From NCBI GenBank assembly GCA_002731275.1, contig PCBK01000186.1:1-36397 (forward strand): a stretch of DNA of 36,397 bases, given 5' to 3'. Below are positions 1 through 36,397 of the stretch, in pieces. The position numbers were made by a program, and so were the translations under genes. How positions within the stretch are numbered: position 1 is the first letter of the stretch; the number at the start of each line of letters is the position of its first letter. A model generated the notes under the pieces. The model made no database searches and was not told the origin of the DNA. It saw only the letters and a program-made list of their open reading frames with translations. The stretch comes from Deltaproteobacteria bacterium (lineage in GTDB: Bacteria > Myxococcota_C > UBA6777).

Positions 1-490
1 AGAGCCGGAGGCTCAGGGTGGAGAGTTTGTTGAGGCGGATGATTGCAAGTGAAGACGCAAAAAACCCACTGAAAGCTCGCGAGTAGAAGGGAATCCAAGG
101 ATATATCCTTGCTATATCCGCCTGCAAGGAGGGGATGACATAGGATGGTCGGGGGAGTTTGCGGAGACACAAGTGCAACGTCCGCCGGATCAGAATTCAA
201 GTATCCCCCGTATATATCGGGTGAATAGTCCCTCCTCTCGAAAGGTTTGAGAGGAGGGAAGAGCCGAAGGCTCAGGGTGGTGAGTTTGTTGAGGCATATG
301 TTGCAAAGCGCACGAAGCAAATCAGCCCGACGAGGGCGCTTGCTTTGGACGCAAGTGCAACGTCTGCCGGATCAGAATTCTAGAATCCCCCGTACATATC
401 GTTTGCCCCAAATATTGCCAAATCTTCGTACATATCGTTTGTGAATTTGTTTGCGTATGTTGCAAGCGTACGAAGCAAATGTCGGCCAGA
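1..490. repeat. Gene-free region of diverged direct repeats and hairpins
   Basis: This stretch downstream of mtnA has no convincing gene but is full of internal repeats. A 36-bp block at 1-36 recurs at 260-295 with two differences. A 54-bp block at 166-219 recurs at 348-401 with a few differences. A stretch at about 279-327 recurs in altered form at about 441-488. Each copy of the 36-bp block contains the same small stem (GAGCC/GGCTC at 2-14 and 261-273) with only the three loop bases changed, as expected for a structured element. There is also an 11-bp perfect stem at 229-239/249-259 and a perfect 16-nt palindrome at 96-111. The arrangement is 'block 1 - spacer - block 2' repeated twice plus a partial third, and it may continue left of the window. 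This may be a decayed REP-like or interspersed repeat family; the function is unknown. Confidence 0.7.
229..259. other. Perfect 11-bp inverted repeat (hairpin)
   Basis: TCCCTCCTCTC at 229-239 pairs perfectly with GAGAGGAGGGA at 249-259 across a 9-nt loop. No T-tract follows on either strand, so it is not a classical terminator. It sits between the two repeat modules of the 1-490 region and may be part of the repeated element, or slow RNA polymerase or stabilise the 3' end of the mtnA transcript. Confidence 0.6.
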
Positions 491-1534
491 TCAGATTTTG
501 GGCATGACAGTGGGGAGTGTGAAGACGTATGGTGGGGAGGCGACGCCATTTTCGGTGATCAGCGCGGTGACATAGCGTGCAGGTGTGACATCAAATGCGA
601 CGTGTCGTGCAGGGACGCCATCTGGTGTGAGTTGGTGGTCTTTGATGTGTGTGACTTCTTTGGCGGAACGTTCTTCGATGGGGATCTGTGTACCTGTGGA
701 GAGGGACATGTCGATCGATGAAGTCGGTGCCGCGACGTAGAATGGGACATCATTTGCGTGGGCTGCGAGTGCGACCATGTAGGTTCCAATTTTGTTGGCG
801 ACATCACCATTTGCAGCGGTTCTATCTGTCCCAACGACACAGAGGTCGACCTCACCACTTTTAATGAAGTGTCCAGCCATGTTGTCTGTGATGACTTCGG
901 CGGGGATGTTGTCTTGGTGAAGTTCCCAAGCTGTGAGGCGTGCACCTTGGAGGTAGGGGCGTGTTTCGTCACAGAGAACGCGGACTGATTTGCCTTGCTC
1001 ATGGGCCACGCGGATGACGGAGGTTGCGGTCCCATATCCACCTGTCGCGAGTGCGCCGGCGTTACAGTGGGTGAGGATGGTGTCACCATCTTTCACAAAT
1101 TGTGCACCAAATTCGCCGAGTCGTCTGTTGTTTTCGATGTCTTCAGTGAGGACTTTTTGGGCTTCTTCGATCAGGAGTTGTTGCAATGTGGGGACGTCTT
1201 GGTCTTTGCGTGTGTCGATAAAGCGCTTCATACGCTCGATGGCCCAGAACAAGTTGACCGCGGTGGGGCGAGTGTGTGACATGACCTCACAGATCTCATC
1301 GATGCCTTTGCGAAAGCTCTCAAACCCGTCGTTTTTAAGGTCTTTGGCGCCGAGGGCGATACCCATCGCGGCGGCGATCCCGATCGCAGGCGCGCCACGG
1401 ATGACCATGTTCTTGATCGCAGCGGCGACGTCGCGAAAATCTTCATATGTTTCGTAGCGGACCTCGTGGGGTAACACGAGTTGGTTGAGCATAACCACTT
1501 TGTCATCTTTCCAGGCAATCGTTTCGAAGGACAT
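491..1534 (-). CDS. mtnA: S-methyl-5-thioribose-1-phosphate isomerase
   Basis: MtnA interconverts 5-methylthioribose-1-phosphate and 5-methylthioribulose-1-phosphate in the cytosolic methionine salvage pathway. The protein has 347 residues, the usual family length. Family motifs are present: RGAPAIGIAAA near the N-terminus, the catalytic cysteine in THCNAGALATGGYGTA (Cys157), and the catalytic aspartate in GTDRTAANGDVANKIGTY (Asp237). An in-frame start 30 bp further upstream (1564) exists, but the ATG at 1534 is preceded by GAGGAAG at a good distance, and the protein then begins MSFETIAWKDD as homologues do. No other methionine-salvage gene is in the window, so it stands alone here. A promoter and a leader hairpin are seen upstream (1646-1673, 1571-1600). 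The assignment within the eIF2B-like isomerase superfamily is strong because both catalytic residues are present. Confidence 0.95.
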   Translation of the reverse strand: MSFETIAWKDDKVVMLNQLVLPHEVRYETYEDFRDVAAAIKNMVIRGAPAIGIAAAMGIALGAKDLKNDGFESFRKGIDEICEVMSHTRPTAVNLFWAIERMKRFIDTRKDQDVPTLQQLLIEEAQKVLTEDIENNRRLGEFGAQFVKDGDTILTHCNAGALATGGYGTATSVIRVAHEQGKSVRVLCDETRPYLQGARLTAWELHQDNIPAEVITDNMAGHFIKSGEVDLCVVGTDRTAANGDVANKIGTYMVALAAHANDVPFYVAAPTSSIDMSLSTGTQIPIEERSAKEVTHIKDHQLTPDGVPARHVAFDVTPARYVTALITENGVASPPYVFTLPTVMPKI

Positions 1535-1570
1535 CTGGGCTTCCTCACAATCTAAGTTGGTCAAAGGGAT

Positions 1571-1600
1571 AGGCAGGTCTGCTCCTGTGGGGACCTGTCT
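1571..1600 (-). promoter_or_regulatory. Stem-loop in the mtnA leader
   Basis: Between the proposed mtnA promoter and start codon, CAGGTC (1574-1579) and GACCTG (1592-1597) form a 6-bp core stem extended by flanking pairs and a wobble, with a loop of about 12 nt. The leader is about 100 nt. No known SAM riboswitch core was recognised, so any role in regulation is only a guess. Confidence 0.3.
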
Positions 1601-1645
1601 TGTCTAGGCTCACCTTCGCCATCTTTGGGGGAGGTGATGGTGGGC

Positions 1646-1673
1646 ACTGTACCCCGTCCCATGCTCTTGTCAA
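1646..1673 (-). promoter_or_regulatory. Sigma70-type promoter for mtnA
   Basis: On the minus strand TTGACA (1673-1668), a 16-bp spacer and TACAGT (1651-1646) give a good housekeeping promoter about 105 nt upstream of the mtnA start. No gene lies between it and mtnA. Confidence 0.55.
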
Positions 1674-1729
1674 GGGTGTTTGTCGTGTCATTCCCTTCTC
1701 GTGGGGGAGCGGAAAATCTTGCGAAAGCG

Positions 1730-1758
1730 TTGACTTCTGTGGCTGACTTGGCTAGCTT
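1730..1758 (+). promoter_or_regulatory. Possible promoter for the CcmA-like ATPase gene
   Basis: TTGACT (1730-1735), 17 bp, then TAGCTT (1753-1758). The -35 is good but the -10 matches the consensus only partly. It is about 100 bp upstream of the ATPase start and divergent from the mtnA promoter. Confidence 0.35.
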
Positions 1759-1855
1759 GCTGCGTCTGGTTGCGTGCCGGCGTTGTCTCCATCGCTGATG
1801 GTCAGGCGCCTCGCAAGATCTGTTTATCCCTGTTTCTCGGAAGGAAGGTGTGTTG

Positions 1856-2554
1856 ATGGAGCCTCGCTTGCAATTGCACAAGCTGACCAAGGAGTACCAA
1901 GATCAGCGTGTTTTGCGAAAGGTCAGTGGTTCATTTGATAATCAAGTTGTTGCGCTGCTCGGTCCAAATGGTGCTGGTAAATCCACGTTGCTCAAGATGC
2001 TCTCCACACAAATGCGTCCGTCAAGTGGGCATTTTACGCTCGATCAACAACACTCCCTGACCGAACGCGAAGCGATCCGCAACAAAATCGGTATGATTGG
2101 ACACCACAGCTTCCTCTACCGTATGTTGCATGTGCGAGAAAACCTTCGTTTTTATGGACAGATGTACAATGTCTCCGATACTGAGGAGAAGATCGCCGCG
2201 CTTGCGAAACAATTTGATATCGAAGATCGGCTGGATATGCCACTTGGCCAACTCTCGCGAGGACTCCTTCAACGCGTCTCCCTCGCACGAGCCCTCCTTC
2301 ATGAACCCTCGCTGTTGCTCTTTGATGAGCCCTTTACTGGACTGGACACACACAGCGCTGAACAGCTGATCGAGCTGCTCGTCTCCTGGCAAGAGACACC
2401 CCGCCTGATCTTCTTGACGACACATGACCTTCATCACGCCGCACACTGCTGCCAACGATTTTTGTTCCTATCTCGTGGCAAGCTGGCCAAAGATGTTCCC
2501 CATTCTATGGATATTACAGAACTCAGAGAGGCCTACCGCGAGTTTTGTCGATGA
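1856..2554 (+). CDS. CcmA-like ABC transporter ATP-binding protein
   Basis: This is an ABC transporter nucleotide-binding subunit of 232 residues acting at the inner face of the membrane. Visible motifs are Walker A GPNGAGKS (residues 36-43), signature LSRGLLQRVSLARALL, Walker B LLLFDEPFTGLD and the switch histidine in TTHD. The Q-loop region reads GHHSFLY, as in many CcmA-type (haem exporter / cytochrome c maturation) ATPases, and the short single-domain architecture agrees. The ATG at 1856 is chosen because AAGGAAGG (1841-1848) lies at the right distance; an in-frame GTG at 1850 is too close to it. No CcmB-like permease follows: the next gene is unrelated to transport. Its membrane partner must therefore be encoded elsewhere, or it serves another ABC-2 type permease. 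Confidence 0.85.
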   Translation: MEPRLQLHKLTKEYQDQRVLRKVSGSFDNQVVALLGPNGAGKSTLLKMLSTQMRPSSGHFTLDQQHSLTEREAIRNKIGMIGHHSFLYRMLHVRENLRFYGQMYNVSDTEEKIAALAKQFDIEDRLDMPLGQLSRGLLQRVSLARALLHEPSLLLFDEPFTGLDTHSAEQLIELLVSWQETPRLIFLTTHDLHHAAHCCQRFLFLSRGKLAKDVPHSMDITELREAYREFCR

Positions 2555-2609
2555 AGCCAATGTGTGCAGTCGACGATAGGTGCACTTGCCTGTCCCTGTA
2601 CATTTGTTC

Positions 2610-2637
2610 TTGTCATATACTGGACAAGGCCTATACA
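2610..2637 (+). promoter_or_regulatory. Probable promoter for the rdgC gene pair
   Basis: TTGTCA (2610-2615), 16 bp, TATACA (2632-2637), about 145 bp upstream of the rdgC start. A 6-bp inverted repeat GCCTAT/ATAGGC (2629-2634, 2643-2648) overlaps the -10 and the start-site region and could be an operator. Confidence 0.45.
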
Positions 2638-2781
2638 AATTGATAGGCTGGGTCCCCTTTGGACACAGTCCATGTTTGGTCCGTTTTGGCGGGCTGTTCA
2701 TCACACGCTCCATCACATCGCACGACGCTGAAAGTGCTTGTGCAAAATGTGAGCATCCAACCCGTACACGAGGAGGTTTTG

Positions 2782-3414
2782 ATGGGCGTTTTTAACGGCA
2801 ATCTTTCCTATGCCCGTTACTTCGTCGAAGGCGATCTGCCTGAAGAAGAATTTCGCGAGACCCTGCTGAAACGCATTCAGCAATACGCGATCCCCGAATT
2901 AACACTCGACAACGAAGACGAAGAGGTCTCCGGTTGGGCTTGTATCGAAGATCTCCTCGACGTCGACTTCGAGATCGAGAAGGTCTTCCAGCTCGAATAC
3001 ATCTTATTGAGCTTTCGCATCGATCGGTGGAAGGTCCCTCCGACCTTGTTGAAAGCCCATTTGCTGAAAGCCGAGCGGCAATTTTTGCTCGAAAATGACC
3101 GCGAAAAGATCACCAAGCGTGAACGCGATCTGCTCAAAGAGCAAGTCAAACTTTCGCTCAAAAAACAACTGCTTCCCAGCCTCTCTGTCTACGATTTGTG
3201 CTGGCATCCCGATCAAAAAGTACTGCGTTTTTGGTCCCATTCTGCCCGTGTTAACGAGTATATGGTCGAACTCTTTGAGAAGACTTTTGGTCTCTCCCTC
3301 GTCCCATTCTCTGCGTACACATGGGCTGAAACGCTTGGTCTGTCCGAGGATGATCTGCTGAAAATGGCCGACCTCGAATCCGAACCTTACGCAGAACTTC
3401 CCGAGGATGAGTAG
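2782..3414 (+). CDS. rdgC: RdgC-family recombination-associated protein
   Basis: The 210-residue protein resembles the RdgC family, a DNA-binding protein that forms a ring around duplex DNA and limits RecA-dependent recombination in gamma-proteobacteria. Family-like features are the start MGVFNGNLSYARYFVEG, the 'GW' segment of the first half (EEVSGWACIEDLLD), the charged helix KRERDLLKEQVKLSLKKQLLP, and the following 'W-x-PDQKVLRFWS' strand region ending in LSLVPFSAYTWAE. It is shorter than E. coli RdgC (about 300 residues), as in other delta-group members of the family as I recall them. Although the frame is open further upstream, GAGGAGG (2770-2776) precedes the ATG at 2782 and the residues before it look non-coding. 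It is followed after 55 bp by a small gene on the same strand, probably co-transcribed. The family call is by motif reading only. Confidence 0.75.
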   Translation: MGVFNGNLSYARYFVEGDLPEEEFRETLLKRIQQYAIPELTLDNEDEEVSGWACIEDLLDVDFEIEKVFQLEYILLSFRIDRWKVPPTLLKAHLLKAERQFLLENDREKITKRERDLLKEQVKLSLKKQLLPSLSVYDLCWHPDQKVLRFWSHSARVNEYMVELFEKTFGLSLVPFSAYTWAETLGLSEDDLLKMADLESEPYAELPEDE

Positions 3415-3469
3415 ACCACACCACGTCACGTCATCCTGTTATGATCGATAATGTAAGAAGGAGTCTAAA

Positions 3470-3985
3470 ATGAGCCGATTACAACGGATCGAAGCATCTC
3501 GTTTCCTCGGGCGCGAATTTTTACTGTGGCTGTGGTTTGAGAGCGAACGCAACAACAGCACATTTCAACTCGAAAAGTACGGAGAGATTGAGATCTTTCT
3601 CGATGATAAGATCGTCCTTGAGCCTCTCTACGGGGAAGGAAATCGTCACCTCTTGAGTGGATACGATCCTTCGACCTCACCAGAAGCAGCGGTCGCTCTC
3701 CAACGAAATAAAATCCCCAGCGAAGTCAAACTCAAAGTGGTGACAGGCGTCAAAGGCTGGTCCTTCTCTGTGAGAGGGGATGATCTGCAGCTGCGTGGAC
3801 TCAAGATCCCCGATGTCCTCTCCCAAGAAGACGATGATAGATTATCTGAACGACTCTATCTTCTCGAAGAAATCGAAGATATCATGACTGAAGTTTTCTC
3901 TCTCTTCCTGCAAACGCGTCTCAATCAGTGGAGCGAGACCACACACGCGATCCAACAATGGATCCATGACAAAAGTGACGAGTAA
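3470..3985 (+). CDS. Conserved-looking protein of unknown function downstream of rdgC
   Basis: This gene encodes 171 residues with no signal peptide or membrane segment, so it is probably cytosolic. It begins MSRLQRIEASRFLGREFLLW and contains an aromatic-rich N-terminal part (FLLWLWFESE), a central beta-rich part (GEIEIFLDDKIVLEPL; VVTGVKGWSFSVRGDDLQLRGLKIP), and an acidic C-terminal helical part (SERLYLLEEIEDIMTEVF). GAAGGAG lies just upstream of the ATG. The close spacing to rdgC suggests the two work together, perhaps as a DNA-ring accessory factor, but no catalytic motif is visible. I recall similar proteins next to rdgC in other myxobacteria, which supports a linked function without defining it. 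Confidence 0.7.
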   Translation: MSRLQRIEASRFLGREFLLWLWFESERNNSTFQLEKYGEIEIFLDDKIVLEPLYGEGNRHLLSGYDPSTSPEAAVALQRNKIPSEVKLKVVTGVKGWSFSVRGDDLQLRGLKIPDVLSQEDDDRLSERLYLLEEIEDIMTEVFSLFLQTRLNQWSETTHAIQQWIHDKSDE

Positions 3986-4320
3986 GCCAGTCTCCCATCC
4001 CAACCTGTTCACAAATCCTACAAGAGACATCCAAACGGCGGAGCACTGATCCGAAGCTTTCGAGCCCTCACTTGCAAAATCGTGGTGTTCCTACCTGCCT
4101 GTCTATCTACATCCATGACAACATTTTTTGTGCTATTTTTTGCACAGCATGAGACCTTCATTCTGTATGTTTGTGCATGGGTCTTTTTTTACTTTTTAGC
4201 CGATACTGTCGTCTGTTAAAAAAATAGTACACCGATTCATTTGTCGGAATATATCCGATATCTAGTCCGTTAGAATCTTAAAAGAGATCAGTTTCACGCT
4301 CTTTTTTTTGCAAGATGTGC
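3986..4320. other. AT-rich intergenic region upstream of the response regulator
   Basis: No gene is supported here. The last half is AT-rich with several T and A runs. It contains a TGTGC/GCACA inverted repeat (4129-4133, 4142-4146) with a T-rich loop, and TCGGA/TCCGA arms (4244-4248, 4254-4258) about 65 bp upstream of the response-regulator promoter. The second could be an operator for a dimeric regulator; nothing more can be said. Confidence 0.35.
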
Positions 4321-4350
4321 TTGACATACACTTTTTCTCTTGTGTATATA
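4321..4350 (+). promoter_or_regulatory. Near-consensus sigma70 promoter for the response regulator gene
   Basis: A perfect TTGACA (4321-4326) is followed after 18 bp by TATATA (4345-4350), leaving a leader of about 125 nt before the start codon at 4481. This is one of the best-looking promoters in the window and suggests high basal expression. Confidence 0.65.
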
Positions 4351-4480
4351 AGAGACACATTTCTCGTAGGAGAGGATTTTTTCAAAAGATGTAAGAAAAA
4401 ATTCATGTATACGGCAACAGAACACGCACAAAACGAGACAATACGTCTTTTTGATGTGCTTATTGAGAGGAGAATGCTCC

Positions 4481-5161
4481 ATGTCAGAGAAAAAGAACAA
4501 AGTCATTAAAGTGATTGTGGTAGATGATCATACATTGGTGAGGGAAGCGATTGTTCGATTGATCGACTCCGAGAAAGATCTGCGCGTGATGGCCGCAACT
4601 GGCGATGGCGATGCAGTCCAAGGCTTGATCAAAAAACACAACCCCGATGTTGTGTTGATGGATATTGAGTTGCCTGCAGGCAGCGGGTTGCTCGTGGTTC
4701 GTGAGCTGCTGAATGACTTCCCCAAACTCCGCGTCGTGTTTTTGACCATGCACCGCCACGAAGAGTATGCACTTCGAGGACTCCGTGCAGGTGCACAAGG
4801 GTATCTCTTGAAGACGTCGGAACCACACGAGTTGCCTGCTGCGCTTCGCGAAGTCGCACGTGGTGGTACCTACATCACCCGTGAAGTGAGCGATCGTATT
4901 GCTCGTCACGTCGCACGCAACGGTGGAAAGCAGGCGTTCTCTCAACTCTCAGATCGCGAATTTCAGGTCCTGCGTGGCCTCGCGATGGGCAAGAGTTGTA
5001 AAGAGCTCGCGGAGGAGTTTGCGCTCAGCGTTAAGACCATTTACACCTATCGCACAAGACTTCTTGAAAAGCTCGAACTGAAGAACGATATCGATCTTCT
5101 GCGTTACGTTCTTCGCCACGATCTCCTCTCTGGAGAGGATGAGCCCCTTCCCATCAGCTAG
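4481..5161 (+). CDS. NarL/FixJ-type response regulator (receiver plus LuxR HTH)
   Basis: This cytosolic transcription regulator has 226 residues. The N-terminal receiver domain (about 10-128) has the acidic pair Asp15/Asp16 (VVDDH), the phosphoacceptor Asp61 (VLMDIELP), the switch Thr89 (FLTMH) and Lys111 (YLLKTSEP). The C-terminal LuxR-type helix-turn-helix (about 156-215) reads LSDREFQVLRGLAMGKSCKE and continues with SVKTIYTYRTRLLEKL. The ATG at 4481 is preceded by GAGAGGAG (4465-4472), whereas the open frame starting at 4451 lacks a ribosome site. No histidine kinase is adjacent, so the partner is elsewhere. It lies behind a strong promoter and its own gene is a possible target, but this is inference. 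The family is certain; the regulon is unknown. Confidence 0.93.
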   Translation: MSEKKNKVIKVIVVDDHTLVREAIVRLIDSEKDLRVMAATGDGDAVQGLIKKHNPDVVLMDIELPAGSGLLVVRELLNDFPKLRVVFLTMHRHEEYALRGLRAGAQGYLLKTSEPHELPAALREVARGGTYITREVSDRIARHVARNGGKQAFSQLSDREFQVLRGLAMGKSCKELAEEFALSVKTIYTYRTRLLEKLELKNDIDLLRYVLRHDLLSGEDEPLPIS

Positions 5162-5350
5162 TCCTCCTCGCTTCCCTCTGTATGACCTTCCAAAACAAAC
5201 CGAAAATCTCCCCTTCAGTACTTGTCCACCCCTCCATCAATCGTATACCCTCTTACACGATCTGACGTGACGATGTTCGGTATGATCGTTGTTGACGTGG
5301 GTTCTTTTTCAGCTGGTGAGTTTACGTATTCGCAAAGGAGTCTGGCATCG

Positions 5351-6406
5351 ATGCGACGAGTGTGGAGTGTTTGTTTGTTATTTGGTGTGATGTGTTTGCT
5401 GTTGGGTTGTCCTGCAAAGAAGCCCAAGAAAGCCGTCATTGTCAAAAAGTCCCAGCCCAAAAAACCTCGTTATCGCCCACCTTTTGTACGCCTGCCGCCA
5501 AAGGTCGCGCTTCGAGAGAATGAGGTGTACATTCCTGGAGGCAGCTTCTTTATGGGGCCCAAAAAAGCATCGACAGTATCGCCTGATCAGCATCAGGCTG
5601 TGAGTCCCCATCATCTCGTGACATTGACGAGGATGTTCGCGATGTGGAAGCACGAGGTCACACAGGGCGAGTTTGAAGAGTTGATGCGTTACAACCCCTC
5701 GCATTTCCGGAATTGTGGGAAAAACTGCCCTGTTGAGAATGCCAGGTGGCACGAAGCCGCTGCGTTTTGTAACAAGCTCTCAAGGAAGCATGGTCTCGCC
5801 TCTTGCTACTTATGTGAGGGGAGCGAGCGAAATGTCTCTTGTCGTGTGCTTCCGTATTTTCGAGGGCAGAGGTACTACCAATGCTCCGGCTATCGACTAC
5901 CGACAGAGGCAGAGTGGGAACATGCGGCACGTGGAGGAGGGGATGAACCTTTCTATACACCTGCGATCAGCAAGTGGGTGGATCATTCGACATTCGCCAG
6001 GATTGCCTGGTACGCTGATAGCAGCTTGGTCCGTTACAAAGGAGGCGTTCAATGTCCCGAGAGGATAAGTCAGCGTAGCGTATGGGAGCGTCACCAGAAG
6101 GAAGAAGAACGACGCTGTGGTGTCCATCCTGTCGAGGGAAAAGAGCCCAATGTGTATGGTTTGTACGATATGTTGGGGAATGTCTTTGAGTGGGTCTATG
6201 ACGGTTACACACATCTCGATAAGCTGTCCGCGAAGGATCCGATCAAGGGGCATGAGCATGTCAATCGAGTGATGAGGGGCTGTGCGTGGCTCTCCAGTGT
6301 GACGTATTGCTCTGTATACCGGCGCTTCTGGGCACCACGTTCAACAGCCAACTATTTGTTAGGGTTTCGTCCTGTGCGGACATTGTGGAAAGCAAAGAGC
6401 CAATAA
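5351..6406 (+). CDS. SUMF1/FGE-fold lipoprotein, probably non-catalytic
   Basis: The 351-residue protein starts with a lipoprotein signal (MRRVWSVCLL, then LLLGC with Cys20 as the lipid site), a basic/proline-rich linker, and a formylglycine-generating-enzyme-sulfatase domain (about 58-342). Landmarks are IPGGSFFMG, VTQGEFEELM, NPSHF, GYRLPTEAEWEHAARGG, NVYGLYDMLGNVFEWV and GFRPVR. Myxobacterial-type cysteines are inserted (CGKNCPVENA, SCYLCEG, QCSGYRL). The FGE copper-site pair appears incomplete: Cys320 aligns with the second active cysteine, but the position five residues earlier is Ser315. A scaffold, binding or protein-modifying role at the cell surface is therefore more likely than formylglycine formation. 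AAAGGAG (5334-5340) supports the ATG at 5351; upstream in-frame codons would bury the signal peptide. The gene converges on the next one with 20 bp between stops. Confidence 0.85.
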   Translation: MRRVWSVCLLFGVMCLLLGCPAKKPKKAVIVKKSQPKKPRYRPPFVRLPPKVALRENEVYIPGGSFFMGPKKASTVSPDQHQAVSPHHLVTLTRMFAMWKHEVTQGEFEELMRYNPSHFRNCGKNCPVENARWHEAAAFCNKLSRKHGLASCYLCEGSERNVSCRVLPYFRGQRYYQCSGYRLPTEAEWEHAARGGGDEPFYTPAISKWVDHSTFARIAWYADSSLVRYKGGVQCPERISQRSVWERHQKEEERRCGVHPVEGKEPNVYGLYDMLGNVFEWVYDGYTHLDKLSAKDPIKGHEHVNRVMRGCAWLSSVTYCSVYRRFWAPRSTANYLLGFRPVRTLWKAKSQ

Positions 6407-6426
6407 GGGGAGAGCGAGGGGGGCGT

Positions 6427-8850
6427 CTATTTTTCCTTGGACTGACCTTGTGCCCTGTGTCGACGTCTTGTGAAGAGAGCGAGTAAACAGACAAACATCC
6501 ATCCAAATGTTGAGGGAGCAGGGGCGCTTGTGTTGCATTGGCAACCTTTGGGTTTGCCCTGAACACACGTCCCCTCGTTGCAGAACGCGTTCTTTCCGCA
6601 ATCTGTGTCCTGTAAGCATTTGTCTTGATTTGGCCAACAGGCGGCATTCTCGACACAATCATACCCAGAAGGGCAGGGGGTCGTTGCGTTGCAAGGCTGG
6701 ACACACAGCTGTTGTGAACCGCGTTTTGCGCACAAGCCTGTCGCACAGTCAGCGTGGAGCTGACAACTCTCACCAAGCTGCTTTTGGTTGCCTGTGCAGG
6801 TGGCATCGCCGTTTTGGCAGTCGTCATCTTTGTTGTTTCCGCAGATCTCTTGTCCCTTGGGGTGGATGGTTGGATCGTTATCATTGCAATCTTGAAGCCC
6901 TACACAACCAGCCCCCACACCATATCCGTCTTTGTCTGCGTCGACGCACGTTCCGCTCCCACCACAGGTCGCTCCCGTGTGGACGGATTTGTCGTTATCA
7001 TTGCAGTCATAGGGGGTTGGGCATCCCGCTTTTTCTGCGAAGTATCCGTCTTTGTCGTTATCTACACATTCTCCTGGGCAGGTCAGATCACCCCCCTGAC
7101 AATCGTCGTCTTTGTTGTTACCACAGATCTCTCGGGAGCCCGGATAGATCGTCTTATCATTGTCGTCGCAGTCGTATGGTTTTGGACACTTGTCGTTTTG
7201 GGCGAAGTAACCGTCTTGGTCTTTGTCCTCACATTGTACAGGGCAGGTCTCATCCCCTCCGACACAATCGTCATCTTTGCCGTTGCCACAGATCTCTTTT
7301 GCGTTGGGGTGGACGGCTTTGTCGTTATCATTGCAATCATATGGGCCAGGGCATCCTGCGCCGGAGACAACAAATCCGTCCTTGTCGTTGTCTTTGCAAC
7401 TCGGAGCGGCTTCGACATCGATCTGTGCCCAGACCTCTGGACCAAATTTTTGTCCGTTGTGGGTGAGCTGCCAGATCGATTTTTGAAGCCCAAGACCTGC
7501 AGGTGCTGTCATTTTGATCGCAAAGTCCTTGTGTTGATCAGGCGCGATGCTATCAGAGGCAGCCAGGTTGATCTCCTTTTGTGAGCCAAAGCTTGGGCCG
7601 CTGACATGGACCATCTTGAAGCCATCCGCTTTTTTCCAGGTGCTGGTGCCGGTATTCTTCATGCGCCAGCGTTTGGTGAAGGATTGTCCCGTCTTGATCT
7701 TGGTGCCGTCAGGGATGTCTTCTTCCAGGAATTTGGCATCATTGGTGGGGGCTGGTGGTGCGCTCATGTTGGCGAGATCGATCCCTGTGTAGTAGTGTTT
7801 GACGATCTGATCGAAGGTCTTACCACACTTGGCCATTGCCTGGGCGCCACGTTGGCAAAGACCAATACGGTGTCCAAACTTTCCGTAACACAGGGAGTCA
7901 CTCGAAGGACAGCGAGTGTTTGCGCCACAACGACTTGGTGTACACACTGCGCTGCATTTTCCTTGTTTGTTCTCGATACACGTCACACCACGCAAAAAGG
8001 CTCGATAGCTCCAGCCTCCTTTCTCACTGTCCACAGTTTGGCCTCCACAGCTCGCTGCAAAATAACCACCTGCGAGAGTCCCTTGATACACGGCGACGAT
8101 CCCTTTGGTGTCATCGACTGCTTTGTCCGTGGATGCGTAACGAGTTGTGCTCCAGACCTGGCACCGGGTCGTGATGCAGATCGCTTTTTTGCCCCCTTGT
8201 GTGTATTGCACTGTGTATGTTCTGGCTGCGACTGCTTGGGCTTTTTTGGCTTCTTCTGGGAAGGATGTTCCGATCTCTTTGGGCAACACACCTTTGAGAT
8301 AGGTTTCGAGAGGAATGGTCACGATGTTGCCGCCACCTTTGTCCACTTTGATGTTGGCGGGCATGGGGTAGGTGACGCCACTGAGTGGGGTACCATTGAG
8401 AGGGCTACCCGATGCGGGGCGTGCAAGCTGCGGAAGAAAGGTCTGTTCTCTGTGGGGATCGAGTGTCTTGTGATCGCGAATCAGCGCGTCGGCCTCCTTC
8501 AATCGGTTGAGAGCGGGGAGCTTACCCACGAGGATCCGGCTGCGGTTTGGGATCACAAAGCCTTCTGTGACACCGAGGTAACGAGGGTGAGAAAACTGTA
8601 CGTCGAACCATTTGTCGGGATCTTGGATGGGGAGCGAGAAGAGCACAACACCCTGTGCGTCTGTGAGTCCAACCACCTGATGTCCTGTCAAAGTGACTTT
8701 GACCCCGGCGATCGGTTTGTTTGTGAGCATATCGATGGTTTTCACCATAAAAATGTGGCGCGGGTGGGAGGAGGAGGCGTCACCACCAAAACCCACAAAG
8801 AAGAGCGATAGCGCGCCTGCCAGTATGAGCCAACCTATCGATGTTCTCAT
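6427..8850 (-). CDS. Secreted SpoIID-domain protein with NBR1-Ig domain, metal-binding repeats and MYXO-CTERM-like tail
   Basis: This 807-residue exported protein is a multi-domain surface protein. In order: signal peptide (about 1-26); carboxypeptidase-regulatory-like beta domain (about 45-110); SpoIID/LytB domain (about 175-355; LETYLKGVLPKEI, KKAQAVAARTYTV, GHRIGLCQRGAQAMA) related to peptidoglycan-lytic SpoIID; Ig-like NBR1 domain (about 374-480; RWRMKNTGTSTW). Four Cys/Asp-rich repeats follow (485-536, 540-591, 595-633, 635-685) of the DxDKDGY...DCNDND...EICGNNKDDDC type, probably Ca-binding; the third lacks the CGNxKDDDC half. Then comes a cysteine-rich segment (696-768) and a C-terminal signal (CQC, hydrophobic FGWMFVCLLALF, then RRRHR) like MYXO-CTERM sorting tails, implying processing and surface anchoring. 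AGGT lies 9 nt before the ATG. A role in remodelling or sensing cell-wall glycan is inferred. Confidence 0.9.
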   Translation of the reverse strand: MRTSIGWLILAGALSLFFVGFGGDASSSHPRHIFMVKTIDMLTNKPIAGVKVTLTGHQVVGLTDAQGVVLFSLPIQDPDKWFDVQFSHPRYLGVTEGFVIPNRSRILVGKLPALNRLKEADALIRDHKTLDPHREQTFLPQLARPASGSPLNGTPLSGVTYPMPANIKVDKGGGNIVTIPLETYLKGVLPKEIGTSFPEEAKKAQAVAARTYTVQYTQGGKKAICITTRCQVWSTTRYASTDKAVDDTKGIVAVYQGTLAGGYFAASCGGQTVDSEKGGWSYRAFLRGVTCIENKQGKCSAVCTPSRCGANTRCPSSDSLCYGKFGHRIGLCQRGAQAMAKCGKTFDQIVKHYYTGIDLANMSAPPAPTNDAKFLEEDIPDGTKIKTGQSFTKRWRMKNTGTSTWKKADGFKMVHVSGPSFGSQKEINLAASDSIAPDQHKDFAIKMTAPAGLGLQKSIWQLTHNGQKFGPEVWAQIDVEAAPSCKDNDKDGFVVSGAGCPGPYDCNDNDKAVHPNAKEICGNGKDDDCVGGDETCPVQCEDKDQDGYFAQNDKCPKPYDCDDNDKTIYPGSREICGNNKDDDCQGGDLTCPGECVDNDKDGYFAEKAGCPTPYDCNDNDKSVHTGATCGGSGTCVDADKDGYGVGAGCVGLQDCNDNDPTIHPKGQEICGNNKDDDCQNGDATCTGNQKQLGESCQLHADCATGLCAKRGSQQLCVQPCNATTPCPSGYDCVENAACWPNQDKCLQDTDCGKNAFCNEGTCVQGKPKGCQCNTSAPAPSTFGWMFVCLLALFTRRRHRAQGQSKEK

Positions 8851-9055
8851 GATTTATTACCTCGATGAGCCCTTGTGGGCTGAAAGTGTAATGAAATGAT
8901 GTGTTTGTGTCGACATGCACAGAGCGTAAGCACTTGTGAATGTTTTGTGTTTTTGGATTATAGCGGATCTTGAGTGGATTTGTTAGGAGAAAATGAGTGC
9001 GTGTGGTGTGGTGAGGGAGGTCTTGTCTTTTTTGGGAAGGTGTCTACATGGGGGT

Positions 9056-9988
9056 TTAATTGTAGACAGCCCCTTCAAGTTTGTGCTTCTCAATGTCTTT
9101 TTTGAGGAGCTTTGCGATGATGGGTTTTCGCTTGTAGGAGCGGTATAGTCTCTTGTAGATACGGATCGCCTGTGTGGCTTCTCCTGCGGAGATCAGCCGG
9201 CGGGCTTTCTCCAGCCTTGGATAGATGCGGCGGAAGATGCGAATGTTTTTCCTGGCGCGGTCGGCCCATTTGTGGTTGGGGTGTTCACGTCGCCACTTTT
9301 TGAGCAGCCACCACTTACCAGTCGATTCGATGTCGAGGTAGACGTATTCATCGAGCTCTTTACGCGCTTCGGGGATGTATTTGCCTGAGCGATATTGGCG
9401 GATAAAGGAGCGCAGTTTTCCTGCGGAGACCTTGTTGTGGATTTTTTTCCACGCAAACTCGCGCTCTTGGGTCATCGCCTGGTTTCGAAAGCGTCCATTG
9501 GGAAAGTGCTTGAGATATGCGCGCATTCCCTTGTAACTCTTGAGCTCCTTGGCTTTACGAAAGAAGATGGCCTCGATCCGTTCTTTGACATCTTGTGTAA
9601 ACTGCCCGGAGGGGAAGCGCCGCAAAAAGGCTTGGTAGTGGCGTAGGCCACCGAGTCTTCTCGCTCTACGGTAGGCAAATAGCTCAAGCTGTGTGATGGC
9701 TCTGTTGCGAAATCGGCCTTGTGGGTAGGCGCGTAGATAGTCTTTGTAGGCTTCTTGTGTGTTGGCTTCGACGGCCTTTTGGTAATGAAGCTCTTCAAGG
9801 CGTCTCTTGGCTGCGCCTAGATACTGGCTCTCTGGATGCTTTTTGATGAATGCCTCATACTCTGGAATCGTATCCTTCTGTCGGACCGTTGTATACGGGG
9901 ATGTACAACCCACACATAACCACAATGCACAAAGGAACAAGTACCACAATGTCTTCTTTTGAGGCGGATTGGTGAGAGAAACGAACAT
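9056..9988 (-). CDS. Lipoprotein with six short helical (TPR-like) repeats
   Basis: The product has about 310 residues and begins with a lipoprotein signal ending LWLCVGC (lipidated Cys28 if the ATG at 9988 is used). The rest is very basic and helical, built from six degenerate repeats of 35-40 residues with the pattern Y-x2-[FY]-[LI]-x2-[FY]-P-x-G-x-[FY]-x3-A-x4-E, for example YKDYLRAYPQGRF, YQAFLRRFPSGQF and MRAYLKHFPNGRF. Such solenoids usually act as protein-protein scaffolds in the periplasm or at the outer membrane. A GTG two codons upstream (9994) is an alternative start; AAGG-GGTGG purine stretches precede both. No enzyme motif is visible and the neighbours give no hint. The function is unknown. 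Confidence 0.8.
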   Translation of the reverse strand: MFVSLTNPPQKKTLWYLFLCALWLCVGCTSPYTTVRQKDTIPEYEAFIKKHPESQYLGAAKRRLEELHYQKAVEANTQEAYKDYLRAYPQGRFRNRAITQLELFAYRRARRLGGLRHYQAFLRRFPSGQFTQDVKERIEAIFFRKAKELKSYKGMRAYLKHFPNGRFRNQAMTQEREFAWKKIHNKVSAGKLRSFIRQYRSGKYIPEARKELDEYVYLDIESTGKWWLLKKWRREHPNHKWADRARKNIRIFRRIYPRLEKARRLISAGEATQAIRIYKRLYRSYKRKPIIAKLLKKDIEKHKLEGAVYN

Positions 9989-10831
9989 CGCCACCTACCT
10001 TTTTTCTGTCACAAAAATCTTTCTTCTCTGATACGCCTGGCTTCCAAAGGCACAAGCAAAACCAGATTGATAGCAGATCCGCAACGTAGATGCAATAAGG
10101 GCGCACCTGACAGACGCTTTCCCCACCCCTTTTTTTCGCGTGTGTTCTTTTTTTTTGCCTTGTATGTCCTTCTTTTTCAGATGTTTACACCCTATGGTAG
10201 GGGACTCCCTCCGAAACTTCGTGTTTTTGTGTGACGTACTTTGACACACACCCTACATATCTTCTTCCGCGATCGTTGTGTGCGTGAGCCGATAGACAAA
10301 AAAAGCACCAACAATAAACAGAATCATTCACCACCCACATGAGTCTCTTTGGCTTATGTGACAATTGTGTGAACTGCTCTTTGTGAAGAGCGCTGTAAGG
10401 GAATATGTCGTTCTTTTTTCATATTTTCTCGGATGGTGATTGTAACTGTTCTATATATATAAGAAAAGTGATGTGTGTGTGGAGGCTTGTTGTGCCTTCT
10501 GAACTTCATGAGGCAGCGATACTCTATGTGTCCCAAGCAACTCCCGCATTTCATTTTTCAAGATTGTTATTGACAGTGGCATATGTGGATGTTATGGACC
10601 CTAGTGTTTCCACTAGTAACAGGGAATACGTTCTTTAACATGCCCGAGTAGCATTCATACAACCACATGCAGACAGGTATGTTTCGGTAGGTAACTTCCG
10701 AGAATGAGCATAGGGTATTTCATCCGTGCTTTCATTCAACAGAAGACCCCATCTTTCCAACCCGTAAATGGGGATTTCACAGAGTCGTGATGGATGTGGA
10801 TACAATCCATCATTGTAAGGAGGCCAGAGCC
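9989..10831. other. Long AT-rich intergenic region upstream of the HU gene
   Basis: No gene is supported in these roughly 840 bp. Contents seen: T-rich tracts at about 10132-10156; a TGTGTG/CACACA inverted repeat at about 10229-10250 containing a TTGACA; a perfect 6-bp hairpin GCTCTT/AAGAGC at 10376-10391 with a TGTG loop; an AT run at 10451-10460; and a plausible HU promoter at 10570-10598. It carries the divergent control regions of the lipoprotein (minus) and HU (plus) genes and has room for a small RNA. Confidence 0.4.
10570..10598 (+). promoter_or_regulatory. Probable promoter for the HU-family gene
   Basis: TTGACA (10570-10575), 17 bp, then TATGGA (10593-10598). The start site would give a leader of about 230 nt before the HU start codon at 10832, which is long, so a second promoter closer to the gene cannot be excluded. 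Confidence 0.45.
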
Positions 10832-11110
10832 ATGACTAAATCCGAATTGATCGATCAAGTTATTTCGAACACTGACAACGACAAACTCACCAAGAAGCTT
10901 GCAGAACAAGTGATTGAGCAGACCTTCGAAGCTATCAAAAATGGACTTCTCGAAGAGAGCCGCTTCTCCTTCCCAGGCTTTGGAACATTCACTGTCAAAG
11001 AACGTGCCGCTCGCAAGGGACGCAACCCACGCACTGGCGAAACTATCGACATCCCTGCTTCCCGCACTGTCGCGTTCAAGCCCGCTCCCAAGTTCAAAGA
11101 AAAACTCTAA
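10832..11110 (+). CDS. HU-family DNA-binding protein
   Basis: HU-type proteins are small basic dimers that bend and compact DNA in the nucleoid. The protein has 92 residues, the normal length. Family features: MTKSELIDQVISN at the N-terminus, the core PGFGTFTVKERAARKGRNPR with the DNA-wrapping arm, TGETIDIPAS, and the C-terminal VAFKPAPKFKEKL. AAGGAGG (10817-10823) is at ideal distance from the ATG at 10832; the 15 codons open upstream are non-coding. The arm has ASRT where many HU proteins also differ, so HU versus IHF-like cannot be decided, but a homodimeric HU is likely as no second subunit is nearby. Confidence 0.95.
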   Translation: MTKSELIDQVISNTDNDKLTKKLAEQVIEQTFEAIKNGLLEESRFSFPGFGTFTVKERAARKGRNPRTGETIDIPASRTVAFKPAPKFKEKL

Positions 11111-11292
11111 TCCCCCCATCTTTCCTTTCACAAAACTTTCAAACTCCATTCATCAAATTCCCCCCATGCAGATGTACTCTGTTCGTACACTTGCGCTCTT
11201 TTTTTGCAGAAAAATAGACGAATCCTTTGTCCATTTGGCAAAACAAAGAGGCAAGTGTATGCAGACGATCTATGTGTTTGGAGACAGAAAAG

Positions 11293-11901
11293 ATGCTCAG
11301 GAATGTTTGGTTGAAATCGTGTTTGACTGTTTTGATGGGATGTTGTTTGGGAGGCGCACAGGCTCCCTGTGATGGAGGGTGCCCTGTCGGGGCGATCAAT
11401 GGCCCCAACCGCAGCTGCCTCTACGAGGTTGTTGCAGATGGTCGTTGGATCTCCATCAACGGTGGAGAGCTTAAAGTGCAGATCCCCTCACAAAGTCAGG
11501 CTCGCATCGGTCGATTCGCGTTTTGGTTTATTCAAGATCCCCAAGAACAACACACACAACCAACCTGGAACCAGCGCGTTGGCCGCTGGAAGTTGTTGAT
11601 TCGCAACTATGAGCCAGGAGACGTCCCACAGCAACTCACGATCTCTTGGAGATTACGTGCGAGACCTTCTGGATTGCGTAGCCACGAGACTGTGAGGCTC
11701 GCGTTGGTGCGACGAAAACATCACCACGAGAGCGTGTCTATTCTTCCTGGGAGCTTTGAGCAAACGAGCCGAAGAGTCAAGGCCACACTCTCTAAACAAA
11801 CGTTGCCTTACGATGGTTTGTACCTTGTGCCCGTGCGTTACACGCCGATGATCGGTCATAAGCTCAACACATCCCAACAAAAACAGCACAAAAAGATTTG
11901 A
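11293..11901 (+). CDS. Exported protein of unknown function
   Basis: I do not recognise this 202-residue protein. It starts MLRNVWLKSCLTVLMGCCLG, which looks like a signal peptide or a lipoprotein signal (LMGC, Cys17 or 18). A cysteine-containing segment (CDGGCPVGAINGPNRSC) follows, then a beta-rich body (LYEVVADGRWISINGGELKV; WKLLIRNYEPGDVPQQLTIS) and a basic, glutamine/lysine-rich C-terminus. The body could be a beta-sandwich. GGAGA (11280-11284) is 8 nt before the ATG at 11293, which is why this start is preferred over an open frame beginning at 11227. It follows HU by about 180 bp and need not be co-transcribed. Whether it is real rests on the signal peptide, ribosome site and length. Confidence 0.6.
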   Translation: MLRNVWLKSCLTVLMGCCLGGAQAPCDGGCPVGAINGPNRSCLYEVVADGRWISINGGELKVQIPSQSQARIGRFAFWFIQDPQEQHTQPTWNQRVGRWKLLIRNYEPGDVPQQLTISWRLRARPSGLRSHETVRLALVRRKHHHESVSILPGSFEQTSRRVKATLSKQTLPYDGLYLVPVRYTPMIGHKLNTSQQKQHKKI

Positions 11902-12110
11902 AAGTTCTTGCAGAAATGATTACAGATATGGTAAGTCCGCTCTTCAAGTTTCTGTAAAAGGAACATAAGTTGTAAGCGGACAACGAACACTTCATATTCG
12001 TTTTGAAGTACCGCTTCCAGTTGAATGTTGATTCTGCTTGTACGTGAATGGCAAGTAGAGCGAGCCCATGGTGGGCAAATTGTAGGTTAGTCCGGGCCTA
12101 AAGGAGCAAT

Positions 12111-12257
12111 ATGATGAAAAAGTTGATGGTTTCTTTGTTTTTGGTAATGTCTTTGGCTGCAACTTCCGTCGCGTTCACCGCTTGTGGTGACGGCAAAACG
12201 ACGACTGAAAAAGCTGCAGAGCAAACCACTGCTACTGATGGTGGTGCGTCTGAATAA
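12111..12257 (+). CDS. Very small lipoprotein (48 residues)
   Basis: AAGGAG (12101-12106) precedes ATGATG at 12111, opening a 48-codon frame. The first 25 residues are a complete lipoprotein signal (MMKKLMVSLFLVMSLAA..., lipobox FTAC with Cys25). The mature peptide is only about 24 residues (CGDGKTTTEKAAEQ, then TTATDGGASE): hydrophilic, Thr/Ala/Glu-rich and unstructured. A strong terminator follows at 12346-12377, so it looks like a monocistronic, well-expressed unit. Tiny lipoproteins of this kind (compare entericidins or Lpp-like peptides) are often abundant envelope components; no family is recognised here and no function is claimed. The alternative start at 12114 (second ATG) changes one residue only. 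Confidence 0.75.
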   Translation: MMKKLMVSLFLVMSLAATSVAFTACGDGKTTTEKAAEQTTATDGGASE

Positions 12258-12345
12258 GCATTGCCTCGCTCTTCACTTTTTGGAAAGGGAACCGGGGACA
12301 CCTTACGTTCTTTTCTCTTGTGAAAGAAGCGACAGCTCAGCTTTT

Positions 12346-12377
12346 AAGCAGGTTACGTCATGTATCCTGCTTTTTTT
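12346..12377 (+). terminator. Rho-independent terminator after the small lipoprotein gene
   Basis: AAGCAGG (12346-12352) pairs with CCTGCTT (12366-12372); the stem continues after one T/T mismatch with TAC/GTA to a 5-nt loop GTCAT. A run of seven T follows on the plus strand (12371-12377). It ends the plus-strand transcript carrying the 48-residue lipoprotein. Confidence 0.85.
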
Positions 12378-12472
12378 GTACCTTTTGCTTTTTGGGCCAA
12401 CGACCAAAGATTCCAACACCTCCATCGTGCCGATGTTCTTCGGCTTACCTTTTCTTTTCTCCTCTCAAAGCT

Positions 12473-13144
12473 TTAGCTTCCCTCTGCTGGTGTGAGTCCT
12501 CTGTGTGGACGTTGTCCTAACGCATCCGCGATCGAGACCGCGATGGGCGTGACGACATCTTCGATGGCGATGTCCTTTTGTGTCTCCTTCACGAGTGAAG
12601 TGACGCCTTTGTCGTTGAGTCCACATGGAATGATTAGATCGAACAGGGACAGATCGGTGTCGATGTTACACGCGAATCCATGCATCGTGACATTTTGGTG
12701 GAGGTGAAATCCGAAAGCCACGATCTTGTTGTTGCCGATCCACACACCTGGGTATTTGTGGTCGTAGTACGCGTCGAGTCCGAAGGACGAAAAATAAGTG
12801 CAAAACGCCCCTGCGATCGCCTCAACAAATTGTGGCAGTTTTCGGTCTCTGAGGTGGACAATCAGGTAGCCGACGAGTTGTTGAGGGGCGTGCAGTGTTG
12901 CATCTCCACCGCGATCCGATCGGACTACGTGGACACCTTCCGTCTCAAGGGTCTCGATCGGCTTTCGCAAACTCTTTTCGCCTCGCAAGCGACCGAGGGT
13001 GATGGTTGGAGGGTGTTGTAGTAAGAGCATCGTATCTGGGATCTTGCCTTCGATACGTTGGGCTCGCAGAGATTTTTGTTTTGTCCAGGCTTCTTCGTAA
13101 GGGACAACACCAAGGTTATCCCACGCGAGGGGATGAGTGGTCAT
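12473..13144 (-). CDS. lipB: Octanoyl-[acyl-carrier-protein]:protein octanoyltransferase
   Basis: LipB moves octanoyl groups from acyl carrier protein to lipoyl domains, the first step of endogenous lipoic acid synthesis in the cytosol. The 223-residue protein has the family blocks HPPTITLGR, RGGDATLHAPQQLVGY (usually RGGDVTYHGPGQLVGY, a slightly divergent version), the catalytic lysine Lys140 in GNNKIVAFGFHL, MHGFACNI, and the catalytic cysteine Cys174 in IIPCGL. AAGGAA lies upstream of the ATG at 13144. LipA (lipoyl synthase) is not in the window. The gene is 50 bp downstream of the HEAT-repeat gene on the same strand and may be read from its transcript. Both catalytic residues are present, so the enzyme should be active. 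Confidence 0.95.
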   Translation of the reverse strand: MTTHPLAWDNLGVVPYEEAWTKQKSLRAQRIEGKIPDTMLLLQHPPTITLGRLRGEKSLRKPIETLETEGVHVVRSDRGGDATLHAPQQLVGYLIVHLRDRKLPQFVEAIAGAFCTYFSSFGLDAYYDHKYPGVWIGNNKIVAFGFHLHQNVTMHGFACNIDTDLSLFDLIIPCGLNDKGVTSLVKETQKDIAIEDVVTPIAVSIADALGQRPHRGLTPAEGS

Positions 13145-13194
13145 CAGAGGATTCCTTTTGTGTGCTTTGATGTGGGGGAGGAAGGTCCGAGGGA

Positions 13195-16134
13195 TCAGGA
13201 GGTTTGTTTGAGGATGGAGGTGACTTCGGACTTGACGACTTCGTTGGGGTCACGTGAGAGCTTTTCTATCAGCTCGCGGGCTTGTGGGTGATTCAGTTTG
13301 CTGAGCGCTTTCACTGCGCGCAACCGAATGAGCCAGTTCTTGTTGTTGATCTCACGCCCCAAGTGGGAGAGGACGGGGGGACCAATTCTTCCAAGGGCTT
13401 CGGCTGCGATTTCCCACTCTTCTCCTGAGCGCAAGCGTTTGATGATAGGCTCGATCGCTTTGACCGAGCCAAAGCTCCCAAGCGCGAGCATCGCAGCTTC
13501 TCGTTGGTACGCTTGTGGAAGGGGGAGCCATGAGAGCAGGTAACTCTCCGCTTCAGGACCAAAACGGATGAAGCTCTCAGTAAACGCAGTCGCTTCTTCT
13601 TTGGGGAGTTGTGGAAAGATCGAGGCGACCTCTTCGATGTAGTCCGTGAGGCCACTCTCGGCCAAGGCGATCGCAGCGTCCAGTCGGTGCTCTGTGTCGT
13701 GGAGCAAGCCCAGTAGATCTTGTGGCTCCATCTCTTGATAGTCTTCAAAGACCTCAAACTCTTCGACGGACTCAACTGGAATATCGCTCTCTTCGTGACA
13801 ACGTCGCTCTGCAGCTTCGGCGAGCTCTTCGATCGCCGCGTCGACTTCGATCCCGTGTTGGTCACAGGCGTTGAACAGTTGCTGCCAGTTCTCCAGGTTG
13901 TCCCAAGGGTCGAGGTCGTTGGTGTATTTGATTTGGAGGTTGACCTCTGCAAAGCTGCTCAAAAGTTTGCGTAGCAGCTCGGAGATGGAGTGTCCAAAAC
14001 CGAGTTGGATCGCTCTCTCTAGCAAAGCGTCGGAGACATGGATACCAAACTCCAGACAGGCTTGCAGGACGCGTTTTTGGATGCTCTCGAAGTAGGACAG
14101 TGGGAACGATTTGACGGCGACGAGATAATCGAACTGTTCGGGGCTACTCCAGTAAGAGACGATCCCGGCAGCGAGTCGTGCCATAGAAGGTGATTCCAGC
14201 GTGTGGAAGGTGTCCTGGCTAAAGTTGTGTGTCATCTTGCCAAGTCGGTCGTACTCTGGGTCTTCAAACTTCTTGATAGCGTCTTGGAAGTCGAGTGAGC
14301 TGGAGATCGTGGATTTCCAGGTGCGTGCTTCGTTGATGATGTACTCGACGTTGCCTTCAAGAGGTTGTTGGACCTGGATGTCGCGATAGACGTTGTAGGC
14401 GTTGTCGCACAGGTCGATCCTCAGGGAGAAGTTTTGCATCAACAGATCGAGGAAGATCAAAGACTTTGTTTCATCGATGTCCATGGGACACTGGAGGACG
14501 TGTTGGATCTCTTTTTCATGATTTTCGAAGATCAGCAGCGCGGCGATGATAGGGTACGTTGGTAGCCTGTGGAGCTGAAAGTGAAAGCGCAGTGAGCCAC
14601 CTTTGTCGAGGATTCGTGAGGATTCGGCGGGGAATTGAAACGCGAGGGCCGCTGTTTGCGTGCTGAGATCGGCTTCAAACCAGTAAGATGTCTTACTTTT
14701 TTTCCAGTCTTCGATATCTCCTCTATAGGGGTTGGGAGTGGCGGCTTCATCGGAGACGCTGATCCCATCACCTTTCATCTCGCGAACGGCGGTGTGTTCG
14801 TGATGTTTCTTTTCATTGCGCAAGAGCGCGAGCGCTTCGGGGGCGGGACGTGCTACTGTCGGCATGTCTGGGATCTCGTTGACGTCCGGAAGGTCGTCGA
14901 CATCGATCACCTCAAAGTCATCGCTGTACTCATCGTCATCGTCTTCAAAGTCGTCGATGTCATCGGGGATGTCTGGTGTCGGCATCTCCGTTGTTTTGTG
15001 GGGGGAGGAGGGGGCGGGAAAGCTCTCTGAGATATCAGGGAGATCAGAGGAGAACATACTACCAAGTGCATCATCGACTGAGGAAGAGGGGATCGCTTTG
15101 GGAGGGGTCTTTTGTGGGGGGAGTTTACCGTCGATCGCTGGACGTTGGACTGTGCCTGCGTGTTCATCTGCGAATGCGCCGATCGGAGATGTGTTGCGTT
15201 TTCCTGTTGCTTTTGGGCTGGGAGAGAGTTTTGTGGGTGCTTCTTTGTCTTCCGAGACGTTGGGCATGTTGTTTAGGACATGCTCCCCAAATCCTACGGT
15301 GGGTTTGGGGATATGGCGTCCTTTTTTGTTGCCCATTGGGGGAGCGACAGGGGCGACGAGGTTGTCTGATGAAATGGGAGGGGGAGGATTTTTGCTGGGC
15401 ACGATGGAGGCGTCCATCAATGTGCTCTCACCAAGATCGCTGTCGAGATCGTCTCCTGGAGCGTCTTCTACATTGGGCATACGTTGGGTTTCGTATGGCG
15501 TGTTTGGTGCAGACGATGGTGTCGAGAGTGCTGGGAACATCGACGCTGGGAGGTCTTTTGTGCCTTTGGGGGACGCGACAGGGGGAGGCGTCTTCTTGCT
15601 CGCCGGTGGTGGCGTTTTTTGACTGCGTGGTGCAGGTGTTTTTGGCGAAGCGACAGGGGTTTGTTTGCTCTCCGTGTCTGCTTTCGCAGGGGCGTCGCCG
15701 AGGGACATAAACTCCAGTTCGGGCTTTGACGCGTAATCTGGGATGAGATGTCTCGGGGAGTGGCTGAGCGCCTCAAACCACCAACTGAGCACTTTGTAGG
15801 AGCGGTTGCGGTACGAGGGGGGCAGACGTAGCACGACGCGAGCGCGTGGTTGATCGTGGATGACGAGCAGTCGTACGAGTCGGATCTCTTCGCCACTTTG
15901 GGGGCAGATGACGATCTCTTGGCGATTCAGGTTGGGGTATTTTTGGTCACCTTTGACGACAATTGAGCAATTTACTTGGTGGACCGAGCTTGTTCCATCG
16001 CTGGCTGTGAGCCGGATCTTGGCCTTCTGGTTTTCGAGTAGGTCCGGAAAGATAGCGTCACCGGAGTAAGAAGGCGTTTGGGATACATAGGATTCGGGTA
16101 GTGGCAAACCTGTCGATGGGCAATATATCAGCAT
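13195..16134 (-). CDS. Large cytosolic protein with disordered middle and C-terminal HEAT repeats
   Basis: This 979-residue protein has no signal peptide. Residues about 1-150 form a beta-rich domain with two single-Cys turns (YCPSTG, VICPQSGEE). Residues about 150-460 are low complexity: Lys/Pro tracts (KTPPPASKKTPPP) and a strongly acidic stretch (DDIDDFEDDDDEYSDDF). Residues about 470-840 are mixed, with a long helical part. The last 130 residues are HEAT-like repeats (QREAAMLALGSFGSVKAIEP, WEIAAEALGRIGPPVLSHLG, WLIRLRAVKALSKLNHPQAR), a scaffold for protein binding. GGAAG lies before the ATG at 16134 and a good promoter is 97 bp upstream. The KTPPPAS linker also occurs in the Ser/Thr kinase of this window. 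The function is unknown; an adaptor in a signalling or motility complex is a guess. Confidence 0.85.
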   Translation of the reverse strand: MLIYCPSTGLPLPESYVSQTPSYSGDAIFPDLLENQKAKIRLTASDGTSSVHQVNCSIVVKGDQKYPNLNRQEIVICPQSGEEIRLVRLLVIHDQPRARVVLRLPPSYRNRSYKVLSWWFEALSHSPRHLIPDYASKPELEFMSLGDAPAKADTESKQTPVASPKTPAPRSQKTPPPASKKTPPPVASPKGTKDLPASMFPALSTPSSAPNTPYETQRMPNVEDAPGDDLDSDLGESTLMDASIVPSKNPPPPISSDNLVAPVAPPMGNKKGRHIPKPTVGFGEHVLNNMPNVSEDKEAPTKLSPSPKATGKRNTSPIGAFADEHAGTVQRPAIDGKLPPQKTPPKAIPSSSVDDALGSMFSSDLPDISESFPAPSSPHKTTEMPTPDIPDDIDDFEDDDDEYSDDFEVIDVDDLPDVNEIPDMPTVARPAPEALALLRNEKKHHEHTAVREMKGDGISVSDEAATPNPYRGDIEDWKKSKTSYWFEADLSTQTAALAFQFPAESSRILDKGGSLRFHFQLHRLPTYPIIAALLIFENHEKEIQHVLQCPMDIDETKSLIFLDLLMQNFSLRIDLCDNAYNVYRDIQVQQPLEGNVEYIINEARTWKSTISSSLDFQDAIKKFEDPEYDRLGKMTHNFSQDTFHTLESPSMARLAAGIVSYWSSPEQFDYLVAVKSFPLSYFESIQKRVLQACLEFGIHVSDALLERAIQLGFGHSISELLRKLLSSFAEVNLQIKYTNDLDPWDNLENWQQLFNACDQHGIEVDAAIEELAEAAERRCHEESDIPVESVEEFEVFEDYQEMEPQDLLGLLHDTEHRLDAAIALAESGLTDYIEEVASIFPQLPKEEATAFTESFIRFGPEAESYLLSWLPLPQAYQREAAMLALGSFGSVKAIEPIIKRLRSGEEWEIAAEALGRIGPPVLSHLGREINNKNWLIRLRAVKALSKLNHPQARELIEKLSRDPNEVVKSEVTSILKQTS

Positions 16135-16230
16135 GGTGCGATTCTTCCGTCAACCTCGTCGATGAGGGTATGCATTTAGATGTGGATGAAGTCTCGCAGA
16201 GGGCGTTCTCCGCGTCTACAAAGTCTCACA

Positions 16231-16259
16231 CTGATATCATACAGAGCGGAGGGTGTCAA
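16231..16259 (-). promoter_or_regulatory. Sigma70-type promoter for the HEAT-repeat gene
   Basis: On the minus strand TTGACA (16259-16254), 17 bp, then TATCAG (16236-16231), about 97 nt upstream of the start codon. It sits in the 211-bp gap after the M23 peptidase gene, so the HEAT gene (and perhaps lipB) is probably its own transcription unit. Confidence 0.55.
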
Positions 16260-16345
16260 GCGCGTCAAAGCCCTTTCCAACCGGTGAAATGTCCATGTTG
16301 ACAAAGGAATTTCTATTTCGTAGCCGACAGGAGAGGGTGGTTTCT

Positions 16346-17458
16346 TCATTTGGAAGAGATGTGAGGGAGCGGATCGATGGCGCGTCGATATCGGAGCAAG
16401 CTAAAGTGCAGATGAGGTGCTGTAGAGCGGCCTGTTGAGCCAATCTTTCCGATCAATTGCCCTCGCTTTACGTACTTACCACGTGACGCGAGGATTTGTG
16501 AGAGATGGCAATAATACGTCGAGTACCCATTGACGTGGCGTAGCAAGATCGCCATCCCACAAGAACCCAACCAGCCCGATCGCACGACCCTTCCTGGGGC
16601 TGCAGCGTACACTGAGGTGCCGAAGCTCGCGCGCAAGTCGATCCCTTTGTGCATACGAAGCCTCTTGGTGAATGGATCGCGTCGCCAGCCAAAGCGACTA
16701 CTCACCCGACCCCCTCGGATTGGCCATGACAGAAATCGCGCTGGTCCCCGAAAGCGCTTCAGATCTTTTTGGGTAAACACCAAAGGTGGCAAGTGGGAAG
16801 CGTCTTTGGACAAAAATGCCTCTCTTTTGGGTAACCACTTGGCGAGTGAACCTTCGTCACCAAGTGCCATGTTGGTGTAACGTGTTGGGGCTTGTTTGAG
16901 CGGAAGGAGCTTGTTGCGTTTACGCGAAGGCCACAGCTTTGCATGTCTCTGTAGAGGTTGCAGTCTTGAGCTGCGTTTGGTGGTACGGGGTGCAGGTTTA
17001 CGATGTCGCTGTCGTCTCATCGCGAGGATGCGATCGCAGGAGAGAATGCTGTGGATGATCTTGTTGGACAGGTCAGTAGGGAAGTCGTAGTAGCGATTGC
17101 GATCGACGTCGCTCTTGAGCGCCAACATTCGCCTGAAGGCTTTGATCTGTCGACCTGTGAGCGTGTGATTGTATTTTTTGAGTGACCACAAGAGTTTGAG
17201 CCAACCGTTGAGCAGGGCATCTGGGAATGTGTGGCGTCTTGTATCTTCTCCGCGAGGGAGATGCCGCTTGCGCAAGGCTTGAAAGCGGCTGAGCTGTGCT
17301 TGCATCGCCTTGGGAAAGGTCAGGAGCTTTTTGGGGTGGCGTTTTGTCGTCTGTTTGTCTCGCTTGCTGCGCGCGTGTGTGGGTTGTTGTGCGAGCGAAA
17401 AGCACAGCAGCAAGAGCAGACAAAGGCGTATGGTCAAAGGATGAAAAGAGGCTAACAT
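16346..17458 (-). CDS. Secreted M23 (LytM-type) metallopeptidase
   Basis: This is a zinc peptidase of the lysostaphin/LytM family, which cuts peptide cross-links of peptidoglycan in the periplasm. It has about 370 residues. After a signal peptide (LTIRLCLLLLLCFSLAQQ) comes a very basic middle region without a recognised fold, then the catalytic domain (about 245-370). Zinc ligands are visible: His270 and Asp274 in MHKGIDLRASFG, His351 in APHLHFSLLRY, plus His318 in YYCHLS. All core residues are present, so it is likely active rather than a degenerate EnvC/NlpD-type activator. The start is uncertain: ATG at 17458 or GTG at 17473; neither has a clear Shine-Dalgarno. It is divergent from the XPB gene. 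Confidence 0.9.
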   Translation of the reverse strand: MLASFHPLTIRLCLLLLLCFSLAQQPTHARSKRDKQTTKRHPKKLLTFPKAMQAQLSRFQALRKRHLPRGEDTRRHTFPDALLNGWLKLLWSLKKYNHTLTGRQIKAFRRMLALKSDVDRNRYYDFPTDLSNKIIHSILSCDRILAMRRQRHRKPAPRTTKRSSRLQPLQRHAKLWPSRKRNKLLPLKQAPTRYTNMALGDEGSLAKWLPKREAFLSKDASHLPPLVFTQKDLKRFRGPARFLSWPIRGGRVSSRFGWRRDPFTKRLRMHKGIDLRASFGTSVYAAAPGRVVRSGWLGSCGMAILLRHVNGYSTYYCHLSQILASRGKYVKRGQLIGKIGSTGRSTAPHLHFSLLRYRRAIDPLPHISSK

Positions 17459-17762
17459 GGCTCTGAAAGACACGGGTTGTTGTTGTTGCGCAAAGTGGTT
17501 GTCCTGTCTCTTTATTTATCGTTTTCTTACTGTAGCGGAGGTCATCCAAAAGCGCAAGTTTGACGGGATGTGACGTGTCCATGTGTATACTTTGTCGCGT
17601 GAATTGGGGGCTTTGTGGTTATTTTTCTTGCGCTGGGCTAAAACGCTTGTCGCTGGTAGGAGAGATGGTACAGTTGTCCACATTCCATTCTTTGCGTATA
17701 CATGGCGTGTGTGCGCATGCTGTGGGCAATTGTGTCGTCAAAGAGAGAGCAGGTGGTGTTTG
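17459..17762. other. Divergent intergenic region between the M23 peptidase and XPB genes
   Basis: The plus-strand frame of XPB stays open to 17583, but the 60 residues it would add are Cys/Trp/Arg-rich and look non-coding. The region must contain divergent promoters; the one recognised candidate (17647-17674) reads toward XPB. No RNA gene was seen. Confidence 0.4.
17647..17674 (+). promoter_or_regulatory. Possible promoter for the XPB-Bax1 operon
   Basis: TTGTCG (17647-17652), 16 bp, TACAGT (17669-17674), about 90 bp upstream of the helicase start. It is a moderate match to the sigma70 consensus, oriented correctly. Confidence 0.35.
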
Positions 17763-19145
17763 ATGTGGCGTATCATTTTCGATGAAGGAACTATTTTACT
17801 TGAGACTCCAGAGGCATTAACCCTCGAACAAGAGAAGTCTATACCTGATGAGTGGGTGTGGGATCGTCGCGTCGATCGTTACCGTGCACGCGGCTGTGAT
17901 TATAGGACTGTACGTACTTGGGTTCACCGCCTCGGTGTTCCCTATGAGGACGAGGTCGCGACCTACCAAAATCTCTCCTTACGTCAACATATGGTCCGTG
18001 AACCCCGAGACTATCAACGCGAAGCGATCGACGCCTGGAAGCAGGCAGGCAAACGGGGGCTGATTTTGTTACCGACAGGGACCGGAAAGTCCTACGTCGC
18101 GCAGATGGCGATGGTAGAGACACAACGTTCTACGCTCGTGATCGCTCCCACAATCGATCTTGTCAACCAATGGTATGAGATCCTCTCTTCGGCTTTCCAC
18201 GTCCCTGTTGGGATGCTCGGCGGGGGCTACCACGAGATCGAAGACCTGACCGTCAGCACTTACGATTCGGCCTATATCCATATGGATCGACTGGGGCATC
18301 GTTTTGGCCTCGTGATTTTCGACGAGGTCCACCACCTGCCCGGACAAAGCTATATGCACGCAGCGTCTTGTATCATCGCTCCCTTTCGTCTCGGTCTGAC
18401 CGCGACACTGGAGCGACCTGATGATCGTCACCTGCTGCTTGATGAGGTCGTTGGAAATGTCGTCTACCACCGCTCCATTCGCGAACTCGCAGGCGAATAC
18501 CTCGCCGATTACCACGTCGAACGTATCGTCGTCGATCTGACCCCAGAAGAAGCCGAAAGCTATCACGAAGCGCGCGAGATCTACCGTTCCTTTGTGCGCG
18601 AGAAGAATATCCGGATGTCAGGACCCAAAGGGTGGGGGCATTTTGTCAGCTTGAGCAGTCGAAGTCGCGATGGCCGCCGCGCCATGAAGGCCTACCAGAG
18701 AGCGCGAAGACTCGCGCTCTCTGCGCCTTCGAAGCTGCAGGATCTTGAGGGGTTGTTGCGCCTTCACAGCAAAGATCGCGTGATTATCTTCACCAACGAC
18801 AACAACTCCGTGTACCGGATCAGTCGAAAGTTTTTGATCCCGGCCATCACTCACCAGACAGACGCCAAGGAGAGACGCGAGCTGCTACAGCGCTTCAACG
18901 ATGGGACCTATCCCTGTCTGGTCACCTCACGTGTCCTCAACGAGGGGGTCAATATCCCTGAAGCCAACGTTGGGATCGTCTTGAGCGGGACCGGCAGTGT
19001 ACGTGAGCACGTCCAACGCCTCGGACGGATCCTTCGTAAACAACCAGAGAAGAGGGCGATCTTGTACGAGATCGTGACAGGACAAACTGTCGAGACATTT
19101 GTAAGTGACCGTAGACGCGAACACGACGCATATCGCGATGAATAA
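17763..19145 (+). CDS. XPB/Rad25-type superfamily 2 DNA helicase
   Basis: The protein has 460 residues and matches the XPB (ERCC3/Rad25) helicases of archaea, eukaryotes and some bacteria, which open duplex DNA in nucleotide excision repair. Motifs in order: REPRDYQREAIDAW (Q-like), Walker A LPTGTGKSY (about 103-111), TYDSAY, IFDEVHHLP (DEVH box, 186-192), GLTATLERPDDRH (motif III plus the region holding the XPB 'RED' loop, here RPDD), IFTNDNN, LNEGVNIPEANVGIVL, and QRLGRILRK (motif VI arginines). The N-terminal 80 residues may be the small damage-recognition-like domain. The start at 17763 (ATG, preceded by AGGTGG) is chosen because upstream residues are not protein-like. The next gene is its partner Bax1, 23 bp downstream, as in archaea. 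An active ATPase is expected. Confidence 0.9.
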   Translation: MWRIIFDEGTILLETPEALTLEQEKSIPDEWVWDRRVDRYRARGCDYRTVRTWVHRLGVPYEDEVATYQNLSLRQHMVREPRDYQREAIDAWKQAGKRGLILLPTGTGKSYVAQMAMVETQRSTLVIAPTIDLVNQWYEILSSAFHVPVGMLGGGYHEIEDLTVSTYDSAYIHMDRLGHRFGLVIFDEVHHLPGQSYMHAASCIIAPFRLGLTATLERPDDRHLLLDEVVGNVVYHRSIRELAGEYLADYHVERIVVDLTPEEAESYHEAREIYRSFVREKNIRMSGPKGWGHFVSLSSRSRDGRRAMKAYQRARRLALSAPSKLQDLEGLLRLHSKDRVIIFTNDNNSVYRISRKFLIPAITHQTDAKERRELLQRFNDGTYPCLVTSRVLNEGVNIPEANVGIVLSGTGSVREHVQRLGRILRKQPEKRAILYEIVTGQTVETFVSDRRREHDAYRDE

Positions 19146-19168
19146 GCTTTTCGACGGAGGTAGATGAG

Positions 19169-20383
19169 ATGCTGACACTCGATCTCGTACGGGTTCGCAA
19201 GTCCAAGGGGGAGATCAAACCCCGGTACATCAAAGAGTCCAAGAAGTTGCTCGAAAAAGCAGAGATCCTGATTGGACTATACGACGAACACATCGACAAA
19301 ACACAGGGTGAACTCGAAGAGGCGATCAAGGATCTGATTGGCGATGGGACTGATTACCTATTACAGCGGGGGTTATCCAAGTTACTCGCGGATCGTTCGG
19401 AGTTTGAGATGGCCGCTCCGGTCGATCCACGTGAGATTCGACAGAAGGTCTTTGAACTCTCAGCCGAACACCATCCTGTCGCGATTACACCGGATCTTCA
19501 TCATCAGATGACACGAGAAGATATCCTGCGCATGGCGGGAGAATCATTTGGTCTCGACGTCGCGCAAATGAACGCCGCGTTGTACGCCGACTTGAAAGAC
19601 GCCTACATTCTGAAGTCGTTTAAGAGCATCACCCCGAAAAAGCTCCTACGTCGTTACAATGTCGCGCTCGCGCAAGCTGTGTTGTTTCGGGCGCGTGAGA
19701 TGCGGATCATGTTGCGCAACGCCAACACCAAGCGCCTCAGACAGTTGATTCGCTATGTGAAGTTCTTTCGCCTGATCGCCGATATCCGTCCTACAGATGA
19801 CGGATACTTTATCGTGATCGACGGTCCAGGGTCGCTGTTTCGTTTCTCCCAAAAGTACGGGCTGCAAATGGCCAGCTTCCTGCCTGCGTTGCTGTTGTGC
19901 GAAGATTGGAATCTCGAAGTGGAGATCCGATGGGAGGAAAAGCAACGTGAGCTGCACACTTTTACACTTGAGAGTGATGGGACACTGCACAGCCACTTTC
20001 CAGACAAAGGCCAGTATGTCACGGAGGAGGAGTCCTACTTTCGCAAACGGTGGAAAGATTACAAGTCTGCGTGGGCACTAAAACCCTCCTCAAAGATCGT
20101 CAAGCTCGGCGCAAAGGACCTGCTCGTTGTCGACTATGTGTTGACTCATGAGGACGGTCGCAAGGTGTTGTTGGAGCTTGTTGGCTTTTGGCACAAGCGT
20201 TCTCTCGTGCGAAAACTAGAAGCGATTGAGGAGTACGGACCGGACAACTTGATCCTCGTTGTACCTGCGAAGTTGCGCGTCTCTGAGGACGAATTACCCG
20301 AGACACAAGCCGCCGTGTACTTTTTTAAAAATGTCATCCAACCAAAACAAATCGTTGCGCTCGCAGAAGAGTTAAGTTCTTGA
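19169..20383 (+). CDS. Bax1-type nuclease (DUF790 family), partner of XPB
   Basis: This 404-residue protein matches the DUF790/Bax1 family, the archaeal XPB-binding nuclease that cuts DNA at the bubble opened by XPB. It has an N-terminal domain starting MLTLDLVRVRKSKGEIKPRY, a central helical region, and a C-terminal PD-(D/E)XK-like nuclease domain with LLVVDYVL ... VLLELVGFWHKRSLVRKL, where the Asp and Glu-x-x-Gly-Phe-Trp positions are the expected metal-binding residues. The 'ELVGFW' signature is characteristic. GGAGG (19156-19160) precedes the ATG at 19169, and the helicase stop is only 23 bp upstream, so the two are translated from one message. I infer a helicase-nuclease excision-repair module alongside, or instead of, UvrABC; this is not shown by the sequence itself. 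Confidence 0.9.
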   Translation: MLTLDLVRVRKSKGEIKPRYIKESKKLLEKAEILIGLYDEHIDKTQGELEEAIKDLIGDGTDYLLQRGLSKLLADRSEFEMAAPVDPREIRQKVFELSAEHHPVAITPDLHHQMTREDILRMAGESFGLDVAQMNAALYADLKDAYILKSFKSITPKKLLRRYNVALAQAVLFRAREMRIMLRNANTKRLRQLIRYVKFFRLIADIRPTDDGYFIVIDGPGSLFRFSQKYGLQMASFLPALLLCEDWNLEVEIRWEEKQRELHTFTLESDGTLHSHFPDKGQYVTEEESYFRKRWKDYKSAWALKPSSKIVKLGAKDLLVVDYVLTHEDGRKVLLELVGFWHKRSLVRKLEAIEEYGPDNLILVVPAKLRVSEDELPETQAAVYFFKNVIQPKQIVALAEELSS

Positions 20384-20509
20384 AGTGCTGTGAAGAACAT
20401 GGTATGAACGAGTTTCAAGAAAATGTCATATCATAACAACTGCAGTGGAGCTTGTTGACCGTTTGCTGTGTTGATTGATACGGAAGAAGGATAAGAGGAT
20501 AGGCTGCAT

Positions 20510-21271
20510 ATGGAATTGCACGTTCTAGGAGCAGATGGTGGTGAGTTGCTCGGTTACAAGCCTTCTGGATTTCTTTTTGGAGGAAAGCTTTTGCTCGATG
20601 CCGGATCCATTTGTTCGGCGTTAAGCCTCGATGAGATCCTCGCGATTGACCACATCTTCATATCACACACCCATCTCGATCACATCAAAGATCTCGGTCT
20701 GATGGCCGATTTACTTACAGGGCAGCGAGACACCCCCGTCAACATATACGGCTCTGCTGATGTGATCCACGCGCTCAAGAGCCATTACTTCAACAACAAG
20801 ATTTGGCCAGACTTCACACGTATTCCCCACCCCAACGCGCCCGTCTTGAAGCTGATCGAAATCCAACCCCTCAAAAAGATCAAGGTCGATCAATTCACTG
20901 TGTTGCCTGTACCTGTCAATCATACCGTAGACACATGTGGTTTCCTGGTGACATGGGATAATGGAAGTCTCCTCTACAGCGCGGACACCGGACCCACCCA
21001 TCGATTATGGGATGTCGCCTCCTCACAGCAGGATCTCAAAGGACTCATCCTCGATGTTGCCTTCCCAACACGTATGCAGTGGATCGCGGATCTCTCAGGA
21101 CACCTGACGCCGCGCACGGCTTCACAAGAGTTGCGCAAGCTGACACAAGATATCCCTGTCTTCTTTTTTCACCTGAAGCCGGCCTTTCACGACGAGATGG
21201 TTACAGAACTCAAGCCTCTGATGAAAGAGGGTTGGCGTGTTCTCCGCTCCGGTGAACGTATCGAGCTGTGA
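20510..21271 (+). CDS. Metallo-beta-lactamase-fold protein of the class II cyclic-nucleotide phosphodiesterase type
   Basis: The 253-residue cytosolic protein has the class II 3',5'-cyclic-nucleotide phosphodiesterase pattern: HTHLDHIKDL (zinc motif HxHxDH, about residues 53-58), VNHTVDTCGFLVTWDNG (third-ligand His), YSADTGPTHRLW (metal-bridging Asp; usually GDTGP) and LSGHLTPRTASQEL ... FFFHLKPAFHDE (final His ligands). By family it could hydrolyse cAMP/cGMP, but the same fold also includes RNase Z-like nucleases, and the neighbourhood (XPB-Bax1 upstream, folC downstream) does not decide the substrate. The ATG at 20510 has only a weak purine-rich site (AAGAGGAT, slightly far). It overlaps the next gene by 4 bp (GTGA), implying translational coupling with folC. 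Confidence 0.8.
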   Translation: MELHVLGADGGELLGYKPSGFLFGGKLLLDAGSICSALSLDEILAIDHIFISHTHLDHIKDLGLMADLLTGQRDTPVNIYGSADVIHALKSHYFNNKIWPDFTRIPHPNAPVLKLIEIQPLKKIKVDQFTVLPVPVNHTVDTCGFLVTWDNGSLLYSADTGPTHRLWDVASSQQDLKGLILDVAFPTRMQWIADLSGHLTPRTASQELRKLTQDIPVFFFHLKPAFHDEMVTELKPLMKEGWRVLRSGERIEL

Positions 21272-22608
21272 CATTAGGCCGTTGGATGACTGCCCCCACC
21301 CCCTCCACACAGATCAAACTCCAAACACTTCTTGACGAACTCTATTCAATGCGCCGCAGCGGTCGACGTCGTGGCCTTGAAGGTATGCAGGCCCTCTTTG
21401 ACGCGCTTGGGCTCTCCACTGACGGTGTACCCGCTGTGCAGATCGCGGGGACCAACGGAAAGGGGTCCACAGCGGCGTTCTTGGCGTCCATTTTGCGTCA
21501 CGCGGGGCTGAAGGTCGGACTCTTCACGAGCCCTCATTTACACACATACAGCGAGCGCTTTCGGATCGACGGGGCACCTGTTTCTGCTGACATCTTGGTC
21601 CCTGTCCTCGAACGAACGATGCGCGCAGCGCGCCAACTGACCCCTCCCGCGTTGTTTTTCGAGGTGACGACCGCTGTGGGGTTCCAACTCTTCAAAGATA
21701 CACAGGTCGATATCGCTGTGTTTGAAGTCGGGTTGGGAGGCCGTCTCGACCCGACGACTTTTCTACCCACTCGCCTCTCTGTGATCACGTCCATTGGACT
21801 CGAACATACACAGTGGCTTGGTGATACGCTCGCTAAAATTGCCCGTGAGAAGGCCGGTATTCTCCGCCCAGGCGTGCCCTACATCTCTGGCGTGGAGCGA
21901 GCTGATGTAAAGGAGGCGATCGACGCTGTTGCAAGGGAGGTTGGAGCAGGGAAGGGGGCATGGTATGGACAGCATTTTGGTCTGGAGGCCAGTGATGCCC
22001 GCTCGTGTCGTGAGGTGAATGTGTGGTCGGCAGAGCGGCGCTTTGAGGGACTGCGACCTGGACTTCACGGGGGGTTTCAACATCGAAACCTCGGCCTCGC
22101 AGTCGCCGCAGCATGTGAGCTACAGAGAGCTGGCTGGTCGATCTCCTCTGGTGCCATACATGACGGGGTGGAAAGTGTTGATTGGTCTGGACGCCTGCAA
22201 CGGATTTTGGTACAAGAAGGCACACTCTGGTTGGATGGCGCACATAACCCTCAAGCGTGTGAGGTGATCGCGGATGAATTTTCGCGAAAGAACCAAACGT
22301 GTCGCGTGTTATTTTCATGCGCAGAGGACAAAAATGTGGTATCGATGTTGCGGACACTTCATCCTGTTGCCTCTTCTCTCACGCTGTGCCCCTTTATTGG
22401 GGGACGTGCGATGTCAAAAGAGGCGCTGTTGGAGGCCGCTCATGAGGCCAATATCCAGGTGAAAACCCGGTGGTTCTCCTCCTCTTCACAAGCGCTCACA
22501 AGGCTGCTTTGTGAGAAAGAGGATGAGGACATTTTGATTGTGGGTTCGTTGTTTCTCGTGGGAGAGTGTCTCTCGTGGTTGCGCACCCACACACCACACG
22601 CGCGTTGA
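21268..22608 (+). CDS. folC: Dihydrofolate synthase / folylpolyglutamate synthase
   Basis: FolC adds glutamate to dihydropteroate and extends folate polyglutamate tails, a cytosolic ATP-dependent Mur-ligase-type reaction. The 446-residue protein is of normal length. Signatures seen: P-loop IAGTNGKGSTAAF, EVGLGGRLDPT, SIGLEHTQWLG, EKAGILRPGV, the VDWSGRLQRI segment and DGAHNPQA. The GTG at 21268 overlaps the stop of the preceding gene by 4 bp, typical of coupled translation; an ATG at 21286 is an alternative that removes six residues. Whether it has both activities cannot be read from the sequence; in bacteria with a single folC it usually does. Confidence 0.95.
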   Translation: MTLGRWMTAPTPSTQIKLQTLLDELYSMRRSGRRRGLEGMQALFDALGLSTDGVPAVQIAGTNGKGSTAAFLASILRHAGLKVGLFTSPHLHTYSERFRIDGAPVSADILVPVLERTMRAARQLTPPALFFEVTTAVGFQLFKDTQVDIAVFEVGLGGRLDPTTFLPTRLSVITSIGLEHTQWLGDTLAKIAREKAGILRPGVPYISGVERADVKEAIDAVAREVGAGKGAWYGQHFGLEASDARSCREVNVWSAERRFEGLRPGLHGGFQHRNLGLAVAAACELQRAGWSISSGAIHDGVESVDWSGRLQRILVQEGTLWLDGAHNPQACEVIADEFSRKNQTCRVLFSCAEDKNVVSMLRTLHPVASSLTLCPFIGGRAMSKEALLEAAHEANIQVKTRWFSSSSQALTRLLCEKEDEDILIVGSLFLVGECLSWLRTHTPHAR

Positions 22609-22849
22609 GGCAAAGCCAAGGAAGTGTGTGTGATACAGGTTGTGACAAGACGAAGTGGACGTATTGGATGAAAGAGATTGGGTCCGAAAGAACAGACTCT
22701 TCCCCTTTTCTTCCAAATCGCTTACTATGCGACGTGGCAAAATGTGATGGCGCTCACATTCTGCACGAGAGATTGAGCGGATCTAGGAGACCACACACCT
22801 CCATCACGAGCTGCTTACTTGCGTGTTATCCCAAACGGTAGTGGGTTCA

Positions 22850-24988
22850 ATGAAGGAAGAGTACAAGTTGTCCTCGAAAGACTCTCAAAGATCAGATGAT
22901 AGAGACCGAGGGAATTGGCTGATTGGTCGAGTCCTTGGTAAGTATCGTCTTGTTAAGTCGATCGGTTCGGGGGCGTTTGCCAGCATCTACGAAGCTGAAC
23001 ACATCCACCTCAATGTCCCCTTCGCCATCAAGATCCTCCACCCCGCCTTTATGAACCACGAAGAGGTCGTCACCCGCTTCTTTCGCGAAGCCCAAGCCGC
23101 GAGCCAACTCCAACACGAAAACGTCGTCTTTATCGCTGACTTTGATGTCGAAGAGGATGTCGGTCCCTACATCGTGATGGAATACCTCGAAGGTAACACC
23201 CTCAAACATCTTGTTGCCGAGGAAGGCGCACTTCCACTTGAGCTTGTCGGCGAAATCTGTCGTCAAATCTGTCAGGTGCTCACACTCGCCCACAGAAAAG
23301 GTATCGTCCACCGCGACCTCAAGCCCGATAACATCTTCCTTGTGGCGCGTGAAATGGGGCGTATCCTCGTCAAGATTCTCGACTTTGGTATCGCTCACCT
23401 CGCCGCAAGCTCCGAGTCGATAACAGGCGCTCGGCTGATGGGGACACCGATCTACATGGCACCCGAACAGTTTCGAGGCGCCTCCAACTCCCCAAGCCTC
23501 GACATCTACTCTTTCGGTGTGATCCTCTATGAGTTGTTGACTGGAAAACCCCCTTTTCAGGGACAAAACGTGCAGCAGTTGGGGATTGAGCACTTGTTGA
23601 TCCCGGCTCCAGAGTTGGACGAATCCTTCCCCTCTGGTCTGCGGCAATTACAAGCACGTCTACTCGCAAAGACACCTGAGGAGAGGCCTTCTGACATGGC
23701 CGAGGTCTGGAGTCTGCTCGCGCCGGCACTCGATCCTGAGGGGCAATTCCCCCATTGGCATCAAAAAGAGCCCCGACTGACCAGCGCCTCCCTGCCCGCG
23801 CTCTCCATTTTGCAGGGCGGCTCCAAGTCCAAAACGCCTCCACCTGCTTCTGGTGGTCTCGTCGAAAATGAGATGACCGCCAAGCACACGCCTGTGAAAG
23901 AGCCCTCTCAACCAGAGGCGCCGAGTATGTCCGACACGATCCTCTCAAGCGATGACTTTCAACTGACACAAGGCCCGTCTGTGCTCGAAGAGGAAGAAAT
24001 CCTCCACTCTGCTGAGGTGATCGATGATATTGAGATGATCGACGACCTTGAGGCGTTTGAGGAGTATCACGAAGACGAGGATTTTATCCCCGATCACGCC
24101 GCAACTGTCGTCGCAAAAAAGAACCACCTCGTGCAACAAGCACAACAACTCTACGCACAGGACGACAAAAAGAAAGACGCGGCGATGCAAATGCTCCAGC
24201 ACGATGGGGCCATTCGCACAAGCGAAACCGATGACACCGGTGAAGTCGAGATGGTCACCTCTGGTGATGTCTGGAAAACCTCTGAGGTGCCGATCCCCTC
24301 GCTCGATGAAGATGTTGACGCGAGCACTGAGATCAAAAGCAACGGCAAAAGACCTTACCCCCGAGTCAACGCCGCAAAGCCCAGGACACCCGTTCCTCCT
24401 GCCAGTTTTCCACCACTCGTCTCACCAACCGGACAATACCAATCGATCCCCAAACCATCCTTTCCTCCTAGTGCTCCACCTCCTGCTCGTACAGGTCCAC
24501 ATGCTGGCCCCGCTGCGCTCCCTGAGTCCCCTACAGGTTCTTTCTCTGCGTTGAGTCAGCCATTCAAAAAGTTTAACCGCAAAGAACGGCGGACTCTCGG
24601 TATTCTTGGAGTTGCGTTCTTGTTTATGTTGCTCGGGATCTTCTTGATGATTTTGCCTGAGCTCTTTGGTAAAACGCAGAAAAAGCCTTTGCCTGAGCAA
24701 AGAAAGTCGGGCTTCATCGAATCAGGTCGAAAAGGTCAGCATATCGACAAGGGAATCGTCCGTGTGAGCTTTATGATACGTCCACCCAATACGGAGGTGT
24801 GGCGAGTTGTTGGTGGTTCTGAGTCCTTCGAAGCTCGTGCGTCTGGGTTGATTTTGCGTGCGAGGGCTGGGCAGACACTCCACATACGTCTCAAACTCGA
24901 CGGTCACCAATCACAAGACATGAAACTCTCGATCCCCAAAAACAAGTCGACCTTTAACGTCTCGGCGACGATGGTCCCCAAAGACTGA
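22850..24988 (+). CDS. Membrane-bound Hanks-type serine/threonine protein kinase
   Basis: The 712-residue protein has a complete N-terminal eukaryotic-type kinase domain (about 31-295): glycine loop GSGAFASIYEA, catalytic Lys61 (FAIKIL), Glu80, HRDLKPDN with catalytic Asp156, DFGIAHL with Asp178, GTPIYMAPEQFRG and DIYSFGVILYELLTG. A long low-complexity linker follows (about 330-570) with KTPPPAS, a very acidic stretch (EVIDDIEMIDDLEAFEEYHE) and a Pro-rich part. One transmembrane segment (about 583-605, LGVAFLFMLLGIFLMI) separates it from a C-terminal extracytoplasmic domain of about 100 residues, beta-rich and PEGA-like. The start is uncertain: ATG 22850 is preferred over GTG 22823 because the protein then starts with hydrophilic residues, though the ribosome site is weak. 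It probably couples an envelope signal to phosphorylation of cytosolic targets. Confidence 0.93.
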   Translation: MKEEYKLSSKDSQRSDDRDRGNWLIGRVLGKYRLVKSIGSGAFASIYEAEHIHLNVPFAIKILHPAFMNHEEVVTRFFREAQAASQLQHENVVFIADFDVEEDVGPYIVMEYLEGNTLKHLVAEEGALPLELVGEICRQICQVLTLAHRKGIVHRDLKPDNIFLVAREMGRILVKILDFGIAHLAASSESITGARLMGTPIYMAPEQFRGASNSPSLDIYSFGVILYELLTGKPPFQGQNVQQLGIEHLLIPAPELDESFPSGLRQLQARLLAKTPEERPSDMAEVWSLLAPALDPEGQFPHWHQKEPRLTSASLPALSILQGGSKSKTPPPASGGLVENEMTAKHTPVKEPSQPEAPSMSDTILSSDDFQLTQGPSVLEEEEILHSAEVIDDIEMIDDLEAFEEYHEDEDFIPDHAATVVAKKNHLVQQAQQLYAQDDKKKDAAMQMLQHDGAIRTSETDDTGEVEMVTSGDVWKTSEVPIPSLDEDVDASTEIKSNGKRPYPRVNAAKPRTPVPPASFPPLVSPTGQYQSIPKPSFPPSAPPPARTGPHAGPAALPESPTGSFSALSQPFKKFNRKERRTLGILGVAFLFMLLGIFLMILPELFGKTQKKPLPEQRKSGFIESGRKGQHIDKGIVRVSFMIRPPNTEVWRVVGGSESFEARASGLILRARAGQTLHIRLKLDGHQSQDMKLSIPKNKSTFNVSATMVPKD

Positions 24989-25046
24989 GTGACGTAAGAC
25001 TGCCCTCTAGGTTTACTCTGCCTACCTGTATCCCCTACATACTTCT

Positions 25047-25595
25047 CTATTCGTCTTCTTCACTTGAAGTGAGCGCAGTCTTGGCTTGTTTGGACTTTCT
25101 TTTGGAAGCGGAAGCCAACTCGATATCGACCTGTTCGACCTGAAAACCTCGCTGTTCAAGGTGTGTTTTCATCGCCGGGAGATGGCGTTTGAGGGTGCGT
25201 TTTACGCTGAGGGTCTTGGCGATCATCGTCGCCGAAACTTTGCCCTCATGCATCCTAATGCGCAGCTGAAGTCCGCCAAAGATCTGTGGTTTGAGCGTGA
25301 TCCAAAACTCATTTCCGCCATCTGGATGCTCTCCAAGCAGCGCTTGCTGACCGAGCTTCTCGAACACTTCGGGACGTTCTTCTTTTTTTACAGCGGGCAG
25401 CTCATTTGGGGGTGGTTCTGCGTGCGGTGAGGGAGGTAAGGCGAGGGGGGCTTGGACGAGCTCTGGTGGTTTTTGTGTGATAGGATTTGCCGAGCGAAAG
25501 GGGGCGATCGCGGTCTCTTGTTCGATCGGGTTGTTTTTCTGCTTGAGGGCCTTTTTTACCACTTTGGGGAGCTTCCCTTTGGCTTTGCGACCCAT
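25047..25595 (-). CDS. Small protein with a FliK C-terminal-like (hook-length control) domain
   Basis: The 182-residue protein has a basic N-terminus (MGRKAKGKLPKVVKKALKQK), a Pro-rich flexible middle (about 35-75) and a C-terminal domain (about 94-160) reading FWITLKPQIFGGLQLRIRMH ... ATMIAKTLSVKRTLKRHLPA ... LEQRGFQVEQVDIEL. This is the pattern of the FliK/type III secretion substrate-specificity domain (LxPxxLGxLxVRI... LRxxLPxLRxxLExxG). It is much shorter than flagellar FliK, which normally has a long ruler part, and no flagellar or secretion gene is nearby. GAAAGGAA precedes the ATG at 25595; upstream in-frame residues look non-coding. It could be a stand-alone switch protein for a distant secretion apparatus, or a domain reused elsewhere. 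The domain call is by eye. Confidence 0.65.
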   Translation of the reverse strand: MGRKAKGKLPKVVKKALKQKNNPIEQETAIAPFRSANPITQKPPELVQAPLALPPSPHAEPPPNELPAVKKEERPEVFEKLGQQALLGEHPDGGNEFWITLKPQIFGGLQLRIRMHEGKVSATMIAKTLSVKRTLKRHLPAMKTHLEQRGFQVEQVDIELASASKRKSKQAKTALTSSEEDE

Positions 25596-25677
25596 GAGCG
25601 TTCCTTTCGAATGACGTTGTGGGAGCGATCTCTTACAAGGACAATAACACACAGCATACAGGGTTTTGTGTCAGGTC

Positions 25678-26805
25678 TCAATCCCTCAGGATGGAGCGGG
25701 AGATGACGATGCGTTGGACTTCGCTGGTGCCTTCGTAGATCGTGGTGACTTTGCAATCGCGGAAGAGTCTCTCTACAGCAGTCTCTTCATTACATCCGGC
25801 TTCGCCGAGGAGAGCGACTGCACGTTGGCAGATCTCATTGGCGATCTCTGTGCTGTAGGCTTTGGCCATCGCGGCCTTTTCGGAGAAGGGACGTTTTTGG
25901 TCCTTGAGCCAGGCTGCACGAAGGATGAGCAGCTTGGCTGCGGAAGCCTTGCTCGTCATCTCTGCGAGCCACTGCCTCTGTTCGCCGTTGAGTGTGTCTT
26001 GGGTGCGCTTGAGGTAGGTGTGTGTCTCTTCAATTGCGCGCATCGCGATCCCGAGGGCTTGTGAGGCCACTCCAATCCGTCCACCATCAAGTGCGGTCAT
26101 CGCGATACGGAATCCGCGTCCTGATTCGCCCATCTTCCTCGATTGGGGGACACGGCAATCCTCGAACTGTAAAGAGACCGTCGTGCTCGCACGTAGGCCC
26201 ATTTTGTCTTCTTTTCGTCCAATGTGGAAACCTTCATCTTCGGGCTCGACGAGGTAGGTGGTGATCCCTCTTGTTCCTTCGCCTTCGCCTGTACGGGTCC
26301 ATACAACAAAGACGCCTGCGTGTGTTCCCGATGAGATCCAACATTTCTCACCGTTGATGATCACATCATCCCCTTCAAACTGCACTTTGGTGTTGAGCGC
26401 TCCTGCGTCTGAACCTGCGCCGGGTTCGGACAGCGCAAAGGAGCCCGCGATGTATTCTCCGCTGAGGATTTTGGGGATGTACTTGTCGATTTGTTCTTGT
26501 GTGCCGTAATGGGAGATGGTCTCAGCGACCATGCTGGAGACAGCGACAGTGACGGCGGTCGAACTACAAGCCTTTGCGAGCTCCATAATGGCGAGCGCGT
26601 AAGAGATGGAGGAGGCACCATGCCCACCTTTCTCCTTGGGGACGGTCAGGCCTGTCAGGCCGTGTTCTGCGCAGGCTTTGATCGCGTCGGCTGGGAAGGT
26701 CTCATCACGATCCCATTCGGCTGCATAAGGTGCAACATACTCCGCTGCGAAGTTGGCGGCTCTTTGTTGGATGTCTTGTTGCTCTTGCGTCAATTGGAAG
26801 TTCAC
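25678..26805 (-). CDS. Acyl-CoA dehydrogenase
   Basis: This FAD enzyme of 375 residues introduces the alpha-beta double bond in acyl-CoA (beta-oxidation or amino-acid breakdown). Motifs: the FAD/substrate block FALSEPGAGSDAG, WISSGTHAGVFVVWTRT, KMGLRASTTVSLQFEDCRVP, GRIGVASQALGIA, and the catalytic base Glu358 in TTIYEGTSEVQRIVISRSIL, placed as in short-chain/glutaryl types. The usual R-x-Q-F-G-x-P segment after the GIA helix is absent: the sequence is LKRTQDTLNGEQRQWLAEM instead, an oddity that may affect FAD contact between subunits. The start is GTG at 26805, supported by GGAGGAG just upstream. No electron-transfer flavoprotein or other beta-oxidation gene is adjacent, so the substrate is unknown. 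Confidence 0.92.
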   Translation of the reverse strand: MNFQLTQEQQDIQQRAANFAAEYVAPYAAEWDRDETFPADAIKACAEHGLTGLTVPKEKGGHGASSISYALAIMELAKACSSTAVTVAVSSMVAETISHYGTQEQIDKYIPKILSGEYIAGSFALSEPGAGSDAGALNTKVQFEGDDVIINGEKCWISSGTHAGVFVVWTRTGEGEGTRGITTYLVEPEDEGFHIGRKEDKMGLRASTTVSLQFEDCRVPQSRKMGESGRGFRIAMTALDGGRIGVASQALGIAMRAIEETHTYLKRTQDTLNGEQRQWLAEMTSKASAAKLLILRAAWLKDQKRPFSEKAAMAKAYSTEIANEICQRAVALLGEAGCNEETAVERLFRDCKVTTIYEGTSEVQRIVISRSILRD

Positions 26806-26871
26806 GCTGCTCTCTCCTCCTCAGGTCATCTTAAGAAAAAGGCTTATCTGTGTCATTGGCTACGAAGTGGA

Positions 26872-27705
26872 TCACTCTGTGGCTGTCTCTATTGTAGGTA
26901 GGCAGCCTTGAAAATCAACAGGATCATGTGCACATATCAAAGTGACATCGTCTTGGTGGGTGTGAGCGAGGTGTTGAAGACGCTTGGCGTTCTCGATCCT
27001 CATGGATTTTTTCCATTGCACGGAGGATTCGAATAGTTTTATCCCAAACGGGACCTTCCCTCTCTCGGGATAGATTTGGGCGCGGTGGAAGTAAGCATCA
27101 CCGCAGTGGAGGAGCCAGTCTTCACCGCGTTTGAGCGCGACACTACAGTGTCCTTGGCTATGTCCGAAGGTTGGTATCATCAAAAACTCCGGTGGCAAAC
27201 CTCTGAGCGCGTGGATGGCTTCAAAGCCAAACCAGTCTTCGCCTGCATCTTCGTAGCTCTCCCATTGTACATCGTGGGCGAGTTGGCGGGGGATATACCT
27301 CTGTTTGTTCTTTCGGCTGAGCGCTGCATCCAGCTCTCTTTTGTGGACGTGGACTTTGGCATGTGGGAAATCTGCGAGTCCACCTGCGTGGTCGAGATCA
27401 AGGTGGGTTGGGATGATGTGGCGAACATCACTCGGTTGGAATCCCAAAGCCTTCACTTGCGCGATGGCTGTTTCTTGTGGTTTGTACACAGGTCCAGAGA
27501 GTAGATCAAAGAAGGCGCCCAAGCGGCGTGGATGATCAATGTCGTGTTGGCCGATCCCTGTATCGATGAGGACAAGACCGTCTTCTGATTCGACGAGGAG
27601 GCAATGACAGACGAGCTCTCCTCTGGCAAAGAAGCCACCTGTACCGTTAAGCAGCTGCGCACATATCGGGCATAACGTCCCACAATTGAGGTGGTGTATC
27701 TTCAT
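26872..27705 (-). CDS. Metallo-beta-lactamase-fold hydrolase
   Basis: The 277-residue protein begins MKIHHLNCGTLCPICAQLLN and has the fold's motifs: LVLIDTGIGQHD, THLDLDHAGGL (His101, Asp103, Asp105, His106; the usual second His is Asp, a common variant), PTFGHSQGHCSVAL (third ligand His) and LLHCGDAYFHRAQ (bridging Asp). It resembles the large AttM/lactonase-like cytosolic subgroup, so N-acyl-homoserine-lactone or another ester hydrolysis is possible but not shown. AAAGG lies upstream of the ATG at 27705; the frame is open for 52 more codons, but those residues look non-coding. It is transcribed divergently from hemD, with about 150 bp between the start codons. Confidence 0.85.
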   Translation of the reverse strand: MKIHHLNCGTLCPICAQLLNGTGGFFARGELVCHCLLVESEDGLVLIDTGIGQHDIDHPRRLGAFFDLLSGPVYKPQETAIAQVKALGFQPSDVRHIIPTHLDLDHAGGLADFPHAKVHVHKRELDAALSRKNKQRYIPRQLAHDVQWESYEDAGEDWFGFEAIHALRGLPPEFLMIPTFGHSQGHCSVALKRGEDWLLHCGDAYFHRAQIYPERGKVPFGIKLFESSVQWKKSMRIENAKRLQHLAHTHQDDVTLICAHDPVDFQGCLPTIETATE

Positions 27706-27853
27706 CAAAAAGACCTTTCGTATTTGTGCCACAGAGAACCCTCGATATGCTGTTTGTGGCACGGAGGGTGTGGCGAAGAAGATATGATGATTGTGTCTGC
27801 ACGGGAGGGTAGGGTAGCTTGCGTACAAAAGCAAGAAGGAGAACAAAAACAAC

Positions 27854-28621
27854 ATGCACATTATGATTACACGACAACGAGAGCAGGCCGTGACGCTTCA
27901 ACAAAAGCTCGAAGCATCTGGCTGGGAGGTCTCTCTTGTCCCACTCGTCGAGTGTGTGATGTTGTCTCCGCCTGGACTTGAGGACACACTCGCTCACTTC
28001 GAATCCTTTGACGGTTTGTTGTTGACGAGCGCGAACGCAGTCCGTGCATTTTATCATCACTGGCAGACGACTCCAGGGCTCCCCGACTTTTCGTCTCTTT
28101 CGTCTGTCTATGAGGTCTCCTGTGTGGGCCGCGCGACAGCGCGGCAGCTCACTGCGTACGGTGTCAAAACAGATCGCCTCCCTGCGATCGCACACGCGGC
28201 CTCATTACTCGACTCTTTGCTACAGGACGATGTCAGCGGGCGACGATATCTATTTCCGTGCTCTGTGGAGGCCAGGGATGTATTGCCTGCAGGGCTTGAG
28301 CTGGCTGGGGCAACTGTTGTGCGTCTGCCGCTCTATAAGATGGCCCAAAGGAGCGTCGATGTGACAACGTGGGCGGAGCAGGTTGAGGCTGGGGTGTTCG
28401 ACGTGATCACATTTACGAGTCCTTCGATTGTGCGGGCGTTTGTGGAGATCTTTTCGCCTGCGTTTGTGGAACGTGTGCGTGGGTGTTTTGTATGTGCGTC
28501 GATTGGACCGACGACGAGTGAGGCGCTGCGAGCGGCTGGTTTGGTCCCTGAAGTGGAGGCCAAGCAACCCGGCCTTGACGGTCTTGTCAAGGCGATTCAG
28601 ATGTGGTCTCTTGACGACTGA
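27854..28621 (+). CDS. hemD: Uroporphyrinogen-III synthase
   Basis: HemD closes and isomerises hydroxymethylbilane to uroporphyrinogen III in tetrapyrrole synthesis. The 255-residue protein has the weakly conserved family features: MITRQREQA at the start, FDGLLLTSANAVRAF, VSCVGRATARQLTAYG, LFPCSVEARDVLPAGLELAG, PLYKM, FDVITFTSPSIVRAF and CASIGPTTSEALRAAGLVP. GAAGGAG is 12-18 nt before the ATG at 27854; an internal ATG at 27863 is better spaced and also possible. hemL follows after about 95 bp on the same strand, which supports the haem role. Confidence 0.88.
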   Translation: MHIMITRQREQAVTLQQKLEASGWEVSLVPLVECVMLSPPGLEDTLAHFESFDGLLLTSANAVRAFYHHWQTTPGLPDFSSLSSVYEVSCVGRATARQLTAYGVKTDRLPAIAHAASLLDSLLQDDVSGRRYLFPCSVEARDVLPAGLELAGATVVRLPLYKMAQRSVDVTTWAEQVEAGVFDVITFTSPSIVRAFVEIFSPAFVERVRGCFVCASIGPTTSEALRAAGLVPEVEAKQPGLDGLVKAIQMWSLDD

Positions 28622-28716
28622 GAGGGCATTCGTGCATCGTTTGTGCGATCCTCCGCGATTGGACGTGGTCCTTTGTGCGTGAGCCCCTATGAGTGAACCC
28701 TGGAAGGAGAAGATAG

Positions 28717-30015
28717 ATGAGTTTGACATTATCAAATAGTCGAGAGTGGATGGAGCGTGCGCAGGATTGGATGCCTGGAGGTGTGAATTCACCTGTCAGA
28801 GCGTACAAGGCTGTTGGAGGGACGCCGCCGTGGATCAAGCGCGGAAAGGGTGCGTACATCTGGGATGAAGATGAAAACCAATACATCGATTATGTTGGTT
28901 CATGGGGGCCGATGATCGTCGGCCATGCACACCCTGAGGTTGTCGAAGCGATTCAGCAAACAGCGGCACTTGGGACGAGTTACGGTGCGCCGACGAGTAA
29001 TGAAGTCAGGATCGCACAAAAGATCAACGAATTCTTCCCCTCTATCGAGATGGTGAGGCTCGTCAACTCTGGGACGGAGGCGACGATGAGCGCGATCCGT
29101 CTCGCACGTGCAGCCACCAAGCGCGACAAGATTATCAAGTTCTCTGGCTGTTACCACGGCCACGCTGACTCCTTTTTGATCGCCGCAGGCTCTGGAGCGA
29201 TGACCTTTGGTGTGCCTAGTAGCCCTGGTGTTACGAGTGGGACGGCTGCCGATACCCTCCTCGCCGAGTACAACGATCTCGAAGGGGTCAAAGAACTCTT
29301 CGCCCAAAATGCCTCACAAATTGCTGCCGTAATTATCGAACCTATTCCCGGAAATATGGGGCTTATTGCACCTGCTGATGGGTTCTTGCAAGGGTTGCGT
29401 ACGTTGACTGAGCAAGAGGGCGCGTTGTTGATCTTCGACGAAGTGATGACTGGATTTCGCGTCGCACCAGGCGGAGCGCAAGAGCTTTGTGGTGTCGAAC
29501 CTGATTTGACGACCCTTGGGAAGGTGATCGGGGGTGGATTGCCTGTCGGTGCGTATGGTGGAAAGCGCAAGTGGATGGAGTTGATCGCACCGAGTGGACC
29601 TGTGTATCAGGCGGGAACGCTCTCAGGTAACCCGTTGGCAGTTGCGGCAGGGATGAAGACCCTTGAGCTATTGCAACGTGACGGATTTTACGAGGGCCTC
29701 GAAGCACAATGTCAAAAGCTCGAAGAGGGGCTTCGTGGGAACCTCAAAGAGCTCGATTTACCTTTGCAGATCAATCGTTTTGGTTCGATGATTTGTCTAT
29801 TTTTCTCCGAGCAGCCTGTTGTGGACTTTGCGACCGCAAAACAAACGGACACAAAGGCTTTTGCGACGTACTTTCAGTTGATGTTGGAGCAGGGGATCTT
29901 TTTGCCTGCGTCGCAGTTTGAAGCGTTGTTCGTGTCTGCCTCTCACAGTGATGAAGATATTGCCCGCACAGTCGAGGCGAACAAAAAAGCGCTCGCGCAG
30001 GTCTTTCAAAAGTAG
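28717..30015 (+). CDS. hemL: Glutamate-1-semialdehyde 2,1-aminomutase
   Basis: HemL converts glutamate-1-semialdehyde to 5-aminolevulinate in the C5 route to haem, a cytosolic PLP enzyme. The 432-residue protein has normal length and motifs: MPGGVNSPVRAY, VNSGTEATMSAIRLAR, FSGCYHGHADSFL, the aspartate block LLIFDEVMTGFR, and the PLP lysine Lys269 in TTLGKVIGGGLPVGAYGG. AAGGAG (28704-28709) is well placed for the ATG at 28717. With hemD directly upstream it forms part of a tetrapyrrole gene group; other hem genes must lie outside the window. Confidence 0.97.
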   Translation: MSLTLSNSREWMERAQDWMPGGVNSPVRAYKAVGGTPPWIKRGKGAYIWDEDENQYIDYVGSWGPMIVGHAHPEVVEAIQQTAALGTSYGAPTSNEVRIAQKINEFFPSIEMVRLVNSGTEATMSAIRLARAATKRDKIIKFSGCYHGHADSFLIAAGSGAMTFGVPSSPGVTSGTAADTLLAEYNDLEGVKELFAQNASQIAAVIIEPIPGNMGLIAPADGFLQGLRTLTEQEGALLIFDEVMTGFRVAPGGAQELCGVEPDLTTLGKVIGGGLPVGAYGGKRKWMELIAPSGPVYQAGTLSGNPLAVAAGMKTLELLQRDGFYEGLEAQCQKLEEGLRGNLKELDLPLQINRFGSMICLFFSEQPVVDFATAKQTDTKAFATYFQLMLEQGIFLPASQFEALFVSASHSDEDIARTVEANKKALAQVFQK

Positions 30016-30189
30016 AGAGGAAAGAGGGTGAGGGGGTTGGTCATCTTCTGAAACATTGTCGTTTTTTTGCGTTTGTAGAGCGTCCTCCATTAGATTGGTG
30101 ATGGATCAAATGACGACTTACGCATAACAAGTCACACATACCCCCTCACATGAATAGATTTCATAAAGAAAAGAAGGAGATGGCCGAAG

Positions 30190-31212
30190 ATGATGCGACG
30201 CAATCGTTCTACAACACATCGGGCAACCCCGAGTCCATTGGTTGTTTTGATCAGCGCTGGTTTGATGTTGGCATTGGTTGGGCTGGTCTTTTGGCCCCGT
30301 CATTCCAAGAAGAACTTGCGCACAGCGGACAAACCTACCCTTCACAGGGCGACTGTCCAACCCACTCAAAAACATCATGTCCAACCTCCCGTGAACAATA
30401 CCGCACGTGAGGGCGAGCTTCGTTTCTACCAAGGTACTGTCCGTGGTGCGTTGCCATCCTCGATGAGGGACTCTTTGAGCCGTGAAGATGCGAAATTTTT
30501 GTCTGCACTCGCCGCTCGTTTGTTGATCTGGCGTCTCGATCTACGTCGTGATCTTCGCCGTGGTGACTACATTCGTGTTGCGTACAAGCCTATCGAGGAG
30601 CAAAGCCGCTTTGAGATCCAGGCGATGACCTACAAGAGTTTGAAGCATCGACAAACATTCCACTTTTACCGCTTCAAAGAGAGCGGTCGAAAATTTGCTG
30701 CGTACTACGACAAAAATGGTCGTGACATTGAGCTTCAGCTTCGCAACACGCCGATGAGAGAGTACGAGCAGGTCACATCGATTCTCAAGATGCGCCGACG
30801 TCACAAAGGTGTGGACTTCAAAGCGCCTGAAGGTGCCAAAATTTACTTGCCCTGGCGTGCTCGTGTCGTTCGCACTAACTGGAACATGCGATACAACGGG
30901 CAATGTGTGAAGGTTCAATTCTTTAAGGGACGACGTATCCACGGTTTGTTCTTGCACCTGTCCAAGGTGATGCCCAAGGTTCGTCGTGGTGCTGTGCTTC
31001 CTGCGGGAACTGTCATTGGTCTCGTCGGAAACACTGGACGTTCAACTGCTGCACACTTGCACTACCAATTGGAAACGCGTCGTGGTCGTGTGATTGATCC
31101 ATTCGATTATCACAAGACTTATCACCGCAAGATCCCCTCTCGTGAATTGGCCATGTTCCAATCATATCGCCGACAACTTGACCGACAATTTGGCCAGCAC
31201 ACTCGAAAATAA
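30190..31212 (+). CDS. Membrane-anchored M23 (LytM-type) metallopeptidase
   Basis: The 340-residue protein has one N-terminal hydrophobic segment (VVLISAGLMLALVGLVFW, about 18-35), serving as membrane anchor or signal. An OapA/DipZ-like connecting region follows (YQGTVRGALPSSM ... RRGDYIRVAYKPIEE), then the zinc peptidase domain (about 200-315). Ligands visible: His205 and Asp209 in RHKGVDFKAPEG, His256 in FLHLSKV, His289/His291 in AAHLHYQLET. It should cut peptidoglycan peptide bridges and contribute to cell-wall growth or division. AAGGAG (30173-30178) serves the ATG at 30190; the second ATG (30193) is equally good. An overlapping ATG at 30180 in another frame is too close to the ribosome site. 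It is a paralogue of the enzyme at 16346-17458. Confidence 0.9.
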   Translation: MMRRNRSTTHRATPSPLVVLISAGLMLALVGLVFWPRHSKKNLRTADKPTLHRATVQPTQKHHVQPPVNNTAREGELRFYQGTVRGALPSSMRDSLSREDAKFLSALAARLLIWRLDLRRDLRRGDYIRVAYKPIEEQSRFEIQAMTYKSLKHRQTFHFYRFKESGRKFAAYYDKNGRDIELQLRNTPMREYEQVTSILKMRRRHKGVDFKAPEGAKIYLPWRARVVRTNWNMRYNGQCVKVQFFKGRRIHGLFLHLSKVMPKVRRGAVLPAGTVIGLVGNTGRSTAAHLHYQLETRRGRVIDPFDYHKTYHRKIPSRELAMFQSYRRQLDRQFGQHTRK

Positions 31213-31707
31213 TCCTGCTCTACTTCTCCACGATCTTCCTCTGTCCTCTCTCGTCCATCATTTCCCGTCCATCATTCCTGATCACTCTTTTTGCTCTCTT
31301 CGTTGGGAGTTCTTGGTGGCACTTGCGAACCAAAGTTCGCACCCTACGTGGATGAATATGTGTTCATTTTGGCGATGATAGTATGAATTGGAAGAATTCA
31401 TTGATGATTTTGATTTTGGTGTAGGAGGCGTGGTTTTTGCTACAGAGGGGTGTGTTGCCCAATTTACTTTGCAACAACATTTGTGTTGGAGTGATGTACA
31501 AACAACCGTGCAAGTCAGGATTGTTTGTCCCTTGTGTGTGTCTTTTTCATTCCAGGTCAAAGGCAAACACCGAGGTTCCCAGAGTCTCCGACATAAACTC
31601 TATCTTTGGTAGGGGCCTATACGTTTGATTTCGCACCTTTTTACCAGGTTGGTGTGAGCACTTGATGTGTAGAGCTACTATCTCCCACAATGCTTCTTGA
31701 TGAATTT
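31213..31707. other. Long untranslated or small-RNA region before a strong terminator
   Basis: About 500 bp on the plus strand after the M23 gene hold no convincing protein gene, yet they end in an excellent terminator (31708-31738). Hairpins seen: TGCGAAC/GTTCGCA (31324-31330, 31335-31341; CAAA loop) and ATGAATT/AATTCAT (31383-31389, 31395-31401). Either the M23 message has an unusually long 3' part, or a separate small RNA is made. No tRNA, 6S RNA, SRP RNA or tmRNA pattern was recognised. Confidence 0.4.
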
Positions 31708-31738
31708 ACCGGGTCCTCCACAGACCCGGTTTTTTTTT
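31708..31738 (+). terminator. Strong rho-independent terminator
   Basis: ACCGGGTC (31708-31715) pairs perfectly with GACCCGGT (31723-31730) across a 7-nt loop, followed by a run of nine T ending at 31738. The opposite strand has no T-tract after the stem, so it works for plus-strand transcripts only, not for dnaB, which converges on it. Confidence 0.9.
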
Positions 31739-31833
31739 GCCCTCTGTGTTCCTCTCGCGAGTCTGTGTGGCATCGTTCCTGATGCAAAGACCAAACTTAC
31801 GGACAAAATACAGCTTCGTTGTGGCGTGCTGGC

Positions 31834-34461
31834 TCAGTGATCTTCTGGGTAGAGGTTATCAAAGCGCGTGTAGTCGTTGAAGAAGCGCATACGAACTGTA
31901 CCAATTGGACCGTTCCGTTGTTTACCGATGATCAGCTCAGCGAGTCCTTTATCTTCAGTGTCTTCATTGTAGACCTCATCCCGATAAACGAACATGATAA
32001 CGTCTGCGTCCTGCTCGATGGCTCCGGAATTGTGACTTACAACTCCATCTGAAATCCACGACGCTGGACCTGGAACTGTGAGATCGTAGACATCCTCTTC
32101 TCCAGCATCTTCGATAGAGCGGATCTCGTCCCAGAATAGATCACTTTGCGCTTTTTTGCGCAGCTCATCACTATCCTGTTGTCTTGGGATCGCGATCCGA
32201 TCATCCTCTTGAAGTTCAGCGATGCGTTTCCAGCCATTGTCAGTGAGGACGCGGTGTTTACCTGTTGCTGTGAGTGTGCGACCTGTAGAGAGAGTGAGAC
32301 GAAAAACGGGGCGTTTGCCAACTTTCCACACCTTGTCACTCAAGGTGTGGATGATCTTACCATCTGGTGTCACTGCCGCGACCTGAGGGGTTGTTCCAAC
32401 AAGATCACGGATGGGTTGTTGGCGACCATCCGCGAGCTGGACGAGGGTGTCACCAACGACACATTCCCGAAGGTCAGACATAACAGGGCGCTTGTCTGGA
32501 CGACGTTCGAGAGAGCGGTTGAGCTGTGAGAGGGCGAGGACAGGGACGTGAAGTTCTTTTGCGAGACCCTTGAGACCACGAGAGATCGCGGAGATCTCTT
32601 GTTCCCGGCTCTGCTCGTTTTTGTCACCCCTCATGAGCTGGAGGTAGTCGATCACAATCAGACCGATCTTTCCGTGCATCATTTTCAGACGACGACACTT
32701 TGAACGGACTTCGAGAACACTCGCGTTACCACCATCATCAATGTACAACTTTGAACGGGCGAGGTCAGAGGCCGCACGTGTCAGCTTGGGGATGTCATTG
32801 TCCTTCATCTGCCCTGTACGAAGACGACCCGAGTTCACCCGTGCGAGTGAACAGAGCATCCTCATCATCAACTGCTCCTTACTCATCTCAAGAGAGAAGA
32901 TCGCCACAGGAAATTCGTGGAGGACCGCTGCGTTACTCGCCATGTTCAGGGCGAGTGAGGTGTTGTGTGTGACGATGTACTGATCTGTGATGTAGAGAGC
33001 ATCTGGGTGACTGACCTTGATACATTGTGTCTGTGTGTCTCTGCTGTACTCGATGCTCTTAAGTGCCAGTGTGTGTGTCGTTGTCGGAAGTCTGAGCGTG
33101 ATCTTCCACTCTTGTACTTGGGAGGACGACGGAGCAAGCGAGGCGATCCCACCGAGTGAGCGGACGAGTTGGAGCGTGTCGAGCGCAAGAGGCTCGTGGG
33201 GGGTGGTGAAGGTGTAAGTCTCTGGTGAAGTCGTGTGCGCTTGGGCACCACCTTCGAGTAGGCCTGAGAGCAGGGCGCGACGTTGGGGACGTGAAGCTTC
33301 GAGATAATCGAGTGGGATGCGTTTGTCTGCACCACTTAGAGAGTGTGCTGGATCGCGTTGTTTTTGTGGATCGCTTAGCTGGAAGGCGAGCGAGGTGTAG
33401 GGGTTGGTCAGGAGTTTACCGAGGACATGAGGATCGAGAGGTAGATCGCTCTCTTCGCCAAAGTCTCCACTTGAGAGTGGGATGGAGAAGGGCCCTTCTT
33501 GCTGTTCTTGAAGAGACATCCACTCTTCTGTGGAGAGGATGCGGTGTGTGTCCCAGGATGGGTGAGAGACGTGCCAGAGGTGCTCGGCGCAGGCTTCTGT
33601 TTGGCGGCCATCTTCGAAGGTCAGTGTGTAAACGGCTCGACGACCTTGGGGATAGATTCCCGTGACAACAGAGGGGCGTCCGTCGTGGGAGGCCAGCGGT
33701 TGTCCGAGCTCCAGGTCGCCCATTTGTGTCCAACCTGTGGGGGTCTTGATGTGGGCGTCGAGGGGTTGCGCTTTCCCCATACTAGGACGTCCTGCGAGGA
33801 TGATAAGGTCAGTGGGTTGGAGACCGGAGGACATCTTGTCGAAGTCATCGAAGCCTGTTGGGATCCCTGTGACGAGTTCTTTCTTTTCGTAGAGGCCTTC
33901 GATGATTTTGAAGGTATCCTTGACGATCTCGTGGGAGGGAGTGAGGTCTTTTTGTTCCCGCTCTTGGCGGATCTCCATGACCTTGCGCTCTGCGGTGTCG
34001 AGGAACTCACCAACATCTTCGACGTTAGAGTAGGCTTCGATCACGATCTCGGAGGCGATCGTGATCAGGCGCCTGATGATCGACTTGGAACGAATGATCT
34101 GCGCGTAGTAAGCGATGTTTGCCGTTGTGGGGATGCGGTCTACGAGTTCGGACAGATAGGGAAGTTGTCCCACTTTATCGAGCTGGTCACGTGATTTGAG
34201 TTTGTTGGCGAGGGTGATGACGTCGATCGGTTCACTCTCGATCTCGAGATCTTTCATGGCTTCGAAGATGAAGCGGTGTTTGTCGAGATAGAAGTCCTGG
34301 CCTTTGATCGAGGTGGTCAGCTCATTGATCGCTTTGTTGTGGAGGAGGACTGCACCAAGAACGGATTTTTCGGCTTCGAGATCATGGGGAGGGACATGGC
34401 GTTGGAGATCGTGCAGGCTGAGTTCTTGTTTCTTCTTGTCTTTGCTGAATTTTTTGGCCAT
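31834..34461 (-). CDS. dnaB: Replicative DNA helicase DnaB containing two inteins
   Basis: DnaB is the ring helicase that unwinds the replication fork. The precursor has 875 residues; without the two inteins (residues 231-500 and 667-811) the helicase is 460 residues, the normal size. Extein motifs: N-terminal LEAEKSVLGAVLLHNKAI, GIPTGFDDFDKM, Walker A GRPSMGK interrupted before TSLALN, Walker B LIVIDYLQLM, SQLNRSLERRPDKRP, MSDLRE interrupted before SGAIEQDAD, then FVYRDEVY and the end DNLYPEDH. The first insertion is inside the ATP-binding loop, so DnaB can be active only after splicing. It is the last gene of the rpsF-rpsR-rplI-dnaB cluster, the usual order. The gap from rplI is about 180 bp and contains a TATAAT, so a separate promoter is possible. 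GGAG lies about 12 nt before the ATG. Confidence 0.97.
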   Translation of the reverse strand: MAKKFSKDKKKQELSLHDLQRHVPPHDLEAEKSVLGAVLLHNKAINELTTSIKGQDFYLDKHRFIFEAMKDLEIESEPIDVITLANKLKSRDQLDKVGQLPYLSELVDRIPTTANIAYYAQIIRSKSIIRRLITIASEIVIEAYSNVEDVGEFLDTAERKVMEIRQEREQKDLTPSHEIVKDTFKIIEGLYEKKELVTGIPTGFDDFDKMSSGLQPTDLIILAGRPSMGKAQPLDAHIKTPTGWTQMGDLELGQPLASHDGRPSVVTGIYPQGRRAVYTLTFEDGRQTEACAEHLWHVSHPSWDTHRILSTEEWMSLQEQQEGPFSIPLSSGDFGEESDLPLDPHVLGKLLTNPYTSLAFQLSDPQKQRDPAHSLSGADKRIPLDYLEASRPQRRALLSGLLEGGAQAHTTSPETYTFTTPHEPLALDTLQLVRSLGGIASLAPSSSQVQEWKITLRLPTTTHTLALKSIEYSRDTQTQCIKVSHPDALYITDQYIVTHNTSLALNMASNAAVLHEFPVAIFSLEMSKEQLMMRMLCSLARVNSGRLRTGQMKDNDIPKLTRAASDLARSKLYIDDGGNASVLEVRSKCRRLKMMHGKIGLIVIDYLQLMRGDKNEQSREQEISAISRGLKGLAKELHVPVLALSQLNRSLERRPDKRPVMSDLRECVVGDTLVQLADGRQQPIRDLVGTTPQVAAVTPDGKIIHTLSDKVWKVGKRPVFRLTLSTGRTLTATGKHRVLTDNGWKRIAELQEDDRIAIPRQQDSDELRKKAQSDLFWDEIRSIEDAGEEDVYDLTVPGPASWISDGVVSHNSGAIEQDADVIMFVYRDEVYNEDTEDKGLAELIIGKQRNGPIGTVRMRFFNDYTRFDNLYPEDH
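32029..32463 (-). mobile_element. Class 1 mini-intein in DnaB (second insertion)
   Basis: This 145-residue intein sits between MSDLRE and SGAIEQD, the classic DnaB site also used by the Synechocystis/Rhodothermus DnaB inteins. Splicing residues: Cys1 (CVVGDTLVQLADG, block A), block B TATGKHRVL with His70, block F VYDLTVPGPASWISDG, block G VVSHN with penultimate His144 and Asn145, and Ser as +1. There is no endonuclease domain, so it is a natural mini-intein. The block F 'PGPHNF' histidine seen in relatives is missing (PGPASW), which might slow Asn cyclisation. All other splicing residues are intact. Confidence 0.93.
32962..33771 (-). mobile_element. Class 3 intein in the Walker A loop of DnaB (first insertion)
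   Basis: This 270-residue intein lies between GRPSMGK and TSLALN. It begins with Ala, not Cys or Ser (AQPLDAHIKTPTGW), and carries the class 3 'W-C-T' set: Trp66 in block B (AEHLWHV), Cys250 in block F (QCIKVSHPDALYI) and Thr268 in block G (IVTHN). In class 3 inteins the block F Cys forms the first branched intermediate. +1 is Thr. The middle (about 105-215) is a decayed LAGLIDADG endonuclease: the motifs read HVLGKLLTN and RALLSGLLEGG, without the catalytic acidic residues. Homing by its own enzyme is therefore unlikely. Confidence 0.9.
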
Positions 34462-34576
34462 GTCTCGGTTGCTCCGGATGAAGATAGTGCCTGGAAAATG
34501 GAGTGTTTTTTATCACATACAAGACTCCCCATGTGATCTTATGCAGACCAACAAGAAGGTGCAATGCGGGGGGAAG

Positions 34577-34582
34577 ATTATA
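34577..34582 (-). promoter_or_regulatory. Possible -10 element for a separate dnaB promoter
   Basis: A perfect TATAAT on the minus strand between rplI and dnaB, about 115 nt before the dnaB start. No good -35 is found at normal spacing, so it would need an activator or be a weak promoter. Confidence 0.25.
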
Positions 34583-34641
34583 CGTGAGGTGATGAAAAAT
34601 AGGAACAGGGGAGTGAAAGACGTGTAGAGGGAGAGGGGGAA

Positions 34642-35085
34642 TTACTGAGCGACAACCCATACTTTCACGGGAACAGTGACTTCGGGATGAAGTTTGATTT
34701 GACACTCATATACGCCGAGTTTCTTGACCGAGTCGTCCATTGTGATCTGACGACGGTGGATCTTGAAGTTCTCTTCGCGGAGCGCTTCGCCGATGTCACG
34801 TGTGGTGACGGAGCCGAAGATACGATCTTCTTCACCGACCTGACGTGTGATCGTGACGGAAGTAGCCTTCAGTTCTTCAGCGAGCTTGAGTGCTTCTCTT
34901 TTTGCTTTCTCTTGGCGCAAAAAGATCTGACGTTTTTCGTGCTCAAGGCGACGAACATTTTTCTCGGTAGCCACAGCTGCGAGGTCACGTGGGAGCAAGA
35001 AGTTTCTTGCATATCCATCTGCAACCTTCACGATTTCACCGGGTTTTCCGAAGCCTTTGATTTCTTCTTTCAGGATGACTTTCAT
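34642..35085 (-). CDS. rplI: 50S ribosomal protein L9
   Basis: L9 binds 23S rRNA and helps keep the reading frame. 147 residues, standard length. The N-terminal domain MKVILKEEIKGFGKPGEIVK, VADGYARNFLLPRDLAAVAT is highly conserved, the connecting helix (KRQIFLRQEKAKREALKLAE) and C-terminal domain (FGSVTTRDIGEAL, KLGVYECQIKLHPEV) are complete. Start 35085 is 25 bp after the rpsR stop, so the two are co-translated; the gene belongs to the rpsF operon. Confidence 0.98.
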   Translation of the reverse strand: MKVILKEEIKGFGKPGEIVKVADGYARNFLLPRDLAAVATEKNVRRLEHEKRQIFLRQEKAKREALKLAEELKATSVTITRQVGEEDRIFGSVTTRDIGEALREENFKIHRRQITMDDSVKKLGVYECQIKLHPEVTVPVKVWVVAQ

Positions 35086-35110
35086 CGTCTATTTCCTCCC
35101 GTGTGATGTG

Positions 35111-35356
35111 TTAGCTAGTGACGACTGTGAATGGCATCAAGCCAAGGACGCGAGCGCGTTTGATAGCGCGAGCCATTTGGCGTTGGTGACGAGCGCAGTT
35201 TCCGGAGATCCGGCGAGGGATGATTTTTCCACGCTCAGTGACAAAGTACTTGAGCAAGGAAGGATCTTTGTAAGTGATGTTCAACTCAGGATCGACGCAA
35301 AAGCGACAAACTTTTCTGCGACCGAAGCCTCGACGACGACGAATAACTCTTTCCAT
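35111..35356 (-). CDS. rpsR: 30S ribosomal protein S18
   Basis: S18 forms a heterodimer with S6 on the 30S platform. The 81-residue protein has the zinc-type N-terminus (RRKVCRFC; with a later Cys in GNCARHQR) and the core [27 protein letters not shown]. It lies 46 bp after rpsF, without an ssb gene between them as in many other bacteria. Start 35356 (ATG) follows GGAGAG. Confidence 0.98.
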
Positions 35357-35402
35357 TGTGTTCTCTCCTATTCAGGCGCGATGGTGAGGCATCGCGAGCT
35401 GA

Positions 35403-35921
35403 TTATCCTTCGGTGGCTGCTTCGGTGGATTCTTCTGTAGGCTCGCTTTTCGCTTTTGCCTCAGAGGGGCCTCGATCATCACGATCTCTTCGATCGCGTC
35501 GATCTCCACGGTCACCACGGTCACCACGATCACGACCACGGCCACGGCCTTGACGACCACGTCCTTCGTTCTCGTCACGCGCTTTTTCGGTGAACACAAC
35601 GTCTTGTTCCAACTCTTCTGCCGTGACTTCGTCAGCGACCTTCAAAGATTGGTATTTCACAACCTCTTCAGTGATGCGGAACAAACGAGTCAACTTGGCG
35701 ACGACGCCAGGTTGTCCTGCGTATGTAATCAAAAAGAAGAGAGCTTTGTTTTGCTTGAGGACTGGGTATGCAGTTTTGCGATTTCCCCAGGATTCCACCT
35801 GCAAGAGCTTTCCTTCGTCGTTTGAGATAGTTTCGAAGATCTTGTTGTTGATACGTTTTTGGACGTCTTCAGACAAGTCTGATCTCAGAAGGTAAAAAGT
35901 TTCGTATTTTCTAAGACTCAA
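35403..35921 (-). CDS. rpsF: 30S ribosomal protein S6 with a long charged C-terminal tail
   Basis: S6 binds the 16S rRNA platform together with S18. The start is a TTG at 35921: it is preceded by a perfect AAGGAGG and gives MSLRKYETFYLLRSDLSEDV, matching normal S6 N-termini. The longer open frame (to 36017) would cross the leader structure. The protein has 172 residues: a normal core (1 to about 100; KLLQVESWGNRKTAYPVLKQ, ALFFLITYAG) plus a tail of about 57 residues, first RG/RD repeats (GRGRDRGDRGDRGDRRDRRD) and then an acidic end. Such Arg/Gly/Asp tails are unusual for S6 and may bind RNA. It is first in the rpsF-rpsR-rplI(-dnaB) operon and is probably autoregulated by S6:S18 through its leader. 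Confidence 0.95.
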   Translation of the reverse strand: MSLRKYETFYLLRSDLSEDVQKRINNKIFETISNDEGKLLQVESWGNRKTAYPVLKQNKALFFLITYAGQPGVVAKLTRLFRITEEVVKYQSLKVADEVTAEELEQDVVFTEKARDENEGRGRQGRGRGRDRGDRGDRGDRRDRRDRDDRGPSEAKAKSEPTEESTEAATEG

Positions 35922-35927
35922 GAGTGC

Positions 35928-35976
35928 CTCCTTCTGGACTCGGCGACCCATACCTTCCCGGGTACGGGTAAGGAGT
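35928..35976 (-). promoter_or_regulatory. Structured rpsF leader that can mask the Shine-Dalgarno
   Basis: On the minus-strand RNA, CCCGUACC (35968-35961) pairs with GGUAUGGG (35954-35947) in an 8-bp stem with one G-U pair and a CGGGAA loop. CUCCUU (35975-35970) can pair with AAGGAG (35933-35928), which is the ribosome site of rpsF. Between the two stems lies GUCGCCGAGUCC with a CCG at 35943-35941. A stem, a CCG-containing internal loop and a hairpin are what has been described for S6:S18-binding rpsF leaders in other bacteria. Caveat: a TATACT at 35979-35974 overlaps the first strand, and if that is the -10 the outer stem is not transcribed. Confidence 0.5.
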
Positions 35977-35993
35977 ATATGGAAGTTGGAAGT

Positions 35994-36011
35994 GAACACT
36001 GTAGTGTGTTC
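35994..36011. promoter_or_regulatory. Perfect inverted repeat upstream of rpsF
   Basis: GAACAC (35994-35999), 6 bp, GTGTTC (36006-36011). It lies 15-32 bp upstream of the TATACT element on the minus strand, about where a -35 box would be, so it could be an operator or activator site for the ribosomal operon. A good -35 hexamer is not visible. Confidence 0.35.
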
Positions 36012-36020
36012 TGACAAGAA

Positions 36021-36051
36021 AACGCCAGGATAACGTAGTCATCCTGGCGTT
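36021..36051 (-). terminator. Hairpin terminator for the gene at the right edge
   Basis: AACGCCAGGAT (36021-36031) pairs with ATCCTGGCGTT (36041-36051), an 11-bp stem with a 9-nt loop. Read on the minus strand it is followed by TTCTTGTC, a modest T-tract, 60 nt after the stop codon of the edge gene and just upstream of the rpsF promoter region. The plus-strand side also has TTAGATTTTT, so it may work both ways. Confidence 0.65.
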
Positions 36052-36111
36052 TAGATTTTTAGGCTGGGAATTTATAGACGCAAAAGATCAAAAGATCAAG
36101 AACTTTCTCGA

Positions 36112-36397
36112 TTATCTTTTGGCTGGTTGTGTCTTTGGTGCTTCGCGCTTGGCAGGAGCAGTACGTGCTGCAGGAGCAGTACGTACTGCAGGAGCAGCGG
36201 GACGAGCAACAGGTGCAGCAGGTCTAGCAGCGGGACGCGCAGCAGGTCTTGCTACAGGACGAGCAGCGGGGCGTGCAGCAGGTCTTGCCGCGGGGCGTGC
36301 AGCGGGACGAGCCGCAGGGCGTGCAGCGGGACGAGCCGCAGGGCGTGCAGCGGGACGAGCCGCAGGGCGTGCAGCGGGACGAGCCGCAGGGCGTGCA
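36112..36397 (-). CDS. C-terminal part of an Ala/Arg/Pro-rich repeat protein (partial)
   Basis: The reading frame runs off the right edge; the stop (TAA) is at 36114-36112. The visible 95 residues are almost only Ala, Arg and Pro as AARP repeats, degenerating toward the end into Thr/Val-containing units and a tail REAPKTQPAKR. The tail is strongly basic and disordered, as in histone H1-like proteins or in the tails of RNA- or DNA-binding proteins. The N-terminal part is missing, so no function can be assigned; the position upstream of rpsF often holds translation genes, but that is only context. A hairpin terminator follows at 36021-36051. Confidence 0.75.
   Translation of the reverse strand, partial: ARPAARPAARPAARPAARPAARPAARPAARPAARPAARPAARPAARPVARPAARPAARPAAPVARPAAPAVRTAPAARTAPAKREAPKTQPAKR
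36295..36397. repeat. Perfect 24-bp tandem repeats
   Basis: Four identical 24-bp units (36295-36318, 36319-36342, 36343-36366, 36367-36390) plus 7 bp of a fifth, with no mismatch; diverged copies extend left to about 36150. The unit encodes eight residues (two AARP blocks) and keeps the frame. Identity at synonymous positions points to recent slippage or unequal exchange, and the array continues beyond the window. Confidence 0.95.

Follow-up and report, generated by a model that had tools for sequence, protein, structure and literature searches.

The dnaB gene of a Deltaproteobacteria bacterium carries two inteins of different classes, a class 3 intein (intein 1) in the Walker A loop and a class 1 mini-intein (intein 2) in the DNA-binding loop of the encoded helicase. 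As judged from the sequence, this is very probably the chromosomal replicative dnaB of an intein-rich genome, with two inteins that have become immobile and that would persist because each of them splices. The window, that is, the whole stretch of DNA that was analysed, is 36,397 nucleotides long, and its features around dnaB are as follows.

34642..35085, minus strand: rplI (ribosomal protein L9), the upstream neighbour of dnaB (TIGR00158, 151 bits)
31834..34461, minus strand: dnaB, encoding an 875-aa precursor (460-aa DnaB without both inteins), by ORF and profile match
33772..34461, minus strand: N-extein, aa 1-230, ending in the Walker A residues GRPSMGK (PF00772 at 34090-34392)
32962..33771, minus strand: intein 1, aa 231-500, 270 aa, class 3, at GRPSMGK|T, by signatures, PDB sequence and fold matches, and tree
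33589..33591, minus strand: Cys61, the sole other Cys of intein 1, in the block B CxxH
33574..33576, minus strand: Trp66 of the WCT triplet, block B
33232..33435, minus strand: LAGLIDADG endonuclease remnant of intein 1, lacking both catalytic acids
33022..33024, minus strand: Cys250, block F, predicted catalytic nucleophile of intein 1
32968..32970, minus strand: Thr268 of the WCT triplet, block G
32464..32961, minus strand: middle extein, aa 501-666, from the T of GKT to DLRE
32029..32463, minus strand: intein 2, aa 667-811, 145 aa, class 1 mini-intein without endonuclease, at DLRE|SG
32461..32463, minus strand: Cys1 of intein 2, predicted class 1 nucleophile
31834..32028, minus strand: C-extein, aa 812-875, and stop codon

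Anatomy of the two-intein dnaB gene

The dnaB frame comprised 875 codons with no stops and no frameshifts. The extein matched TIGR00665 over profile positions 2-433 of 435 (557.7 bits), and this match spanned both inserts. Removal of aa 231-500 and 667-811 left a 460-aa protein with an uninterrupted Walker A motif (GRPSMGKT) and the DNA-binding loop DLRESGAIEQDAD. Both the N-terminal and the C-terminal domain of a replicative helicase were present, and rplI adjoined the gene, as expected for a chromosomal replicative dnaB.

We searched the 10.75 Mb genome for a second DnaB with PF00772 (DnaB N-terminal domain), PF03796 and the spliced DnaB. PF00772 had a single match, the dnaB with two inteins, which was also the sole match of the spliced protein. 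PF03796 matched dnaB itself and three weak places, all lacking the N-terminal domain; the one inspected was a 306-aa protein. No second DnaB was thus found in this assembly of 200 contigs, which is 94.65% complete with 5.5% contamination, so that a further copy could sit in a gap. The earlier note had read the locus as one dnaB gene with two inteins of different classes, a reading that an intein-free second copy would have undermined; it was confirmed residue by residue, W66, C250 and T268 among them. The host genome is large and intein-rich, with further inteins in PhoH-like ATPase, GyrB, QueC and SpoVR genes (L047-L050; contigs C143, C48, C83 and C34). Elsewhere in the window, an XPB-type helicase gene is followed by a DUF790 gene (17583-20383), the latter presumably Bax1-like, and a 24-bp tandem repeat of 7 copies runs up to the contig end (36227-36397).

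Intein 1 begins with Ala and has no Cys, Ser or Thr at position 1. Alignment placed W66 at B:12, C250 at F:4 and T268 at G:5, and class 3 inteins are defined by this Trp-Cys-Thr triplet (PMC5222942); block B H64, the terminal H269-N270 and T+1 were all present. We gathered 123 class 3 relatives solely via the motif GWT[TQ]M, which avoids the triplet positions, and found the Trp in 123, the Cys in 123 and the Thr in 121 of them. The best PDB sequence matches were the class 3 inteins Msm DnaBi1 (6bs8, 1.2e-9) and M. chimaera DnaB1 (6rix), both of which were also retrieved by fold from the intein 1 model (pLDDT 92.8). The top fold ranks went to larger intein-endonucleases, e.g. PI-SceI, because of the endonuclease remnant in intein 1. 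Intein 1 had no match to the general Pfam and NCBIfam intein families, and a search of the genome for a second class 3 intein returned intein 1 only. Intein 2 had C1, the block B residues T67-G-K-H70, the block F residue D127, H144-N145 and S+1, and it matched Pfam Intein_splicing (9.1e-20) as well as NCBIfam intein_Nterm and intein_Cterm. It resembled cyanobacterial class 1 DnaB inteins, with 4o1r as the closest solved structure (8.3e-26). These results uphold the class 3 assignment of intein 1, on the triplet, the lack of a nucleophile at position 1 and T+1, and the class 1 assignment of intein 2, on Cys1, TxxH, the block F Asp, His-Asn, S+1 and the Intein_splicing match. The insertion point of intein 2, RE|SG, is not the RESG|S site of actinobacterial and Ssp DnaB-a inteins and lies two codons upstream of it.

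The two inteins would splice by different routes. In intein 2, Cys1 would attack the N-junction, Ser+1 would take the N-extein and Asn145 would cyclise, joining the exteins. In intein 1, the N-junction would be attacked directly by Cys250, in an active site with His64 and Thr268, after which Thr+1 would take over, Asn270 would cyclise and the P-loop GKT would be restored. Without splicing, DnaB is expected to be inactive, since the inserts interrupt ATP binding as well as DNA binding; the claim that both inteins must splice before the helicase can work follows from their sites, and the same need has been argued for M. smegmatis (PMC6195587, PMC7360933). With this protein as the sole DnaB found in the genome, splicing must work if the cell replicates.

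All splicing residues of intein 1 are retained despite the loss of its endonuclease catalytic positions, which read LLTNP and LLEGGA compared with LLGDG and LMDTDG in the relative G089; the endonuclease domain is also partly deleted. With both catalytic acids gone from intein 1 and no endonuclease in intein 2, both inteins are predicted to be unable to home. They may be retained since each splices, or since exact deletion is rare.

Distribution and origin of the inteins

We compared the dnaB genes of five members of the same family, the source genome and four others, for each insertion, a check that the earlier note had proposed. An intein occupied RE|SG in 5/5 members, and those of the four relatives measured 422, 162, 183 and 423 aa, some still with an endonuclease. 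The P-loop site was empty in 3/5, held a class 1 intein in 1/5 (G003) and a class 3 intein in 1/5 (the source genome). The G003 intein is 279 aa long, begins with Cys1, ends with VYDLTIPETHNFVANDICVHN and sits exactly at GRPSMGK|T (L043:4074-4910). One and the same peptide bond is thus empty, class 1 or class 3 within one family, and a single loop of one protein can host either chemistry among related bacteria. The G003 P-loop intein was ruled out as a relative of intein 1, being class 1 and only 21-27% identical; its endonuclease motifs seem decayed. Two further members, G002 and G004, have exteins that are 97.7% identical and RE|SG inteins of 162 and 423 aa (L045:3296-3781, L046:3480-4748), a difference that corresponds to a clean in-frame loss of the endonuclease. 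G004 also has a second DnaB without an intein (449-aa frame, 41% identical; contig C418:412-1698).

A search of 386 genomes with the motif DLRE|C..G.T matched the five family members and two other genomes, one of which was G089 of an unrelated bacterial family, f86. In the G089 DnaB, both sites were occupied, by inteins of the same two classes (349 and 421 aa). Among 20 genomes of f86, six had both sites filled, two the P-loop only, two RE|SG only, and ten neither. RE|SG inteins in DnaB were observed at L043-L046, L221 and L236-L244, and two viral contigs (L212, L213) had them as well.

In the tree, intein 1 grouped with the P-loop DnaB inteins of f86 (99/96), near a DnaB intein from a phage contig, and the actinobacterial DnaB-b clade was split from it (99/97 in the first tree, 98/91 in the second), all these forks depending on about 115 alignment columns. 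The actinobacterial branches rule out that intein 1 belongs with the mycobacterial DnaBi1. Identity of the splicing domain between intein 1 and the f86 inteins was about 60% (57-64% in the N part, 49-63% in the C part), compared with 46-48% between the DnaB exteins of the source and f86. Inteins usually evolve faster than exteins, so a splicing domain that is closer than its extein points to horizontal transfer; intein 1 probably came by such transfer. It probably arrived later than intein 2, from a phage-type class 3 lineage, and its endonuclease would have decayed after arrival. In the tree of intein 2, the family was not recovered as a single group, and an AU test did not reject descent within the family (p 0.116); intein 2 may have come down with the family or been exchanged with f86.

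When viral contigs were scanned with only intein 1, no relatives came up; an alignment that added the two mycobacterial N-terminal regions retrieved 385. Phages and mycobacteria have been suggested to exchange class 3 inteins (PMC5050341). The known class 3 inteins number at least 1701, and 82.5% of these have endonuclease motifs (PMC7891396).

This distribution bears on why one protein carries both inteins. The pair is explained equally well by two mobile elements that independently reached the two most conserved loops of DnaB. That such homing elements hit the most conserved targets in dnaB, and that their co-occurrence has no functional meaning, is a reading we consider fairly probable. All four site states occur among the 20 genomes of f86, the P-loop of the source family is variously empty, class 1 or class 3, and most relatives have an endonuclease. 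This reading is compatible with inteins that persist because each splices, it differs from a regulatory role solely by denying any use after fixation, and none of our results argues against it.

The second cysteine and possible splicing-based control of replication

In M. smegmatis, DnaBi1 is slow and is blocked by Cys48-Cys118 disulfide oxidation and by zinc, which is bound by C118, V119 and Y128, whereas DnaBi2 is fast and insensitive (PMC6195587, PMC7360933). By analogy, splicing-based control of replication is plausible for the present DnaB. A slow class 3 intein blocked by oxidants or zinc, together with a fast class 1 intein, could act as a two-input brake, so that stress would pause DnaB maturation, possibly through a Cys61-Cys250 disulfide. 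Intein 1, too, has exactly two Cys, and the zinc ligand positions are retained in it (C250, I251 and Y260); with mobility apparently lost in both inteins, the selfish reason for retention would be gone. However, Cys48 itself is missing (Val47 stands at its position), and some close relatives, such as G089, lack a second Cys in the splicing domain. Moreover, loss of an endonuclease implies no function, and essential genes rarely lose an intein by precise deletion anyway. In the class 3 AceL NrdHF intein, the only non-catalytic Cys, at another position, is dispensable (PMC7891396). Taken together, we consider such a brake doubtful.

The brake would draw further support from the distribution of the second Cys. 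Cys48 of Msm DnaBi1 has been termed non-conserved, yet all mutations tried abolished splicing (PMC6195587). We counted non-catalytic Cys residues in the 123 class 3 inteins and found them at the Cys48 position only in 79, in block B only (positions 60 or 61 of intein 1) in 33, at both in 2 and at neither in 9. A second Cys thus occupied either of two places in 114 of the 123 relatives, and the mean Cys frequency elsewhere in the N-terminal splicing region was 0.4%. A first count had used a set partly gathered by motifs covering those positions, and the recount on the 123 agreed with it. The pattern is strongly clade-bound, and a test on tree pairs was below significance, with too few independent pairs. 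The one-or-other arrangement was seen across the class 3 inteins of L052-L211, L221 and L236-L242. In intein 1, the sole non-catalytic Cys is Cys61, the block B version. Class 3 inteins may carry one non-catalytic Cys, at one of two near-exclusive places (the Cys48 position, or block B beside the catalytic His), as a redox partner of the catalytic Cys, with Cys61-Cys250 of intein 1 as a second, independently built latch that likewise sits in the P-loop of the sole replicative helicase, but we hold this to be rather unlikely and take the two-Cys pattern as a lead for a redox test, nothing beyond. If functional, the pattern would explain why Cys48 of Msm DnaBi1 is immutable, and redox control of replication would reach beyond mycobacteria.

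That intein 1 is a dead, non-splicing relic and another helicase does the work is extremely improbable: its endonuclease catalytic residues are gone, but its splicing residues are intact, its frame is open, our searches of the assembly found no further DnaB, and an unspliced insert in the P-loop would destroy ATP binding. Our preferred reading is that of two immobile inteins that persist in the replicative dnaB because each would splice, and the gene illustrates how inserts settle and lose mobility.

Comparison with known two-intein helicases

The closest solved relatives of intein 2 are the class 1 inteins of Ssp and Npu DnaB (1mi8, 4o1r), which are inserted at RESG|S, unlike the RE|SG site of intein 2. 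Intein 1 shares features with the class 3 inteins of phage P-loop ATPases, among them the DnaB of a phage contig (L059); like intein 1, these inteins begin with AQPL, end with CI..-HP-LYITD-VTHN and are inserted after the P-loop Lys. The phage inteins reside in phage proteins and mostly have an endonuclease, whereas the remnant in intein 1 is decayed. The nearest relatives of intein 1 are the f86 P-loop inteins (up to 65% identity over the splicing domain), and the six f86 pairs (G089, G394, G396, G406, G414 and G416) have identical two sites and identical two classes. The inteins of these pairs, for example those of G089, are longer than the 270 and 145 aa found here, and the LAGLIDADG motifs of the G089 P-loop intein look intact.

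In M. smegmatis, DnaB has two inteins, the class 3 DnaBi1 in the P-loop (site b) and the class 1 DnaBi2 in motif H4 (site a) (PMC6195587). It has in common with the present DnaB a class 3 intein directly after the Walker A Lys and, in the same DNA-binding loop, one of class 1, and both DnaBi1 and intein 1 have the WCT triplet and two Cys. Intein 1 differs from DnaBi1 in its phage-type clade, Thr+1, decayed endonuclease remnant and Cys61 instead of Cys48; DnaBi2 has an endonuclease, whereas intein 2 is a mini-intein. Among actinobacterial DnaB genes with a P-loop class 3 intein, a second intein was present in 19 of 63 loci, a non-random sample of best matches with a readable second site, and it was always inserted as RESG|C...|S, two codons downstream of RE|SG. 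The class 3 and class 1 pair in DnaB is thus already known and widespread in Actinomycetota, and also present in f86; what is new here is detail, namely the phage-type clade of intein 1, the RE|SG site and a class 1 intein at the same P-loop bond in a relative. The pair, studied only in mycobacteria, has thus arisen on more than one occasion, out of different intein lineages.
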